Source: Lysobacter solisilvae (GTDB lineage Bacteria > Pseudomonadota > Gammaproteobacteria > Xanthomonadales > Xanthomonadaceae). From it: a stretch of 64,000 nt of DNA. Positions 1-64,000 of this stretch are shown piece by piece; the stretch's first letter is position 1, and every line of letters begins with the position of its first letter. The stretch spans positions 3,100,001 to 3,164,000 of the forward strand of contig NZ_CP071518.1 of assembly GCF_016613535.2 (NCBI RefSeq), in the 5' to 3' direction. The translations under genes and the position numbers were made by a program. The notes under the pieces were generated by a model. That model saw only the letters and a list, made by a program, of their open reading frames with translations. It had not been told where the DNA came from and did no database searches.

Positions 1-288
1 GGCGAGCAGCTGGCCTCGACCAAGAACGCCAAGACCGGCCAGTCCTGCGTGGATTGCCACGGCGCCGAAGGCAACGCGCCGATCGACGCCAGCTATCCGA
101 AGCTGGGTGGGCAGTACGCCGATTACCTGGCGCAGGCCCTGCAGGGCTATCGCGGTGGCAAGCGCGAACATGCGCTGATGTCCAGCCAGGCGGCCGAGCT
201 GACCGACCAGCAGATCGCCGACCTCGCCGCGTATTTCGGCTCGCGCACCACGCAGCTGCGCGACCTGGAAGGCACGACCGAAGAGTAA
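1..288 (+). CDS. Cytochrome c family protein, C-terminal part (5' end outside window)
   Basis: The reading frame is open from base 1 and ends at TAA 286-288, so the N-terminus and signal peptide lie outside the window. A CVDCH haem c attachment motif (CxxCH) is encoded at 46-60. About 75 residues follow, including YPKLGGQYADYL, a run typical of class I cytochromes c of the c4/c553 type, and a closing helix DQQIADLAAYF. The distal methionine is probably the one in ALMSSQA. Known role of the family: periplasmic electron carrier to terminal oxidases. It may be the second haem domain of a dihaem c4, which cannot be told from this fragment. A hairpin terminator follows. Confidence 0.85.
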   Translation, partial: GEQLASTKNAKTGQSCVDCHGAEGNAPIDASYPKLGGQYADYLAQALQGYRGGKREHALMSSQAAELTDQQIADLAAYFGSRTTQLRDLEGTTEE

Positions 289-314
289 GCGCCCGGCGCT
301 TGCTGGTATCACGG

Positions 315-345
315 ACGGCCCGCGCATGCGGGCCGTTTCTGTTTT
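315..345 (+). terminator. Rho-independent terminator after the cytochrome c gene
   Basis: A perfect 9-bp stem ACGGCCCGC / GCGGGCCGT (315-323 and 328-336) with a GCAT loop is followed by TTTCTGTTTT. It lies 27 bp after the cytochrome stop codon. Confidence 0.8.
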
Positions 346-359
346 GGACGAAGCAATCA

Positions 360-440
360 GCCCCTTCCCCCGTTGACCAGCCTTCGGCTGTTGAAAGCAA
401 GGGGACGATTGGGATGGGGGCGACGATCGCCGCTCACCCA
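360..440. repeat. Dispersed palindromic intergenic repeat, degenerate copy 1
   Basis: CCCTTCCCCCG, then a spacer, then GATTGGGATGGGGGCGACGA followed by TCGCC. The same signature returns at 10173-10303 and, inverted and most complete, at 35147-35199. It reads as a REP-type element with a GC-rich stem and a conserved GATCG-containing flank. The rest of 441-560 contains only another C/G-rich palindrome (CCTCCCCCGC...GAGGAGGG). Confidence 0.55.
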
Positions 441-560
441 ACGAAAGTGACGGACCCTTCTTCTGGTGCCTCGCGACCGGCCGCCCACTTCAACCCTCCC
501 CCGCAGGCGGAGGAGGGAGCAAGGCGCTGCGGATCCGCTGAACCATCTATCCCGCTTGCG

Positions 561-2327
561 TCACCCGCCCGGTGGCGGCTTGACGCTTCCGTTGTCTTCC
601 TGCAGGTGCGGCTTGAACGGAATGTCCGGCGGCGGTCGCGCGCGCGCGGGCTGGTCGTTGACGTTCGGGTCGCTGATGCCGCAGCCGCCGCCCAGCTGCA
701 GGATCGAGACGATGCACTCGATCTTCTTGGTGGTGCCCGGAATCGGGATGGCCATCCGCTTGATGCCCTTCCGCACCCATTCCTGCAGCAGCGTTTCGTG
801 CGGATGCCAGTATTTGTCCAGCGTCGTGGGCTCATAACCCACGGGCTTGCGCTTGAGCCACGTGCCGGAGCGGTCGAGGTCGACGATGCGATCGTCGATG
901 GTGCCGGGTGGCTGGCCGGTGTTGATGGGGCTTTCGCCCAGGCGCGGGCCGCCTTCGGCGTTGTACAGGCCCTTGGGTTCGCCGCGCTGTCCACCGGGCG
1001 TGTTGCGCGTGGACGCGCCCCAGTCGTCCGATCGCGAGGGCGTGGGGAACGCGCCAGGCGCGGACACGGGCTTGGGGCCCTGCCCTGCACTGGCCGCCGC
1101 CGGTTGCGATCCCGATCGTGCTGCCGCGGGTGCAGCCGCGGCCCCCGATGGCGCAGTACTTGAAGGTGCAGTGGATGGCGTGGCGTTGGCCGGTGACGCC
1201 GACGGGCTTGCCGCCGTCGACGCCTGCGACGCCGCCGGCCCGGGCCGGGTCGGCGTCGGCGAGGTGGCCTGCGACGTGCCGCTGGCAGGCACGGCGGACC
1301 GCGCGGCCGAAGGCGTTGGGATATCGCGCGTGCGGACCGTCGCCTCGGGACCGGCGATCGTGGGCTGGGGCGCGGAAGGCGCGGCGATTTCCACCGGCCG
1401 CACCTGACGCACGGGCGCAGCCACTTCGCGCACGGCGACGTCGGGGACCCGCGCCTGCACCGGACGCGCGGCGATCTCGCGCGGCGTCAGCTCGGGCATC
1501 GTGATCCGCGCCGGCGCCGGTATGTCCGCCTGTTCCACCGTGGCTTCGCGCGCCTGCACGTCGCGTGCGACGACCTCGCGCGGCGCGACCTGCGCCGTCG
1601 GCGCCGGCAGCACGAAATCGCTGGGTTCCGGCGTGGGCGCGCTGACTTCCACGCGCTGTTCGACCGGGGGTACCGGCGCGGGAGCCGGTTCGGGCACTTC
1701 CTGCGGCTGCACCTGTGCCACCGGTGCCTCCAGCGTGGGCTCGACCGGCGCGGGCTCGCTGACCGATGCCGCCGGCAGTGCGGGTGCGGCCTCGTCCGCC
1801 TGCGCAGCCTGCGCCGCGGCCGCCGCCGGCGTCTCCTGCACCTAGGGCACGGGCTGGCCGCCGCCGACGTCCTCCGGCGTGCCGGTGCCGACGAATTCGA
1901 CCTGCACCACGTCCTCGCCGCGACGCTTGGTCGCTTCCAGTTCGACGGCGAGCAGGTAGACGAACATGAACCAGATCAGCAGCGCGACGAAGACCAGGTG
2001 CCAGACCAGGGTGATCGTTGCCGCGATCAGGTGCGTGCGACGGTCTTCGGGCGCCGGGCCGTGCCATTCCTGGCGCCACAGCGAACCAAAGGCCTGCCAG
2101 CGGGTGAGCTCGCCCGAACGGCGCGGGCGCTCGGCCAGCGGGCGGGCCAGCAGGATGTCGACCATCGACTGCGCGGTCGCGCCGGTGACCCTGCCCACGC
2201 GCGCGGCCATGCCGTCGAACCAGGCCTTCCAGGCGGGCGGGAACTCGCCCGGCGGACGACGCAGATGGGGTGACGTCAGCTGCAGCCGGCGCTGCAGCGC
2301 GAGGAGGAGATCTGCGGCGGTATACAA
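561..2327 (-). pseudogene. Transmembrane repetitive protein, split by an in-frame TAG
   Basis: Two open frames lie in the same phase: 161 codons (2327-1845) and 426 codons (1841-564), separated only by TAG at 1844-1842. The first part starts at TTG 2327 behind AGAGGAACG and has a membrane segment near residues 125-147 (LVWHLVFVALLIWFMFVYLL). The second is a long Pro/Ala/Val-rich stretch with repeats such as PREIAARPVQAR, then a conserved globular tail (GTTKKIECIVSILQLGGGCG). I recognise this as the Xanthomonad protein usually called 'transmembrane repetitive protein', whose function is unknown; an envelope-spanning role is inference. CAG to TAG, a single transition, would explain the break. 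It may be a real nonsense mutation or a consensus error. It lies 14 bp downstream of nfuA on the same strand. Confidence 0.7.
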
Positions 2328-2341
2328 GCGCCGCGTTCCTC

Positions 2342-2935
2342 TCAGGCCGCGTCGCGCGGGATGTAGGGAGCGGCGCCGGTGTCGTGATCGGTCGCGTCAC
2401 GCACTGCCGTCACCCCGGGCACCTTCTCCATCAGTGTCTTCTCGATGCCCTGCTTGAGCGTCACGTCAGCCATGCCGCAGCCATGGCAGCCGCCGCCGAA
2501 GCGCAGCCACACCACGCCGTCGGCCCCCACTTCCTGCACCGCGACGTGGCCGCGGTGCTGGGCCAGCTGCGGGTTGATCTCGTGCTCCACCAGCCAGCGC
2601 ACGCGCTCGACCATCGAGGCCGAATCGCCCGGCACCTCGCCCTTGATCCGCGGCGCGCGGATCTGCAGCTGGCCGCCGGTGGCCTGGACTTCGTAGTCGA
2701 TCTCCGCGCCATCCAGGTAGGAGGTGCTGGCCGCATCCAGCCACAGGGTGAAGCCGTTGCAGTCGATCGCCCATTCGTCGCCCTGCAGGTCGCCGGGTTC
2801 GGCGAACTCCAGGCGGACGTCGGCCTTCACCGTACCCGGGTGGACCGCCGACAGGCGCACGCCCAGACCGGGCAGCGCTTCGCGCTCGATCAGCTTGCGG
2901 AAGTGGGTCTGGGCGGATTCGGAAATATTGATCAT
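2342..2935 (-). CDS. nfuA: Fe-S biogenesis protein NfuA
   Basis: A 197-residue protein with an N-terminal degenerate A-type (HesB/IscA-like) domain at about 1-95 and a C-terminal Nfu domain at about 105-180. The Nfu domain carries the cluster-ligating pair C150-x-x-C153 in GGGCHGCGM. NfuA receives a [4Fe-4S] cluster and delivers it to apo-enzymes in the cytoplasm, notably under oxidative stress or iron limitation. Length and domain order match the family. It starts at ATG 2935 and is divergent from phhB. Confidence 0.95.
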
Positions 2936-3044
2936 GCGGCTATTCTAGCGGGGTCCACGCGGCCTTAAGCCCGGCCGTGCCTACTCTACGACGTCGAGCG
3001 ATGTGAATTCGTTCAGTCGATGTGCCCGCCGGAGAAAGCGCACC

Positions 3045-3386
3045 ATGAGCGACCTCATCCCCCTCGCACAGGCCCATTGCCTGCCCCGCCGCGGCAGCGA
3101 GCACCGCCTGACCGAGGCGCGAGTCCGCGAGCTGATGCCCGACCTGCCCGGCTGGGAACTGGTCGAGGACGGCCATGCCCTCTCCAAGACGTTCAACTTC
3201 GGCAACTATTACGAAACGATGGCCTTCGTGAATGCGCTGGCCTTCATGGCCCATCGCGAGGACCACCACCCCGACCTTGGCGTGCATTACAACCGTTGCG
3301 TGGTGCGCTTCTCGACCCACGACGTCGGCGGACTGAGCGAAAACGACTTCATCTGCGCCGCGCGCGCCGAAGCCCTGACCGGCTGA
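3045..3386 (+). CDS. phhB: Pterin-4a-carbinolamine dehydratase
   Basis: A 113-residue single-domain protein. The signature HREDHHPD (a histidine-rich active site of the [ED]xHHP type) and [14 protein letters not shown] are typical of pterin-4a-carbinolamine dehydratases. The enzyme dehydrates 4a-hydroxytetrahydrobiopterin, recycling the cofactor of phenylalanine hydroxylase; some bacterial members act with molybdopterin enzymes instead. The ATG at 3045 is preceded by GGAGAAAG, which fixes the start. It ends 9 bp before the next lipoprotein gene and probably shares its transcript. Confidence 0.92.
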
Positions 3387-3395
3387 GGAGACGCC

Positions 3396-3797
3396 ATGAC
3401 CCGCTCCCTGCTTCCGACTTGCGCGCTGGCCGTGGCCGGACTCGTCCTGGCCGCCTGCGGCAAGGCGCCCGCCCCGGCTGCGTCCCTGCCGCCCGCCACG
3501 CCCCCGATGGCCCAGCACACACCGCCCCCCGATTACCCGCCGGAACTGGCCTGCCGCCAGGTCGGTGGTCAGGTCGTGCTCGATGTACGCCTGGCCCCCA
3601 ACGGCGTGCCGGTGGGCATCGACATCTTCCGCAGCAGCGGCGTCAAGGCGCTGGATGACTCGGCGGTCACCGCCGTGCGTGGCTGGCAGTTCAAGGGCGC
3701 CACCGCCGGCGGCAAGCCGGTGCCGAGCAAGGTGCAGGTGCCGGTCACCTTCGCGCCGCCCAATCCGCCGCCCGACGAGTGCAACCGCTACCTGTGA
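3396..3797 (+). CDS. Small lipoprotein with a TonB C-terminal-like domain
   Basis: 133 residues. A signal peptide ends in a lipobox (VLAAC, Cys at about 21), followed by a Pro/Ala linker and a TonB-type beta-alpha-beta domain from about residue 50: GGQVVLDVRLAPNGVPVGI, then DDSAVTAVRGWQFKGAT, then PVPSKVQVPVTF. Known energy transducers use this fold to touch TonB-dependent receptors. Here the anchor is lipid rather than an inner-membrane helix, so energy transduction is uncertain. RBS GGAGACGCC. It follows phhB by 9 bp. A second protein with the same terminal domain lies at 39848. Confidence 0.8.
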   Translation: MTRSLLPTCALAVAGLVLAACGKAPAPAASLPPATPPMAQHTPPPDYPPELACRQVGGQVVLDVRLAPNGVPVGIDIFRSSGVKALDDSAVTAVRGWQFKGATAGGKPVPSKVQVPVTFAPPNPPPDECNRYL

Positions 3798-3836
3798 GAA
3801 GGTGTTGACCGGCCGCGCGCCGGATCGAAGGAGCGA

Positions 3837-4220
3837 ATGGACACGGACGGACTCAAGGCCTGGTGCGCGGGCTTCCCGGGCGCGCAGGCGAAACTGCTGC
3901 CGGCGCCGTCGAACGTGCTGCTCTACCAGGTGCTCGGCAAGCAGTTCGCCTATTTCAAGACCAGCGAACCCGAACGCTGGCGCTTCAGCGTACGGGTCAC
4001 GCCCGACCGCTTCCTGGAACTGACCGACGTGCCCGGCGTCAAGCCGGCGCGCTACATGGCGCGCTTCCATTGGGTGACGATCGTCGATGTCGCCGCATTC
4101 GACGAGGACTACCTGCGAGAACTGGTCGCCTGGTCGTACCGCCGCGCCGTGGACGCGTTGCCGAAAGGCCAGCAGGCACGGCTGGCCAAGGCGGCGCAGG
4201 CAGCGCGGGACGACGTCTGA
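3837..4220 (+). CDS. MmcQ/YjbR family DNA-binding-like protein
   Basis: 127 residues with the CyaY-like fold signatures of the MmcQ/YjbR family: WCAGFPGA near the N-terminus, KQFAYFKT, FSVRVTPDRFLELTDVPGVK in the middle, and a C-terminal helix ELVAWSYRRAVDALPKGQQ. The molecular role of this family is not established; a DNA-binding double-wing motif has been proposed from structures. It starts at ATG 3837 behind GAAGGAGCGA. The last gene before the repeat tract. Confidence 0.85.
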   Translation: MDTDGLKAWCAGFPGAQAKLLPAPSNVLLYQVLGKQFAYFKTSEPERWRFSVRVTPDRFLELTDVPGVKPARYMARFHWVTIVDVAAFDEDYLRELVAWSYRRAVDALPKGQQARLAKAAQAARDDV

Positions 4221-4249
4221 GGAATGCGGGCGACGGGCATCCGCCCGCG

Positions 4250-4660
4250 TCCACTCTCCGGGAGTCGCGTTCCACTCTTTTGGAGTCGCGATCCACTCTT
4301 TCAGAGTCACGCGCCACTCTTTTAGTGTCGCGCTCCAGTCTTTTAGATTCGCGATCCACTCTCCGAGAGTCGCGCTCCAGTCTTTTAGAGTCGCGCTCCA
4401 CTCTTTTAGAGTCGCGCTCCACTCTTTTAGAGTCGCGCTCCACTCTTTTAGAGTCGCGCTCCACTCTTTTAGAGTCGCGCTCCAGTCTTTTAGAGTCGCG
4501 CTCCACTCTTTTAGAGTCGCGCTCCACTCTTTTAGAGTCGCGCTCCACTCTTTCAGAGTCGCACTCCACTCTTTTAGAGTCGCGCTCCACTCTCGGAGAG
4601 TCGCGCTCCACTCTCTGAGAGTCGCGCGCCAGTCTTTTGGAGTCGCGCTCCACTCTTTGT
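4250..4660. repeat. 21-bp minisatellite, 19 full units plus a partial one
   Basis: Tandem units of consensus TCCACTCTTTTAGAGTCGCG plus C (21 bp) run without spacers from 4250 to 4648, and a partial twentieth unit reaches about 4660. Each unit contains the hairpin ACTCT-NNN-AGAGT. The stem is kept in most units while the loop varies (TTT, TTC, CCG, CGG, CTG). End units are the most diverged and central units are identical, as expected for array homogenisation. Because 21 is a multiple of three, several frames stay open on both strands; none has a credible start or composition. Confidence 0.92.
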
Positions 4661-4662
4661 AG

Positions 4663-4817
4663 CCGTCATCCCCGCGAAGGCGGGGATCCATGGACGTTTG
4701 CCGGGTCGGACGTGGAACTCAAAGAGCGGAGCGAAACTCTCCAAGGCCGGAGCACAGGACCCGACCCGGAAGAACGAAAGCAACGTCCATGGATCCCCGC
4801 CTTCGCGGGGATGACGG
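4663..4817. repeat. REPIN-like element: two REP palindromes in inverted orientation
   Basis: The left arm 4664-4698 (CGTCATCCCCGCGAAGGCGG then GGATCCATGGACGTT) is repeated as a reverse complement at 4782-4816. The core palindrome is CCCCGCGAAGGCGGGG. The 80-bp interior begins with CGGGTCGG and has CCGACCCGG near the other end, extending the inverted symmetry. Known REPINs are paired REPs mobilised in trans by RAYT transposases; no RAYT gene is in this window. Confidence 0.75.
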
Positions 4818-5060
4818 ATCAAGGGGGTTCCCACCCCGCCTTCGCGGGATGACGGTTCCAAGGGGATCCCCGCCTTCGCGGAGATGACGGCTCCAGGGGT
4901 TTGCCATCCCCGCCTCGGTTCCAAGGGGTTTGCCGCCTTCGCGGAATGATGGAGCGGGTTGCCACCCCTCCTTCCAAACGCTGACGGTTCCAGGGGAATT
5001 GCCATCCCGCCCGCTACGCGGGGATGACGGTTCCAGGGATATTCGCCAGCCCGCCTACAC
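4818..5060. repeat. Cluster of decayed REP copies
   Basis: At least four degenerate copies of the same core (CCCCGCCTTCGCGGGATGACGG-like) follow, with variants at about 4836-4856, 4864-4890, 4900-4950 and 5005-5036, linked by repeats of GGTTCCAGGGG or GGTTCCAAGGGG. No gene is visible here. The cluster separates the minisatellite from rluC. Confidence 0.65.
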
Positions 5061-5074
5061 GGGCCGCCTGGCCC

Positions 5075-6049
5075 TCAGCCCAGCTTGTCCAGCACGTCGA
5101 CCAGCTCCGGCGCCAGCGGCGCATTGAGCAGGTAAGGTGCGCGCCCGCCGTCCAGGCTGAATTCCAGGGTGGAGGCGTGCAGGAACATGCGGCGCAGGCC
5201 GGCCTGGTCGCGCAGGCGCTTGTTGGCCTCCGGGTCGCCGTACTTGTCGTCGCCGGCGATGGGGTGGCCGATGTGCTGGGAATGGACGCGGATCTGGTGG
5301 GTACGCCCGGTCTCGATGCGCACCTCGCAGTACGACTGCCCCCCGCGGCGCTCCAGCACCCGGAAATGGCTGAGCGAGGCCTTGCCGGCCGGATTGACCT
5401 GCACGTGGCGCTCGCCGCCCTGCCGCAGCCCGACGTGCAGCGGGGCGTCGACCGTCATCACGCCGTCGGGCATGCGACCGGTCAGCAGCGCCAGGTAGCG
5501 CTTGGCGATGCCGCCGTCCTCGCGCATCAGCGCCTGCATCTCGACCAGGGCCGCCCGCTTCTTGGCGACCACCAGCAGGCCGGAGGTATCCCGGTCCAGG
5601 CGATGGACCAGTTCCAGCGACTGGTTGGGACGCAGGGCCCGCAGGGTCTCGATGGCCCCGAAGGAGATGCCGCTGCCGCCGTGGCTGGCCACGCCGGAGG
5701 GCTTGTTCAGGGCCAGCAGCCGGGCGTCCTCGTACACGATCGCCGCTTCCAGGGCCTTGAGGAAACCCGCCGGCGGCGCCTGCCGGGGCCCCTCTTCGGC
5801 CAGGCGGACGGGCGGAATGCGGATCTCGTCCCCGCCCACCAGCTTGCGTTCGGCCTTGGCGCGGCCGCCATTCACCCGTACCTGGCCGGAGCGCACCAGC
5901 TTGTAGACCAGCGAGCGGGGCGCGCCCTTGAGCTGCCCGAGCAGGAAGTTGTCCAGGCGTTGGCCATCGCGGTCTTCGGGCACGCGCACGGTGCGCACGC
6001 CGCGGTCATCGGAGGCCGCAGCGGGCGCGGGGGTGTCTGAACGGGTCAT
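5075..6049 (-). CDS. rluC: 23S rRNA pseudouridine(955/2504/2580) synthase RluC
   Basis: 324 residues. An N-terminal S4 RNA-binding domain (about 25-85, RLDNFLLGQLKGAPRSLVYK onward) is followed by the RluA-type catalytic domain. The catalytic motif HRLDRDTSG places the nucleophilic aspartate at about D152. GRTHQIRVH and HPIAGDDKYG are further family motifs. RluC isomerises three uridines near the peptidyl-transferase centre of 23S rRNA. The divergent position next to rne is the arrangement known from many gammaproteobacteria and supports RluC over RluD. ATG start at 6049. Confidence 0.93.
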   Translation of the reverse strand: MTRSDTPAPAAASDDRGVRTVRVPEDRDGQRLDNFLLGQLKGAPRSLVYKLVRSGQVRVNGGRAKAERKLVGGDEIRIPPVRLAEEGPRQAPPAGFLKALEAAIVYEDARLLALNKPSGVASHGGSGISFGAIETLRALRPNQSLELVHRLDRDTSGLLVVAKKRAALVEMQALMREDGGIAKRYLALLTGRMPDGVMTVDAPLHVGLRQGGERHVQVNPAGKASLSHFRVLERRGGQSYCEVRIETGRTHQIRVHSQHIGHPIAGDDKYGDPEANKRLRDQAGLRRMFLHASTLEFSLDGGRAPYLLNAPLAPELVDVLDKLG

Positions 6050-6063
6050 TGGCTGGATGAGTC

Positions 6064-6072
6064 TGCTACACT
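6064..6072 (+). promoter_or_regulatory. Likely extended -10 promoter element of rne
   Basis: TGCTACACT resembles the extended -10 TGnTATAAT, just past the rluC start codon. No good -35 lies 16-18 bp upstream, which is usual for extended -10 promoters. Transcription from here would give a leader of about 560 nt. Confidence 0.45.
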
Positions 6073-6636
6073 GATGACGCGAGTAAGGTTTTGATTTCGC
6101 TGGGAGTCCGTCGACGGGCTCAGAGGATGAGCGGCTAGTCCGACTCAGGCTGAGCAGTCACGAAGTTCACAACACGTGGGGTCGAAAGCCCCGCTCCCGC
6201 GATCCGGTCCGCGCCTGACCACTGCCCTAGGGGCAGCCATGTTAGCAGCGACGGCCCGGCGGAACCGGCCCTCGTCCGACGGGTCAAACCGTCTGGTGAT
6301 GAACACGACCCGCGCGACGGGAGTCGCCGGCCCGCAAGGCCGCGTCGGCGTTCGAGAACAGGCAGCTCCAAGCCGTCCGGACCGCCACGCAGCCCTGCGA
6401 CCTGCCTCCCCCAGTCGCCGGCCTTTAGAAACGAACCAAGTAGTCAAGCGCTCCCGCGGCATGCCGTGGTGTCGTAGCGCTGGAAATTGAAGCCGGCGGC
6501 GCGTGCAGCGCGGTCAGCCATAGGCAGCCCGGGCCAGCCCCGCGCCTGTCGGCTTGCGGTATCCAGAGGCGAAACGCCCACGGCGTTCCGCGCGGCCTGC
6601 TTTCGAGCAGGATGAAGCGCGCGAGGAACGCAAACA
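6073..6636 (+). promoter_or_regulatory. Long structured 5' leader of rne
   Basis: There is no coding sequence in these 560 bases, which instead hold strong hairpins: CTGCCC-TAG-GGGCAG (6222-6236), GGCGAAACGCC (about 6568-6578) and CCTGCT-TTCG-AGCAGG (6596-6611), the last just upstream of the ribosome-binding site (GAGGAACG, about 6621-6628). In Escherichia coli a roughly 360-nt rne leader lets RNase E autoregulate its own mRNA through such hairpins. Function here is inferred from position, length and structure; sequence identity to that leader is not claimed. Confidence 0.6.
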
Positions 6637-9600
6637 ATGAAGCGAATGCTCATCAATGCAACGCAGGCAGAAGAACTGCGCGTTGCCATCGTCGACGGCC
6701 AGACCCTGTACGACATCGACATCGAACAGCCGTCGAAGGAACAGAAGAAGTCCAACATCTACAAGGGCAAGATCACCCGCCTCGAGCCCTCGCTCGAAGC
6801 CGCCTTCGTGGATTACGGCGCCGAACGCCACGGCTTCCTGCCGCTCAAGGAAATCTCCCGCGACTACTTCCAGCCGGGCGTCGACCACAACAAGGCCGGC
6901 CTGAAGGAACTGCTGCGCGAGGGCCAGGAGATCGTGATCCAGGTCGACAAGGAAGAGCGCGGCAACAAGGGCGCCGCCCTGACCACGTTCATCTCGCTGG
7001 CCGGCCGCTACATGGTGCTGATGCCCAACTCGCCCACCGCCGGGGGCGTCTCGCGCCGGATCGAGGGCGACGACCGCGCCGCGCTCAAGGAAGCGATGGA
7101 CAAGCTGAACATCCCCGATGACATGGGGGTGATCATCCGTACCGCCGGCGTCGGCCGCGATGCCGAGGAACTGCAGTGGGACCTGGACTACCTGCTCCAG
7201 GTCTGGAAGTCGGTCGCCGAGGCGGCGCTGACCAAGCCCTCGCCCTTCCTCATCTACGCCGAATCGCGCCTGATCATCCGCGCCCTGCGCGACTACATGC
7301 GCCCGGACATCGGCGAGATCCTGGTCGACACGCCGGAGATGTACGCCGAGGCGCGCGAGTTCGTCGAACAGGTGATGCCGCACAACCAGCGCAAGCTCAA
7401 GCACTACACCGACGACACCCCGCTGTTCAACCGCTTCCAGATCGAATCGCAGATCGAGAACGCGTACGAGCGTGAGGTCCGCCTGCCCTCCGGCGGCGCC
7501 CTGGTCATCGACCAGACCGAAGCGCTGACCGCGGTCGACGTCAACTCGGCCCGCGCCACCAAGGGCGGCGACATCGAGGAAACGGCGTTCCACACCAACC
7601 TGGAAGCGGCCGAGGAAGTGGCCCGCCAGCTGCGCCTGCGCGACCTGGGCGGCCTGGTGGTGATCGACTTCATCGACATGTCGTCCAACAAGCACCAGCG
7701 TGAAGTCGAGAACCGCCTGCAGAACTCGCTGCGCCACGACCGTGCGCGCGTGCAGCTGGGCCGGATCTCGCGCTTCGGCCTGATGGAGATGTCGCGCCAG
7801 CGCCTGCGTCCCTCGCTGGGCGAATCCAGCCAGATCGTCTGCCCGCGCTGCGAAGGCCACGGCCGCATGCGCAGCGTCGAATCGCTGTCGCTGTCGATCC
7901 TGCGCCTGGCCGAAGAGCACGCGATGAAGGAGAACACCGGCCAAGTGCTGGTGCAGGCTCCGACCGAGATCGCGAACTACCTGCTCAACGAAAAGCGCCG
8001 CGCGCTGAGCGAGATCGAGAAGCGCCACGACTCGCCGATCGTCATCGTCGCCGACGAGCAGCTGCACACCCCGCACTACGAAGTCACGCGCATCCGCGAG
8101 AACGAACTGGGCGAGGAAACCAGCAAGCCCAGCTACCACCGCGGCACGCCGCGCAAGCTGCCCACGCATGCGCTGACCAAGGCCCACCTCAACATCCCGG
8201 ACCTGCCGGCGGTGACCAACGTGAAGCCGGCCTCGCCCGCGCCGATCCGCGAGCCGCGCGAACCCGTGGCCCCCATTGCCGTCGCGCCCGTTGCGCCCCC
8301 CGTGCCGGTGGCCCCGCCGCCGGCACCGGGCATCGTCGATCGCATCCTGGGCTTCTTCCGCGGCAGCCGGCCGATCACGGTCGAACCCACGCTCGAGCAG
8401 CGCATGCAGTCCGAGCGCGGTGAGCGTGCCCGCGCTGGCCGCGACAGCAACCGCCGCGATCGCGGCGGCAAGCCCGGCCGCGACTCGCGCCGCGAGGACT
8501 CCCGCCGGGATGACTCGCGCCGCGACGAGCGCCGTGGCGGCCAGCCGCAGGCCCAGAAGCAGCAGGCCCTTCCCCAGGCCCAGCCGCAGAAGGGTCAGCC
8601 GCAGCCCCAGGCCAAGGGACAGGCTCCCAAGCAACAGCAGCCCCGCGAGGAGCGCCAGCCCGCCCAGGCCGGCGCGCCGCGTCCGGGACGTGACCAGGCC
8701 CGGCCGCAGGGCGGCCGCCAGGAAGGCCGCGCCGATGCCGCGCGTGCCGAGGGCAAGGACGGCGCACGCGCCGACGCGCCGCGGGTCGACAACGCCAGGC
8801 CCGAACCCCGACCGGAGCGCGGCGAGCGCGTCCGTCCGGAAGCCGCCGTCACCGATGCACTGCGTAACGAAGCGCCGGCGGCCGCGGCGGCCGTCGCGTC
8901 GATCCCCGATGCCGACATGGCCGTCTCATCCGCCATCGCGGCCACCGATGCGGCCCATGTCGCGGCTGGCCACGCGGGTCCGGCGTCCGGCGATGCGGCC
9001 GATGCCGACGCTGCCGGTGAAGGCACCGGTCGTCGCCGTCGCGGACGTCGCGGCGGCCGCCGTCGTCGTCGTGGTGGTGCGGGCGAAGGTGCCGCGCTGG
9101 CCGGCGACGAGATGGCCCATGGCGAGGATTCGATGGGCGAGGACATGCTCGACCCGGGTCTGATGGACGACGAAGGCGACGATGCCGACGGCGAACGCGC
9201 CCCGGCCGCCGCCCGCTCGCAGCCGGAGTTCGACTTCGACGACCTGCCGGCGCCCGCCGTGGCCGACGCGACGCCGGCCCCCGCCCGCGAAACCGCGCAC
9301 ACGTTCGACACGACGCACCGCAATGTCGCCGCTGCTGTACCCCCGGCGCCGGCGGTTTCCGCCGCCGCGGTGGCCGCAGCCGTGGTGGCACCGGTGGTCG
9401 TCGAGTCGACCGTGGTCGCACCTGACGTGGTCGCTCCCGAAGTGATCGCCCCCGAAGTGGTGGCCGAGGTGATCGCACCGGCGGTCATCGCACCGGCGGT
9501 CTTCGAGTCGACGGGCAACCGTCCGACGGTCAACGGATCGGCGGAGTTTGCGCCAGCCGTCATGCCCGCCGCTGCCCCGGCCCCGTCGATGGACGTCGCT

Positions 9601-10089
9601 GGCCCGGCAAAGCCTGCCGCAACGCCGGCCGACGTCGCCGCGTCCGCCGTATCCGACGCCGCGTCGGGCTCTGCCGACTTCTCGGACCAGTCGCCGGCGG
9701 CGCATGCCACGCCGGCGGCCTCGACGGCGACCCGTTTCGACGCGGTGGAAATCGCGGCCGACGCGGGCGACGCCGCCATGAACGACGACGGCGCGTCCAA
9801 TGGCGAAACCTCGGTGGACAAAGTCGCCGCGGCTGCCGATGCGGCCGCCGTCGTGAACACGATGCCGGCCGACGTGGCCTCGTCGACGGCTCCGGCCAGC
9901 AGCGAAGTCGAACCCGCGCTGACGGCCCCCACGCCGATCGATGAAACGCCGGCCGACGACGTGGCGGTGGAATCCGCTCCGCGCACCGCCGGTCTGTTCG
10001 ACAGCCTGCCTGACAACGCCGCTCCGTCGGCGGTGCCGGGCAACGTGGACACGCCGCGCGAAGGTGGCAGCGACGAACAGCGCGTCTGA
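6637..10089 (+). CDS. rne: Ribonuclease E
   Basis: 1150 residues. The catalytic half (about 1-510) has the S1 domain (from residue 35), RNase H- and DNase I-like subdomains with Mg ligands D301 (AVDVNSA) and D344 (VVIDFIDM), and the Zn-link cysteines C402 and C405 (CPRCEGHGR). A segment near 563-578 ([15 protein letters not shown]) matches the amphipathic membrane-targeting helix. The remainder is a disordered scaffold rich in Arg, Gln, Pro and Ala, with an Arg block ([17 protein letters not shown], near 798-815) and then an Ala/Val/Asp-rich tail. It is the main mRNA-decay and rRNA/tRNA-processing endonuclease and the degradosome platform. The ATG is fixed by homology ([10 protein letters not shown]) and by GAGGAACG. 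An intrinsic terminator follows. Confidence 0.97.
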
Positions 10090-10110
10090 TCGCTGCACCC
10101 TGCAACACCG

Positions 10111-10144
10111 GAACGGCCGCGAGCGATCGCGGCCGTTCTGTTTT
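10111..10144 (+). terminator. Rho-independent terminator of rne
   Basis: Perfect 12-bp stem GAACGGCCGCGA / TCGCGGCCGTTC with a GCGA loop, followed by TGTTTT, 21 bp after the rne stop codon. Confidence 0.88.
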
Positions 10145-10172
10145 GAGCCGTGCGGTCGTCAGATGTTGATCA

Positions 10173-10303
10173 GCCGCTTCCCCCGCTTGCGGGGGTGAGA
10201 GGACGCAGCTTGCGGACCACCGGTCCGCGCGTCATCGAACGCCAGCAGGCCATGCCTGCTGGCCGGGACGGTTGGGATGGGGGCGGCCGATCGCCGCGTA
10301 CCC
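10173..10303. repeat. Dispersed palindromic intergenic repeat, copy 2
   Basis: It contains CTTCCCCCGCTTGCGGGGG (about 10180-10198) and, further on, GGTTGGGATGGGGGCGGCCG followed by ATCGCCG, the two halves of the element also found at 360-440 and 35147-35199. Between the halves lie two unrelated small palindromes (ACCACCGGTCC; CAGCAGGCCATGCCTGCTG). No gene is seen between 10145 and 10343. Confidence 0.55.
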
Positions 10304-10343
10304 GCCCTGTCCAGCCTCAAGCTTTACCGGCACGCACTCGTCG

Positions 10344-10991
10344 CTAGCCCACCGGCTCGCTTTCCAGCATGCCGTGCCGCTTGAGCAGCCGCGCCAGTGC
10401 CATCGCGTCGTTGACCTGCAGCTTCTCGAACAGCCGCGACTTGTGCGTGCTGACCGTCTTCGGACTCAGGCTCAGGCACACCGCGATTTCGCCCGGGCGC
10501 TTGCCCTCGGCGAGCAGCAGGCAGATTTCCAGCTCGCGCGGCGTCAGCTCGTCGAGCGGGTTGCCGTGTCCACCCAGGCCGGCAAACGCCAGGTGCTGGG
10601 CGATCGAACGGGCCAGGTAACGCTGGCCCTGCGCCACCTGCCGCACGGCACGCAGCAGTTCGCCGGCGTCCGCGCACTTGCCGACATAACCGAAGGCCCC
10701 GGCCTCGATCAGGCGCCTGGGCAGCGGCCCATCCTCGAGCACGGAAACGATCACCACGCGGGTGCCGTGGTCGCCGCGGACGATGCGTTCGGTGATTTCC
10801 AGGCCGCTCATGCCGGGCAGGTGCAGATCGCACAGCACGATGTCGGGCTGGAGCTTGCGGATCATCGGCAGTGCGACGTCGCCACTGTCGGCTTCGCCGA
10901 CGATCTCGATGTCCGGCTCGGCGCCCAGGATCATCTTCATGCCGGTGCGCACGAGCGCGTGGTCGTCCACGATGTAGACGCGGATGGTCAT
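10344..10991 (-). CDS. GacA/UvrY-like NarL-family response regulator
   Basis: 215 residues. Receiver domain 1-120 has the acidic pocket D9/D10, phosphoacceptor D55 (LCDLHLPG), S83 and K105. The LuxR-type helix-turn-helix at about 148-205 has LTPRELEICLLLAEGK and LSPKTVSTHKSRLFEKLQV. The VRTGMKMIL start, EADSGD, the linker GQRYLARSIAQHLAF and the ending LLKRHGM follow GacA/UvrY/SirA more closely than other NarL-type regulators. GacA activates Rsm/Csr small RNA genes in response to its hybrid kinase, which is not in the window. I assign it to the GacA type by recalled motifs only. ATG start 10991, TAG stop. Confidence 0.8.
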   Translation of the reverse strand: MTIRVYIVDDHALVRTGMKMILGAEPDIEIVGEADSGDVALPMIRKLQPDIVLCDLHLPGMSGLEITERIVRGDHGTRVVIVSVLEDGPLPRRLIEAGAFGYVGKCADAGELLRAVRQVAQGQRYLARSIAQHLAFAGLGGHGNPLDELTPRELEICLLLAEGKRPGEIAVCLSLSPKTVSTHKSRLFEKLQVNDAMALARLLKRHGMLESEPVG

Positions 10992-11153
10992 CCATGACTC
11001 TCCAGGTTGCTCCTGTGCCGCAGGCTAACGCCGTCCCCGGGCCACCGCAACCGCGACGTCCGCGCAACGCGGAGCGGTTCCAGAGCGGTTCCGGCGCGCG
11101 CGCGCCTGCGGCACACTGCGGGCAGTTTCCCCGCCAGCCTCCGAGCACCCGCC

Positions 11154-12095
11154 ATGCGACTGACCCGCCCTGCCCTGCTTTCCAGTGCCCTCGCCCTCGG
11201 CCTCGCCCTGGCCGCGTGCGACGATCCCGTCGCCGCGCACACCGCGCCGGCAACGGCGGGGGCGCCCGCTTCCGCTCCCGCCGCTAGCGGTGACGATCCC
11301 TGGCTCGCTGACGTAAGCGCGATGGTCCAGGCCGATGCCGGCGCTGGCCGCCGCGTCGCCATCCAGCATCGCCTGGATGCACTGGGCATCGCGTGGCGCG
11401 ACGTGCCCTTCAAGATCGACGAGGAGAGCGGCACCAACGTGTGGGCCGACGTCGCCGGCGCCCCCGAGGCTCCGCTGCTGCTGCTGGGCGCGCATTCGGA
11501 CCAGGTCGCGCAGGGCGAAGGCGCGACCGACAACGCCAGCGGCAGCGCAACCGTGCTCGCGCTGGCGCAGCGCCTGAAAGCGCGGCCGCTGCAGCGCCAC
11601 CGCGTGGCCGTCGCATTCTGGGACCTGGAGGAAAAAGGGCTGCTGGGTTCGAAGGCCTTCGTGGCCGCGACGGGAAGCCCCAAGCCGGCGCTCTACGTGA
11701 ACTTCGACGTGTTCGGCTGGGGCGACACGGTGTGGCTGATGACGCCGCAGGCCGACTCCGCCCTCGCGCAGGCGACGGGCACCGCGGTCCAGGCGCAGGG
11801 CCTGAAGCTGTCGGCCGGCGACAAGTACCCGCCCACCGATCACCTGCCCTTCCTCAAGGCCGGCTGGCCGGCCGTGTCCTATTCGCTGGTGGGCGGTGAC
11901 GAGATCGCGCTGATCCTCGACATGTACGCCGGCCGGAAGCCGGGCGCGGTGCCCAAGGTGATGCAGGTGATCCACAGCGATCACGACACCCTCGCCAACA
12001 TCGACCCGGCGGCCGTGGCGCGCGGCGTCGACGCGGTGGAAGCGGCCTTGCGTGCGTGGGATGCGCAACCGGTGGCGCAGACCGGCATGCCTTGA
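11154..12095 (+). CDS. M28-family Zn aminopeptidase, lipoprotein
   Basis: 313 residues with a lipoprotein signal ending in LAAC (Cys 22), then a Pro/Ala linker and an M28 peptidase domain. Metal and catalytic residues are visible in the usual order: H114 (GAHSD), D126 (ATDNASG), E159/E160 (DLEEKGLLG), D185 (NFDVFGWGD) and H230 (PTDHLPF), matching the two-zinc aminopeptidase site. It should sit in the envelope and remove N-terminal residues from peptides; substrate preference cannot be read. A bidirectional terminator separates it from the convergent aldehyde dehydrogenase gene. Confidence 0.85.
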   Translation: MRLTRPALLSSALALGLALAACDDPVAAHTAPATAGAPASAPAASGDDPWLADVSAMVQADAGAGRRVAIQHRLDALGIAWRDVPFKIDEESGTNVWADVAGAPEAPLLLLGAHSDQVAQGEGATDNASGSATVLALAQRLKARPLQRHRVAVAFWDLEEKGLLGSKAFVAATGSPKPALYVNFDVFGWGDTVWLMTPQADSALAQATGTAVQAQGLKLSAGDKYPPTDHLPFLKAGWPAVSYSLVGGDEIALILDMYAGRKPGAVPKVMQVIHSDHDTLANIDPAAVARGVDAVEAALRAWDAQPVAQTGMP

Positions 12096-12116
12096 ACGAC
12101 GTCGCGCCGGACAGAC

Positions 12117-12145
12117 AAAGGGCCGCCCTCGAGGCGGCCCTTTTT
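12117..12145. terminator. Bidirectional Rho-independent terminator
   Basis: AAAGGGCCGCC (12117-12127), loop CTCGA, GGCGGCCCTTT (12133-12143) and more T. The A-run before the stem makes it work for both converging genes, the M28 peptidase and the aldehyde dehydrogenase. Confidence 0.88.
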
Positions 12146-12185
12146 CATGCTGCGCCGCGAAGCCGGCGCAGCAGAACAGGATCCT

Positions 12186-13610
12186 TCAGCGCAGCAGGAA
12201 CTGGATGATCCGCGCCGGAAGCCCGGTATAAGGCGGACGCAGCCGATCGGTCACCGTCCAGCGCACCTGCCGCAGCACCGGCATCGCCTTGGTGAAGGTG
12301 AGGAAGCCTTCGTAACCGTGGTACTGGCCCATGCCGCTCGCGCCGATGCCGCCGAACGGCAGGTTGCTGCAGGCGTAATGGAGCAGCGTGTCGTTGATGC
12401 ACACCCCGCCGGACACGGTGCGCTCCAGCAACTGGTCCACGCGTGCGCGGTCGTGTCCGAAGTGGTACAGCGCCAGCGGCCGGTCGTGCGCGTTGATGTA
12501 GTCGATCGCCTCGTCGAAGCTGCGATAGGTCTTCACCGGCAGGATCGGGCCGAAGATCTCCTCCTGCATGACGAGGGCGTCGTCGCCCGGTTCGATCACC
12601 AGCGTGGGAGGCAGCAGGCGGTCGTCCTGCGCCTGCGCCGCGTCGCCCAGCGGCAGCAGCGGAACCACTTCGTAGCCGCGGGCGACGGCGTCGTCCAGGT
12701 AGCCACGCAGGCGCTCGTACTGGCCCTGGTTGACGATGCGCGTGTAGTCGGGGGTGGCCTGGATATCGGTATAACGGCTCTGCACTTCGCGCCGCAGCGC
12801 CTGCACGAATGCATCGCGGCGCGCGTGCGGCACCAGCACGTAATCGGGGGCGATGCAGGTCTGGCCCGCGTTGAGCAGCTTGCCGGTGGCGATGCGCGCC
12901 GCGACGACATCCATCGACGCGTCCTCGCCGACGATCGCCGGCGACTTGCCGCCCAGCTCCAGCGTCACCGGGGTCAGGTTCGGCGCGGCGGCGGCCATCA
13001 CCTTGCGGCCCACCGGGGTGGACCCGGTGAAGAACAGATGGTCGAAGGGCAGCGCGGAGAACGCCGAGGCCACTTCCGGTCCGCCCAGCGCCACGGCGAC
13101 GCGATCGGCCGGGAAGACTTCCGACAGCAGTTCACGCAGGAACCGGCTGGTGCGCGGCGTGTGCTCGGAGGGCTTGAGGTAGACGTGGTTGCCGGCCGCG
13201 ATCGCCGTGGCGAGCGGGACCAGTGCGAGGTTGACCGGGTAGTTCCACGGCGAGATGACGCCGACCACGCCGACCGGCACGTGGTGCACGCGCGCCGATG
13301 CGGGCCACAGGCGCCAGCCCACGCCGCGCCGGCGCGGCCGCATCCAGCTGCGCAGGTTGGCCAGCATGTGGTCGATCTCGACCAGCACGGTCATGCCGTC
13401 GGCGAGCAGGGTCTCGTGCGAGGAACGATGGCCGAAGTCGTCGCTGACGGCGCGCGCCATCTCCTCCAGCCGCCCGTGGAAGGCGGCCCGCAGCCGCTTG
13501 AGGTCGTCGCGGCGCTGCGCGAAATCCGGACGCTTGCGCAACCAGGCCCGACGCAGGGATTCCAGCGTGGGGGCGAGTTCGTTCGTGGGGGTGTCGGCGG
13601 CGATGTCCAT
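12186..13610 (-). CDS. Coniferyl-aldehyde-dehydrogenase-like NAD(P)-dependent aldehyde dehydrogenase
   Basis: 474 residues of the aldehyde dehydrogenase superfamily: ISPWNYPVNLAL (N169-type oxyanion Asn), FTGSTPVGRKV, the general base E218 in TLELGGKSP and the nucleophile C252 in NAGQTCIAPDY. The absence of the long N-terminal region and the C-terminal ending (FTKAMPVLRQ...) place it in the class 3/coniferyl-aldehyde group, which oxidises aromatic or medium-chain aldehydes to acids. The ATG at 13610 lies 7 bp after AGGATC; longer frames upstream lack a ribosome-binding site. It is a single-gene unit. Confidence 0.88.
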   Translation of the reverse strand: MDIAADTPTNELAPTLESLRRAWLRKRPDFAQRRDDLKRLRAAFHGRLEEMARAVSDDFGHRSSHETLLADGMTVLVEIDHMLANLRSWMRPRRRGVGWRLWPASARVHHVPVGVVGVISPWNYPVNLALVPLATAIAAGNHVYLKPSEHTPRTSRFLRELLSEVFPADRVAVALGGPEVASAFSALPFDHLFFTGSTPVGRKVMAAAAPNLTPVTLELGGKSPAIVGEDASMDVVAARIATGKLLNAGQTCIAPDYVLVPHARRDAFVQALRREVQSRYTDIQATPDYTRIVNQGQYERLRGYLDDAVARGYEVVPLLPLGDAAQAQDDRLLPPTLVIEPGDDALVMQEEIFGPILPVKTYRSFDEAIDYINAHDRPLALYHFGHDRARVDQLLERTVSGGVCINDTLLHYACSNLPFGGIGASGMGQYHGYEGFLTFTKAMPVLRQVRWTVTDRLRPPYTGLPARIIQFLLR

Positions 13611-13897
13611 GGCGGATCCTGGTCGATACGCCGAAGTATGTCCGAGCGGACGCGGCACCGCACGCGCCGGGCGGCCTCCGCTCCCGGCCACCTGCCGGAC
13701 GGCCCGGAGACGCAAAGCGACCAGCCGCCCTGGCTCAGCCGTTTCGCACGGCCGCCTGGTTCCCGGCCTCACTCCCCGTCACGGCCCACGGCGCATGATC
13801 GGAACGCCGGGTCCAGCCCGGCCGGTCGGCCCGCGGCGCGCGACACGCGCGCGGAGCCTGGGAGATCCATCGACCGCGCCAGCCAAGGGAGCAGCAC

Positions 13898-14137
13898 ATG
13901 GCCTCTTCGAACGCGAGGAAGTTCGACTTCAAGCCACGCGAACAACTCGACCTGCTGGTCGATGAATTCGAACGCGACGTGGACCACCGCCTCCAGGAAC
14001 TGAGAACGCACCTGGACGCGCGCGCCGAATCGATCCTGTCGATGACGGGCGCCGACGACGACCGCCACGTGTGCAACCGCATCGACGCGATCCTGCACCG
14101 CCGGGGGTTGCGGGGCCAGGATCTTCCCGAGCGCTGA
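13898..14137 (+). CDS. Small hypothetical protein (79 aa)
   Basis: I do not recognise a family. The product is charged and mostly helical: FDFKPREQLDLLVDEF, then a predicted amphipathic helix DHRLQELRTHLDARAESILS and a basic tail. The ATG is well supported by AAGGGAGCAGC 7 bp upstream. No signal peptide or membrane segment. It stands alone between the aldehyde dehydrogenase promoter region and the next small gene; codon use fits the host. Confidence 0.65.
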   Translation: MASSNARKFDFKPREQLDLLVDEFERDVDHRLQELRTHLDARAESILSMTGADDDRHVCNRIDAILHRRGLRGQDLPER

Positions 14138-14324
14138 CCGCGCGCTGGCGAGGCCACGGGGGCGGCGGGACTCCGCGGCGGCAAACGCGGGATCGGTCGC
14201 GACGCGACACCTTCGCGGCGACATCACCGCCACGGCAAGACGATCGCGCAGGCGCCCGCTGCGCTGCGCGCGAACCTTCCGCCAGGCACCGGCGCCCTCC
14301 CGCCAACGGGACCCCGAGGTCGCC

Positions 14325-14540
14325 ATGCTCTGGTACTACGTCGCTCCCTTCGTCGACGACAAGTGGAACATCCTCTTCGAGGACCAGCCTCGTCCCTACG
14401 TCTACGACTCGCAGGAAGAAGCGCTGAAGGCGGCGCACGAGGCCGCGCGCAGCTACACGAAAAAACACAAGGCGCCGTCGGGCGTGCGGACCCGGGAGGG
14501 CGATCGCTGGCGCGACGACGGGACCTACGGCGAAGACTAG
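14325..14540 (+). CDS. Small protein, WYYVAP family (paralogue of 17607-17945)
   Basis: 71 residues, MLWYYVAPFVDDKWNILFED at the start, then a helix QEEALKAAHEAARSYTKK, then GVRTREGDRWRDDGTYGED. It resembles the small DUF2188-like beta-alpha-beta proteins in layout, but that assignment is loose. The first 20 residues align without gaps to the product of 17607-17945. RBS CCGAGGTCGCC. Stop TAG. Function unknown. Confidence 0.72.
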   Translation: MLWYYVAPFVDDKWNILFEDQPRPYVYDSQEEALKAAHEAARSYTKKHKAPSGVRTREGDRWRDDGTYGED

Positions 14541-14627
14541 CCTGCGGTCCCGGCGCGGCTGGCACCGCGGGCTGCGCCCGCCCCGGCGGGGCTATGATCC
14601 GGACAGACCAAGCCGCCGGAGCCTGCC

Positions 14628-15401
14628 GTGCATCTGGAACTGATCGTATTGGCGGCCGCGTCCGTCCTGCTGGTCGGCATGCTGGTGTTTTCCGAGCTCG
14701 GTCGCCGCCTGGCTGCCGCCAGGCTCGCGCGCGACCCGAAGGGCGTGAAGGGCACCGGATCGGCGGCGGCGGCCGTCTTCGGGCTGCTTGGCCTGCTCCT
14801 GGCCTTTACCTTCTCCGGCGCGGCCGGCCGGTTCGAAGCGCGCCGGCACCTGATCACCGAGGAAGCCAACGACATCGGCACGGCCTACCTGCGCATCGAC
14901 CTGGTGCCCGGCCCGGCCCAACCCGAACTGCGGGCCCTGTTCCGGCGTTACGTCGATGTCCGGGCCGTCACCTATCGCCAGTCCAGCCTGGCGGACAGCC
15001 AGGCCCGGCTGGCCGAGGCCGCCGACCTGCAGGCGCGCATCTGGGCGGCCGCGCTGGCCGGTTGCCGGCGGCCTGAAGCCGCCACGCCCTGCACCATGCT
15101 GCTGTTGCCCGCGCTCAATGCGATGTTCGACATCACCACCACGCGCGCGATGGCCACCGAAAACCATCCGCCGCTGGTGATCTTCCTGATGCTCGCCGCG
15201 CTGAGCCTGGTCGGCGCCCTGCTGGTGGGCCACGACATGGCGGCCAACCGGGAACGTCCCTGGCTGCATCCGATCGTGTTCGCGACGATCATCTCGCTGT
15301 CGGTATACGTGATCCTGGACCTGGAGTTCCCGCACCTGGGGCTCATCCGCGTGGATTCGGCCGATCACGTGATCAGCGACCTGCGCAGCACCATGGACTG
15401 A
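14628..15401 (+). CDS. DUF4239 (bestrophin-like) membrane protein
   Basis: 257 residues with four predicted membrane segments: about 5-24, 48-66 (AAVFGLLGLLLAFTFSGAAG), 185-205 (VIFLMLAALSLVGALLVG) and 218-236. The central soluble part has the conserved block FEARRHLITEEANDIGTAYL seen in DUF4239 proteins. NCBI names such proteins 'bestrophin-like domain'; channel activity is not proven for the family. Start is GTG 14628. Single gene. Confidence 0.8.
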   Translation: MHLELIVLAAASVLLVGMLVFSELGRRLAAARLARDPKGVKGTGSAAAAVFGLLGLLLAFTFSGAAGRFEARRHLITEEANDIGTAYLRIDLVPGPAQPELRALFRRYVDVRAVTYRQSSLADSQARLAEAADLQARIWAAALAGCRRPEAATPCTMLLLPALNAMFDITTTRAMATENHPPLVIFLMLAALSLVGALLVGHDMAANRERPWLHPIVFATIISLSVYVILDLEFPHLGLIRVDSADHVISDLRSTMD

Positions 15402-15403
15402 AT

Positions 15404-16397
15404 TCAGGCGCCTTCCAGGCCGACGATGACGTTGCCCACGGCCTTGCCGGATTCCACCAGTTCATGGGCCCTGGACGATGCGGTCCAGCGGAAGGCGCGC
15501 GGCAATGTTGTGCTGCAGTTGTCCCCGTGCCAGCAGGTCGGTCAAGCCGTTTATGGCCTGCGACCGGTCGCGTGCCGACAGGTGGTAGACGATGAAGAAA
15601 TGCACGGAGATGTTCTTCAGTATCCCCGGCACGAATGGAACGCTGATGTCGGGCTGCCCGCTGCCGTAGACGACGACGTCGCCGCCTGTTGCAAGGCTGG
15701 CGAAATCCTGCTGCGCGTTGGCCGCGAAGTCGACTTCGACGATGCGGTCGACGCCCAGGCCGTCGGTGGCCGCGAGGACGGCGGTGGGCAGATCCTCGCG
15801 CCGGTAATCGATGGTGAGGTCCGCGCCGGCGGACCGGGCGAGCGCCGCCTTTTCCGGGCTGCTGACCGTGGCGATGACCTGGCGCGCCCCGGCGAGCTTG
15901 GCCATCTGCACCGCGTAATGGCCCACGGCGCCCGCGCCACCCGCCACCAGGACCCGCTTGCCGGCGACGCCGCCGCCCATGTGGACGGCGTGGTAAGCCG
16001 TCAGCGCCGGAATCCCCAGCAGGGCGCCCACTTCCAGATCCACGTTGTCGGGCAGGCGCACCGCCTGCCCGGCCGGCAGCACGAGCCACTGCGCGGCCGT
16101 GCCGTCCGCGCGCCCCCACGCCGCGTTCCAGATCCACACCCGCTCGCCGATCCGCTCCACCGGCACCTGCGGTCCGACGGCATCGATCACACCGGCGCCA
16201 TCGCTGTGCGGTGTCACGCGCGGGAATGGCAGCGTCTTCGAGCGCGTTCCCGCACGGCTCTTCACGTCGGATGGATTGACGCCGGACCAGGCGATGCGGA
16301 CACGCACTTCACCTGCTCCAGGCTCGGGGCGCTCCAGTTCGACTATGGAAAGCACCTCGTGCGCGTTTCCGGTTCGCGTGTAGCTTGCTGCTTTCAT
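15404..16397 (-). pseudogene. Zn-independent quinone oxidoreductase (MDR family), frameshifted near its 3' end
   Basis: The frame from ATG 16397 (RBS AGGTGAC) gives 311 residues ending at TGA 15464-15462. It has the MDR layout: catalytic-domain start MKAASYTRTGNA, then VNPSDVKSRAG, and a Rossmann motif VLVAGGAGAVGHYAVQMAKL. It lacks the structural Zn cysteines, as in NADPH:quinone reductases. The last residues are wrong: removing one base from the C-run 15469-15471 restores AHELVESGKAVGNVIVGLEG plus A and a stop at 15406-15404, the normal MDR ending. So 21 residues are lost to one extra base. An enzyme truncated there might still fold; a sequencing error is equally possible. Confidence 0.8.
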
Positions 16398-16668
16398 GGA
16401 CGTCACCTGCTCCTGGGCCCGAGCCCTGACCGGGCCGGCCGTGGGTGAAGCAATCCCGACGCCGGCATCGTACTGCGAGCTTGCGTCGGTCCCTGGAACC
16501 GACGTGCCCGAACGTCGGACATGGTGATGGGTCCCCGGGGGCGACAGACGACCTGCGGTGCAACGGTGTGGTTCATCGGGTCGGCTGCCGGACCATGGCC
16601 GCACGAATCGGATATCGCCCGGCGCTCGGGCGGCCAACACTACGGTCCTGCTTCGCCACGAGACCGCC

Positions 16669-17310
16669 GTGATCACTCTCTACGACTACCTGCCCTCCCA
16701 GAACGCCTGGAAGGTCCGCCAGCTCCTCAACCACCTCGACCAGACCTATCGGCAGGTGCTGGTGAGCATCTTCGAGGGCGAGGGAAAGCGCCCCGCCCAT
16801 CGCGCGATAAGCCCGACCGGAACGGTGCCGGCATTGCGCCTGGACGACGGCCGCGTGCTGGCCGAATCCAACGCCATCCTCATGTACCTCGGCGAAGGTT
16901 CGGCGTACCTGCCCGAAGACGCCTACGGCCGCGCCAGGGTCTGGCAATGGCTGTCGTTCGAACAGGAGCGGGTGGAAAGCCAGATCGGTGCGCTGCGGCA
17001 CTGGACACTGACCGGCAAGCTCGCGCGCCGGCCGCAGCTGCTGGTGGAGCTCAAGCGCAACGCGGGCCTGCAGTCCCTCGCGATCCTCGACGCCGAGCTG
17101 GCCACGCGCGATTTCATCGCGGGCGACCACTACACCATCGCCGACATGTCGCTGTTCGCGTATGCCAGCCGCGCCGAGGAGGCGGGACTCCCGCTGCAGC
17201 CCTACCCGCATGTCCGCGCCTGGGTGGCGCGCGTGGAAGCACAGCCCGGCTTCCTGGCCACCATGCACCCGTATTCGATCGACCCCCACTCGGTCCACGA
17301 ACTGCCCTGA
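16669..17310 (+). CDS. Glutathione S-transferase family protein
   Basis: 213 residues from GTG 16669. The thioredoxin-like N-domain carries YDYLPSQNAWKVRQLL (active-site Ser region), the cis-proline motif SPTGTVPAL and the glutathione-binding ESNAILMYL; the all-helical C-domain has the N-capping motif YTIADMSLFAYA. Family role: conjugation or thiol transfer with glutathione in the cytosol. A longer frame upstream has no support, as the protein begins at the first beta strand. The ribosome-binding site is weak. Confidence 0.85.
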   Translation: MITLYDYLPSQNAWKVRQLLNHLDQTYRQVLVSIFEGEGKRPAHRAISPTGTVPALRLDDGRVLAESNAILMYLGEGSAYLPEDAYGRARVWQWLSFEQERVESQIGALRHWTLTGKLARRPQLLVELKRNAGLQSLAILDAELATRDFIAGDHYTIADMSLFAYASRAEEAGLPLQPYPHVRAWVARVEAQPGFLATMHPYSIDPHSVHELP

Positions 17311-17354
17311 GCCGGTCGGCGCAGGCTTCGCGGCAGCGCGCCGGGCCGTCGCCT

Positions 17355-17558
17355 TCAGCCACCGGGTAGTTCCCACGCGTCGCGCACGATATGCTCGACG
17401 CGGTCCCAGGGAATGTCACGTCCGTGGTGGAATTCGAGCCACAACGCACGCAGGGTCGGTACCGCTTCGTTCCACGTCCTGTTTCCAAAAACCCGTCGCG
17501 CATTGGAACCCAGCGACTTCAGGAACTGGTACTGCCCTTCGTTGATTTCTGCTGCCAT
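17355..17558 (-). CDS. Small Trp-rich helical protein, subfamily B (copy 1)
   Basis: 67 residues from ATG 17558 (GGGG 7 bp upstream; a GTG at 17579 is the alternative). Motif: LGSN, then TWNEAVPTLRALW, then PWDRVEHIVRDAW. It aligns without a gap over about 47 residues with the partial product at 63809-64000 (LGRN, TWDEARPRLKQVW, PWEVIEILVHEAW). Two other small proteins, at 32762 and 63355, share a looser form of the pattern. I know no named family for it. No signal or membrane segment; probably a cytoplasmic three-helix protein. Confidence 0.72.
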   Translation of the reverse strand: MAAEINEGQYQFLKSLGSNARRVFGNRTWNEAVPTLRALWLEFHHGRDIPWDRVEHIVRDAWELPGG

Positions 17559-17606
17559 CCGACGCCCCGATCCGTTCACGGCGGAGCGTAAGACGGTCGC
17601 AATGAA

Positions 17607-17945
17607 TCACCCTTTCATCTGGCCAAACGGTTCAGATGGCGCAGACCCGGGCTGTGGGGGACTGATGCGCTGCACACCCAGGACGAACTCCCCGCGAAAG
17701 CGCATGGGCCCGCCAACGTGCTGGGAAACCTCGGGCGAACCGTAGGCAATGGCGGTACGCCAACGCCCGTGGTGTTCGACCTTGACGCCGGCCGACTCGC
17801 CGTTGCGCGAATAGGAAAGTTCAGCCGCCCTGGCGGCGATGCGGATGGCCGCGCCTTCGGACTCGTAGGTGCAACCGGCGGGATGGTCCTGCGACAGGAG
17901 TATCCAGCGGTCCTGACCATAGGGAGCAACGTAGAACCAGAACAC
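17607..17945 (-). CDS. Small protein, WYYVAP family (paralogue of 14325-14540)
   Basis: 112 residues from GTG 17945, chosen because VFWFYVAPYGQDRWILL then aligns residue for residue with MLWYYVAPFVDDKWNIL of the 71-residue protein at 14325, and because AGGTGG lies about 7 bp upstream. It shares the helix EGAAIRIAARAAELSYS and KVEHHGRWRTA. A 40-residue Gly/Pro-rich tail is unique to this copy. Function unknown. It lies immediately upstream of the Trp-rich small gene on the same strand (48 bp between coding regions), so the two may be co-transcribed. Confidence 0.68.
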   Translation of the reverse strand: MFWFYVAPYGQDRWILLSQDHPAGCTYESEGAAIRIAARAAELSYSRNGESAGVKVEHHGRWRTAIAYGSPEVSQHVGGPMRFRGEFVLGVQRISPPQPGSAPSEPFGQMKG

Positions 17946-18137
17946 GGGGTAGCCACCTGCGGGAACCTCATCAGAACCTATGCGCGGGTGCGTGAAGTGA
18001 GGGTATGTATTTGCGTCGAAACCGGTCCGGCGCGGTACGCAGCCTGAATTGCTCAGCAGATCGGGCACGGGGCAAGTAATGGGCGGGCTGCGTGACGGGT
18101 AACGCTTTTCCTGACCACTACCCCCAGGGGACGCGTT

Positions 18138-18261
18138 GCGATGCCTGCAGTAAACCCGTGCCGGCCCGCGATGCACACCCGCGGATGCCACCGCCGCGCT
18201 GCGCATGGCCGCGTTCGGCACAGCGAACTGAACGGCCCTGCCCGTCCCTGCAGGCATCGCG
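18138..18261. repeat. Inverted repeat flanking 98 bp
   Basis: GCGATGCCTGCAG at 18138-18150 recurs as its exact reverse complement CTGCAGGCATCGC at 18249-18261, and a third copy (CTGCAGGCATCGCTG) lies in the damaged signal region of the next gene near 18484. Apart from this, 17946-18355 shows no gene. Confidence 0.6.
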
Positions 18262-18355
18262 ATGGGCAAAGCGCTGGCGCGATGCCTAGAATCCAACTGC
18301 CCCGGAAATTCCGGCGGCCAAGGGACGCACAAGCCACCCCACCCCAGGTGCCCCG

Positions 18356-19112
18356 CTGAAATCGCTCGCCGCCCCCACCATCGCTCTGCTTGCGCTTGCC
18401 GCCGGCACGGGCGCGTTCGCCGCATCCGGAGCATTCGCCCGCGACCCCGCCGGCGGCGCCCCGGCCGGCCAAGGCCCTGCCCCTGCAGGCATCGCTGCAC
18501 GCGGCGGCGCCGGAACTGGACCAGAACGTGCTGGCCATGGCCCTGGAGGCGCGTGACTGCGCGGGACGCCGCGGGCTGGCGCCTGCGTCGCAGCGGCTGG
18601 CGGTCATCGATTACACACGCCCCTCCACCGCGCGCCGGCTCTGGGTGTTCGACCTGGACACGCGCCGACTGCTGTTCTCCGAACTGGTGGCCCATGGCAA
18701 AGGCAGCGGGGACAATTTCGCCCGCTCGTTCTCCAACGAGGCCGGCAGCCAGCAGTCCAGCCTGGGCCTGTTCCGGACCGCGGAGTCCTACATCGGTCAG
18801 CATGGCTACTCCCTGCGCATGGATGGGCTGGAACCGGGTTTCAACGACCGTGCGCGGGATCGGGCCATCGTCATGCACGGCGCGTGGTACGTGGATCCCC
18901 GGCTCGCCAGCTCGCAGGGGCGCATCGGCCGGAGCCATGGTTGTCCGGCGGTCAGGACTGAAGTCGCGCGCCGGATGATCGATACGCTCAAGGAAGGCCA
19001 GTTGCTGTTCGCCTGGTATCCCGAAGCGCAATGGGTGAAGCAGTCCCGGCTGCTGGGATGTGGCAAGTTGCGCCCGCGTGGGGCAGCGAGCCGGGGCGCG
19101 CGTCCACATTGA
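18356..19112 (+). pseudogene. Murein L,D-transpeptidase (YkuD_2 family), 5' end disrupted
   Basis: The catalytic part is intact in one frame (about 18450-19112): LAVIDYTRPSTARRLWVFDL, HGKGSGDNFARSFSNEAGS, and the active-site block VMHGAWYV...RSHGCPAV with the nucleophilic Cys and catalytic His. It is typical of periplasmic L,D-transpeptidases that cross-link peptidoglycan or attach proteins to it. The expected signal peptide (KSLAAPTIALLALAAGTGAF) is read in another frame starting at CTG 18356, behind AGGTG. Removing one C from the run 18445-18448 joins the frames as ARDPPAAPRPAKAL. No ATG or GTG begins the signal peptide. It is either decayed or misread. Confidence 0.75.
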
Positions 19113-19222
19113 GCGGGCAATGTGCCTGCTCGTTGGCAAGTGGCCAACACTCCGGAGCGTGGCCAGGTCCGGCCTGGCCATCGGCACGCCCATCCGGATC
19201 GCCGGAGCAAGCGCCCTCGCCC

Positions 19223-19236
19223 TTGATCGAGGTCAA
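19223..19236 (+). promoter_or_regulatory. FNR/ANR-type box upstream of the P-type ATPase
   Basis: TTGAT-CGAG-GTCAA, nine of ten conserved positions of TTGAT-N4-ATCAA. A -10-like CATGCT lies 31 bp downstream (centre to centre), the class II geometry. The start codon of the ATPase is 125 bp further. Confidence 0.7.
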
Positions 19237-19361
19237 GCCAGCCCTGGGAGAGCGGTCCATGCTGGCGCCTGCGGGCGCGTGGCCCCGCGAATTTCGCAGG
19301 TCCGGCACGGTACGTAGCAACCCGCCGCTTACCGCGTCCGGATGGCGCCAGACGGTCGACG

Positions 19362-21890
19362 ATGAACGCAACCGCGCCCAATCCGGAGGGTCTCACCACG
19401 GCCGAAGCGGTCGCGCGCCAGCGTCGCGATGGCCCCAACCTGCTGCCCCAGCCAGACCGTCGCAATGGGCTGCGAATCGTCTGGAGCGTGCTGCGCGAAC
19501 CGATGCTGCTGCTCCTGATCGGCGCCTGCGCGCTCTACCTCCTGCTGGGCGACGCACAGGAGGCCCTTGTGCTGGCGGCTTCGGTCGTCCTCGTCGTGGG
19601 TCTCACCGTCTACCAGGAATATCGCTCCGAGCGTGCGCTGCAGGCGCTGCGCGAGCTGAGCAGTCCCCGCGCCCGCGTCCTGCGCGACGGCCAGACCCGA
19701 TTGCTCGCGGCACGGGAGCTTGTGGTCGGCGATGTCATCTTCGTGACCGAAGGGGACAGGGTCCCGGCCGATTCGCACGTACTGACGGCAAGCGACCTGA
19801 TGCTCGACGAATCCATGTTGACGGGCGAGTCGGCTCCGGTCCGGCGGCCGGGATCGCCGGAGGAGGACGCGGACAGCGCACTGATTCGTGCCAGCACACT
19901 GGTCGTTCGAGGCAACGGCACCGCGCAGGTGGTGGCCATCGGAGTACACACCGCCGTTGGGCAGATCGGCCAGGCCTTGCGCACACTGCGGTCGCCACCC
20001 ACACCCATGGAACGGGAGATGCGTCGCGCAGTCGGGCTGTTCGCGGTGCTGGGCATCGCGTCGAGCGTAGTGCTGACGTTGCTGTACGTTGCAGTACATG
20101 GCAACTGGCTCAGTGGACTGCTCGCCGGCGTCACCCTTGCCATGGCAAACATTCCGGAGGAATTTCCGGTCGTACTGACCGTGTTCCTGGCCTTGGGCGC
20201 GTGGCGGATGGCAGGTCATCGCGCGTTGGTGCGCCGCGCACCGGCGATCGAGGCGCTGGGGTCGGTGACCGTGCTTTGCACGGACAAGACCGGCACGCTC
20301 ACGCAGAACCGCATGACCCTGGCAGAACTGGTCACCGACCAGGCGCGGGCCACGCCGTCGACGCTGGCTTCCCGCGAACTGGAGGCGCTGCTGGACTGCG
20401 CGGACCTGGCGAGCGCGGATGAGCCGTTCGACCCGATGGAACGCGCCATCCGGACGGCCGCAGCGCCTCGGCCATCCACGCGCGACCGCAGAACCCGTGT
20501 CCGGGAATACCCCTTCTCATCGGAACTGCTTGCCGTAACCCATGTCTGGCGACGCGCCCTGGCCACCGGACTGGAGGTGGCATGCAAGGGCGCGCCCGAA
20601 GTCGTTGCCGGGCTCTGCAACCTGCCGGCCGAGACACGTTCCGTCGTACTTGCCCAGGCCGATGAGATGGCTCGCCGCGGGCTTCGCGTGATCGCCGCGG
20701 CATCGACTGTCTGGAACGAAGGCGAACGCAGCCTTCCCGCAACAGCCCGGGGGTTCAATCTGGAGTGGCGGGGGCTGCTAGGCCTGGCCGACCCCCTGAG
20801 GCCAGGCGTCGCCGGTGCAGTCGCCGATGCACAGGCTGCTGGCGTCCGCGTCGTCATGCTGACCGGAGATCATCTTGAGACTGCCCGCGCCATCGCCGCC
20901 CAGGCCGGAATCACGCAGGATGGCCGGATCGCACTTGGCAGCGAGCTTGAAGCGCTGGACCCGGCGACACTGGCCGAGTACGCGAACCACGTCGACGTCT
21001 TCGCCCGCGTGAAGCCCGATCACAAGCTCCGCCTGGTCAATGCCCTCAAGGACGCAGGCCAAGTCGTGGCGATGACCGGAGATGGCGTGAACGATGCACC
21101 GGCGCTCATGTCCGCCCACGTGGGCGTCGCCATGGGCGAACGCGGCACCGACGTCGCGCGGGAAGCGGCCTCCATCGTGCTGCTGGACGACAACTTCGTT
21201 ACCGTCGTACGCGCGATCAGACAGGGCAGATGCATCTACGACAACATCCTCAGTGCCGTGCGGTACATCCTGGCCGTCCATGTTCCCATCACCGGCCTGG
21301 CGCTGCTGCCACTGCTGTTCGGTGGAACGTTGATCCTGATGCCCCTGCACATCGTGTTCCTCGAACTGATCATCGACCCGGCATCGACACTGGTTTTCGA
21401 GGGCGAGCCGGCGGCTGCCGACGTGATGCGACGGCCCCCGAGGCCGCCCTCGCAACGGCTGCTGGATATCCCCACGCTGGTGCGCGCCCTGGGCCAGGGA
21501 CTGGCGGTCTTTGCACTGGTGACCGCGATATACCTGCTGGGGCGGTCCAAGGGCATAGCGACTCCGGAACTGTCCGCCCTGTCGTTCACTGCGCTGGTTG
21601 CAGGCAACCTCGGGCTGATCGTCGTCAATCTCTCCCGCAAGGCGAGAAGCCACTGGTGGCGTATTCGCAATCCCGCCTTCTGGATGGTGGCGCTGTCGGC
21701 CCTGGGCCTGCTGATGATCGTCACCCGGCTCCAGGGCCCCGGGAACTGGTTCGGCTTCGCGCCGCCGTCCTGGGAAATGACGATCCTCTCGCTGGTCCTC
21801 CCGCTTGTCGGGCTGGCACTTCTGGAGGCCGCGCGAGTGCTGTGGACACGTCGCCGAGTGGCGGTGACGGCTGTGCCTGGTAGCGGCTAG
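19362..21890 (+). CDS. Cation-translocating P-type ATPase (P2-like)
   Basis: 842 residues with all P-type landmarks: TGES (154-157), phosphorylation site D308 in CTDKTGTLTQN, and the hinge TGDGVND (572-578). The membrane part has segments near 40-85, 225-285 (with PEEF in M4, NIPEEFPVVLTV) and 640-830. M6 reads ELIIDPASTLVFEGEP, unlike the NxxxD of SERCA, so calcium is not certain; Mg, Mn or protons remain possible. A cation_ATPase_N region is present (LTTAEAVARQRR). An FNR-type box precedes it, and universal stress genes follow. Its exact substrate is open. Confidence 0.88.
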   Translation: MNATAPNPEGLTTAEAVARQRRDGPNLLPQPDRRNGLRIVWSVLREPMLLLLIGACALYLLLGDAQEALVLAASVVLVVGLTVYQEYRSERALQALRELSSPRARVLRDGQTRLLAARELVVGDVIFVTEGDRVPADSHVLTASDLMLDESMLTGESAPVRRPGSPEEDADSALIRASTLVVRGNGTAQVVAIGVHTAVGQIGQALRTLRSPPTPMEREMRRAVGLFAVLGIASSVVLTLLYVAVHGNWLSGLLAGVTLAMANIPEEFPVVLTVFLALGAWRMAGHRALVRRAPAIEALGSVTVLCTDKTGTLTQNRMTLAELVTDQARATPSTLASRELEALLDCADLASADEPFDPMERAIRTAAAPRPSTRDRRTRVREYPFSSELLAVTHVWRRALATGLEVACKGAPEVVAGLCNLPAETRSVVLAQADEMARRGLRVIAAASTVWNEGERSLPATARGFNLEWRGLLGLADPLRPGVAGAVADAQAAGVRVVMLTGDHLETARAIAAQAGITQDGRIALGSELEALDPATLAEYANHVDVFARVKPDHKLRLVNALKDAGQVVAMTGDGVNDAPALMSAHVGVAMGERGTDVAREAASIVLLDDNFVTVVRAIRQGRCIYDNILSAVRYILAVHVPITGLALLPLLFGGTLILMPLHIVFLELIIDPASTLVFEGEPAAADVMRRPPRPPSQRLLDIPTLVRALGQGLAVFALVTAIYLLGRSKGIATPELSALSFTALVAGNLGLIVVNLSRKARSHWWRIRNPAFWMVALSALGLLMIVTRLQGPGNWFGFAPPSWEMTILSLVLPLVGLALLEAARVLWTRRRVAVTAVPGSG

Positions 21891-21942
21891 CCGGCTCGCC
21901 AGCAGTGTGCGACGCGAGCTGCCCGCGCAGCAGAAGCGGCAT

Positions 21943-21956
21943 TTGATCTGGATCAA
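21943..21956 (+). promoter_or_regulatory. FNR/ANR-type box, perfect consensus
   Basis: TTGAT-CTGG-ATCAA is a perfect match to the FNR/ANR consensus. It ends 60 bp before the universal stress gene at 22017; GATGGT stands at the -10 distance (about 31-32 bp from the centre). Confidence 0.82.
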
Positions 21957-22016
21957 GGCCTCGTTCGACGACGGGTGCGATGGTCCCCTGCACAGCGTTG
22001 CAGGAGCGATCAGACC

Positions 22017-22861
22017 ATGATCCACGATGTCATGCTGCCCATCACTGGCACTGCTGGCGACGCCAACGCGATCTCTGCGGCCGTGCTGCTGGCCTCCACG
22101 CTCGATGCGCACCTCGCCGTCGTGCAGCCCATCACCTTGCCACTGCCGATGCTGGGTCCCTGGGGCCCTGGCCCCGGACGACCTCGTGGACCAGTTCTAC
22201 GCGCAGCTTCGCTCCGAGGCGACGCAGAAGGCGGAGCAGGTCCGGGAAAGACTCGCGAAGGAGACAGTGTCGTGGGACGTCCGTGTCGACGACGCCATGT
22301 TTGCCGAAGCACCACGCTCGATGGCCCGTCAGGCGCGATACGCGGACCTGGCCATCCTTGCAGCCCCCGATGAGGCGGCCGACGAAGCGCCCATTTCCCG
22401 CGCGTTCTTCAGCGCCATGCTCTTCGAGTCCGGTCGACCCGTGCTGGCCGTTCCTCCTCGGCAGACCCATGAAGGTCCGCTCCGTCACGCCGTCGTGGCC
22501 TGGAAACCGACCCCGGGAATCCACCCGGGCGGTCCATGATGCGCTGCCGCTGCTGGCCCGTTCCCAGTCAGTGGATGTCGTGACAGTCGACCCGGAGACC
22601 GGCGACATGGGCCAGAAGGCAGACCCTGGCGTCGACATCGCGGCGCACCTCGCGCGCCACGGCCTGCGAGTCAACCTGCTCAACATTGCGGGAGGCGGAC
22701 GGACCGCCGCGGCCGCCCTGCTCCAGCACGCGCGCGAGTCGGGAGCCCAGCTTCTGGTCGCCGGCGGCTACGGACATTCGAGGCTGCGGGAGTGGGCACT
22801 GGGTGGAACAACGCGCGAGTTGCTGCACAGCGGAGCTCTGCCCATCCTCTTCTCACATTGA
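22017..22861 (+). pseudogene. Tandem-domain universal stress protein, two frame breaks
   Basis: Three frames join into a protein of about 280 residues parallel to the intact paralogue at 27769: MIHDVMLPITGTAGDANA, then SWDVRVDDAMFAE...FESGRPVLAVP, then ESTRAVHDALPLLA...VAGGYGHSRLREWALGGTT. One extra G in GGGG 22162-22165 moves the frame out, and one extra C in CCCC 22511-22514 moves it again. Removing both gives a continuous product with a typical ending ALPILFSH. The second Usp domain keeps the G-x2-G-x9-G-[ST] nucleotide-binding pattern. Perfect FNR box upstream. Two errors in one gene make base-calling error likely. Confidence 0.8.
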
Positions 22862-23001
22862 CGGGACTGCCAGGCGCTTTTCGCGCGCCGAACACGCTCG
22901 ATGCATTTGTCGGCCGATATACCGCACCCGATCTGCGCCCCACCCCCGGGCGGCGCCCTCGCCGGAAGCAGGGCGCCGGGATGAAATGAACCCGCGAGCG
23001 T

Positions 23002-23558
23002 CTACAGCACGAGTTCGTGGATCACCTGGCTGGCATCCTCGGGATCCATCCTGGCATCGAACCCCAGGTACCTGGCCAGGTCCGCCATGCGGACGTTCTC
23101 GGCGGAATCGATCGAGTTCATCTGCCGGATGCCGTTGGAGCGGGCAACTTCGATCAGGTGGCGCATCAGCAGCGTTCCCAGTCCCTTGCTCTGCCATTTG
23201 TCGCTGACCGTCACTGCGCACTCGCACTGCGATCCATCCGCATTGGTGCTGTAACGGCTCACCCCGACGACATGTTCCACGCCCTCCTCCCGGACAACCG
23301 CGACAAAAGCCACGTCGTGCACGTAGTCGATGTGAGTCAACTGTTCAATCAATTGCTCGCTGGGCCGGCGTACCTGTCCCAGGAAGCGATAACGCCTCTG
23401 GCGTCATCCGACAGGCCTTCGATGAAGGCGCGTTCCTCATCGCGATCCTGCGGTGTTATGGGTCGAATCACGACATGTGTCCGATCGCGAAGGGTCTCGG
23501 ACCACCGGGGGAACTCAGGCCCGGCCGGGCCTTTGGAAACCAATGGACCACTGTTCAC
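23002..23558 (-). pseudogene. GNAT family N-acetyltransferase, frameshifted
   Basis: The start at GTG 23558 is behind GGAGAGG; the first 60 codons (VVIRPITPQDRDEERAFIEG) lead out of frame at the AGAG repeat 23398-23403. Dropping two bases there restores DARRYRFLGQVRRPSEQLI and the rest, including HVVGVSRYSTN, the acetyl-CoA loop SDKWQSKGLGTLLM and the C-terminal GIRQMNSIDSAENVRMADLA. Such GNAT proteins near Usp genes resemble the acetyltransferase half of Pat-type protein lysine acetylases, but the substrate is unknown. An FNR-type box lies 55 bp upstream of the start. Confidence 0.75.
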
Positions 23559-23613
23559 GGTTGCCTCTCCAAGGGACTCTCCCAGAGCCTAAACAATCGT
23601 CCACCACGCGCTC

Positions 23614-23627
23614 TTGATCCACGTCAA
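23614..23627 (-). promoter_or_regulatory. FNR/ANR-type box for the GNAT gene
   Basis: TTGAT-CCAC-GTCAA (9 of 10). On the minus strand a -10-like TAGGCT (23591-23586) is 32 bp from the box centre and the GNAT start is 55 bp away. It shares the divergent intergenic region with the next box. Confidence 0.68.
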
Positions 23628-23646
23628 ACACATTGCGCAAGCGCCG

Positions 23647-23660
23647 TTGACCAGGATCAA
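23647..23660 (+). promoter_or_regulatory. FNR/ANR-type box for the universal stress gene at 23716
   Basis: TTGAC-CAGG-ATCAA (9 of 10), with TACGCT at 23683-23688 as -10, 32 bp from the box centre, and the start codon 55 bp downstream of the box. Confidence 0.72.
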
Positions 23661-23715
23661 CATCCGCCTGGGTTGCCGCACCTACGCTGGGATCGGCTCG
23701 CTTGGGAGACCGACG

Positions 23716-24543
23716 ATGTTCAAGGACCTGCTGATACCCATGCTCGCCGGCGAGATCCCGGAGGCCGCCGTCAACACGGCATGCGCCATCGCCAGACAGC
23801 ACGGAGCACACGTGGATGCGCTGGTAGGCGTCAGCGTGATAACGCCCAACGCACTGGCATGGGCATACGACCCCGCCGGGGTGCGTGAAACACTGCGCGA
23901 AACCGCGGACGCGGCGGTGGCCGCCCTTGCCGCGAGCGCACAGGCCAGGCTGGCGCGGGAAGGCGTGAACCATGGCGTGCGACGGTGCGGCAGCATCTGG
24001 CTGACGACTGCCGAGTTCGCAGCGGCCTGCGCAAGATCCTGCGACCTGGTGGTCCTGGCACGTGGTCAACTGGACGACATGGGACGGCGCCTGTTCGCGG
24101 CCTTGATGTCGGGAAGCGGCCGCCCGGTCCTGCTGGTACCGGACGGCGCGGCGGAACCTGGCCGGTTCGAACGCGTACTGGTCGCCTGGAAACCCTCCCC
24201 ACAGGCAAGCAGGGCCTTGCACGATGCCCTTCCCCTTCTGCGCCAGGCCCAGCGCGTCGAGGTGATCGAGGTGGGGGAAGCCGATCAGGAGCCCCTCTCA
24301 CGGGACGCCGAGCAGGCGTTGCATGCGCATCTGTCGCGGCATGGCATCGAGGCGCAGATCATCCGACGCGATGGATCCCACCTGAATCCAGCGGTCCCGA
24401 TCATGCAACATGCTGCGCTGTCGACCACCGATCTCATCGTCGCCGGTGGCTACAGCCACTCCCGGGCGAGGGAACAGATCCTTGGCGGCGTGACGCGGAC
24501 GCTGCTGGAGCAATCGGCCTGTCCGGTCCTGTTCTCGCATTGA
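23716..24543 (+). CDS. Tandem-domain universal stress protein
   Basis: 275 residues, two Usp domains. The second keeps the ATP-binding loop as VAGGYSHSRAREQILGGVTR and ends CPVLFSH; the first domain (MFKDLLIPMLAGEIPEAAV...GSGRPVLLVP) is more diverged. ATG at 23716 with GGGAGA 6 bp upstream. Proteins of this kind support survival under energy limitation and hypoxia in pseudomonads and mycobacteria. Its own FNR-type box lies 55 bp upstream. The convergent iron-permease-family gene begins after a 14-bp gap. Confidence 0.88.
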   Translation: MFKDLLIPMLAGEIPEAAVNTACAIARQHGAHVDALVGVSVITPNALAWAYDPAGVRETLRETADAAVAALAASAQARLAREGVNHGVRRCGSIWLTTAEFAAACARSCDLVVLARGQLDDMGRRLFAALMSGSGRPVLLVPDGAAEPGRFERVLVAWKPSPQASRALHDALPLLRQAQRVEVIEVGEADQEPLSRDAEQALHAHLSRHGIEAQIIRRDGSHLNPAVPIMQHAALSTTDLIVAGGYSHSRAREQILGGVTRTLLEQSACPVLFSH

Positions 24544-24557
24544 GATGCGAGCCTGGG

Positions 24558-24947
24558 CTATTCGCCCCGCGCAGTACCGGTGAACTCACGGGACTCCCGC
24601 GCCAGTGCCTCGTAATGCTCGCGATAGCGATCCAGCGCCTGCTCATCCAGTTCCTCCAGGTCCAGCAGGGCATTGCTCGCCGCCTCCGTGACCCTGATGA
24701 GCTCATCGAGCTTGATCTGGATGGCCTCCGTATCCCGGTTCTGGGTGTTCTGGATCAGGAAGACCATGGCGAAGGTCACGATCGTCGTAGTCGTGTTGAT
24801 CGCCAGTTGCCAGGTGTCGCTGAACTGGAACAACGGGCCAGTCACCAGCCAGGCGACGATGACCAGAACCGCCAGCGCGAAGGTCAGCGGCCGGCCCGCC
24901 ACGCGTGAGGACTGTTTGGAAAATCGATTGAACAGCTGATTGACCAT
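24558..24947 (-). CDS. Low-affinity iron permease family membrane protein
   Basis: 129 residues. Two membrane helices near 20-40 (LTFALAVLVIVAWLVTGPLF) and 50-70 (AINTTTTIVTFAMVFLIQN), then the highly conserved NTQNRDTEAIQIKLDELIR and a helical tail. This is the PF04120 pattern; the 'iron permease' name comes from yeast Fet4 and transport has not been shown for the bacterial forms. ATG 24947 behind GGAGAA. No FNR-type box was found upstream, unlike most units in this island. Confidence 0.82.
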   Translation of the reverse strand: MVNQLFNRFSKQSSRVAGRPLTFALAVLVIVAWLVTGPLFQFSDTWQLAINTTTTIVTFAMVFLIQNTQNRDTEAIQIKLDELIRVTEAASNALLDLEELDEQALDRYREHYEALARESREFTGTARGE

Positions 24948-25103
24948 CGTGAGTTCTCCAATTTTTCTCATCCCTTGCAGAGCCTGCCGACCCGGTGATG
25001 TGACCCGACCCAAACAACGCAGGCACAAGTGCGCATCTTGCCGCCTTCCGTCAGGCCCATTGTGCGCAATCCACGTGCGGCCCGGTGGTCCTCCGGCCGT
25101 GCC

Positions 25104-26021
25104 TCATGGCTCATGCACGACCCCGCCCCGTCCCGCCGTCAGCCGCGCGACCACCGCCTCGGCAAGCGGCCCTGCAAGGCTGATCGCATTGGTGGCGTGG
25201 GCAATGCTGTCGGTGCTGACAACCCGCCCGGCACCGGCCCCATGCAGCGACTCCGGCGAGCCGGGGGCGAAAATGGCATGGATCACGACACAGACCGGCG
25301 GTGGAAATCCCAGTCGCCGGAGGTGCTCGATCGCCGCGCACAGCGTCCGACCCGTCGACGCGATATCGTCCACGAGTACAGGGGTGTGGGCGCGGAACCG
25401 ATCCATGTGCGGGACGGCGACCTCGACGTCGCGGTCGCCATGCCGTGTCTTGTGGAGCACCTGGAACGGTGCGTCCGCCCGCGCGGCTACCTGCGACACC
25501 CACTGCGCGCTCTCGGCATCGGGGCCGATCAGCAGCGGCATCGGGACGTTGGTGCGGATCCAGTCCGCCAGGTGGGGCGCTGCCGCCACGCAGGTCGTGG
25601 GCATGCGGAAGACGGCGTCCAGTGACGACACGCGGTGCAGGTGCGGGTCCACGGTGACAAGCCAGTCCACCGTCTGATCCAGGAACTGCGCGAACGCGTT
25701 CATGCTGATGGCTTCGCCACCGTGGAAGCGCGCATCCTGGCGCATGTAGGACAGGTACGGCGAAACCAGCCCCACGCTTGCCGCCCCGAACTCCCGCGCC
25801 GTATTCGCGGCGAACCGGACCGGCAGGGCCTTGCGGTCCGGATCATTGAGGCTGGTGAAGACGATCACGTCGGCACCGGCAACATCCTCGTCCACCGTCA
25901 CCAGCGACTCCCCGTCGGGAAAGTGCCGCCATTGGAAGCGACCCAGCCGCGCGCCGAGCCGTGTTGCCACGGCCGAGGCGACGCAGATGTCATCCGGGAA
26001 CGAGAGCACGACCGCCGCCAT
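25104..26021 (-). CDS. Ribose-phosphate pyrophosphokinase homologue
   Basis: 305 residues. Two type I PRTase folds: RQDARFHGGEAISMNAFAQF (flexible-loop region), VTVDPHLHR and the PRPP motif VLVDDIASTGRTL. PRPP synthetases make PRPP from ribose-5-phosphate and ATP. This one is shorter than housekeeping Prs and diverged in the N-domain, so it is a specialised paralogue. ATG 26021 overlaps the stop of the phosphorylase gene upstream (TGATG), so the two are translationally coupled and presumably act together. Confidence 0.85.
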   Translation of the reverse strand: MAAVVLSFPDDICVASAVATRLGARLGRFQWRHFPDGESLVTVDEDVAGADVIVFTSLNDPDRKALPVRFAANTAREFGAASVGLVSPYLSYMRQDARFHGGEAISMNAFAQFLDQTVDWLVTVDPHLHRVSSLDAVFRMPTTCVAAAPHLADWIRTNVPMPLLIGPDAESAQWVSQVAARADAPFQVLHKTRHGDRDVEVAVPHMDRFRAHTPVLVDDIASTGRTLCAAIEHLRRLGFPPPVCVVIHAIFAPGSPESLHGAGAGRVVSTDSIAHATNAISLAGPLAEAVVARLTAGRGGVVHEP

Positions 26022-27568
26022 CAATACTCGCCAGCAATGGTGAGAATGTCCGGGTGCGCGTGCGCGTACTCCAGTGCGTAGGCGAGCTCGCCAGGCGATT
26101 CGGCGTGCACCACCAGCAGGGGATCTCCCCGCTGGACACGGTCACCTTCGCGCAGGGTGCACACCAGGCCCGCCGCCGCGTCACGTGGAGCTCCGGCCAG
26201 CTTGGCAACCCGTGCCAGTTGGCGATTGTTGATGCAGGCGATCGTTCCGCTGGACGCGGCGAGCAGCGGCCGGACAAACCTGGCGACGCCTGGCTCGCGG
26301 AATCCCCCTTGTGCGTTACAGATGGCCATGAACTTGTGCAGGGCGGCGCCAGAAGCGAGCACCGCGGCAGCCTGCGCCCGGCCAGCGCCCTGCGCCACGC
26401 CGGGCAAAAGCTCCAGTACGGCGCCGGCTATGTCGAGCGCGCGCTCACGCAGATCGGCGGGAGCGTAGGGAATGCCTCTGAGCACCGCCAGGACGTCATG
26501 CGCTTCCAGCGCGGGTCCGATCCCGCGACCTACTGGCTGACTTCCATCGGAATAGCGAACGCCCACCCGCAGCCCCACCGCCTCACCCACGAATGCCAAC
26601 CGACGCGCGATTGCGTCCGCGGCCGCCGGGGTGCGGATCTTGGCCGTGATCCCGACTGGTATATCGATCAGGACGTGCGTCGAGCCTGCGGCGACCTTCT
26701 TGGACAGGATGCTGGCGACCATCTGGCCGTCACTGTCGAAATCCAGAGGGCGCTCGATCTGGATCAGGATGTCGTCGGCGGGACTCAGTCGCATCCTTCC
26801 TCCCGACGCCAGGCATCCGCCTTCGCGTTCCACCACGACGCGGAGGGTGTCCGACTCCAGGTCGACGTTGGTCATCGTCGCCATCACATCGGCCGTACCG
26901 GCCGGCGAAGTGATGGCCCTAGAAGAGGTCTTGGGCACCCGATGGCCCAGCGCGGCGACGATGGAGACCACGATCGGCGTCGTCCGATTGCCGGGCAGAC
27001 CGCCGACGCAGTGCTTGTCCAGCACCGGCCCCGGCCCCCAGTCCAGGCGTTCACCCACCTCGATCATCGCCCGCGTCAGGGCCACGGATTCATCCAGGTC
27101 CATCCGGTCTCCGGCACAGGCGGTGACGAAGGCCGCCAGTTCGATATCCGACAGCCGGGCGGTCATGACATCCCTCAGGACCGCCGCAAACCTGGGCTCG
27201 TCCAGTCGCTCGCCAAAGACCTTGGCCCTGAGCACGCCGGCCGACTCGGGCGGGTCGGCATGGGCGAATCCGGCGAGCGCGCCAGGCTGCGGAGCAAGCG
27301 CCTGCCATGCCGCGTCGGAGAGTGCTGCTTCGCAGGGGCCAAGCCAGTCTCCCGTGACCACGTTGAGGATCGCCACGATCTCGCGGCCGCCGCAGGTGAC
27401 CTTGACCCGCGTCAACGCAGCGAAACCTTCGGCTCGGCAGACCAGGCATCCCTCACGCAGGTACAGCACCGGCTGACGATAGGTATCGATGCCAGCGCGG
27501 CGCAGCGGCAGGCGGATGTGCTCCGGGCTGTACCGGTCTGGTCCGGCCGCTGGGTTGGTCTCATTCAT
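26021..27568 (-). CDS. Thymidine phosphorylase family protein (AMP-phosphorylase-like)
   Basis: 515 residues, longer than DeoA (about 440) and like archaeal AMP phosphorylases and bacterial 'putative thymidine phosphorylases', with an N-terminal extra domain (1-95). Active-site signatures: LDKHCVGGLPGNRTTP and KTSSRAITSPAGTADVM, then the C-terminal domain with LREGDRVQRGDPL. AMP phosphorylases convert a nucleoside monophosphate and phosphate to ribose-1,5-bisphosphate and a base. Coupling to a PRPP synthetase suggests phosphoribosyl recycling. An FNR box lies 52 bp upstream of ATG 27568. The choice between thymidine and AMP cannot be made here. Confidence 0.83.
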   Translation of the reverse strand: MNETNPAAGPDRYSPEHIRLPLRRAGIDTYRQPVLYLREGCLVCRAEGFAALTRVKVTCGGREIVAILNVVTGDWLGPCEAALSDAAWQALAPQPGALAGFAHADPPESAGVLRAKVFGERLDEPRFAAVLRDVMTARLSDIELAAFVTACAGDRMDLDESVALTRAMIEVGERLDWGPGPVLDKHCVGGLPGNRTTPIVVSIVAALGHRVPKTSSRAITSPAGTADVMATMTNVDLESDTLRVVVEREGGCLASGGRMRLSPADDILIQIERPLDFDSDGQMVASILSKKVAAGSTHVLIDIPVGITAKIRTPAAADAIARRLAFVGEAVGLRVGVRYSDGSQPVGRGIGPALEAHDVLAVLRGIPYAPADLRERALDIAGAVLELLPGVAQGAGRAQAAAVLASGAALHKFMAICNAQGGFREPGVARFVRPLLAASSGTIACINNRQLARVAKLAGAPRDAAAGLVCTLREGDRVQRGDPLLVVHAESPGELAYALEYAHAHPDILTIAGEY

Positions 27569-27620
27569 TCGAGCGTCCCGCAGTGCTCTGGCGACTCTAC
27601 TCGCCGACCCGGAACTCCAG

Positions 27621-27634
27621 TTGACCCTGATCAA
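27621..27634 (-). promoter_or_regulatory. FNR/ANR-type box for the phosphorylase-PRPP synthetase operon
   Basis: TTGAC-CCTG-ATCAA (9 of 10; TTGAT-CAGG-GTCAA on the transcribed strand). A -10 TAGAGT (27599-27594) stands 31 bp from the centre; the start codon is 52 bp away. Confidence 0.75.
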
Positions 27635-27698
27635 CAGTTGTTGGGATCCGGCCGGAAATCGCCGGAAGCGCCTGGCTTTCCGCCAGCGTCCGTGCAGT

Positions 27699-27712
27699 TG
27701 ATACAGATCAAT
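27699..27712 (+). promoter_or_regulatory. FNR/ANR-type box for the universal stress gene at 27769
   Basis: TTGAT-ACAG-ATCAA is a perfect consensus, 56 bp before the start codon; GATCGT stands 31 bp from the centre as a weak -10. Confidence 0.8.
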
Positions 27713-27768
27713 GCGACTGGCGCTGCGGGATGCGATCGTCGGGCCCGGCTCGACCAGAGCAGGCCCGC

Positions 27769-28611
27769 ATGATCCATGACCTCACCCTCGCGGTCACCGG
27801 CACGACGGGCGACCGGAACGCCCTCGCGGCGGCGGTCGCCCTCGCCGCTCAACACAAGGCCCACCTGACGGCGGTCCAGCCACTCGAGCTCCCGGTTCCG
27901 CTGCCAGCCCCCTGGGATACCGCGCCAGTGACGGTGGAGCACGAAATCTGTAACGCCCGGCGCGCCGAAGCAAACCAGCGGGCCGAGAGGCTTCGCGACG
28001 AACTGTCCTTGCAAGCCATTTCTTCGGAGGTTCGGGTTGCGGAAGCCCGCTACATCGATGCCCCACTGGCCGTCGCCCTTCTGGCACGCCATGCGGACCT
28101 GGGTGTGGTCGCGGCGCCTGTCCAGAATGCGGATGACGGAGCGATTGCGCGCGCCTTCATCGGCTCGCTGCTTTTCGAGTCTGGACGTCCGGTCCTGGTC
28201 GTTCCAGCTCACCATGCCATCGAGCTGCCCCTTCAGCACGCGGTCGTGGCGTGGAAGCCCACCCGTGAGGCCACGCGAGCCGTCCACGACGCATTGCCGT
28301 TGTTGAACCCGGCGGCGACGATCGACGTGGTCGTCGTGGACCCGCGATCGGGCGAACCTGACCAAGGGGAAGAACCGGGATGCGACATCGCCGGCCACCT
28401 GGCCCGACACGGCTTCAAGGTCAACGTCGTCACGCTCAAGCGGGGCCACGACACGGTCGCCACCACCCTCCTTCGCCACGCTGCGCAATCCAACGCGCGG
28501 ATGCTGGTCGCGGGCGGCTACGGTCACTCGCGCATGCGCGAATGGGCGCTGGGCGGTACGACGCGCGAACTGCTCCAGGCCATGCACCTGCCGATCCTGT
28601 TCTCGCACTAG
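27769..28611 (+). CDS. Tandem-domain universal stress protein
   Basis: 280 residues; the intact counterpart of the broken gene at 22017 (MIHDLTLAVTGTTGDRNA against MIHDVMLPITGTAGDANA). Domain 1 includes SLLFESGRPVLVVP; domain 2 has WKPTREATRAVHDALPLL and the nucleotide loop VAGGYGHSRMREWALGGTTR, ending LPILFSH. This pair is probably an old duplication within the island. Perfect FNR box upstream. Confidence 0.9.
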   Translation: MIHDLTLAVTGTTGDRNALAAAVALAAQHKAHLTAVQPLELPVPLPAPWDTAPVTVEHEICNARRAEANQRAERLRDELSLQAISSEVRVAEARYIDAPLAVALLARHADLGVVAAPVQNADDGAIARAFIGSLLFESGRPVLVVPAHHAIELPLQHAVVAWKPTREATRAVHDALPLLNPAATIDVVVVDPRSGEPDQGEEPGCDIAGHLARHGFKVNVVTLKRGHDTVATTLLRHAAQSNARMLVAGGYGHSRMREWALGGTTRELLQAMHLPILFSH

Positions 28612-28675
28612 GCGAGCACGCATTCACCACGGCCTGATGCCGCGGCGCATGTCTGCGTGCTCGCGTGCAATGGCT

Positions 28676-29449
28676 TCAGCGCGCGGTGTACCCGCCATCG
28701 ATCACGAGTTCGGAGCCCGTCATGAACTTCGATTCGTCCGAGGCCAGGTAGACTACGCCCCACGCGATGTCATCGGGCTCACCGACATGCCCCAGCGGAT
28801 GAAGCTGGCCCAGGTCCGCGCGGGCCGCGGCCAGATCCGTGGCGCCGCTTGCGCCCATGTGGTGGACCACCATGGGTGTCCAGATATAGCCCGGGTGCAC
28901 GGAGTTGACGCGGATTTTGTCGGCGGCGTAGAGCAGCGCGTCGGTGCGGGTCATCAGGGTCACCGCGCCCTTGGAGGCATGGTAGGGCGGCACGTCCGGC
29001 GCACCGACCAGGCCATAGATCGACGAGAGGTTGATGATGCTGCCCGACCCGGCGCGGCGCAGGTGCGGGATCGCATGCTTGATGCAGAAGAACACCCCCT
29101 TCACGTTCACCGCCTGCACGCGGTCCCACTCGGCCTCCGTTACCTCGTGCGTCGGCTTGTTGACGCCGGCGATGCCCGCGTTGTTGACGAGCACGTGCAC
29201 GGCGCCAAAGTGATCGGCCACGCCGTCGATGGCCGCCTGCACGGCGCGTTCGTCGGCGACGTCGACGTGCCAGTAGCGCGCGGGGAAGCCCCCCCCCTGC
29301 AGTTCCCCGGCGAAGGCGCGCCCGGCCTCGTCCTCCACATCGAACAGCGCCAGCTTCGCGCCCTCCTGCGCCAGGCGCAACGAACAGGCATGGCCTATGC
29401 CCAGGCTTGCGCCGGTGACGATGCAGACTTTGTCCTTGACGCGATTCAT
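28676..29449 (-). CDS. SDR family oxidoreductase (glucose-1-dehydrogenase-like)
   Basis: 257 residues, classical short-chain dehydrogenase: TGASLGIGH (cofactor loop), D37-type acidic residue in ALFDVED indicating NAD preference, LVNNAGIAG, S-Y-K catalytic set in INLSSIYG...PYHASKGAV, and the C-terminal SELVIDGGYTAR. Substrate unknown. ATG 29449 behind GGAGG. It lies downstream of the flavodoxin gene on the same strand (127-bp gap), possibly under the same FNR-type box at 30132. Confidence 0.88.
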   Translation of the reverse strand: MNRVKDKVCIVTGASLGIGHACSLRLAQEGAKLALFDVEDEAGRAFAGELQGGGFPARYWHVDVADERAVQAAIDGVADHFGAVHVLVNNAGIAGVNKPTHEVTEAEWDRVQAVNVKGVFFCIKHAIPHLRRAGSGSIINLSSIYGLVGAPDVPPYHASKGAVTLMTRTDALLYAADKIRVNSVHPGYIWTPMVVHHMGASGATDLAAARADLGQLHPLGHVGEPDDIAWGVVYLASDESKFMTGSELVIDGGYTAR

Positions 29450-29576
29450 GGTGCCTCCACGTCAATGGCCAATGCCGGCGTCGCAACCGTCCCTGTGCCT
29501 TTGCTAATGACGCGCTTGTGGAGACGGCACGCCAGGGGCGCTGGGACCGGCTTCCGCGCGCCCCCCGGCCGATGCG

Positions 29577-29978
29577 TCACGTCGATTGAGACGGGCAACG
29601 AAACGACGCAGCTCGTCGCGGTGGGCGCCCGGCCACATCCGCACCCTTGCCGCCTTCCGTGCAGAAAAAGGCCACCTTCTTGGCTTGCGTGGCATTTCGT
29701 TCGGCGAAGGTCCGGACCGGGGCCGCCAGCCGGCTGGCCCAGATGGGCCCGCCAATCACCAGGAGGTCGTAATCCGCCGGGGCATGCGCGCCGGCAAGAA
29801 TTGCAGGCCTGCGCCTGAGCGTCGCGTCGAACAACGCGCCGACGACGCCCCTCAGCCCACGCCGTGGCTTTGGCTCCCTGATTTCCTCCATGTCCGCGCC
29901 GGTGGCGGCTCGAATCTCCTCGGCCACGCGTCGGGTGTTGCCACCCATCGAGTAGTAGGCGATCAGGATGTCGTTCAT
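29577..29978 (-). CDS. Flavodoxin family protein, truncated and frameshifted at the 3' end
   Basis: 133 residues from ATG 29978 (RBS GAGGTG). The FMN phosphate loop YYSMGGNTRRVAEE, then GGPIWASRLAAPVRTF and KKVAFFCTEGGKGAD are normal for short flavodoxins. Then the sequence breaks: another frame gives GAHRDELRRFVARLN, which looks like the last helix of the same fold. About 30 codons between the two blocks seem to be missing. The encoded protein ends with an unrelated Arg-rich tail, so an intact flavodoxin is not made. This is more than a single-base slip and could be a genuine deletion. Confidence 0.72.
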   Translation of the reverse strand: MNDILIAYYSMGGNTRRVAEEIRAATGADMEEIREPKPRRGLRGVVGALFDATLRRRPAILAGAHAPADYDLLVIGGPIWASRLAAPVRTFAERNATQAKKVAFFCTEGGKGADVAGRPPRRAASFRCPSQST

Positions 29979-30131
29979 GGCTGCACCTCACCCGTCGTCA
30001 TGGATTCCAGGCGATGTCCCTCGCAGTCCCTGGCTTCGCGCGGCGGGACGGACACGCCACCGGAAGCCATTGCGGGAACACCCTTGCCGGTAATCGCCCA
30101 TCCAGTATCGGTGCGTACGGCGTCAAACGAT

Positions 30132-30145
30132 TTGACCCAAATCAA
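30132..30145 (-). promoter_or_regulatory. FNR/ANR-type box upstream of the flavodoxin gene
   Basis: TTGAC-CCAA-ATCAA (9 of 10). On the minus strand GATACT (30109-30104) is 32 bp from its centre. It overlaps an inverted repeat GTCAAA-CGA-TTTGAC (30122-30136). The flavodoxin start is 153 bp away, implying a longer leader than at the other boxes. Confidence 0.65.
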
Positions 30146-30154
30146 GCATTGCTC

Positions 30155-31558
30155 TCACTGCGCCGCGGACAGATCAACACACTGGCCGTACTCAGGCACG
30201 TGGGCCGGCCATTGAAGTTCGCGTTCGATGCGAAGCCGCAGGGCGTCGGCTGCGTCGGGCTCGCCATGGGTCACGAAAACACCTCGTGGGGACCGCGGCG
30301 CAGTACGCAGCCAGGCGATCACCTCGTCCGCGTCCGCATGCGCGGAGGCCGAGCCCAACTGCACGACCTCGGCACGGACAGGAACGTCCTGGCCGAAGAT
30401 GCGCAGTGCGGTTTCGCCACGGGCCAACGCCGCCCCGCGGGTACCGCCGGCCTGGAAACCGGACAGGAGGATGCCGTTGCGATGATCGGGAGCGAATGCA
30501 ATCAGGTGATGCAGCACCCGTCCGCCTGTCGCCATGCCACTCGCCGCCACGATGATCATGGGACCTCGGCGTCGGTTCAAGGCCTTGGACTGCTCCACGG
30601 TGTTGACGATCCGGGTCACCCGCTGCATGGCCTGCAACTGGCCGCCACTGAGCCGGTGCTGGTCCCGATATCGCTGATACAGGCCGGTGACATCTGCCGC
30701 CATGGGACTGTTGAGGTACACCGGCACCTCGGGGATCTCGCCGCGCGCCTGGAGCTGGGCAATCATGTGCAGCAGCAGCTGCGCCCGCCCGACGGCGAAG
30801 GCCGGGATGACCGCCACGCCGCCCCGGGCGAGGACGCGCCCCAATGCTTCCTTCAGCTCCTGCTCGAATGCCATGGGCAGGTGTTGGCGATTGCCATAGG
30901 TCGACTCGACGACCAGCCAGTCCGATTCCCAAATCGGCGCCGGTGCCCGCATGACGGGATCGCAGGGCCGTCCGATATCGCCGCTGAAGGTGATTCGTGT
31001 TTCCCCGAAGGCAAGCGAAACCGCCGATGCGCCCAGGATGTGGCCTTGCGGGCGCAGGGTCGCAACCAATCCCGGCACCGGTTCGAATGCCTGATCGAAC
31101 GGCACCGGCCGGAACACCCGCAGCGCGCGACGGGCGTCCTCTTCGGTGTAGAGCGGCTCGGCAGGATGGTGCCTGGAAGTCCCCTTCCTGTTGGCGTAAC
31201 CGGCTTCCTCCTCGAGCAGGTGGCCCGAATCCGGCAGCAGGACGCCGCACAGGTCGCGCGTGGCGTCAGTACACCAGACCGCTCCGGAGAAGCCCGCAGA
31301 GATCAGCCGCGGCAGGTAGCCGCTGTGGTCGAGATGGGCATGCGTCAGGATCACGGCATCGATGGAGGCCGGGTCGACCGGAAAGGGCGCCCAGTTCCGC
31401 AGGCGCAATGCCTTGTAGCCCTGGAACAGGCCGCAGTCGACCAGCACACGGTGGCTGCCCGCGTCCACCAGGTAGCGTGAGCCCGTCACCGTGGCATTTG
31501 CTCCCAGGAAGGTCAGGCGGAAAGCCGCAGGCTCTGGAGCTGGCGTGGTCGGGCTCAT
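30155..31558 (-). CDS. MBL-fold metallo-hydrolase with beta-CASP and RNA-specificity domains
   Basis: 467 residues. Metallo-beta-lactamase motif HAHLDHSGYLPRL, GHILGASAV, FSGDIGRP, then a beta-CASP insert (ESTYGNRQHL...YLNSPMAADVT) and the C-terminal Zn-binding region with VVQLGSASAHADADE (H-A-D) and VTHGEPDAA. This is the layout of CPSF73-like/YhcR-type ribonucleases, so an RNA substrate is likely. ATG 31558 is chosen by GGAAA and by the first conserved strand. An FNR-type box lies 54 bp upstream. It may tune RNA processing when oxygen falls; that is inference. Confidence 0.88.
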   Translation of the reverse strand: MSPTTPAPEPAAFRLTFLGANATVTGSRYLVDAGSHRVLVDCGLFQGYKALRLRNWAPFPVDPASIDAVILTHAHLDHSGYLPRLISAGFSGAVWCTDATRDLCGVLLPDSGHLLEEEAGYANRKGTSRHHPAEPLYTEEDARRALRVFRPVPFDQAFEPVPGLVATLRPQGHILGASAVSLAFGETRITFSGDIGRPCDPVMRAPAPIWESDWLVVESTYGNRQHLPMAFEQELKEALGRVLARGGVAVIPAFAVGRAQLLLHMIAQLQARGEIPEVPVYLNSPMAADVTGLYQRYRDQHRLSGGQLQAMQRVTRIVNTVEQSKALNRRRGPMIIVAASGMATGGRVLHHLIAFAPDHRNGILLSGFQAGGTRGAALARGETALRIFGQDVPVRAEVVQLGSASAHADADEVIAWLRTAPRSPRGVFVTHGEPDAADALRLRIERELQWPAHVPEYGQCVDLSAAQ

Positions 31559-31612
31559 CGATTTCCGGTCCGGTGCGATGGCCACACAATGACTGATGGG
31601 CCCCGGCGGGCC

Positions 31613-31626
31613 TTGATCGGCGTCAA
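31613..31626 (-). promoter_or_regulatory. FNR/ANR-type box for the MBL/beta-CASP gene
   Basis: TTGAT-CGGC-GTCAA (9 of 10), 54 bp upstream of the start; CATTGT on the minus strand stands 31 bp from the centre. Confidence 0.68.
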
Positions 31627-31714
31627 ACAATCCGCGGCTGGCGTGACCATGATTGCGCTCCTGCGCGCTTCGTTCGTAGGGGTACGCACCGGTTGAGACA
31701 CAGCAGCCGGATTG

Positions 31715-31728
31715 CTGACGCAGGTCAA
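31715..31728 (+). promoter_or_regulatory. Possible degenerate FNR-type box upstream of the beta-helix gene
   Basis: CTGAC-GCAG-GTCAA matches 7 of 10 positions and lies 103 bp before the start at 31832. No convincing -10 follows at the class II distance, so it may be chance. Confidence 0.3.
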
Positions 31729-31831
31729 TATCCCATCGCCGCGGCGGTCCAGGATCAGCAGGTGCCACCGACGCATCGCGTTGGCCGTGTCGGCTACGCC
31801 GCTGCCGGGAACTTGTCCCAGGGAGCCCTGT

Positions 31832-32695
31832 ATGAAGAACTGTGCGCAGATCGTCCTGTTGCTGCTGCTCGGCGCAGGCAGCAGCCTTTCTTCCCCTGGA
31901 ATTTTGGCAGCGGAGGGCTACAGCAACTGCGAAGGCTTCATCGATTCATTGCCGGCGACCATCACGGCGCAGGGCGTGTGGTGCCTGCGCAAGGACCTGA
32001 ACACCGCGATCAGCGCCGGCACCGCCATCGACATCAGGGCCAACAACGTCACGATCGACTGCAACGACTTCAAGGTCGGTGGGCTCGCCGGAGGAGCGGG
32101 AACGTCGGCATATGGCGTGCGTGCCCTCTCCGCGCTCAACGCCACGGTTCGAAACTGCACGATGCGCGGCTTCTATGTCGGCGCAGGCCTGAGCGGAAGT
32201 GGCCATGTCATCGAGGACAACCGATTCGACGCCAACACCTACATCGGGATCGAGATCGCGGGGGATGCGAGCGTGGCCCGCCATAACCTCGTGGTGGACA
32301 CAGGAGGCTCGACGACGGTTGGCGGCTACGCGGTCGGCATCAAGGCCGGTGGCGCGGTCGATCTCATCGACAACACCGTCAGCGGCGTGGTCGGCCACCC
32401 GAATTCCAGCGGCATTGCGCTGGCCTACGGGATCAGCACGCATCATCTCTCGGGAAGCATCGCCGGCAACCGCGTAGGTGGCCTGGTGCCGAGCGGAACC
32501 GGCACCGTCCATGGCATCAACAACCAGGAGAACGGGCGGATCTCCATCCGCGCAAATGACGTCACCGGAAATGGCGGCGCCGGCACGGGCATTTTCTGTA
32601 CGTTTCCCAGGGGCAGCGCACTGGGCAACGTCATCAGCGGCTTCAGCACCGGACTGTCGGGCTGCACGACGCAGGACAACCTGATCGTTCCCTGA
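31832..32695 (+). CDS. Secreted right-handed parallel beta-helix protein (copy 1)
   Basis: 287 residues: signal peptide (about 1-27, ending ILAAEG), then a cysteine-bearing start (NCEGFIDSLPATITAQGVWC) and repeated beta-helix coils such as IRANNVTIDCNDFK, VRNCTMRGF, VIEDNRF, LIDNTVSG and IRANDVTG. Two paralogues at 55914 and 56832 share the entry motif and the ending GC..(Q/D)..N.I. Fold of polysaccharide lyases and surface adhesins, but no catalytic residues can be assigned; exported structural or binding role is inference. Confidence 0.82.
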   Translation: MKNCAQIVLLLLLGAGSSLSSPGILAAEGYSNCEGFIDSLPATITAQGVWCLRKDLNTAISAGTAIDIRANNVTIDCNDFKVGGLAGGAGTSAYGVRALSALNATVRNCTMRGFYVGAGLSGSGHVIEDNRFDANTYIGIEIAGDASVARHNLVVDTGGSTTVGGYAVGIKAGGAVDLIDNTVSGVVGHPNSSGIALAYGISTHHLSGSIAGNRVGGLVPSGTGTVHGINNQENGRISIRANDVTGNGGAGTGIFCTFPRGSALGNVISGFSTGLSGCTTQDNLIVP

Positions 32696-32761
32696 GCCAT
32701 CCCATGGACGCGACAGCCGCGCTCTGAAGGCCCGCGGTCCAGCCGGAACTCGTCACCCGTC

Positions 32762-32992
32762 TCAGGGTGAGAAATGCCTCGGCACAGCTGGAGCGGCGGA
32801 AGTTTCGCAGTGCTCCCGAATCGTCGGCCCCACCTCGGACCAATGGGGCACGTCCGGACCGACCAGATCAACCCAGCTGGCTGACAGTGTCGGCTCGAGC
32901 TCTTCCCAGGACTCAACCGCAAGGTGCTGGCAGGCGAAGCGGACAAAGGCTTCGATGTAGTGATCCGGCCATGTCGAGCGTTCACTTCCCAT
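32762..32992 (-). CDS. Small Trp-rich helical protein, subfamily A (copy 1)
   Basis: 76 residues from ATG 32992, fixed by a strong GGAGG 7 bp upstream. Core: DHYIEAFVRFACQHLAVESW, then EELEPTLSASW, then HWSEVGPTIREHC. It matches the product of 63355-63552 closely (DRYIDTFAHVARHRLALQPW, HDIEPALAETW, GWEDVAPLVRSE) and the subfamily B proteins more loosely (W-x-E-x2-P-x-L-x2-W). No known family is recognised. It stands alone, convergent with the beta-helix gene. Confidence 0.75.
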   Translation of the reverse strand: MGSERSTWPDHYIEAFVRFACQHLAVESWEELEPTLSASWVDLVGPDVPHWSEVGPTIREHCETSAAPAVPRHFSP

Positions 32993-33206
32993 GGGGAATC
33001 CTCCGCGTGACGCTTCCAAAGCGTGCAACTTTGCCCCACCGGGTTCTGTGCGCAAGCGCACTGAGGCGTCTGCTGGAGGCAGAGCGCCGATGCCAGCAGT
33101 CCGAGCGCCGGCCGCTCCACCTCAACGAATGACCGGCTTGGCCGGAACTAGACGCGCGCGCCTCGCGATCCCCGCAGATGACTCGGCAAGTACCGGTTCA
33201 CTGATG

Positions 33207-33296
33207 TGGCGGAAGCGGTGAGATTCGAACTCACGGATGGGTCTCCCCATCGCCGGTTTTCAAGACCGGTGCCTTAAACCGCTCGGCCACGCTTCC
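33207..33296 (-). tRNA. tRNA-Ser(UGA)
   Basis: 90 nt on the minus strand: acceptor stem GGAAGCG / CGCTTCC, discriminator G and encoded CCA (33209-33207). Anticodon loop CTTGAAA within ACCGGT...ACCGG stems gives UGA. A long variable arm (GATGGGGAGACCCATC), diagnostic of class II tRNA-Ser, and TTCGAAT T-loop are present. It reads UCA codons. serS is 5 kb away. Confidence 0.97.
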
Positions 33297-33378
33297 GTTT
33301 TTCCTTGACGCCGGTGTGGTCCCGGCGCGGGCATCGAAGTGATCGCCGCCGCGGGATGCCGCGGCGGCGGGCATTCTC

Positions 33379-34392
33379 TCATGCCGGCTCGGCGGTGCGC
33401 TCGGGTTTGGCGCCCTTGGCGGCCGGCTTCTTGCCGACGGTGCCGTCGGGGCACGGCTTGCCTTCGATCTCGCCGCACTGCAGGCGGGCCGATTCGACCA
33501 GGCCGGGGACGCGCTCGGCGAGGAAGTCGATGAAGACCCGCACGGCCGGCAGCATGCCGCGGCGCGAGGCGAAGACCGCGTGGAAGATGCCCTGCGGCAG
33601 GCGCCACTGCGGCATCACCACTTCCAGTTCGCCGTTGCGCACCGCATCGGCACAGACGGTTTCGGGCAGCATCGTGATGCCGACGCCCTGCTTTGCCAGC
33701 GCCATGAGCATGGGGAAGTCGAAGCCCGCCACGCGCGGCTTGAGTTCGACGCGACGTACCTCGCCGTTGGGGCCGTGCAGCTCCCAGCGCTGGTGCGCGT
33801 CGTCCTCGTTCATGCTCAGGGTGACGTGCTGGTTGAGCTCGTCGGGATTGCTCGGCCGGCCCATGCGACGCAGGTAGTCCGGGCTGGCCACCAGCAGCTC
33901 CTGGATCTGGCCGAAGTTGCGCATCACCAGGCTGCCGTCGTCGTCCAGGCGCGAGCGCACGCGCAGGGCGACGTCCACGCCTTCGTTGATGATGTCCACC
34001 CGCCGGTTGCTGACGTGCAGCTGCACGCGCACCTGCGGATAGCGGGCGAGGAATTCCGGCAGGAGCCGTGGCATCTGCTGCTGGGCCATGCCCACCGGCA
34101 CGCTGACGCGGATGACGCCGCGCGGTTCGGCGCTCAGGCGATCGACGACTTCGCGCGCGGCCTGCGCCTCGGCCAGCATCGACTGCGCGTGGCGATAGAC
34201 GCTGTGCCCCACCTCGGTCACCGCGAAGCGGCGGGTCGAACGCTGCAGCAGGCGGACACCGAGGTCTTCTTCCAGCTGGCTGATGCGTCGGCTCAGGCGC
34301 GACTTGGGGATGCCCAGGGCGCGTTCGGCGGCGGCGAAGCCCTGGTGGTCGACGACGGCGGCGAAGTAATAGAGATCGTTCAGATCCTGCAT
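33379..34392 (-). CDS. LysR family transcriptional regulator
   Basis: 337 residues. N-terminal winged helix MQDLNDLYYFAAVVDHQGFA...IPKSRLSRRISQLEEDLGVRLL, then a LysR substrate-binding domain (about 90-295). The 25-residue basic tail (KKPAAKGAKPERTAEPA) is unusual. It is divergent from azoR, with a 134-bp shared region, the classic layout of a LysR regulator controlling its neighbour. The likely inducer is an aromatic or quinone-like compound, by analogy with LysR/azoR pairs. Confidence 0.9.
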   Translation of the reverse strand: MQDLNDLYYFAAVVDHQGFAAAERALGIPKSRLSRRISQLEEDLGVRLLQRSTRRFAVTEVGHSVYRHAQSMLAEAQAAREVVDRLSAEPRGVIRVSVPVGMAQQQMPRLLPEFLARYPQVRVQLHVSNRRVDIINEGVDVALRVRSRLDDDGSLVMRNFGQIQELLVASPDYLRRMGRPSNPDELNQHVTLSMNEDDAHQRWELHGPNGEVRRVELKPRVAGFDFPMLMALAKQGVGITMLPETVCADAVRNGELEVVMPQWRLPQGIFHAVFASRRGMLPAVRVFIDFLAERVPGLVESARLQCGEIEGKPCPDGTVGKKPAAKGAKPERTAEPA

Positions 34393-34526
34393 GGCGATAG
34401 TCCTGTGTTCGAGATAAGTAACATATTCGGAACAGTCAGTGATATTAGACCAGCTTTATCCTATTTCCGCAACAGTCGATAGTGGCCCCCTTCGCGGCAT
34501 CAGCCGCCGCCACGGGACCGACTGAC
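34393..34526 (+). promoter_or_regulatory. LysR-azoR divergent control region
   Basis: It contains a direct repeat about 40 bp apart: TATTCGGAACAGTC (34424-34437) and TATTTCCGCAACAGTC (34462-34477), with AT-rich sequence between. Tandem recognition sites for a LysR protein are the simplest reading. No start site can be assigned with certainty. Confidence 0.45.
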
Positions 34527-35108
34527 ATGAAACTCCTGCACCTGGATTCCGCTGCCACTGGCAGCCAATCCGTCACCCGCGAACTGAGCGCCTCGATCGT
34601 CGCACGCTGGCGCGAGGCAGTGCCCGGCCTGAACGTCACGTACCGGGACCTCGACGCGCAGCCCCTGCCCCACCTCAACAGTGTGGTGCTGGCCAAGGCC
34701 GACCCGGCCGTCGCGGCTGAAAGCGAAGCCACGCTCCAGCAGTTCCTCGACAGCGACGTGATCGTCGTCGGGGCGCCGATGTACAACTTCAGCGTGCCGT
34801 CGACGCTGAAGGCCTGGATCGACCGGGTGGCGGTCGCCGGGCGCACGTTCCGCTACACCGAGAAGGGTCCGGAAGGACTGGCCAAGGGCAAGACGCTGGT
34901 GATCGCCAGTGGTCGTGGCGGGCTCTACGGCGACAACAGTCCGGCCGATTTCCAGGAGGCCTACCTGAGGCAGGTGTTCGGCTTCCTGGGCGTGGACGAC
35001 GTGCGCCTGGTGCGGGCCGAAGGCGTGGCGTACTCGCCGCAGCATCGCAGTGATGCGCTGGCGCAGGCGCATGCGGCGATCGCGGAGCCGCTGCGCGAGG
35101 CGGCGTGA
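34527..35108 (+). CDS. azoR: FMN-dependent NADH-azoreductase
   Basis: 193 residues, flavodoxin-like fold. Family motifs: LLHLDSAATGSQSVTRELS at the start, the FMN contact APMYNFSVPSTLKAWIDRV, TFRYTEKGPEGL and the substrate/FMN loop ASGRGGLYG. AzoR reduces azo bonds and quinones with NADH in the cytosol. ATG at 34527; the ribosome-binding site is weak (GGGACC). Divergently transcribed from its likely LysR regulator and followed by a terminator. Confidence 0.94.
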   Translation: MKLLHLDSAATGSQSVTRELSASIVARWREAVPGLNVTYRDLDAQPLPHLNSVVLAKADPAVAAESEATLQQFLDSDVIVVGAPMYNFSVPSTLKAWIDRVAVAGRTFRYTEKGPEGLAKGKTLVIASGRGGLYGDNSPADFQEAYLRQVFGFLGVDDVRLVRAEGVAYSPQHRSDALAQAHAAIAEPLREAA

Positions 35109-35146
35109 GATGGGATGTGGGCTCCCGCGCATGGATCCGGATGCGG

Positions 35147-35199
35147 GGCGATCGTCGGCCCCCATCCCAACCTTCCCCCGCTGTGCGGGGGAAGGAGCT
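35147..35199. repeat. Dispersed palindromic intergenic repeat, copy 3 (inverted)
   Basis: The best preserved copy: CCTTCCCCCGC-TGT-GCGGGGGAAGG (35171-35195) preceded, in this orientation, by GGCGATCGTCGGCCCCCATC. Related copies lie at 360-440 and 10173-10303. Confidence 0.65.
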
Positions 35200-35238
35200 C
35201 AAGCGCTGAGCGGGAAACCACACGCCTGAAACAGAACA

Positions 35239-35263
35239 GGCCCGCGAGATGCGGGCCCGTTTT
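35239..35263 (+). terminator. Rho-independent terminator between azoR and the M16 gene
   Basis: GGCCCGC-GAGAT-GCGGGCC then CGTTTT. It lies 130 bp after azoR and 21 bp from the stop of the convergent M16 gene. Confidence 0.8.
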
Positions 35264-35283
35264 CCTGCCGCGATGGCGGCCGA

Positions 35284-38154
35284 TCACTTCAGCGTCGGCG
35301 AATCCAGGTTCATGCCTTCGGCCTGGATCACCTCGACGTCCGGATGCGCCTTCTTCAGCGCGTCCAGGAACTCGCGGCTGTCGCCGGCGACGACCAGGTT
35401 GGCGGTGTCGGGCGAGAACAGCGTGCGGCCGGCTTCCTGCACCTGCGCCGCCGTCACCGCCTGCACGTTGTCCACATAGGACTTCAGTGCGATCAGCGGC
35501 ATGCCCACGGTGGCCAGGTCGGCCAGTTCGCCCGCCAGGCCTTCGTTGGTTTCGATGTCGCGACCGAAGCCGCCGATCAGCACGGCCTTGCGCGCGGTGA
35601 GTTCGGCATCGCCCGGGGGCTGGTCGCCCAGGCGCTTGAGTTCGCCCTCGATCAGGCCGGCGACTTCCGGCGCGGAGACGTTCTTGGTCTGGGTCGAGGC
35701 CACGATCGGACCGGCGCCGACGCGCGCGCCGACCGAGCTGGACGCGCCGTATGACAGGCCCCGCTTGATCCGGATCTCCTGGTTCAGGCGTGAGGAATAG
35801 CCACCGCCGAGGATGCTGTTGGCCACGATCGCCGGGAAGTACTGGCCATCGATGCGGGAGATGCCACGCTGCGCGGCGGTGACCGCGGCCTGGCCGGAGT
35901 CCGGACGGTTGACGACCAGCACGCGCGGCTTGCCGCCGCCGACGGCGGTGTCAGCCTGCACCCTGGCCGGCAGCGGCTGCTTCGGCTTGGCCCAGTCGCC
36001 GAACTGCTGCTCGGCCAGCGCGAAACCCTGTTCGGGCGTGATGTCGCCGGCGAGCACCAGCACGGCGTTGTCCGGGCGCCACCAGGTGCGGTGGTAGGCC
36101 TGCAGCTGTTCGGCATTGAGCTTGGCCAGCGAGGCCGGCGTGCCGCCGGCCATGCGACCGTAGGGCGCGTCGCCGTAGATCGTCCGGTTGGCGGCGATGC
36201 TGGCCAGCGCGCCGGGATTGCGCAGCGTCACGGTCAGTTCGTCCAGGGCCTGCTGGCGCTGGCGGGCGACTTCCTCGGCGGCGAAGGTCGGTACGCGCAC
36301 GACGTCGGCGAAGATCGGCAGCGCGTCCTTCAGGCGGTCGCTGCGCACGTTGAGGTGCACCGCGGAGCTGTCCCAACCCGCCTGCGCGGACAGGTCGGCG
36401 CCCAGGGCCTCCATGTCCTGCGCGATCCGCGTCGCCGAGCGCTTGCCCGCGCCCTGCGTGACGAGCGCGGCGGTCATGCGCGCGCTGCCGTCGGCCTGGG
36501 CGGGGTCGCTGGTCGAGCCGGACAGGATCTGGATGCCGCCCCCGACCAGGGGCAGGCCGTGGTCCGGCGCGATGATCACGCGCAGGCCGTTGGCCAGCGT
36601 CTTCTCGCTGAAGGACGGCAGCGTGGCGGCGACCGGCGCGGCCGGCGCCGGGGCCTGCACGCGCTCGCCTTCCGGCGCGAGCGTGACGATGTGGATCTGC
36701 GAGGCCGGGACGCTGAGGCCGCGCGTCTGCACGGTGTCGGCGATGCGGATCGGCGTCGCAGCCGCGCCGGACGCCTTGGCCGATTCGTCGAGGTAGCGGA
36801 TCGCCACGCTCTGGTTCTCGGCCAGGTACTGGCGCGCCACGCGCTGCACGTCGGCGGCGGTGACGTTCTGGATGTCGCCCAGCAGCGTGTTGGCGCGGTC
36901 GGGCGTGCCGTACACGATGGCGGCGAAGGCCAGGGCGAAGCCCTTGCCGTCGGCGGTCTCGCGCTCGCGCAGGGCGTCGCTCACCAGTTCGTTCTTGGCT
37001 TCGTCGAGTTCGGCCGCGGTAACCGGCGCCTCGCGCAGGCGGGCGACCTGCGCGCGCAATGCGGCCAGGCCGGCGTCGGCGCTCTTGCCCTCGGCCATGA
37101 TCGCGGCGAGCGAGAACGCGCCGGGATCCTTGCTCGGGGTGAAGTTGGTCATGACCTGCGAGGCCAGCTGCTGCTGGTAGACGAGCGACTGGTACAGGCG
37201 CGAGCTGTCGCCCTTGGCCATGATCGCGTCGAGCACCAGCATCGCCGGCTGGTCGGCGCTGCCCGCGGCGGGGCCCTGGAAAGTCAGTGCCACTGCCGGC
37301 AGCGGGGTGTTGGGTTCATAGACCAGGTAGTCACGCGGCGCGCTGCGCGCCGGTTCGACCGCGGTCACGCGCGGAATGGCGCCGGCGGGACGCTTGACCG
37401 GGGCGAAGTACTGGTCGACCCAAGTGTCGAGCTGGTCCGGGTCGAAATTGCCCGCGACGACCAGGATCGCGTTGTCGGGCCGGTAATAGGTGGCGTGGAA
37501 GGCGCGCACGTCGTCGACCGTGGCCGCGTCGAGTTCCTCGATCGAACCGATGCCCGGACGCGCGTAGGGATGCACGTCGAACGCCGTCTCCGACAGGTAG
37601 AGGCCGAACAGCTTGCCGTACGGGCGGGCGAGGATGCGCTGGCGCAGCTCTTCCTTGACCACGTCGCGTTCGGACTTGAACACCTTCTCGTCGACGACCA
37701 GCGAGCCCATGCGCTCGGATTCGGCCCACAGCAGGCGCTGCAGGTGGTTGGCCGGCACGACTTCGTAGTAATTGGTGAAGTCGTCCCAGGTCGAGGCATT
37801 GTTGAAGCCGCCCACGTCCTCGGTCATGCGGTCGAACTGCTCGGAGACCATGTTGCGGGTGGCCTTGAACAGCAGGTGCTCGAACAGGTGGGCGAAGCCG
37901 GAGCGATCCTTCGGGTCGTCCTTGGAACCGACGTCGTACCAGACCTGCACCGAAACGTTGGCGGTCGTGGTGTCGCGGATGGCGTAGACCTTCAGGCCAT
38001 TGGCGAGCGTGCGGGTGGTGTAGGCCAGCGACGCGATCTGCGCGGAGGACGCGGTGCCGGTAGCGTCGCCGCCGGCGGCCGGCGCGGGGTGGGCCGACGC
38101 CAGGAGCGGAAGGCACAGCAGGATCGAAAGCGTCAGTGTCGCCACACGCGTCAT
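35284..38154 (-). CDS. Fused two-unit M16 (pitrilysin/insulinase) peptidase, exported
   Basis: 956 residues with a signal peptide (MTRVATLTLSILLCLPLLAS, cleavage after SAH). The first M16 unit (about 45-480) has the inverted zinc motif HLFEH (H89, E92, H93) and the downstream glutamate helix EELRQRI. The second unit (about 520-940, TLANGLRVIIAPDHGLPLVG) lacks HxxEH and is the inactive partner, as in heterodimeric M16 enzymes, here fused. It should act in the periplasm on peptides. ATG 38154. Divided from serS by a 159-bp spacer with short GTCCG repeats. Confidence 0.92.
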   Translation of the reverse strand: MTRVATLTLSILLCLPLLASAHPAPAAGGDATGTASSAQIASLAYTTRTLANGLKVYAIRDTTTANVSVQVWYDVGSKDDPKDRSGFAHLFEHLLFKATRNMVSEQFDRMTEDVGGFNNASTWDDFTNYYEVVPANHLQRLLWAESERMGSLVVDEKVFKSERDVVKEELRQRILARPYGKLFGLYLSETAFDVHPYARPGIGSIEELDAATVDDVRAFHATYYRPDNAILVVAGNFDPDQLDTWVDQYFAPVKRPAGAIPRVTAVEPARSAPRDYLVYEPNTPLPAVALTFQGPAAGSADQPAMLVLDAIMAKGDSSRLYQSLVYQQQLASQVMTNFTPSKDPGAFSLAAIMAEGKSADAGLAALRAQVARLREAPVTAAELDEAKNELVSDALRERETADGKGFALAFAAIVYGTPDRANTLLGDIQNVTAADVQRVARQYLAENQSVAIRYLDESAKASGAAATPIRIADTVQTRGLSVPASQIHIVTLAPEGERVQAPAPAAPVAATLPSFSEKTLANGLRVIIAPDHGLPLVGGGIQILSGSTSDPAQADGSARMTAALVTQGAGKRSATRIAQDMEALGADLSAQAGWDSSAVHLNVRSDRLKDALPIFADVVRVPTFAAEEVARQRQQALDELTVTLRNPGALASIAANRTIYGDAPYGRMAGGTPASLAKLNAEQLQAYHRTWWRPDNAVLVLAGDITPEQGFALAEQQFGDWAKPKQPLPARVQADTAVGGGKPRVLVVNRPDSGQAAVTAAQRGISRIDGQYFPAIVANSILGGGYSSRLNQEIRIKRGLSYGASSSVGARVGAGPIVASTQTKNVSAPEVAGLIEGELKRLGDQPPGDAELTARKAVLIGGFGRDIETNEGLAGELADLATVGMPLIALKSYVDNVQAVTAAQVQEAGRTLFSPDTANLVVAGDSREFLDALKKAHPDVEVIQAEGMNLDSPTLK

Positions 38155-38313
38155 GGTCGGTTTCCTTGTGGTCGTCGGCCGCCCGAAGCCGGGTCGGCTG
38201 GTATGTCCGGCCGGGTCTGTCCGGTCCGGTCCGGTCTGTCTGCCTGGGGCCCGGCCTGGATCTCCGGACGCTCTACGCTAAACCGGCCGGGCGTGGCCCG
38301 ACCGTGGCAATGG

Positions 38314-39672
<1,359 letters not shown>

Positions 39673-39847
39673 TTAACCCCGGGGGCGGCACCATCGGGTG
39701 GCCGTCGCGGCGCTCGGCACCGGGGCCGGGATCCATAGGGACCCGATCAACACCACCAGAACCGTCGACCACCGGCACAATCAAGGTCATCCGCTCCGCC
39801 CGGGCGCCATGGGCCGCGCCCGCCACCCTCACCGACAGCGAAACCCG

Positions 39848-40480
39848 ATGACCTCATCCCCCGCAATGCCGCCGCCTCGCCGCTCTGCCCAGCTCAAGTC
39901 CTGGCTGCCGTCCCGACATGCGTTGTGGTGGATCCTGGGCGCCTTCGTGCTCGGCCTGCTCGTCTTCGCACTGGTGCTGCGCGACAGCAGCAAGGAGGCG
40001 TTCTATCGCGCCGGCCCCAATGCACCCACCGCAGCCACCCCCGATTACGCGCCGCTGCCGGCCCCCATGGCCGGCGATCGCGGCGAGGGCATCCCGGACG
40101 CGCCCGTGCCGCGGGAGACGGCGCCCGGCGAGGAGCGTCCACGCCTGGTCGAGACCCCGCGACCGCCGCCGGCCGCGCCGGCTCCCGCGCCCCGCACCGG
40201 GGCCCCTACGGTCAGCTCGCAGCCCCAGCCCATTTCCTCGCCCGCGCCCCGCTACCCCGCCGGCGCACTGCGACGGGGCGAACGCGGCACCGTGCTGGTC
40301 CGCGTCCAGGTGGGCGTGGACGGCGTGCCCACGGACGTGAGCGTGGGCCACTCCAGCGGCTCGCGGGAACTGGACCGCGCGGCCGTCAGCGCCGTCCGCC
40401 GCTGGCGCTTCCGCCCGGCCATGTCGGGCGAGTTGCCGGTCTCCTCCAGCGTCCAGGTGCCGATCAACTTCCAGCCCTGA
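39848..40480 (+). CDS. TonB-domain energy-transducer-like protein
   Basis: 210 residues. One N-terminal membrane helix (about 27-46, ALWWILGAFVLGLLVFALVL), a periplasmic Pro-rich linker with PAPAPRTGAP, and a TonB C-terminal domain (about 125-210) with APRYPAGALRRGERGTVLVR, then VSVGHSSGSRELDRAAVSAV and WRFRPA. It should link the inner membrane to an outer-membrane receptor; ExbB/ExbD and the receptor are not nearby. ATG at 39848 follows ACAGCGAAACCC without a clear ribosome-binding site. Confidence 0.85.
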   Translation: MTSSPAMPPPRRSAQLKSWLPSRHALWWILGAFVLGLLVFALVLRDSSKEAFYRAGPNAPTAATPDYAPLPAPMAGDRGEGIPDAPVPRETAPGEERPRLVETPRPPPAAPAPAPRTGAPTVSSQPQPISSPAPRYPAGALRRGERGTVLVRVQVGVDGVPTDVSVGHSSGSRELDRAAVSAVRRWRFRPAMSGELPVSSSVQVPINFQP

Positions 40481-40519
40481 GTTCCATACCGACCGCGCCC
40501 GACGGCGGCGGAGCCGCCC

Positions 40520-41833
40520 TCAGGCGTCCGCCAGCCCCATCCCAGCGCCTTGTGCCAGCGCCACGAAGCCCGGGAAGGACGTGGCCACGTTCGCCGTGTC
40601 GGCGATGCGCACCGGGCCCTGCGCGCACTGCCCGGCGATGGCGAAACTCATCGCGATGCGGTGGTCGCCGACACTGTCGATGACGCCGGCCTGCAGTGGC
40701 CCGCCGTGGACGGTGGCGCCATCGGGGGTCTCGTCGACGCGCACGCCCAGCGCGCGCAGTCCGGCCGCCATGGATTTGATCCGGTCCGATTCCTTCACCC
40801 GCAACTCCGCCGCGCCACGCACCACGGTGCGGCCGCTCGCGCAGGCGGCGGCGACGAACAGGGCCGGGAACTCGTCGATCATGTCGGGCACATGCGCCAC
40901 CGGCACTTCAATGCCATGCAACGGGGCGTGGCGCACGTGGAGGTCGGCGACCGGTTCGCCGCCCTGCTCGCCCGCGGGCCGGACCTCGATGTCGGCGCCC
41001 ATGGCCTGCAGCACGTGCAGCAGGCCGGTGCGGCGAGGATTCACGCCGACCCGTTCCAGGGTCAGCTCGGATCCCGGCACCAGGCTGGCGGCGACCAGGA
41101 AAAACGCCGCCGAGGAAAAGTCCGCCGGCACGTCCACGTCGATGGCGCGCAGCGCATGGCCGCCGCTCAGCCGCGCGCGGCCGGGTGAGAACTCAATCGG
41201 CCAGCCGAAGGCGGAAAGCATGCGTTCGGTGTAGTCGCGGGTCGGGTGCGGTTCGAGCACCGCGGTTTCGCCCTGCGCGTACAGCCCGGCGAGCAGGATG
41301 GCCGACTTCACCTGCGCGCTGGCGACATCCGGGGTGGCCTCCAGTCCGTGCAGCACCGCGCCCCCGTGCACCTGCAGCGGCGGCAGGCCGTCCTGGCTGT
41401 CGATGCGGGCGCCCATCGCGACCAGCGGGTCGATCACGCGGCGCATCGGCCGGCGCGTCAGCGACGCATCGCCCACCAGCACGCTGTCGAAGCGCTGGCC
41501 CGCGAGCACGCCCGCCAGCAGGCGCATGCCCGTGCCGGCGTTGCCGCAGTCCAGCGCCTGCACCGGCGCGCGCAGGCCGTGCAGGCCGACGCCATGGACC
41601 AGGCGCTCGCCGTCGCTGGGCGCCTCGATCCGCACGCCCATCTGCGCGAACACGCGCGCGGTCGCGCGGGTGTCCTCGCCTTCCAGGAACCCGCGGATGC
41701 GGGTCACGCCTTCAGCCAGCGCGCCGAGCATCACCGCGCGGTGGGAAATGGATTTGTCGCCCGGCACGCGCAGGGTGCCGCGCAGCGGCCCGCCGGGAGT
41801 CGCGGTCCAGTAGCGGATGTCGGCGCCGCTCAT
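40520..41833 (-). CDS. aroA: 3-phosphoshikimate 1-carboxyvinyltransferase (EPSP synthase)
   Basis: 437 residues. LRVPGDKSISHRAVMLGALA and LDCGNAGTGMRLLAG are the two substrate-binding signatures; RVKESDRI near residue 345 is the second Prosite motif. It joins PEP to shikimate-3-phosphate in the shikimate pathway. It is the last gene of serC-pheA-hisC-aroA; its ATG overlaps the hisC stop (ATGA), so translation is coupled. Confidence 0.97.
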   Translation of the reverse strand: MSGADIRYWTATPGGPLRGTLRVPGDKSISHRAVMLGALAEGVTRIRGFLEGEDTRATARVFAQMGVRIEAPSDGERLVHGVGLHGLRAPVQALDCGNAGTGMRLLAGVLAGQRFDSVLVGDASLTRRPMRRVIDPLVAMGARIDSQDGLPPLQVHGGAVLHGLEATPDVASAQVKSAILLAGLYAQGETAVLEPHPTRDYTERMLSAFGWPIEFSPGRARLSGGHALRAIDVDVPADFSSAAFFLVAASLVPGSELTLERVGVNPRRTGLLHVLQAMGADIEVRPAGEQGGEPVADLHVRHAPLHGIEVPVAHVPDMIDEFPALFVAAACASGRTVVRGAAELRVKESDRIKSMAAGLRALGVRVDETPDGATVHGGPLQAGVIDSVGDHRIAMSFAIAGQCAQGPVRIADTANVATSFPGFVALAQGAGMGLADA

Positions 41834-43002
41834 GCGTCGGACAGGTCCAGCAGCGCGTCCAGGGCTGCGAGCAGGCGCTGGTTCTCATCCGCGGTACCGA
41901 CCGTGATGCGCAGGCAGTCCGGCAGGCCGTAGCCGCCCATCGGGCGCAGCACTACACCCTGCGCGACCAGCGCCGACTCGATCAGGGCGGTCTGGGGGCC
42001 GAATTCGACGAGCAGGAAATTGGTCTGAGACGGAAACACGCGCAGCCCCCGGCGCTGCAGCGCCTGCGCCAGCGCGTCGCGTTCGACGGCATTGCGCCGG
42101 ACGCAGCTGTCCAGGTGCGCGGCGTCGTCGAGCGCCGCCTCGCAGGCGGCCAGCGCGGGACCGTTGACGTTGAAGCTCTCGCGCACCCGCTCCATCACCG
42201 CCACCAGTCCCGGCGCGGCCAGCAGGTAGCCCACGCGCAGTCCCGCCAGCCCATAGGCCTTGCTGAAGGTGCGGGTCACCACGAGGTTGCCGTGCCGGCC
42301 CAGCCGACCCAGCGCACTGGCGTAGTCGGGTGCCACCGCCATCTCGGCATAGGCCTCGTCGAAGACGACGATCACCTCCGGCGGCACCTTGGCCAGGAAG
42401 GCGTCGAGCGCATCGACGCCGAACCAGGTGCCGGTGGGATTGTTGGGGTTGGCCACGTACACCAGGCGCGTGGCCGGCGTGATCGCCGCGGCGATCGCAT
42501 CCAGGTCGTGACCCAGGGGCATGTCGGCGCGATCGCGGGTCCGGGCGGGCACGACGCGCGCGCTGGCTCCGGCGCACTGGGTCGCCAGCGCGAAGACCGC
42601 GAAGCCGTACTGCGAATACACGACCTCATCGCCGGGGCCGGCGAACACCTGCGCCAGCTGCATCAGCAGCTCGTGGGACCCGTTGCCGAGCAGGATCGCG
42701 CCGGTGTCCACGCCGTGCAGCGTCGCCAGAGCGCGCTTGAGGTCGAGGCCGAGCGGATCGGGATAACGGTGCAGCGACTGCATCTGGTCGAGGATCGCCA
42801 TCCGGGCGGCGGTCGACGGGCCGTACGGATTCTCGTTGGAGCCCAGCTCCAGCAAGCGCTCCTCGCCGAACTTCCGGCGCAGCGCGACCAGGTCGTGGCC
42901 GGGGTCGTAGGCCTTCAGCCCCTGCACGCCACGCGAGGCGCGCGCGGCGAACCAGGCTTCGTCGAATGCGGGACACCCCGCGGCGGCCGGCGCCGCACTC
43001 AT
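41830..43002 (-). CDS. hisC: Histidinol-phosphate/aromatic aminotransferase (class I/II)
   Basis: 390 residues. PLP lysine in VTRTFSKAYGLAGLRVGY, Asn/Asp cofactor contacts VANPNNPTGTWF and VFDEAYAEM, and the substrate-binding N-terminus ELGSNENPYGPS. Members of the HisC family in this operon position (hisC2) serve aromatic amino-acid synthesis from prephenate/phenylpyruvate as well as histidine, which fits placement between pheA and aroA. ATGA overlaps with both neighbours. Confidence 0.93.
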   Translation of the reverse strand: MSAAPAAAGCPAFDEAWFAARASRGVQGLKAYDPGHDLVALRRKFGEERLLELGSNENPYGPSTAARMAILDQMQSLHRYPDPLGLDLKRALATLHGVDTGAILLGNGSHELLMQLAQVFAGPGDEVVYSQYGFAVFALATQCAGASARVVPARTRDRADMPLGHDLDAIAAAITPATRLVYVANPNNPTGTWFGVDALDAFLAKVPPEVIVVFDEAYAEMAVAPDYASALGRLGRHGNLVVTRTFSKAYGLAGLRVGYLLAAPGLVAVMERVRESFNVNGPALAACEAALDDAAHLDSCVRRNAVERDALAQALQRRGLRVFPSQTNFLLVEFGPQTALIESALVAQGVVLRPMGGYGLPDCLRITVGTADENQRLLAALDALLDLSDA

Positions 43003-44210
43003 GCGATCGCCACCGGGTAGGAGCCCAGCACCTTCACTTCCTGGGCGAACTCGGCCACCTCGTCGAGCGCCAGGCGCATCGCCGGCTCCTGCGCGTGCCC
43101 GGTGATGTCGATGAAAAAGGCGTACTGCCAGCGACCGGTGTGGCCGGGCCGGGACTCGATGCGGTTCATGCTGAGCCCGTGCTTGGCGAACGGCGCCAAC
43201 ACGTGGAACAGCGCGCCGGGCTGGTCCTTGATGAACACCAGCAGCGAGGTGCGGTCGTTGCCCGACGGCGGGAACAGTTCGCGCCCCAGCACGAGGAAGC
43301 GCGTGGTGTTGTCCGGCCGGTCCTCGATCGGTCCGGCGATGGACTTCAGGCCGTAGACCGTGGCCGCGCTGATGCCGGCGATCGCGGCCGCGTCATCGGC
43401 GTTGCGCGCGCGGCGCGCCGCATCGGCGTTGCTGATGACGGCGATCTTCTCGGCCGCGGGCAGGTACTGGCGCAGCCAGGCCTTGCACTGGGCGAAGGAC
43501 TGCGGGTGCGAGTAGACACGCTCGATGTCCTCGACCCGGCCGCTGCGCGACAGCAGGTGCTGGTGCACGCGCAGCTCCACCTCGCCGCAGATGCGCAGGT
43601 TCGAGGTCAGGAACATGTCCAGGGTCGACTGGATCGTGCCCTGGGTGGAGTTCTCCACCGGCACCACGCCGAAATCCGCGTGGCCGGCCTCCACTTCCTG
43701 GAACACTTCCTCGATGCTCGACAGCGGCAGGCCATGGATCGAATGGCCGAAATGCTTGTAGACCGCCTGCTGGGAATGCGTGCCTTCCGGGCCAAGGAAG
43801 CCGATCTTCAGCGGCTCCTGCTGGGCCAGGCAGGCCGACATGATCTCGCGGAACAGGCGCACCAGGACGTCGTCGGCGAGCGGCCCATCGTTGCGGTCCA
43901 CGACCTTGCGCAGCACCTGCGCCTCGCGCTCGGGCCGGTAGTAGTCGACGGCCGCGGCGAGCTTGCCCTTGGCCTTGCCGACCTGGTGCGCCCAGTGCGC
44001 GCGCTGCTTGATCAGCGACTGGATCTGCTGGTCGATGCCGTCGATCTGCGCGCGGACCTGGCCCAGGTCCGGCTTGGCGGCATCGTCGGCTGCCTTCGCC
44101 TTCGCCGCGGCACGACCGCGTGGGCTGGCGGCTTCGGCGACATCCTTGCGGGCCTTTCCGGACGCGGGGGCCTTGGCGGCCCCCGCCTTTTTGCGGGTCG
44201 TTCCGGCCAT
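42999..44210 (-). CDS. pheA: Bifunctional chorismate mutase / prephenate dehydratase
   Basis: 403 residues from ATG 44210, whose A is shared with the serC stop (TGATG); a GTG one codon earlier is possible. After a 50-residue Lys/Ala-rich extension comes the AroQ chorismate mutase helix bundle (about 50-135), the prephenate dehydratase domain (GFLGPEGTHSQQAVYKHFG...NSTQGTIQSTLDM) and an ACT domain (FIKDQPGALFHVL, ESRPGHTGRWQYAFFID) for feedback by phenylalanine. The basic N-terminal extension is longer than in E. coli. Confidence 0.96.
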   Translation of the reverse strand: MAGTTRKKAGAAKAPASGKARKDVAEAASPRGRAAAKAKAADDAAKPDLGQVRAQIDGIDQQIQSLIKQRAHWAHQVGKAKGKLAAAVDYYRPEREAQVLRKVVDRNDGPLADDVLVRLFREIMSACLAQQEPLKIGFLGPEGTHSQQAVYKHFGHSIHGLPLSSIEEVFQEVEAGHADFGVVPVENSTQGTIQSTLDMFLTSNLRICGEVELRVHQHLLSRSGRVEDIERVYSHPQSFAQCKAWLRQYLPAAEKIAVISNADAARRARNADDAAAIAGISAATVYGLKSIAGPIEDRPDNTTRFLVLGRELFPPSGNDRTSLLVFIKDQPGALFHVLAPFAKHGLSMNRIESRPGHTGRWQYAFFIDITGHAQEPAMRLALDEVAEFAQEVKVLGSYPVAIA

Positions 44211-45295
44211 CACCCGTGCCTTGTCTGGAAATCGCGCATGAAGTCGGCCAGCGCCTGCACGCCGGCCTCGGACATCGCGTTGTAGATCGAGGCGCGCATC
44301 CCGCCCAGGGCGCGGTGGCCCTTGAGCGAGATCAGGCGCGCGGCGTCGGCTTCCTTCAGGAAGGGCTTGTCGAGCGCCTCGTCATGCAGGAAGAACGGCA
44401 CGTTCATGCGCGAGCGCACCGCCGTGGCGACTTCGTTGCGGTAATAGCCGCCCGAGCTGTCGATCACGTCGTACAGCAGCGCGGCCTTGCGCGCGTTGCG
44501 GCGCGCGAACTCCTCGACGCCGCCTTCGTCCAGCATCCACTTGACGGTCAGGCCCAGCAGGTACCAGTTCCAGCTCGGCGGCGTGTTGAGCATGGATTCG
44601 CCCTTCACGTGCGAGCGGTAATCCAGGATGTCGGCGCGCGGCTGGCCCGCGCGCTCGAGCAGGTCGCGGCGGATGATCACCACGGTGATGCCCACCGGGC
44701 CCAGGTTTTTCTGCGCGCCGGCGTAGATCACGCCGAACTTCGACACGTCCAGCGGTTCGGACGCGATCGAGGAACTGAAGTCGGCGACCAGCGGGACGTT
44801 GCCGGTGTCGGGAATGTCGCGGAACTCGACCCCGTGGATGGTTTCGTTCGCCGTGATGTGCACGTAGGCCGCGTCGGCCGTGGGCTGCCAGGACGCGCGT
44901 GCCGGGATGTCGCGGAAGCCGCCGGCCTCGCTGGAGGCGATCACCTTCGCGTCGACGTAGGGCTTGGCCTGCTTGATCGCCGTCTTGCCCCAGTGACCGG
45001 TGAGCACGTAGTCCGCGGCCTGTCCGGGCGCGGCGAAATTCAGCGGCAACAGGGCCTGGACCGTGGTCGCGCCGCCGCCGAGGAACAGCACGGCATAGTC
45101 GTCCGGGATGGCCATGAGCGCGCGCAGGTCCGCTTCGGCCTGCGTGGCCACCTGGATGAATTCGGGTCCGCGGTGGCTGAGTTCGACGATCGACGCACCC
45201 ACGCCGTGCCAGTCGAGCATTTCGGCCTGCGCCTGCTCCAGGACGGACTGCGGCAGCGTGGCGGGACCGGCACTGAAATTGAAGGCGCGCGACAT
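44210..45295 (-). CDS. serC: Phosphoserine aminotransferase
   Basis: 361 residues, PLP-dependent class V. Start [23 protein letters not shown] lysine in [12 protein letters not shown], and [13 protein letters not shown] later on. It makes phosphoserine from 3-phosphohydroxypyruvate and also acts in pyridoxine synthesis. First gene of the operon with pheA, hisC and aroA; ATG 45295 is behind GGAG. Confidence 0.97.
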
Positions 45296-45500
45296 CGGAA
45301 CTCCAAGGCATGAAATGGACGGTAGGCCGAGCATGCTCCCGGACTGCTAGAGCATTCCCTCTGCGCCGGCTCGCCGGCGCTTCCCTGAACCGTGGAGTAT
45401 GCCGCAGCGCAACACGCGATGGCGCAAGGGTTGCACGCGCAACTTTTCGCGGCCTTATCGCCTCTTCTCATATAGTCCTTCCATCCCTGCGGAGTCCGTC

Positions 45501-46470
45501 ATGTCCCTTCGCGATGCCCTGCGAGTTCCCGCCTCCCGGATCACGGATGAAGCGGTCTACCTCGACCGGCGGCGCCTGCTCGCCGCCATGGCGGCCGTCC
45601 CGGGCCTGGGCCTGGCCGCATGCAGCAACGCCGCCGCCCCGGAACCCAAGGTCGCCGCGGCCACCCCCCGAGGCGCTGCGTTCGGGCCTGAGCACGGATG
45701 AAGAGCGCACGCGCTACGAGGACGTGACCACCTACAACAACTTCTACGAGTTCGGCACCGGCAAGGACGACCCTTCCAAGGCCGCCCGCACCCTGCGCCT
45801 GAGCCCGTGGAGCGTGGCGGTGGGCGGCCACTGCGCCCGGCCCGGCACGCTGTCGCTGGACGATCTGCTCAAGGGCATGACGCCGGGCGAGCGCGTGTAC
45901 CGGCTGCGCTGCGTGGAGGGCTGGTCGATGGTGATCCCGTGGCTGGGCGTGCCGCTGGCCGACGTGCTCAAGCGCTTCGAGCCGACGTCGAAGGCGAAGT
46001 ACGTGGCCTTTACTACCCTGAAGGACCGCCAGCAGATGCCGGGGCAGGCTTATTCGTCGCTCAACTGGCCCTACCGCGAGGGCCTGCGCATCGATGAGGC
46101 CATGCATCCGCTGTCGCTGCTGGTCACCGGCCTGTATGGCAAGCCGCTGCCGCAGCAGAACGGCGCGCCCCTGCGGCTGGTGGTGCCGTGGAAGTACGGC
46201 TTCAAGGGCATCAAGTCGATCGTGGCGATCACCTTCGTCGAACGCATGCCCCGGACCTCGTGGAATGAGTCCGCCCCCAGCGAATATGGCTTCTACAGCA
46301 ACGTGAACCCGCAGGTGGACCATCCGCGTTGGTCGCAGAGGACCGAGCGCCGCATTGCCGGCACTTCGAGCAAGCTGTTCGCCGAGCGCATTCCCACGCG
46401 CATGTTCAACGGCTACGGCGACCAGGTCGCCAGCCTGTATGCCGGCATGAACCTGCGGCGGTGGTTCTGA
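45501..46470 (+). pseudogene. msrP: Methionine-sulfoxide reductase catalytic subunit MsrP (YedY), frameshifted
   Basis: ATG 45501 has GGAGTCCGTC upstream. The first 66 codons give [20 protein letters not shown] and a Tat-type signal [20 protein letters not shown]. The rest is in another frame: [20 protein letters not shown], the molybdenum-ligand Cys in [16 protein letters not shown], and [12 protein letters not shown]. Removing one C from the run of six at 45664-45669 joins them as [14 protein letters not shown]. MsrP repairs oxidised methionine in periplasmic proteins with electrons from MsrQ. A gene with an intact partner next door is more likely misread than dead. Confidence 0.88.
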
Positions 46471-46519
46471 TGCGGCCCCGCGCCGCGGCAGACCGCGTCT
46501 TCCCGCGCCGGAGCCTGCC

Positions 46520-47245
46520 ATGAGTGCGCATGCACGCGACCCGATGGCGGGCCCGCGCACCACCAGCCCCGGTCATGCCGCGCGCACGCCGGCGCGGCGG
46601 ACTTCGACCGGGCTGATCGCGGCCAAGACCCTCGTGCACCTGCTGGCGCTGACGCCGGCGGCCATCCTCGCCTGGCAGATCCGGCTGGAGGCGCTCACCG
46701 GCAGCGGCGGCCTGGGCGCCGATCCGGTGGCCGAAATAGAACATCGCCTGGGCCTGTGGGCGCTGCGACTGCTGATGATCACCCTGGCGATCACGCCGCT
46801 TCGCCAGCTGACCGGGCAGGCGGTGCTGGTCACCTTCCGCCGGATGCTCGGCCTGTACGCATTCTTCTACGCGACGCTGCACCTGACGGCGTACCTGGTG
46901 CTCGACCTGCGTGGCTACTGGGCGCAGATCTTCGAGGAGATCGCCAAGCGGCCCTACATCACCGTGGGCTTCCTGGCCTGGTTGCTGCTGGTGCCGCTGG
47001 CGGCGACCTCCACCACGGCGGCGATCCGGCGCCTGGGCCGGAACTGGGCGCGACTGCACAAGCTGGTGTACGCCATCGGCGTACTCGCGGTGCTGCATTT
47101 CTGGTGGCTGGTGAAGTCCGACATCCGCGAACCCGCGCTGTACGCGGGGATCCTCGCTGTCCTGCTCGGCTGGCGGCTGGTCCGTCACTTTCGCGACAGG
47201 CTCGCCCGCACGCGGCGCTCCGCCACGTCGGCCCACGCGGCCTGA
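46520..47245 (+). CDS. msrQ: MsrQ haem b membrane subunit
   Basis: 241 residues, ferric-reductase-like fold with about six membrane helices. Conserved histidines sit in ATLHLTAYLVLD, RLHKLVYAIGVLAVLHFWWL; the first cytoplasmic stretch is long and Arg/Pro-rich. MsrQ passes electrons from a cytosolic flavin reductase across the inner membrane to MsrP. It follows msrP by 49 bp and shares its transcript. Confidence 0.93.
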   Translation: MSAHARDPMAGPRTTSPGHAARTPARRTSTGLIAAKTLVHLLALTPAAILAWQIRLEALTGSGGLGADPVAEIEHRLGLWALRLLMITLAITPLRQLTGQAVLVTFRRMLGLYAFFYATLHLTAYLVLDLRGYWAQIFEEIAKRPYITVGFLAWLLLVPLAATSTTAAIRRLGRNWARLHKLVYAIGVLAVLHFWWLVKSDIREPALYAGILAVLLGWRLVRHFRDRLARTRRSATSAHAA

Positions 47246-47319
47246 GCGCGGTTACAGCAGCGGGAAACAAGCCGTCCACGACACCCGGGCATGGACGACC
47301 GGGACGCGACCCCCCGGGG

Positions 47320-48120
47320 TCAGCGGGCGCCGTACAGCAGCAGCAGGCTGAGCGACGCCGCCAGCAGCAGCGCGGCCAGCAGGAGCCAGGGCACCCGGCG
47401 CACCGAGGTCATCCGGCCGTCGGCCATCGCCGGTGCGGCGGCCATCGCCGGCGCCGCGGCCTGCGCGCGTTCTTCGGCCCCCAGGGTCCGCCGCGGGGCC
47501 TCGACGACGAAACGATGATGCGAGTCGAACACGACCTGGTCGCCCGGGCGCAGCAGTGCATTGCGCACGGGCCACCCGTTCACGACGCTGCCGTCTTCCG
47601 AACCCAGGTCGCGCAGCACCACGCCCTGCGTGTGCGGTTCGAGCCGGGCATGCCGGTCGGCGAAGGCAGCCTCGTCGATGCGGATGTCGCACTCGGCCAG
47701 CCGGCCCACCAGCCGCGGCTGGTCCAGGGTGATGCTGCGTCCGTGGTGCGCGCCGCCCACGCCGCGCAGCACCAGCCGCGGGTCGGCCAGTTCAGCGGGC
47801 GGAGCGACCGACTGCGCGGGCGCGTTGGGGGGCGTGTCGCCCAGCAGCAGCCACTGCTGGCCGTCGATGAAGACCGCATCGCCGGCGCGCATCATGGCCA
47901 CGCGCCGCGTGGGCCGGCCATTGATGTGCAATCCCCGCACGCCCTCGTTCACCTGCAGCCACACGCCCCGGCGATCGACGCGGAAACAGGCGATGGCCTG
48001 CTCCGGATCGTCGACGAGGACCGGGTGTCCGGCCGCGTCCCGGCCGATACCGTGCTGGCCCGGACCCAGCACGAGGTCGGCCTGCTGGCGTTGCGGGAAT
48101 CGAAGTCTGAGGGTGCTCAC
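47320..48120 (-). CDS. FHA-domain membrane protein
   Basis: 266 residues from GTG 48120 (an ATG at 48138 would add six). Two FHA-like domains: a degenerate one (about 25-85, HINGRPTRRVAM) and a canonical one (about 105-190) with VGRLAECDIRIDEAAFADRH, RDLGSEDGSVVNG. A C-terminal helix (LLLAALLLAASLSLLLLYG) anchors it with the FHA part in the cytoplasm. FHA domains bind phosphothreonine; no Ser/Thr kinase or type VI genes are nearby. Confidence 0.8.
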   Translation of the reverse strand: MSTLRLRFPQRQQADLVLGPGQHGIGRDAAGHPVLVDDPEQAIACFRVDRRGVWLQVNEGVRGLHINGRPTRRVAMMRAGDAVFIDGQQWLLLGDTPPNAPAQSVAPPAELADPRLVLRGVGGAHHGRSITLDQPRLVGRLAECDIRIDEAAFADRHARLEPHTQGVVLRDLGSEDGSVVNGWPVRNALLRPGDQVVFDSHHRFVVEAPRRTLGAEERAQAAAPAMAAAPAMADGRMTSVRRVPWLLLAALLLAASLSLLLLYGAR

Positions 48121-48214
48121 GTCGCGGCAATCTAGCATGACCGGCGCGGCGCGCAGCCGCTTGGAGCGCGGTCGCCCTGCCCCCACAATAGCGGTGCACT
48201 CCCGGAACGAACCC

Positions 48215-48490
48215 ATGCCCAGCATCGACATCCTGCACGAACACTCCCTTCCGCACGCCAAGGCCCGCAAGGCCGTGCAGGAAGTCGCCGACAAGCTCAG
48301 CGAGCGTTTCGGCATCCAGTACGACTGGGCCGGCGATACCTTGAATTTCAGCCGTGCCGGCGTGGACGGCAAGATCGCGCTGGCCGGCACCAACCTGCGG
48401 GTGACCGCCGACCTGGGCTTCCTGATGTCGGCCTTCAAGGGGCCCATCGAGTCCGAGATCCGCCGCGTCCTGGACGAACGCTTCAGCTGA
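48215..48490 (+). CDS. Polyhydroxyalkanoic acid system family protein
   Basis: 91 residues: IDILHEHSLPHAKARKAVQE, RFGIQYDWAGDTLNFSRAGVDG, then DLGFLMSAFKGPIESEIRRV. Matches the PHA_gran_rgn family, small proteins found near PHA or phasin genes. Role unproven. A phasin-type gene lies 2.4 kb away. ATG 48215 with CGGAACGA upstream. Confidence 0.86.
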   Translation: MPSIDILHEHSLPHAKARKAVQEVADKLSERFGIQYDWAGDTLNFSRAGVDGKIALAGTNLRVTADLGFLMSAFKGPIESEIRRVLDERFS

Positions 48491-48552
48491 GACGGTCCGC
48501 CCAGAGTCGGTCCGCCCAGAGACGGTCCGCTCAGACACGGTCCGCACACGAG
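48491..48552. repeat. 15-bp tandem repeat, four units
   Basis: Units of GACGGTCCGCCCAGA begin at 48491, 48506, 48521 and 48536, and a partial fifth follows; substitutions (GTC, CTC, CAC) are few. It starts directly after the stop codon of the PHA-system gene. Confidence 0.85.
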
Positions 48553-48596
48553 CGTCCGCCCCACCCACGCGTGCGGCGGACCCGCGCCCGCTCGAC

Positions 48597-49322
48597 CTAG
48601 GCCATCTGCCCCCGGAACGGATCCGGGTCGCCGGCGAACAGCCGGCCGCACACCGCGCGTTCCTCGGCCTCGATCTCGGTGATGAAGCCGCGCACGTCGC
48701 CCAGTTCGCCGAATGCGGTGAAGCCGCGTTCCAGGAAGCCCTGCAGTTCGCCCAGTCCCGCGCTGCGCGCCGGGCCGCGGGAGAGTTTCAGCAGCGTGCC
48801 CACGCCGGGTATTCGCAGCCCCCGGCCCAGGCCGAACCCCACCCGGCCGATGAGCTCGATCTGGTGCCCGCGCAGCCGCGGCAGGCCGCTGGCGCGGTAG
48901 ACCTTCGCATACAGCGCCGCATCGAGCCGGCGCCGACGCGCGCCATGGACCTGCAGCAGTTGCGCCAGGCGCAGGTCGAAGGCGTGGGTGAGCAGCCCCA
49001 GCTCGATCGCATCGGCCAGCGTGCCCAGCAGCGCCCCGGGCAACATGCGCTGCATCATCGGCAGCACGCGGGCGATGTCGGCGTCGCGCCGGCTGAAATC
49101 GCGGTCGTTGTAGACGTCGGTGAGGAAGAAATGCGCGGCCGGCCGGCGCCGCGGATCCTCGAGGAAGCGATCGAAACTCGCTTCCAGCCGCTCCGCCTGC
49201 CAGCGGCGGAGTTCGGGCAGCCAGCGCAGGCCGTTGCGCGGCTCGCGGGCGGGATCGTGGAGCGCCTGGTGGCGTGCCAGCAGGCAGGCCAGCCGTCGCG
49301 GGAGGTCGCCGGTGCGGGACAT
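48597..49322 (-). CDS. FFLEELY-motif-like hypothetical protein
   Basis: 241 residues, mostly helical. AAHFFLTDVYNDRDFSRRDADIARVLPMM corresponds in position to the 'FFLEELY motif' of a proteobacterial hypothetical family; here the motif reads FFLTDVY. No membrane helix or signal. Start ATG 49322 is chosen by the conserved length; its ribosome-binding site is not convincing. Divergent from the patatin-like gene and possibly related to it functionally. Function unknown. Confidence 0.7.
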   Translation of the reverse strand: MSRTGDLPRRLACLLARHQALHDPAREPRNGLRWLPELRRWQAERLEASFDRFLEDPRRRPAAHFFLTDVYNDRDFSRRDADIARVLPMMQRMLPGALLGTLADAIELGLLTHAFDLRLAQLLQVHGARRRRLDAALYAKVYRASGLPRLRGHQIELIGRVGFGLGRGLRIPGVGTLLKLSRGPARSAGLGELQGFLERGFTAFGELGDVRGFITEIEAEERAVCGRLFAGDPDPFRGQMA

Positions 49323-49504
49323 TGCCGCGATGATCGCCAGCGCGGCAGGCGCAGGCAAGCCACGCCATCGCCCCGGCCCCGCCATCGCGCGGCGCACACA
49401 TCCCCGCGGTTCTGCTGGCCGGGCCGGACCACACCGCAACCGGCATCCCGATTCGTGCCCGCACCCTCGGCTACACTCGGCCGATCCCTTCCGTACTCGA
49501 CCGC

Positions 49505-50765
49505 ATGCTGTCACTCCATACCGCTCGCCAACGCACCACCCGGCCCGGACCCGACGCCTCCGCCCCGCGGATCGGCCCTGGCCGTCGCCGGCGGCGGACC
49601 CATCGGCGGCATGTACGAACTGGGCGCGCTGCGCGCGCTCGACGAGGCGATCGAAGGCCTCGACCTCACCCGCCTGGACTGCTACGTCGGCGTAAGCAGC
49701 GGCGCCTTCCTGGCCGCCGCGCTGGCCAACCGCCTGGGCACGCAGGAGCTGTGCCGCATTTTCCTCACCGGCGACAGCGACGACGTCCAGTTCCGGCCCG
49801 AGACCTTCCTGCGCCCGGCCTTCCTCGAATACATGCGCCGCGCCGCGCGCCTGCCGCGGCTGGCGTCGGACTGGTGGCGCGAGCTGCTGTTCTCGCCGGG
49901 TGAACTGCGCTGGCCCGACTTCATCACCCGCTTCGGCGGCCTGGTGCCGACCGGGCTGTTCGACAACGCGCAGGTCGAGCAATTCCTGGGCGACGTCTTC
50001 TCGCGCCGCGGCCGGACCAACGACTTCCGCGAACTGGAGGCGCGCCTGTTCGTCATCTCGGTCGACCTCGACAGCGGCGAGACCGTGCGCTTCGGCGGCG
50101 ACGGCTGGGACGACGTCCCGATCTCGCAGGCGGTGCAGGCCAGTGCCGCGCTGCCCGGCCTGTATCCGCCGGTCGAACTGCGTGGACGCCACTTCGTCGA
50201 TGGCGCCCTGCGCCGCACGATGCATGCCTCGGTCGTGCTCGAGCGCGGCATCGACCTGATGCTGGGCGTCAACCCGCTGGTGCCGTTCAACACCCAGGGC
50301 GACACCCGCACCTTCGCCAGCGATGCCGGGCGCCTGGCGGCCGGCGGCCTGCCCGCGGTGCTGTCCCAGACCTTCCGCACCTTCCTGCAGTCGCGCATGC
50401 AGATCGGCCTGGCCAAGCACGCCCAGCAGTTCCCGGACGTGGACCAGATGATCTTCGAGCCCAACGCGCAGGACGGCGAACTGTTCTTCACCAATGCCTT
50501 CAGCTTCGCCAACCGCGAGCGCATCGCGCAGATCGCCTACCGCAACGTGCTGGTCGACCTGCACGAGCGCGCGCACACGCTGGGCCCGCTGCTGGAAGCG
50601 CACGGGCTGGCGCTGCGCGCCGACGTGATCGCCCAGGCCCACGAGCGCTCGATCCTGCAGGGGCTGCGGCCGCAGCCGCGTGCCACCGAAACCACGGCGC
50701 GCCTGCGCCGCGCGCTGGATGACGTGGACGCGCTGCTGGCGCAGCGGCAACGCACGTCCGGCTGA
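49505..50765 (+). pseudogene. Patatin-like phospholipase, 5' frame broken
   Basis: The hydrolase is complete in one frame from about 49570: oxyanion loop AVAGGGPIGGMYELGAL, nucleophile GVSSGA (GxSxG), and catalytic aspartate in FVDGALRR. The only upstream start, ATG 49505 (MLSLHTARQRTTRPGPDASA), is in another frame; removing one C from CCCC 49563-49566 fuses them as DASARGSALAVAGGG. Patatins are lipid acyl hydrolases. About 420 residues would result, with a long C-terminal region (FANRERIAQIAYRNVL) seen in related proteins. Starting at Met 49611 instead would drop the oxyanion loop. Confidence 0.8.
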
Positions 50766-50927
50766 TCCCGTCCCGCCGTCGCGGCCGATGGCGTCTCCCG
50801 GGCCGCCGTCACCGGACGGTGCGCGAACAACACGCGCCGGTGTCACCCGCGCGCCCGGGCGTGGTGTGAAAGCTCTAGACAGGCCCGCGATTGTCACGTC
50901 ATTACCCACCTCCCTCGAGGGAACGCC

Positions 50928-51500
50928 ATGGCCAAGTTCAAGAAGACCGCGAAGAAGACCACCTCCGCCAAAACCAAGGCGCAGCAGGCCGAACACTTGA
51001 ACCGCACCCTGAGCGAGTCCGCCCAGCAGGTCTGGCTGGCCGGCGTGGGCGCCTTCAGCCGCGCGCAGACCGAGGGCACCAAGCTGTTCGAGGCGCTGAT
51101 CAAGGAAGGCCTCAAGCTCGAGCAGAACGCGATGCGCTTCGCCGGTGGCCAGGCCGATGCGGTGCGCGGCAAAGTGGAAACCACCGTCGGCCAGGCCCGT
51201 GAACGCGCGACCGATACCTAGGATCGCCTGGAGAAGGTGTTCGAGGACCGCGTGCAGCGCGCCCTCACCAAGCTCGGCGTGCCCGGCCGCGACGACCTGA
51301 CCGACCTGAGCCGCAAGGTCGACGGCCTGACCGCCGAGCTGCGCCGCCAGGGCGGCAAGCCGGCCGCGCGCACCACCACCACGCGTACCCCCGCCAAGCG
51401 CGCCGCTGCCGCGCCCAAGGCGCCCGCGAAGCCGGCCACCCGCGCCACCGCCGCCGCCCGCGCGCCGGCCGCCCGCAAGCCCCGCAAGACCACCCCCTGA
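50928..51500 (+). pseudogene. Phasin family protein, split by an in-frame TAG
   Basis: 97 codons (MAKFKKTAKKTTSAK...QQVWLAGVGAFSRAQTEG...RERATDT) end at TAG 51219-51221, and the same frame continues for 92 codons (DRLEKVFEDRVQRALTKLGV, then a Lys/Ala/Pro/Arg/Thr-rich tail). Family members read Trp at this point (TDTWDRLEKVFEDR), so TGG to TAG is the likely change. Phasins coat polyhydroxyalkanoate granules; the basic tail resembles DNA-binding PhaM/PhaF tails. ATG 50928 behind GAGGGAACG. The truncated 97-residue form keeps the helical phasin part. Confidence 0.82.
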
Positions 51501-51559
51501 TTGCAGGCGTGGCGGGCCCGCAGCCCGCCGCGTTACCTGACCGTCTCCATGACGCTTTC

Positions 51560-51620
51560 AGCCCGCCAGTTCTCCTGCGCAGACTCCCTCCCCCTGCGAT
51601 CGTGACTGGCGGGCTTTTTT
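51560..51620 (+). terminator. Long-loop intrinsic terminator
   Basis: AGCCCGCCAGT (51560-51570) pairs with ACTGGCGGGCT (51605-51615), followed by T6. The 34-base loop is long. A second stem without T-run (GGCGGGC...GCCCGCC) sits at 51511-51529. Confidence 0.65.
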
Positions 51621-51728
51621 CGGCGCCCGCCACGCCGCCGGCCCATGGCCGCTGGGCCCGCCACGGTTCCGTGGCATCACCACGCTGACGTATAGTTCTG
51701 GCCCCTCCCCCGGAAAGGACCGTCGTCG

Positions 51729-52655
51729 ATGGTCGTGCCGTTGTTGATTGCCATCGGACTGGCCGTTCTGGCAGGCGGTGCTGCCACGTTCTGGCTGTGG
51801 GGCGTGCAACGCCAGCGCCTGGAGCGCGCCGAGGGCCTGACGCTGCTGTCGGCAATGCGCTGGCGTGAATTCTCCAAGATCGTCGTCGATGGCCTGCGTG
51901 CCCGCGGCTTCGAACCCGAAACGGCCGAAGACGCCGCCGAGCGCGGACAGGATTCGGTGATCCACCTGCGCCGGGACGGCCGCGAGTGGCTGCTGGCCTG
52001 CAAGCAGGGCGTCAACTATCGCGTCACCCCCGTCGTGATCGGCGATGTCACCGATGCCGTGCGCTTCCACGGCGCCGACGGCGGCGTCGTGGCCACCCCT
52101 GGCACGGCGGACAGCGACGCCCGTCGCCTGGCCACGGGCCGGGTCGAACTGGTGGACGGCGAGGAACTCTGGCCGCTCGTGCGCCTGCAACTGGCGGCCA
52201 GCGTCCGCGAGGAACTGTCGAACAAGTCGCGCAAGGTCGTGATGCGCCAGAGCGTCCTGGCGTGGGTCGCGGCCCTGGCCCTGGGCCTGTTCGTCGGCAT
52301 GATGATGCCGCGTGCACCGGCCCAAGTGGATCCGCAGGTCGATGCCACCGGCCCCACTCCCACCGCGCCGCGCGTGGCCGGCCAGGACGCGCCCCTGGTG
52401 GCCGCTCCGGCGACCGAGGAAGAGCGCCGCACCGAGGTCACCCGCATGGTCGGCACGCTGCCTGGCGTGGAACGCGCCATGTGGAGCACGCGCTCCACGC
52501 TGATGGTCTTCCTGGTCGACGAGAATGCCGATCCGGTCAATGGCATCTGCTCGGTGCTGAAGAAGTACGAGGACCTGCGGACCTCGCGCCTGCACCTGCA
52601 GCCGCCGACCGGCTCGAGCCGGCCGGCGCGCTTCCTGCAGTGCGCGACGTTCTGA
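51729..52655 (+). CDS. Membrane-anchored Mrr-like (PD-(D/E)XK) domain protein
   Basis: 308 residues. N-terminal helix (about 3-23), then a domain with MRWREFSKIVVDGLRARGFE, DSVIHLRRDGREWLLACKQG, matching the Mrr/RE-catalytic fold (D-Xn-x-x-K), then a second membrane helix (about 177-197, VLAWVAALALGLFVGMMM) and a C-terminal domain with GVERAMWSTRSTLMVFLVDE and a Cys-bearing end. Glu of the usual ExK is replaced (LACK), so nuclease activity is doubtful. Such proteins appear in Xanthomonads with no known role. Not linked to a methylase. Confidence 0.7.
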   Translation: MVVPLLIAIGLAVLAGGAATFWLWGVQRQRLERAEGLTLLSAMRWREFSKIVVDGLRARGFEPETAEDAAERGQDSVIHLRRDGREWLLACKQGVNYRVTPVVIGDVTDAVRFHGADGGVVATPGTADSDARRLATGRVELVDGEELWPLVRLQLAASVREELSNKSRKVVMRQSVLAWVAALALGLFVGMMMPRAPAQVDPQVDATGPTPTAPRVAGQDAPLVAAPATEEERRTEVTRMVGTLPGVERAMWSTRSTLMVFLVDENADPVNGICSVLKKYEDLRTSRLHLQPPTGSSRPARFLQCATF

Positions 52656-52687
52656 AGCCAGCCGCAGCCGCACGGGCCTGGAAAACA

Positions 52688-52727
52688 GAAGGGACGCGAG
52701 CCGCCGGGCCGCGTCCCTTCTTCGTTT
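52688..52727 (+). terminator. Rho-independent terminator
   Basis: GAAGGGACGCG (52688-52698) pairs with CGCGTCCCTTC (52710-52720), then TTCGTTT. It ends the Mrr-like gene. Confidence 0.82.
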
Positions 52728-52832
52728 GAGCACGACCGGGGCCGATGCCGCCACCCGGCCGATCCGGCACCCGACCGGCCGCGGCGCGCCCGCCGGGCGC
52801 GCCTGCAACGGCCAGGCGATTCGAAGGCGAAC

Positions 52833-54824
52833 CTACCAGTGCACGCCGCGCATCAGCGCCGCGAACGCGATCTGCTCGTTGCTGGGCGCTGCCTCGCCCT
52901 TCAGGGCCTTCTTGTCGCCCTTGGCCGCGGCCGAATCCGGGAACAGCTCGAAGGCGGTGTTCATCACCACTTCGTAGGCCTTGGGCGCGACGGCATTGAT
53001 CACCGAGGCGAAGATGCCCAGGCGCGTGGCGATGCGGCTGGGACGCTCGATGATGCCCTTGATCACCAGGTCCGCGGCCTCGTCCGGCGTCAGCGTGGGC
53101 ACGCTTTCGTACATCTTGGTCGGGGCGATCATCGGCGTCTTCACCAGCGGCATGTTGATCGTGGTGAAGCTGATGCCCTTGCCCGACAGCTCGCCCTGCG
53201 CGCAGCGGCTGAACGCGTCCAGCGCCGCCTTGGAGGCGACGTAGGCCGAGAAGCGCGGCGAGTTGGCCAGCACGCCGATCGAGCTGATGTTGATGATGTG
53301 GCCGCGCCGGCGATGGGTCATCGTCGGCATGAAGCCCATGATCAGGCGCAGGCTGCCGAAATAGTTGAGCTGCATCGTCCGCTCGAAGTCATGGAAGCGG
53401 TCGTAGCTCAGTTCGATGGAGCGGCGGATCGAGCGGCCGGCGTTGTTGACCAGCACGTCGACATGGCCGTGTTCCTCCAGGATCCTGGCCACCAGCCGGT
53501 CGCAGTCGGCCATGTCGGCCAGGTCCGCGGTGTAGGCGAAGACCTTGCCGCCGGCCTTCTTCATTTCGTCGCGGGCCTTGAACAGCTCCTCCTCGCCGCG
53601 CGCGACGATCACCGTGATCGCACCGGCCTCGGCCACGCGCTGGGCGGTGGACAGACCGATGCCCGACGAGCCGCCGGTCACGACGACGACCTTGCCCTTG
53701 ACCTTGCCCTTGAGCGTCCGGTCGATGAACAGGTCCGGATCGAGGTGGCGCTCCCAGTAGTCCCACAGGCGCCAGGCGTAGCTCTCCAGCGGCGGCACCG
53801 CGATGCCGCTGCCGCGCAGCGCGCGCTCGGCCTCGCGGTTGTCGAAGCGCGTGGGATAGGTGATGAACTTCAGCGTCTCCTTCGGGATCTTGAAGTCCCG
53901 CAGCAGCATGCCGATGAAGCGCTTGACCGGCGGCAGGTTGCCCACCGCGCTGCGGATCCCGCCCGGGACGAAGGCGAACATGCGCGCGTCGATGCGCATG
54001 GTCATCTCCGGCGCATGGCCGGCGCGCGCGAAGGTGTTGAGCACCTCGCCCACGCGCATCGGCTCCGGGTCGGTCAGGTGGAAGCAGTGGCCGTCCAGCT
54101 TGGGCTTGTGCGCGATGTGGTCCATCGCATCGACCACGTAGTCCACCGGCACGATGTTGATCCGGCCGCCCTCGATGCCCAGCGTGGGCATCCATTGCGG
54201 CAGCATCTCGCGCAGCTTCTTGATCAGGGTGAAGAAGTAGTACGGGCCGTCGATCTTGTCGATCTCGCCCGTCTTCGAGTGGCCCACCACCATGCCGGGG
54301 CGATAGATGCGCCACTTGATGCGCTGCTCGCTGCGCACCAGGCCTTCGGATTCGTGCTTGGTGGCCAGGTAGGGATCGTCCAGGCCCTCGGCCTCCTCGA
54401 ACATGTCCTCGCGGAACACGCCCGGGTAGAGGCCCGCCGCGGCGATCGAGCTGGTGTGGTGGAAGCAGCCGGCGCCGATGGCCGCGGCCAGGTCCAGCGC
54501 GTTGCGGGTGCCCTCGACGTTCGCGGCCTTCTGCTCGGCGGCCTTGGCGGTCATGTCGTAGATCGCCGCCAGGTGGAAGAAATGCTTGACCTTGCCGCCC
54601 AGCGCCTTGACCTGGGCGGGGGCGAGGCCGCATCTGGCCGCGGTCATGTCGCCCTCGACGACGACCACCCGCTTGCGGTCCCAGCCCATCTTCGTGGCGA
54701 CGGCATCGAACTTCTTCTGCGAGTCCTTGCGCACGAGCACGTGCACGGTCCCCTTGCGCTCCAGCAGCCTGCTGACCAGGTAGCGGCCGATGAAACCGGT
54801 CGCGCCGGTGACGAAGTAGCTCAT
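52833..54824 (-). CDS. Bipartite fatty acyl-CoA reductase (alcohol-forming), Maqu_2220-like
   Basis: 663 residues made of two SDR halves: an extended N-terminal half (GATGFIG at 7-13, Y152/K156) and a classical C-terminal half (TGGSSGIG at 383-390, NNAGRSIRRSIELSYDRFHD, Y528/K532). Length, order and motifs such as EEAEGLDDPYLATKHESE and MPLVKTPMIAPTKMYESVPT match, from memory, the Marinobacter enzyme that reduces acyl-CoA to fatty alcohol in one polypeptide (C-half acyl-CoA to aldehyde, N-half aldehyde to alcohol). The neighbouring acyl-CoA-binding protein supports this. NADPH use is expected. RBS GGGAGAGCAGGG; ATG 54824. Confidence 0.85.
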   Translation of the reverse strand: MSYFVTGATGFIGRYLVSRLLERKGTVHVLVRKDSQKKFDAVATKMGWDRKRVVVVEGDMTAARCGLAPAQVKALGGKVKHFFHLAAIYDMTAKAAEQKAANVEGTRNALDLAAAIGAGCFHHTSSIAAAGLYPGVFREDMFEEAEGLDDPYLATKHESEGLVRSEQRIKWRIYRPGMVVGHSKTGEIDKIDGPYYFFTLIKKLREMLPQWMPTLGIEGGRINIVPVDYVVDAMDHIAHKPKLDGHCFHLTDPEPMRVGEVLNTFARAGHAPEMTMRIDARMFAFVPGGIRSAVGNLPPVKRFIGMLLRDFKIPKETLKFITYPTRFDNREAERALRGSGIAVPPLESYAWRLWDYWERHLDPDLFIDRTLKGKVKGKVVVVTGGSSGIGLSTAQRVAEAGAITVIVARGEEELFKARDEMKKAGGKVFAYTADLADMADCDRLVARILEEHGHVDVLVNNAGRSIRRSIELSYDRFHDFERTMQLNYFGSLRLIMGFMPTMTHRRRGHIINISSIGVLANSPRFSAYVASKAALDAFSRCAQGELSGKGISFTTINMPLVKTPMIAPTKMYESVPTLTPDEAADLVIKGIIERPSRIATRLGIFASVINAVAPKAYEVVMNTAFELFPDSAAAKGDKKALKGEAAPSNEQIAFAALMRGVHW

Positions 54825-54973
54825 GCCCTGCTCTCCCCGAGTGCGCCGGCGCGTGGGAATGCCGGTCGAGGAGCTACGTTGCCAGAGGCCGTCGCGGCCC
54901 ACAATGCCCCGCCGTATTGACCGTCCCCGGGACGCATGTTGTGATGCCCGCTGTCCTGCAAGGAGCCACCACC

Positions 54974-55231
54974 ATGGCGGATCTGAAGTCCCAGTTCGAA
55001 CAGGCCGCAAAGGATGTCCACTCCCTGGACGAGCGCCCCGACAACGACACGCTGCTGCGCCTGTACGCGCTGTACAAGCAGGGTTCGGAAGGCGACGTCA
55101 CTGGCCCCAAACCCGGCTTCTTCGATTTCGTCGGCACGGCCAAGTACGAGGCCTGGGCCAAGCTGGCCGGCACCAGCCAGGACGACGCGATGACCAAGTA
55201 CGTCGCTCTGGTCGGCAAGCTGCGCGGCTGA
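54974..55231 (+). CDS. Acyl-CoA-binding protein
   Basis: 85 residues, four-helix ACBP fold: MADLKSQFEQAAKDVHSL, LLRLYALYKQGSEGDVTG, then FFDFVGTAKYEAWAKLAG. Binding residues Y, K and the YKQ motif are all present. Binds long-chain acyl-CoA in the cytosol and can pass it to reductases or synthases. ATG 54974 with AGGAG; divergent from the fatty acyl-CoA reductase. Confidence 0.93.
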   Translation: MADLKSQFEQAAKDVHSLDERPDNDTLLRLYALYKQGSEGDVTGPKPGFFDFVGTAKYEAWAKLAGTSQDDAMTKYVALVGKLRG

Positions 55232-55268
55232 CGCCGCGCCTGCCGCGCCCGCCCCTTACGACCCTATC

Positions 55269-55895
55269 GTGGCCCGGCACACGCGCCAGCGCATCCTCGA
55301 CGCCAGCCTGGTGATGTTCAACGCCCAGGGCGAGCCGAATGTCACCACGAACCACATCGCCGACGAGCTGGAGATCAGCCCCGGCAACCTGTACTACCAC
55401 TTCCGCAACAAGGACGACATCATCGAGCAGCTGTTCGCGCGCTTCGAGGAGCGCATGGACAGCGCCCTGGCCGCGCCCGAGGGCCGCCTGCCGGGCCTGG
55501 AGGACATCTGGCTGCAGCTGCACCTGGTGTTCGAGGCGATCTGGGACTACCGCTTCCTCTACCGCGACCTGGTGGAGATCCTCAGCCGCAACCGCCGCCT
55601 GCGCCTGCGCTTCGCGCGCATCCTGCGGCGCGCCGACGAGCAGGCCCACGCGGTGATGCGCGGGCTCTCCCAGGCCGGCGTGATGCGCGCCTCCGGCCCC
55701 GAACTGGCCGCCACCGCGACCAACGTGCTGGTCATCGCCACGTTCTGGCTCAACTACGCGTCCGCGCGCGGCGACAAGGACGAGCACGAAGCGATCCGCG
55801 CCGGCATCGTCCAGGTGATGATGCTGCTGGCGCCGTTCCTGCGCGACGCCGAACGCGTGCACCTGAACACCCTGACCCGCGCCTACGTCGAGTGA
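55269..55895 (+). CDS. TetR family transcriptional regulator
   Basis: 208 residues from GTG 55269. N-terminal helix-turn-helix RQRILDASLVMFNAQGEPNV, then NHIADELEISPGNLYYHFRNK; C-terminal ligand-binding part helical, with a TetR_C-like end. It follows the ACBP gene by 37 bp and is probably co-transcribed; by context an acyl-CoA or fatty-acid sensing repressor of these genes (inference). Confidence 0.88.
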   Translation: MARHTRQRILDASLVMFNAQGEPNVTTNHIADELEISPGNLYYHFRNKDDIIEQLFARFEERMDSALAAPEGRLPGLEDIWLQLHLVFEAIWDYRFLYRDLVEILSRNRRLRLRFARILRRADEQAHAVMRGLSQAGVMRASGPELAATATNVLVIATFWLNYASARGDKDEHEAIRAGIVQVMMLLAPFLRDAERVHLNTLTRAYVE

Positions 55896-55913
55896 GCCCG
55901 GGGGCCGGCGTCC

Positions 55914-56792
55914 TCAGGGCAGGATGAGGTTGCCGCCCCCGTCCATGCACCCGGTGCCGACATTGGCCGGATAGCCCAGGGCCACGTTGTCACGCGCCAG
56001 CTGCACCGTGCCGCTGGCGAAGCAGGCGAACTGGGACCCATCGAGCGCGGACTTCACCATCAGGTTGTCGCGGATGACGGCGCGGCGCGCGTTTGTGGAC
56101 AGCGTGATGGCCCAGCCGAAGCCCGAGTCCGGCATCAGGTTGCGCACCTGGTTGCGGGCCACCAGCTGACCGTCGCCCCCGCTCAGGGTGATGCCCCAGA
56201 CCGGCCGGCCCGAACCCGGCGCCGATGACACCGTATCGACCAGGTTGTCCAGGATGTCCACGGTGCCGTAGGTGCTGATGCCGCGGATGTTCAGCTCGCT
56301 GCCCAGCCCGATGTCCAGCACGCGGTTGCGGCGCACCAGGTTGTCCAGCCCGTCCACCACGATGCCCCATCCGGTGCTGCCCTGGACGGTGTTGTCCTCC
56401 ACCACGTGCCCGCCGCCGTCCAGCGCCAGGTCGACGAACTGGCCGCGCAGGTAGATGCCCACCCGGAAGCCGCGCACGCTGCAGTTGCGCACCACGATGT
56501 TGCGCCGGTTGACCCCCAGGACGCCGAACGCCACCGTGTTCGGCCCCGCGGCCAGGTTGCCGAGGCGATGGCCATTGCAGTCGATGGTGATGTTGTTGCT
56601 CACCAGCTCGATCGCGCCGCCGCCGGTCTGGGCCGTGGTCAGGTCGGCCAGCAGGCACCAGGTGCCCTGCTTGCTGATCACCGTCGGCAACGAAGTGATG
56701 TAACCCGTGCACGCGCGGTGCGTCTCGGCCTGCGCCGGCGGGGCCAGCCATGCCGACACGAAGATCGGCAGGAGTAGGAAGAAGCGCGCCAT
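55914..56792 (-). CDS. Secreted right-handed parallel beta-helix protein (copy 2)
   Basis: 292 residues, signal peptide ending QAETHR. Entry motif CTGYITSLPTVISKQGTWCL, then LVSNNITIDCNGHRLG, VRNCSVRGFRVGIY, VVEDNTVQGS, RNRVLDIG and the ending GCMDGGGNLILP. It lies 39 bp downstream of copy 3 on the same strand, most likely one operon. ATG 56792, RBS GGAGGACC. Confidence 0.82.
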   Translation of the reverse strand: MARFFLLLPIFVSAWLAPPAQAETHRACTGYITSLPTVISKQGTWCLLADLTTAQTGGGAIELVSNNITIDCNGHRLGNLAAGPNTVAFGVLGVNRRNIVVRNCSVRGFRVGIYLRGQFVDLALDGGGHVVEDNTVQGSTGWGIVVDGLDNLVRRNRVLDIGLGSELNIRGISTYGTVDILDNLVDTVSSAPGSGRPVWGITLSGGDGQLVARNQVRNLMPDSGFGWAITLSTNARRAVIRDNLMVKSALDGSQFACFASGTVQLARDNVALGYPANVGTGCMDGGGNLILP

Positions 56793-56831
56793 GGAGAGGT
56801 CCTCCGCGCGGACGGCGGTCGCCGCCGGCGC

Positions 56832-57785
56832 CTAGTGCACCTGGTTGCCGCCGCCGTCGGCGCAGCCGACGAAGGGGAAGGCGAAGCCGATGATGTCGTT
56901 GCCACGCGCCACGCCCAGCGGCGCATTGCCGTAGCACTTCAGCCCCAGCGAGAAATTGGCCGTGCCGGTGTAGAACAGGCTGTTGTCCTGCACCAGCACG
57001 CGGCCCGAACTCTCATCGATCGCCATCGAGGCCGCACCGCCCGGCGCGCCGCCGCCGGTGCCTTCCATCACGCCGCGCACGATGTTGCCGGCCACCCGGC
57101 TGCCGGTGCTGCCCAGGACCTGGATCCCGAAGCCCGCCGCGGGCACCGTCTGGCTGGGATTCACGCCCGACACCACGTTGCCGATCACGTCCACGCGCCC
57201 GCGCACCAGGATGCCCCACGCGCTGCCCACTGCGCCGACGCCGCCGGTGTTGGCGACCCGGTTGTCCCGCACGACGCTGCCGTCGCCGCCGATCCACAGG
57301 CCCGCGTTGGTATTGCCGTCCAGGCGGTTGCCCTCGACCACGTGGCCGCCGCCTCCGGTGGCGTCGAACAGCAGCACGCCGAACTGGAAACCACGCACGT
57401 TGCAGTTGCGCAGCGTCACGTTGAGGCGGCTGTCGGCGAACACGCCCACGGCCTGGGTGGCCGGGCCGGCCGCGGTGCCGCCGATCTTGAAACCGTTGCA
57501 GTCCAGGGTGACGTTGTTGGTGAGGATGGTGACCGCGTTGCCGGTGGTGATCGCCGTCGACACGTCCTGGTCCATGCACCACACGCCGGGCGTGGAAATG
57601 GACGTGGGCACGCCGCCGATGAAGCCCACGCAGTTGGCGACGGTCTCTGCCTGCGCCGGGCGCCAGAACCCGAGCGAGGCGAGCAGCGCCCCCAGCACCC
57701 AGCCGAGTGCGCGCACCGGCGAGGACGTGGTGCGTGCGCCGATGGCATCCGTCATGCCCCGGGTGGAACGCGCTGGATACCGCAT
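56832..57785 (-). CDS. Secreted right-handed parallel beta-helix protein (copy 3)
   Basis: 317 residues. N-terminal signal/membrane stretch (about 28-46), then NCVGFIGGVPTSISTPGVWC, ILTNNVTLDCNGFKIGG, LRNCNVRGFQFGVLLF, VVEGNRL, VRDNRV and a final GCADGGGNQVH. The longer N-terminus (MRYPARSTRGMTDAIG) may contain a later true start at the Met in RGMTDAI. RBS GGAGGTCC directly before ATG 57785 favours the longer form. Confidence 0.8.
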   Translation of the reverse strand: MRYPARSTRGMTDAIGARTTSSPVRALGWVLGALLASLGFWRPAQAETVANCVGFIGGVPTSISTPGVWCMDQDVSTAITTGNAVTILTNNVTLDCNGFKIGGTAAGPATQAVGVFADSRLNVTLRNCNVRGFQFGVLLFDATGGGGHVVEGNRLDGNTNAGLWIGGDGSVVRDNRVANTGGVGAVGSAWGILVRGRVDVIGNVVSGVNPSQTVPAAGFGIQVLGSTGSRVAGNIVRGVMEGTGGGAPGGAASMAIDESSGRVLVQDNSLFYTGTANFSLGLKCYGNAPLGVARGNDIIGFAFPFVGCADGGGNQVH

Positions 57786-57974
57786 GGGACCTCCTCCACG
57801 CCGCCGCGTCGCGGGCCGGCCGGAGCGTGTGCCGATTACAACGCCCGCCGGAACACGCGGCGGCCAGTCCCATGCCGCCTACACCCGATCGGGCGAGTGC
57901 ATTTCCGGCCCGGGCTTGCTTTTGACCGGCGCCCCACCGGATGCTCCACATTCCCCCCCGCATGGAAAAAGCGC

Positions 57975-58826
57975 ATGGCAGGCAAGACCGGTTGGGCGGC
58001 ATTCCCCTATGACGCCAAGGCGTTCGTTTTCACCGGCGACGCATTGAAGAAGGCCTGGCCGAAACTGCACGCCGGCGACTGCGAGCCCTTCCCGGATGCC
58101 AAGCGCGCGGCCGCGCTGCTCAAGGGCGCGGGCAAGTCGGCGCCCAAGCTCGATGCCGACGCCCTGGCCACCGCGCTGCAGGACGCCTGGCGCAGCTTCC
58201 ACCACGGTGATTTCAAGGCCGCCTTCGATGCGGGCCAGGCGCTGGGCCCGATCGGCGCCTCGGTGGCGGTGAAGGCGCTGGGCATCCATGCCACTTACCT
58301 GGTCGACGACGACGCCGAGAAGCTCAAGCGCTTCGACCAGGCCGCCAAGCTGGCCGACGCCGCCGTCAAGAGCATCCCCGAGGACGCCAACAGCCACTAT
58401 CGCCTCGCTTTCGCGCTGGGCCGCTACAGCCAGGGCCTGTCGATCGCCAAGGCGCTCAAGGAAGGCATCGCGGGCAAGGTCCGCGCCGCGCTGGACACCA
58501 CGCTCGAACTGGCCCCCAAGCATGCCGAGGCGCACACCGCGATGGCCCTGTACCACGCCGAGATCGTGGGCAAGATCGGCGCGATGATCGGCGGCCTGAC
58601 CTACGGCGCCAAGCCGGCCGAAGCCGACAAGCACATCAAGGCCGCGCTCAAGCTCACGCCCGACTCGCCCATCGCCCACATCGAGCACGGCAACGTGCTG
58701 ATCCTGCTCCACGGCGAGAAGCAGGAAGACGCCGCGGCGGCGGCCTACGAGAAGGCCGCCAGGCTCATGCCGCAGGACGCGATGGAGGCGCTGGACGCGG
58801 CCTACGCACGATCGCAACTGGAGTGA
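57975..58826 (+). CDS. TPR-like repeat protein, hypothetical
   Basis: 283 residues from ATG 57975 (GGAAAAA upstream). The first 60 residues are unique (GWAAFPYDAKAFVFTGDALK); later helices resemble tetratricopeptide units: NSHYRLAFALGRYSQGLSIA, HAEAHTAMALYHAEIVGKIG, PIAHIEHGNVLILLHGEKQE. No signal peptide. TPR proteins mediate protein contacts; no partner can be named. Just before tRNA-Val. Confidence 0.78.
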   Translation: MAGKTGWAAFPYDAKAFVFTGDALKKAWPKLHAGDCEPFPDAKRAAALLKGAGKSAPKLDADALATALQDAWRSFHHGDFKAAFDAGQALGPIGASVAVKALGIHATYLVDDDAEKLKRFDQAAKLADAAVKSIPEDANSHYRLAFALGRYSQGLSIAKALKEGIAGKVRAALDTTLELAPKHAEAHTAMALYHAEIVGKIGAMIGGLTYGAKPAEADKHIKAALKLTPDSPIAHIEHGNVLILLHGEKQEDAAAAAYEKAARLMPQDAMEALDAAYARSQLE

Positions 58827-58915
58827 GCGCCCGGGCGCGGCCGGCGCGGATGGCAGGATCGGCCTGGCCGTATCCTGCCGGGATGGATCACGCTCCACTT
58901 TCGATCCCGCCCCGC

Positions 58916-58945
58916 TTGCTCCGGCGCCGCAGTTATCGTTAGAAT
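58916..58945 (+). promoter_or_regulatory. Promoter of tRNA-Val
   Basis: TTGCTC (58916-58921) and TAGAAT (58940-58945) with an 18-bp spacer; the tRNA starts 13 bp after the -10. Confidence 0.68.
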
Positions 58946-58958
58946 GCGCGCCCCATTC

Positions 58959-59033
58959 GGGCGGTTAGCTCAGCGGTAGAGCATTGCCTTCACACGGCAA
59001 GGGTCGCAGGTTCGAACCCTGCACCGCCCACCA
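58959..59033 (+). tRNA. tRNA-Val(CAC)
   Basis: 75 nt. Acceptor stem GGGCGGT / ACCGCCC, D-arm TTAGCTCAGCGGTAGAGC, anticodon loop TTCACAC between TTGCC and GGCAA giving CAC (codon GUG), T-arm GCAGGTTCGAACCCTGC, discriminator A and encoded CCA. Confidence 0.97.
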
Positions 59034-59099
59034 GATCCAGCGTCTCCAGATCGGCGTCATCCGCGCCAGCGTCATCCGATCCAGAGTCGTGTTTTCGGC

Positions 59100-59124
59100 A
59101 AAGGCCTGCGCAAGCGGGCCTTTT
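59100..59124 (+). terminator. Terminator of the tRNA-Val transcript
   Basis: AAAGGCC-tgcgcaagcg-GGCCTTTT. It lies 67 bp after the tRNA and 43 bp before arsC. Confidence 0.72.
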
Positions 59125-59166
59125 GCATTCTGGGCCGGCCATCGCCCGGGCCATTCAGGAGGTGCC

Positions 59167-59517
59167 ATGAGCCCCACCCGCCTCTACCACAACACCCGCT
59201 GCTCCAAGTCGCGCGGCGCGCTCGAACTGCTGCGCGAACGCGGGATCGAACCGGAAGTCGTCTTCTACCTGGAATCGCCGCCCACCGCGGACGAGCTGCG
59301 CGCGATCGCCGCCCAGCTGGGCCTTCCGGTCCGCGCGATGCTGCGCACCGGCGAGGAGGAGTACGCGACCCTCGGCCTCGCCGACCCCGCGCTGGACGAC
59401 CAGGCGCTGCTCGCCGCCATGGCCGCGCACCCGCGCCTGATTGAACGCCCCATCTTCGTGCACGGTGGCCGCGCGGTGATCGGCCGTCCGCCCGAACAGG
59501 TGCTGTCGTTGCTGTAG
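59167..59517 (+). CDS. arsC: Glutaredoxin-dependent arsenate reductase (ArsC family)
   Basis: 116 residues, ArsC/Spx thioredoxin-like fold. Active Cys in YHNTRCSKSRGALELL, then LRTGEEEY and PRLIERPIFVHGGRAVIGRP, with the conserved arginines that bind arsenate. It reduces arsenate with glutathione/glutaredoxin. No ars efflux genes are next to it, so general redox use is possible. Strong AGGAGG before ATG 59167. Confidence 0.9.
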   Translation: MSPTRLYHNTRCSKSRGALELLRERGIEPEVVFYLESPPTADELRAIAAQLGLPVRAMLRTGEEEYATLGLADPALDDQALLAAMAAHPRLIERPIFVHGGRAVIGRPPEQVLSLL

Positions 59518-59544
59518 GCCCATCACGACGGCGCGACCAATCAA

Positions 59545-59622
59545 CGTAGGCTGGGTTGGCTCCATCAACCCAGCCCTCTGGGATCCCGGAATGCTGGGTT
59601 GATGAAGCCAACCCAGCCTACG
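59545..59622. repeat. 30-bp near-perfect inverted repeat (GTAGGCTGGGTTGG element)
   Basis: CGTAGGCTGGGTTGGCTCCA... (59545-59574) pairs with ...GAAGCCAACCCAGCCTACG (59593-59622), 29 of 30 positions; the loop is 18 bases. A smaller palindrome GGCGGGTCTCGACCCGCC follows at about 59631-59648. Of the type scattered in Xanthomonad intergenic regions. Confidence 0.85.
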
Positions 59623-59689
59623 AACTGTAGGGCGGGTCTCGACCCGCCATGCGCGCCCGGATCGCGACTGACCAAGACCCGTCCGCGGC

Positions 59690-60970
59690 CTACAGCCGCG
59701 CGTCGACCGCCTCGAGCGGGAACACGCTCTTGATGTCATACAGCAGCGCGTTGCCGCGCCCGAACCGGCGCACGCCCTGCGCGCCCATCGCCCGGAACGG
59801 CTCGTGCGCCACCGCCAGCACGATCGCGTCGTACTGGCCATGCGCGGGTTCGGCCTCGAGCAGTTCCACGCCGTATTCCTCGCGCGCCGCCTGGACGTCG
59901 ACGCAGGGGTCGTAGATGTCCACCTGCGCGCGGTACTCGGTGAAGCGCTGCGCCAGCTCGATCACTCGCGTGTTGCGCAAGTCGGCGCAGTTCTCCTTGA
60001 AGGCGATGCCCAGGATCAGGATCCGTCCGCCGGCGACCGGCAGGCCGCGCTGGATCATCAGCTTGATGACCTCGGCGGCGACGTGCTCGCCCATCGAGTC
60101 GTTGATGCGGCGGCAGGCCAGCAGCACGTCCGGGTAGTAACCGGCGGCCTGCGCCTTCTGGATCAGGTAGTACGGGTCCACGCCGATGCAGTGGCCACCG
60201 ACCAGGCCGGGGCGGAACGGCAGGAAGTTCCACTTGGTGCCGGCCGCTTCCAGCACCTGCGTGGTGTCGATGCCCAGGCGCTGGCAGATCAGCGCAAATT
60301 CGTTGACCAGCGCGATGTTGGCGTCGCGCTGGGTGTTCTCGATCACCTTGGCCGCCTCGGCCACCTTCAGGCTCTGGGCCTTGTGCGTGCCGGCGGTGAT
60401 GATCCCGCGGTAGAGCGCGTCGACGAAGTCCGCCGCTTCCGGCGTCGAGCCCGAGGTCACCTTGGGAATGTCCGCCAGCCGCCGCTGGCGGTCGCCGGGG
60501 TTGATGCGCTCGGGGCTGTAGCCGACGAAGAAGTCGACGTTGTAGCGCAGCCTGGATGCGCGCTCCAGTTCTGGCACGCAGATCTCCTCGGTGGCGCCCG
60601 GGTAGACCGTGGACTCGTAGATCACGACGTCGCCGACGCTGAGCACGCTGCCGACCGCGCGGCTGGCCTCGATCAAGGGGCGGAAATCCGGGCGCTTGTG
60701 CGCATCGACCGGCGTGGGCACGGTGACGATGTAGACCGTGCTGTCGCCCAGGTCCCCGATGGCATCGGTGAAGCGCAGCTGCGAGGCCGCCGCGATCTCC
60801 GCCGCCGACGTCTCGCCGTTGCGGTCCTGGCCCGCGCGCAGTCCCGCGACGCGACCGGCGTCGATGTCATGGCCCACGGTGGGATGGCGCTTGCCGAATT
60901 CGACGGCCAGGGGCAGGCCCACGTAGCCCAGGCCGATCACTGCGATGCGTGCGTTGCGCGGATCCTGCAT
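59690..60970 (-). CDS. UDP-N-acetylhexosamine 6-dehydrogenase (TviB/WbpO type)
   Basis: 426 residues. NAD-binding IAVIGLGYVGLPLAVEFGKR, then VPTPVDAHKRPD, ESTVYPGATEE, AEAAKVIENTQRDANIALVN and the catalytic Cys in GGHCIGVDPYYL. The whole length follows Vi-antigen TviB, which oxidises UDP-GlcNAc/UDP-GalNAc to the uronic acid for capsule or O-antigen. No glycosyltransferase or wzx genes are in view, but the locus may continue elsewhere. ATG 60970; longer starts lack support. Confidence 0.9.
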   Translation of the reverse strand: MQDPRNARIAVIGLGYVGLPLAVEFGKRHPTVGHDIDAGRVAGLRAGQDRNGETSAAEIAAASQLRFTDAIGDLGDSTVYIVTVPTPVDAHKRPDFRPLIEASRAVGSVLSVGDVVIYESTVYPGATEEICVPELERASRLRYNVDFFVGYSPERINPGDRQRRLADIPKVTSGSTPEAADFVDALYRGIITAGTHKAQSLKVAEAAKVIENTQRDANIALVNEFALICQRLGIDTTQVLEAAGTKWNFLPFRPGLVGGHCIGVDPYYLIQKAQAAGYYPDVLLACRRINDSMGEHVAAEVIKLMIQRGLPVAGGRILILGIAFKENCADLRNTRVIELAQRFTEYRAQVDIYDPCVDVQAAREEYGVELLEAEPAHGQYDAIVLAVAHEPFRAMGAQGVRRFGRGNALLYDIKSVFPLEAVDARL

Positions 60971-61297
60971 TGTGGTCCCATGCGCGCGGCCGGCGTGGCC
61001 ACGAATGCCGGGCATTCTAGGGCCCGGCGCGTGTGCGCGGCCAATGCAGCGCGTGTGCGCACGCCCATCGAGGCGAAGTGTGCGGCGCGTGCGCGTTGGC
61101 ATGCATGGGCCGATGCCGTCGGCAACGCTGTGTCCCAGGCATTGCAAGATCGCCCTGGCGGACACAGTTCGGGATGATTGTTCGAGCTATCGCTGTCTAC
61201 CACCCGCGTCCGGACCGCCCTGAGATCAGCGTCCGAATCCGGCCAGAACACCGTCCGCGCCACTGCGAAGATGCCCCCCTTTCCAAGGAGCTCCCCC

Positions 61298-62113
61298 ATG
61301 CCCGCCAGTTCCCACGTCGCCACCTTCCGCCAGCTGCACCAGCACGGCCTGCTCCGCCTGGCCAATGCCTGGGACGCCGGCACCGCGCGCCTGATCGAAA
61401 GCCTCGGCGCGCCGGCGATCGCCACGACCAGCGCCGGCGTCGCCTGGGCGCAGGGTTATCCCGACGGCGATCGCCTGCCGGTCGCGCGCGTGCTCGACGT
61501 GGTCCAGGCCATCGTCCGGGTGATCCGCGTGCCGCTGACCATCGACATCGAAGGCGGTTATTCCGACAAGCCGGCTGAAGTGGCCGCCCTCGCCGCGCGC
61601 CTGGCCGACCTGGGCGTGGCCGGCATCAACCTGGAGGACGGCGCGGGCGAGCCAGCCGCGCTGTGCGCGAAGATCGAAGCCATCCGCAGCGCCTGCGCCC
61701 ACGCCGGCACCGACCTGTTCGTCAATGCGCGTACCGACGTCTACCTGCGCGGCATGGGCGCCGCCGCGCAGCGACCCGCGCTCACCCTCGAACGCGCGCA
61801 CGCCTATGCCTCCGCCGGCGCCGACGGCCTGTTCGTACCGGGCCTGAGCGATCGCGCGGGCATCGAAACGATTGTCTCGGGCACGACCCTGCCGCTGAAC
61901 CTGCTGGCGCGCAGCGCGTTGCCCGGCGCGGAAGAACTGCAGGCCTGGGGCGTGCGCCGGCTGAGCGCCGGCTCCAATCTCGCCGAGTCGGCCTACCACC
62001 GCATCGCGCAGCTGGCCGGCGACTTCATGCGCGACGGGCTGTCAGCCCCGCTGTCGACGCAGGCCATGCCCTACTCCGGGCTCAACGGCCTGTTCGACGG
62101 GATTGCCGACTGA
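61298..62113 (+). CDS. Isocitrate lyase/PEP mutase family protein
   Basis: 271 residues, (beta/alpha)8 barrel: LANAWDAGTARLIESLGAPA, TTSAGVAWAQGYPDGD, Mg ligands in TIDIEGGYSD, GINLEDG and LFVNARTDVYLRG. The KKCGH-type cysteine loop of isocitrate lyase is absent, so a carboxyphosphonoenolpyruvate mutase-like or oxaloacetate/2-methylisocitrate-type C-C or P-C bond enzyme is more likely. ATG 61298 with AAGGAG. The 327-bp gap before it contains only GC-rich GCGTGTGCGC-like repeats. Confidence 0.85.
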   Translation: MPASSHVATFRQLHQHGLLRLANAWDAGTARLIESLGAPAIATTSAGVAWAQGYPDGDRLPVARVLDVVQAIVRVIRVPLTIDIEGGYSDKPAEVAALAARLADLGVAGINLEDGAGEPAALCAKIEAIRSACAHAGTDLFVNARTDVYLRGMGAAAQRPALTLERAHAYASAGADGLFVPGLSDRAGIETIVSGTTLPLNLLARSALPGAEELQAWGVRRLSAGSNLAESAYHRIAQLAGDFMRDGLSAPLSTQAMPYSGLNGLFDGIAD

Positions 62114-62162
62114 CGGAGCGCTGCGCACCCGCACCGCCAGTCACTGACGGGCGCGGAACGAG

Positions 62163-62246
62163 GGGCGCGCTGTTCGATGGCGCGCTGTTGGAGGGCGCGC
62201 TATTGAATGACGCGCCCTTGAATGGCGCGCCTTGAATGGCGCGCTA
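62163..62246. repeat. 14-15-bp tandem repeat, about six units
   Basis: Units of GGCGCGCTRTTGAAT with small changes (GGCGCGCTGTTGGAG, GGCGCGCTATTGAAT, GACGCGCCCTTGAAT, GGCGCGCCTTGAAT). Every unit keeps a GCGCGC palindrome. It abuts the stop codon of the gene at 62244. Confidence 0.8.
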
Positions 62247-62555
62247 CGGAAGCTTGAACTTCCGCGTGCTCCGCAACGGCCAGTGCGACGAGAACTGGGC
62301 CCCGCCCACCAGGCGGGAGCCCGCCGACACCGCATGCAGCACGCCCAGGGTCTCCAGCACCCCCTTCACCCGCCGGAACGTGTGGCGGGGATCGGGCGTG
62401 ATCAGGAACAGGTTGATCTCCTTGGAACTGACGTCGTAGCCATCCGTCTGCGCCGAGTCCCCGAGCACCGCCTGCAGTTCGCTCTCGATCGTGGAGAGGA
62501 AGGCTTCGCTGTCCAGCGACTTGCGCCAGAACTTGATGATGAGCTGATAGTCCAT
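62244..62555 (-). CDS. Small hypothetical protein (103 aa)
   Basis: From ATG 62555 (GGAA upstream). MDYQLIIKFWRKSLDSEAFL, SAQTDGYDVSSKEINLFLIT, RRVKGVLETLGVLHAVSAGS: alternating strands and helices, about 11.5 kDa, soluble. The layout resembles the small single-domain immunity-like proteins, but I cannot name a family. No neighbour gives a clue. Codon use is less biased than in the surrounding genes, which hints at recent arrival. Confidence 0.65.
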   Translation of the reverse strand: MDYQLIIKFWRKSLDSEAFLSTIESELQAVLGDSAQTDGYDVSSKEINLFLITPDPRHTFRRVKGVLETLGVLHAVSAGSRLVGGAQFSSHWPLRSTRKFKLP

Positions 62556-62940
62556 GGGTTCCGCCAGGTATGACTTGGAGGCCGATCCGTCCTGCCGGAC
62601 GAGTCGACGATGACACTCGCGAAAGTGCGGTTGGGAACAGGCGCGCGACACAGCGCCACCTGTGGCCGTCATGTCAGGCGCCCGCTTCCCGACGGGGGCG
62701 GTTCGCAGTGACGATGACGCGACTTCCGTCCGCCAGTCCAGACAATAGATGACTTCCGACGTCGGCGCTTCGACCACGCCAGCATACCGATGGCATCCGC
62801 GTCCTCGGTGAAATGCTGGCACGGGATTTCCACGAGGAAGTCGTCGGACCTGGAACGGCCGTCGAGGCCGGGAAGGTCGCCAGGAATTCACAGATCCCAC
62901 CGCTCTCCTCTGGCCCGCCGGGAGCGGAAGGCAGGGATCC

Positions 62941-63212
62941 GGGAATAGCTTCAAAGCGATCCAACAATCGCTTTGAAGCTATTCCCCAATACCTCGGGAG
63001 GTATCCGGCAATAGCTCTGGAGGGTTCCGGAAACCCTCCGGAGGTATTGGACAATCGCTTCAAAGCTATTCCCCAATACCTCGGGAGGTATCCGGCAATA
63101 GCTCTGGAGGGTTCCGGAGACCCTCCGGAGGTATTGGGGAATAGCTTTGAAGGGATTCCCCCATCGCTTTGAAGGCATCCGACAAACGCTTCAAAGCGTT
63201 CCCGGGAACCCT
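62941..63212. repeat. Array of about 13 palindromic units, period 21-22 bp
   Basis: Each unit is a hairpin of the form AAT(A/C)GCTTTGAAGC(T)ATTCC or AATACCTCGGGAGGTATCC, and units alternate between these and CCTCCGGAGG-centred versions. A block of about 75 bp is duplicated with an offset of 87 bp (62977 and 63064). Several frames are open on both strands because of the periodicity; these are not genes. 62556-62940 holds nothing that I can identify. Confidence 0.85.
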
Positions 63213-63354
63213 CCCTGCCCGCCGGCGCGGCAGGCGACTGCCATCCTCGAAGAGCGTCGCGACCCGCTTCGACCGCGACCGCGGCCCGGGAAGGAAAGGC
63301 AGGTGGCAGCGGCATGTCGACCATGTTGCGCGGCCGCGCCGCGGTGCCCGCGAG

Positions 63355-63552
63355 TCAGCCCGCGTCGTTCGCTGCGCTCGATGCCTCGCTGCGGACCAGG
63401 GGAGCCACATCCTCCCACCCGGGCGATCCGGGCTCCCGCAACTGCTCCCATGTCTCGGCCAGGGCAGGCTCGATGTCATGCCAGGGCTGCAGGGCGAGCC
63501 GGTGCCTCGCCACATGGGCGAATGTGTCGATATAGCGGTCGAGAGGCACCAT
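63355..63552 (-). CDS. Small Trp-rich helical protein, subfamily A (copy 2)
   Basis: 65 residues from ATG 63552 (AAGAGAA about 11 bp upstream); TTG/GTG codons 20-30 bp earlier are alternatives. DRYIDTFAHVARHRLALQPW, HDIEPALAETW and GWEDVAPLVRSEASS follow the protein at 32762. It ends the AT-poor tract after the palindrome array. Function unknown. Confidence 0.72.
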   Translation of the reverse strand: MVPLDRYIDTFAHVARHRLALQPWHDIEPALAETWEQLREPGSPGWEDVAPLVRSEASSAANDAG

Positions 63553-63808
63553 CGCCAATCGTTCTCTTTTACCCACTACCAACGCGCGGAATTTTATCGC
63601 CCGGCCGGTTAAATCGTCGTGGGGGGCGGCGGAAAAGGCGGCAGGTCCCGCGCCGCGCGGGCGGCGTCGCGCCCATCTGCCTGGGCCTGGTCAAGGAGTG
63701 GCCGGCAGCGAGATGGCTCGCACCGCAGCCGGACCCCACAGGCAATGCCAACCCGCGGACCACCGGACCGGTTGCCCAACGCCAATCGAGTGGGTTCTAC
63801 CCGATGGA

Positions 63809-64000
63809 TTACCCGGTCCCGGACGACCGCCGCAGGGCCGAATCAGCGGCCTGGAGCCAAGCCTCGTGAACGAGGATTTCGATCACCTCCCATGGGAGGC
63901 GCTGTGCGCGGCCCGATGAATCCCAGACCTGTTTCAGGCGCGGCCGCGCCTCGTCCCACGTCGACGCAGACAGCATTGAGTACCCGTTCCGGCCCAAAGC
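63809..64000 (-). CDS. Small Trp-rich helical protein, subfamily B (copy 2), 5' end outside window
   Basis: The frame is open from the right edge (64000) to TGA-type stop at 63809. Its visible 63 residues (ALGRNGYSMLSASTWDEARP, RLKQVW, then LPWEVIEILVHEAW) align without gaps with the protein at 17355. The N-terminus is missing. It is preceded on this strand by nothing in the window and followed 256 bp later by a subfamily A gene; no other gene is seen between 63553 and 63808. Confidence 0.72.
   Translation of the reverse strand, partial: ALGRNGYSMLSASTWDEARPRLKQVWDSSGRAQRLPWEVIEILVHEAWLQAADSALRRSSGTG

Follow-up and report, generated by a model that had tools for sequence, protein, structure and literature searches.

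A Usp-rich stress island with low-oxygen-type FNR/FixK boxes in Lysobacter solisilvae and a candidate hFixL-FxkR-FixK-type cassette for its control

In the 64,000-nt stretch of Lysobacter solisilvae DNA analysed here (the window), FNR-type boxes are concentrated in a cluster of stress genes, and this concentration is real, genome-specific and of the low-oxygen type. From gene and promoter sequences, we propose that this stress island is one of two clusters of an FNR/FixK regulon, and that an hFixL-FxkR-FixK-type cassette controls the FixK-type protein; we put the probability of this reading at roughly 0.7. The window has nine exact matches to TTGAY-N4-RTCAA, all within 19223-31626. A scan for the exact pattern found 19 sites in the whole 3,933,292-bp genome, and the reversed pattern, used as a control, occurs there once. 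Nine of the 19 boxes are in the stress island, eight are in a second island, and two are elsewhere (17/19 in the two islands). For 9/19 boxes inside 12,404 bp, P = 2.8e-18, a value slightly flattered because the interval is bounded by its own first and last box. With up to one mismatch, the window has 14 sites, whereas 100 shuffles gave 1.8 on average and never more than 6. The operator, which resembles TTGAT-N4-ATCAA, is thus enriched over both the genome and the shuffles.

The shuffles and the reversed pattern rule out chance or base composition as the origin of the box set, and the spacing of the -10 elements and the retention of boxes in relatives (both described below) also make such an origin extremely improbable. 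However, single sites may have arisen by chance, with two examples within coding sequence: genome site 2756040, inside an open reading frame, and the window site 27402..27415 (plus strand), inside the phosphorylase gene, which is probably not a promoter site. The first-pass annotation of this DNA listed eight boxes; all are real, including two perfect TTGAT-N4-ATCAA boxes, but the intragenic site was missed and the box placed at 27699 begins at 27698. Its own objection, that such boxes may be equally dense in random regions of the genome, fails on the above counts. Its main proposal of an FNR-type regulon is supported by box density, by promoter geometry and by conservation of boxes in relatives.

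At the left end of the island, the box TTGATCGAGGTCAA (19223..19236, plus strand; -10 CATGCT at 21 bp) lies 125 bp before the start of a P-type cation-transporting ATPase of 842 aa (19362..21890, plus). Its nearest solved relatives are calcium ATPases, and it reached no NCBIfam equivalog cut-off. The perfect box TTGATCTGGATCAA (21943..21956, plus; GATGGT at 22 bp) is 60 bp from the start of Usp1 (22017..22861, plus), the one frame-broken member of the three tandem universal stress protein genes, with two breaks at about 22152-22168 and 22466-22514. The GNAT gene (23005..23558, minus) has one frame break (about 23397-23403) and matches Acetyltransf_1 by its C-terminal piece; its start is 55 bp from its box (23614..23627, minus; TAGGCT at 22 bp). 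The box TTGACCAGGATCAA (23647..23660, plus; TACGCT at 22 bp) is likewise 55 bp before Usp2 (275 aa; 23716..24543, plus), which is followed by a low-affinity iron permease family protein without a box of its own (24558..24947, minus). The gene for a Prs-like ribose-phosphate diphosphokinase (25104..26024, minus) overlaps the end of that for a thymidine/AMP-phosphorylase-like protein of 515 aa (26021..27568, minus), which has its box 52 bp upstream (27621..27634, minus; TAGAGT at 21 bp). The second perfect box, TTGATACAGATCAA (27698..27711, plus; GATCGT at 22 bp), is 57 bp before Usp3 (280 aa; 27769..28611, plus). A short-chain dehydrogenase gene (28676..29449, minus) has no box in this genome. 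A flavodoxin-like protein of 133 aa (29577..29978, minus) has its box 153 bp upstream (30132..30145, minus); the -10 element GATACT at 22 bp from this box would imply a leader of about 120 nt. Finally, a beta-CASP metallo-beta-lactamase (MBL) protein of 467 aa (30155..31558, minus), whose nearest solved relative is the RNase TTHA0252, has its box 54 bp upstream (31613..31626, minus; CATTGT at 21 bp). The phosphorylase scored above the cut-offs of NCBIfam PRK04350 and TIGR02645, and 431 bits against 535 required for the AMP phosphorylase model TIGR03327. Its closest solved relative is archaeal (4ga4-4ga6; 8e-92), which we take to be AMP phosphorylase, the entries themselves being labelled 'putative thymidine phosphorylase'.

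These promoters have the class II geometry, with a -10 element about 22 bp past the box. As already noted in the first-pass annotation, six boxes are 52-60 bp from a start codon (phosphorylase, MBL, Usp2, GNAT, Usp3 and Usp1), the ATPase and flavodoxin boxes being farther away. Its statement that most have a TAnnnT-like -10 holds in the looser form NAnnnT, found 21-22 bp from the box at 8/8 gene-facing sites versus 2/10 other strand-sites, and not in the strict form TAnnnT, found at 3/8 (phosphorylase, GNAT and Usp2). Over 152 strand-sites of both islands and 16 relative loci (16 of those fetched), strict TAnnnT occurred 19 times at gaps of 21-22 versus 11 times at all other gaps from 0 to 59; this -10 window was picked after the earlier claim.

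It had also been noted, correctly, that no FNR-family gene lies within the window. The candidate regulators are encoded in the second island, about 139 kb from the stress island, together with cbb3 oxidase, NO reductase, alternative oxidase and HemN; one is an FNR with four cysteines, the other a cysteine-less paralog. The hallmarks of FNR are three N-terminal cysteines plus an internal one, and a recognition helix of the form E-xx-SR. The FNR here (G000:2977035-2977793, beside hemN) matches solved FNR at 1.7e-49 with all four cysteines aligned; it has C-x2-C-x5-C, an internal cysteine aligned at MVC/MLC, and the helix ETVSR. The paralog, a FixK-type protein (G000:2980422-2981141), has the FNR fold and the helix ETVTR (E-xx-[ST]R), and C-x2-C-x5-C is absent from 14/14 paralogs (its own and those of 13 relatives). 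As shown from these sequences, the predicted recognition helices of both regulators fit the TTGAY-N4-RTCAA operator.

The neighbours of the paralog are a hybrid histidine kinase with PAS and GAF domains and a response regulator of the OmpR type. In the source genome, the kinase has the PAS, HisKA, HATPase and receiver domains of such a hybrid kinase. Its PAS domain matches FixL at 5e-19, and the aligned PAS histidine is invariant in 13/13 kinases (own and 12 others); this one aligned histidine is the basis for suggesting that the domain may bind haem. The direct repeat GTTAC-N5-GTTAC, resembling a K-box, is in the promoter of the paralog gene and upstream of 14/14 paralogs (source genome and 13 relatives). 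In the 14 paralog genomes, 21/24 repeat copies are before the paralog, and TAnnnT follows the repeat after exactly 32 nt (11 genomes) or 42 nt (three), which would place the repeat centre at -52 or -62, respectively. The sixth base is A in 22/35 repeat copies. Since the source genome has one copy of the repeat, no more than the reversed control (one), the case for a K-box rests on its place in 14/14. The fixK-type gene itself is boxed in 8/14 genomes. The kinase and the OmpR-type regulator adjoin the paralog in 12/13 relatives, within 0.6 kb in 11 and at about 3.4 kb in G078. Among the best 12 candidates per genome, a full-length kinase was found in exactly 14/99 family genomes, those with the paralog.

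A very unlikely alternative is that the paralog senses nitric oxide, as DNR/NnrR proteins do, and that the island answers NO rather than oxygen, as might be thought from the paralog's lack of cluster cysteines and from its neighbours in the source genome (NO reductase, NnrS and a Cu-oxidase/cytochrome c protein). However, the paralog scores much better against FNR (2e-30) and FixK2 (3e-16) than against DNR (9e-7), the PAS domain of its partner kinase is FixL-like, and the repeat in its promoter is K-box-like. Furthermore, in relatives the paralog lies among homologues of the stress-island genes, a comparison that did not include NO genes.

In the source genome the cassette is outside the stress island. 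In relatives, the 13 paralog neighbourhoods have 43 boxes versus 1.4 expected, and 8/13 hold Usp genes together with at least two boxes. Usp3 homologues are present in 12/14 paralog genomes versus 14/85 others (p 7e-7, Fisher, phylogeny ignored), and their box-to-start spacing is conserved. These distributions argue against another possible but rather doubtful explanation, in which the classical 4Fe-4S FNR alone controls both islands and the paralog without cysteines has other target genes or only fine-tunes. The four-cysteine FNR is present here, and 80/99 family genomes have a match to FNR at 1e-15, a count that includes other FNR paralogs. Boxed island genes also occur without the paralog, in a box-rich stretch with six boxes (G020) and at boxed Usp genes (G005 and G057), and thus FNR alone can suffice there. 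Nevertheless, in the genus mate G038, with FNR and seven boxes, neither the phosphorylase nor Usp3 nor the paralog had a match at the thresholds used. The likelier dedicated regulator of the stress island is the cysteine-less FixK-type protein behind the hybrid kinase and the OmpR-type regulator, not FNR alone. Two paralog genomes depart from the pattern: G096 has the cassette and island genes and no strict box within its 20 kb, and in G095 the kinase is elsewhere and GNAT is the sole island homologue near the paralog.

We rejected the phosphorylase-Prs-MBL module as a conserved core of the regulon, as it is widespread yet rarely boxed in family relatives. The count of upstream boxes took in homologues with at least 40% identity (50% for the ATPase) whose match started no farther than 60 residues into the query and for which 230 bp of DNA upstream was available; Usp1 and GNAT were not used as queries because these genes are broken. 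Strict boxes were found upstream of the phosphorylase in 2/15 relatives, the MBL gene in 3/13 and the short-chain dehydrogenase gene in 3/8. The 0/15 for Prs is as expected within an operon, and the values for Usp2 (1/2), iron permease (1/2) and flavodoxin (0/1) are too few to use. The phosphorylase neighbourhood holds 0-3 boxes in 12/15 relatives with the gene, 62/80 named loci around the phosphorylase have no strict box, and 14/36 boxes at phosphorylase loci belong to three of them (L025, L035 and L037). The earlier statement that nucleotide salvage and RNA turnover are joined in the regulon is thus right for the source genome but has support from strict boxes in few relatives.

Outside the family, a class search with the FixK-type protein at 1e-40 matched 16/369 genomes: its own, G462 (another family of the same order, with the kinase and the repeat) and 14 with classical cysteine-bearing FNRs. 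A search of the phylum with the kinase (best three candidates per genome) matched 19/398. Full-length kinase relatives with K-box-like repeats were found in G462 and G658, both of the same order, and a second kinase copy in G462 has neither FixK nor the repeat nearby. G691 and G821, of the same class, have all three genes without the GTTAC pair, and the remaining 14 match the kinase core only.

It is rather probable that an hFixL-FxkR-FixK oxygen cascade, a type whose origin has been placed in Rhizobiaceae, exists in Xanthomonadales, with sensor, regulator and FixK inherited together as a cassette that has a tandem K-box of its own. It would belong to a gained-and-lost island for survival at low oxygen (Usp proteins, ATPase, RNase, nucleotide phosphorylase and Prs), cassette and island being apart in the source genome and joined by the shared operator. 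In such a cascade, falling oxygen would release kinase activity through the FixL-like, perhaps haem-binding, PAS domain, and the response regulator would then bind the GTTAC-N5-GTTAC repeat and induce the cysteine-less FixK-type protein, which would switch on the stress island. With a further fall in oxygen, the 4Fe-4S FNR might join at the same boxes. The products (Usp proteins, cation ATPase and flavodoxin) would serve survival rather than growth, and a route of MBL RNase, phosphorylase and Prs might recycle RNA nucleotides. If this is true, a gammaproteobacterial family has a two-tier oxygen response, with FixL-type sensing in mild hypoxia and FNR in severe hypoxia, that serves survival and neither respiration nor nitrogen fixation. 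The K-box cascade would then have a wider range than is known now, and RNase, phosphorylase, Prs and Usp would be a small candidate set for salvage in non-growing cells.

The first-pass annotation called the regulon unrecognised; however, its kind is already known, both as Usp-rich low-oxygen loci and as a FixK2-controlled phosphorylase-Prs-MBL operon. The lxa locus of Burkholderia cenocepacia has about 50 genes. It is described as a low-oxygen locus encoding six Usp proteins, and the CRP/FNR regulator BCAM0049 is homologous to the B. dolosa FixK that is under FixLJ control (PMC6127331, PMC5234846). The likeness is in the clustered Usp genes and, for the island here, in a proposed low-oxygen control; FixJ there has a LuxR-type HTH, whereas the regulator here is OmpR-type. 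In Bradyrhizobium diazoefficiens, bll3117-bll3116-bll3115 (phosphorylase, Prs and MBL) and a Usp gene are lower in the fixK2 mutant and are listed with boxes at -74 and -72 (PMC9104804), and the three proteins increase in microoxia (PMC6515984). The three genes form one operon in that alphaproteobacterium, which uses FixLJ, but two units here, with a candidate hFixL-FxkR-type cassette. In Herbaspirillum seropedicae, Fnr proteins (Fnr1/Fnr3) co-activate two universal stress proteins at low oxygen, and no comparable clustered island was seen in the available part of that report (PMC5934665).

In the literature searched, which covered few subscription journals, we found no report of an hFixL-FxkR-FixK cascade in Xanthomonadales and no paper on FNR/Usp/Xanthomonadaceae or FixL/Lysobacter/hypoxia; papers with the word FxkR concern, by title, rhizobia, Alphaproteobacteria or plant microbiomes. 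The rhizobial cascade, an arrangement known to date from root-nodule bacteria, comprises a hybrid FixL-type kinase, an OmpR-type regulator, a K-box at -62 and an anaerobox (PMC7888657), and its origin was placed in the ancestor of Rhizobiaceae (PMC4999443). As in R. leguminosarum and R. etli, a FixK without cluster cysteines goes together with a hybrid kinase and a regulator of the OmpR type; the counterparts there are GTTACA-N4-GTTACA about 60 bp before the start, TTGAT-N4-ATCAA as output and a parallel FnrN (PMC7888657, PMC4999443, PMC7769827). The response regulator here is likened to FxkR by its OmpR type and its place, as a candidate counterpart. Unlike the rhizobial cascade, the one proposed here is in Gammaproteobacteria, with two or three tandem repeat copies, a kinase with PAS plus GAF, and the fixK-type gene itself boxed in several genomes; the cassette has no tie to nitrogen fixation and often lies in a Usp stress island.

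The FNR-type operator pattern TTGAY-N4-RTCAA (strict box) was found nine times in the window by pattern scan, and all nine sites lie within 19223-31626, the cluster of stress genes called here the stress island. The first-pass annotation had recorded eight of them and overlooked the one at 27402, which is within a coding sequence. Across the genome (one contig of 3,933,292 bp), the reversed pattern occurs once and the strict pattern 19 times: nine in the stress island, eight at 2,962,222-2,980,302 in a second box-rich island about 139 kb away, one at 2,756,040 within an open reading frame, and one at 414,687. The binomial probability of 9 of the 19 sites falling in 12.4 kb, an interval defined by its outermost boxes, is 2.8e-18. 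When up to one mismatch was allowed, 216 genome sites were found versus 72 for the control pattern. Thus, the comparison with genome-wide density that had been proposed bears out the clustering, which is stronger than was claimed. The box at 414,687 (414687-414700) is located 64 bp upstream of the gene for a VIT-family metal transporter, and GATGCT follows the box at 22 bp; the transporter gene is likely a further member of the regulon.

The stress island encodes a P-type ATPase, three tandem universal stress proteins (Usp1-3), a GNAT protein, a low-affinity iron permease, Prs, a thymidine/AMP-phosphorylase-like protein, a short-chain dehydrogenase (SDR), a flavodoxin-like protein, and a beta-CASP metallo-beta-lactamase (MBL) protein. 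Usp1 (22017-22861) has two frame breaks and the adjacent GNAT gene (23005-23558) has one, which may reflect either gene decay or an assembly error; the boxes of both are still good. The nearest relative of solved structure for the MBL protein (30155-31558) is the RNase TTHA0252. Its score with the Cas14 model (337 bits), although higher than that with aCPSF1 (233 bits), is below the cut-off of 800, which indicates a common RNase fold and not membership in a type VII CRISPR system. The products of 31832-32695 (+), which has a one-mismatch box at 31715, and 55914-56792 (-) are exported-looking paralogues with 35% identity across their length, and the latter matches right-handed beta-helix models.

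As noted before and confirmed from the sequence, six boxes are 52-60 bp upstream of a start codon. All eight upstream boxes are followed, in the gene-facing orientation, by NAnnnT at 21 or 22 bp; the earlier statement that most have a TAnnnT-like -10 element holds in this looser form, but a true TAnnnT follows just three. At the other ten strand-sites, NAnnnT was found at 21-22 bp in two and TAnnnT in none. When the sites of the two islands were pooled with those of 16 loci from relatives (152 strand-sites), strict TAnnnT occurred 19 times at gaps of 21-22 versus 11 times across all remaining gaps from 0 to 59. In class II FNR promoters the box is centred near -41.5, and the observed -10 spacing is that expected. 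We conclude, with a probability of about 0.97, that the island boxes are FNR/FixK operators; very likely they respond to low oxygen.

The genome encodes five proteins with Pfam cNMP-binding matches, all outside the window, in agreement with the reported absence of an FNR-family gene from it. Two are encoded in the second island, together with cbb3 oxidase genes, a Cu-oxidase/cytochrome c protein, NorB, NnrS, an alternative oxidase, and hemN. One is an FNR with C-x2-C-x5-C, an internal cysteine, and an ETVSR helix; the other is a paralog with an ETVTR helix and without the cysteine motif, which matches FNR (2e-30) and FixK2 (3e-16) better than DNR (9e-7). This cysteine-less protein is probably a main activator of the island.

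The cysteine-less protein is present in 14 of 99 family genomes, including this one. Its gene neighbourhoods in the 13 relatives (20 kb each, one 6.6 kb) contain 43 strict boxes, where the box density of the respective genomes predicts 1.4. At least one island-gene homologue was found in 12 of the 13 (in G095, GNAT alone) and none on the short contig of G014. Nine neighbourhoods have a Usp homologue, eight of them with at least two boxes, and that of G096 has no strict box despite its island genes. Around the phosphorylase gene of 15 relatives there are 34 boxes versus 3.0 expected, of which 21 belong to three genomes (G012, G019, and G020), the other 12 having zero to three each. A strict box within 230 bp upstream, for which the chance in a random segment of that size is 2%, was found in relatives for Usp3 (8/11, seven of these eight with the window's spacing of 55-60 bp), the cysteine-less regulator (7/13), SDR (3/8), ATPase (2/6), MBL (3/13), phosphorylase (2/15), and Prs (0/15). 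In the family at large, G062 has 111 strict boxes versus 1-28 in the other 98 genomes, perhaps owing to a repeated element carrying the motif; G034 has 22 and an MBL-phosphorylase-Prs module, and had no FNR match at 1e-15.

The cysteine-less gene is adjoined by genes for a PAS-GAF-HisKA-HATPase-receiver hybrid kinase and an OmpR-type response regulator. In 12 of the 13 relatives the two again lie close to it; the distance to the kinase is no more than 0.6 kb in 11 of these and about 3.4 kb in G078. In G095 the kinase is on a different contig. Among the best 12 candidates per genome, the genomes with full-length kinase matches were precisely the 14 that have the cysteine-less protein, and 18 further genomes passed 1e-80 with the kinase core alone. 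For the PAS domain, matches were obtained to a multi-sensor kinase (10jx, 3e-21), to FixL (5e-19), and to a haem PAS sensor (1v9y, 5e-7). The haem histidine of FixL aligns with a histidine that is invariant in all 13 kinases compared (its own and those of 12 relatives), and on balance the alignment favours haem binding by the PAS domain.

Upstream of all 14 cysteine-less genes, and nowhere else in these stretches, there are two or three copies of GTTAC-N5-GTTAC with a 10-bp period. Genome-wide, the 14 genomes have 24 copies, 21 of them at this position; in ten genomes lacking the cassette, a single copy was found in total. Since the reversed pattern has 38 copies across the 24 genomes (one in this genome), the place of the repeat is informative and its number is not. 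TAnnnT follows the last GTTAC at exactly 32 nt in 11 cases and 42 nt in three, which places the repeat centre near -52 or -62. The kinase and response regulator quite likely control the cysteine-less gene through this repeat. In G691 and G821, of the same class, a response regulator, a hybrid kinase, and an FNR-type gene occur together, and the GTTAC pair is absent from these loci (L191 and L192); they perhaps represent a wider cassette family using another operator.

The earlier interpretation as an FNR-type regulon was thus correct in kind but incomplete, and such a regulon is already known as a kind. In excerpts of the published accounts, the cascade of Rhizobium leguminosarum comprises a hybrid FixL, FxkR, the K-box GTTACA-N4-GTTACA at -62, FixK, the anaerobox TTGAT-N4-ATCAA, and FnrN (PMC7888657); FxkR is an OmpR-type regulator (PMC7769827), and a comparative study, as excerpted, put the origin of hFixL-FxkR-FixK in the Rhizobiaceae ancestor (PMC4999443). 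Its architectural elements are matched here, and the comparison is one of architecture. The output of the island resembles two other systems, as far as the excerpts describe them: Bradyrhizobium FixK2 governs a Usp gene as well as an operon encoding a phosphorylase, Prs, and an MBL protein (PMC9104804, PMC6515984), and the Burkholderia lxa locus, with six Usp proteins, is connected to a FixK-type regulator (PMC6127331, PMC5234846). Given the gene content and the example of Bradyrhizobium, a hypoxic salvage of RNA nucleotides by the RNase, phosphorylase, and Prs could tentatively be proposed. The new part appears to be the wiring, in which a K-box-controlled FixK cassette is coupled to a survival island in Xanthomonadales.
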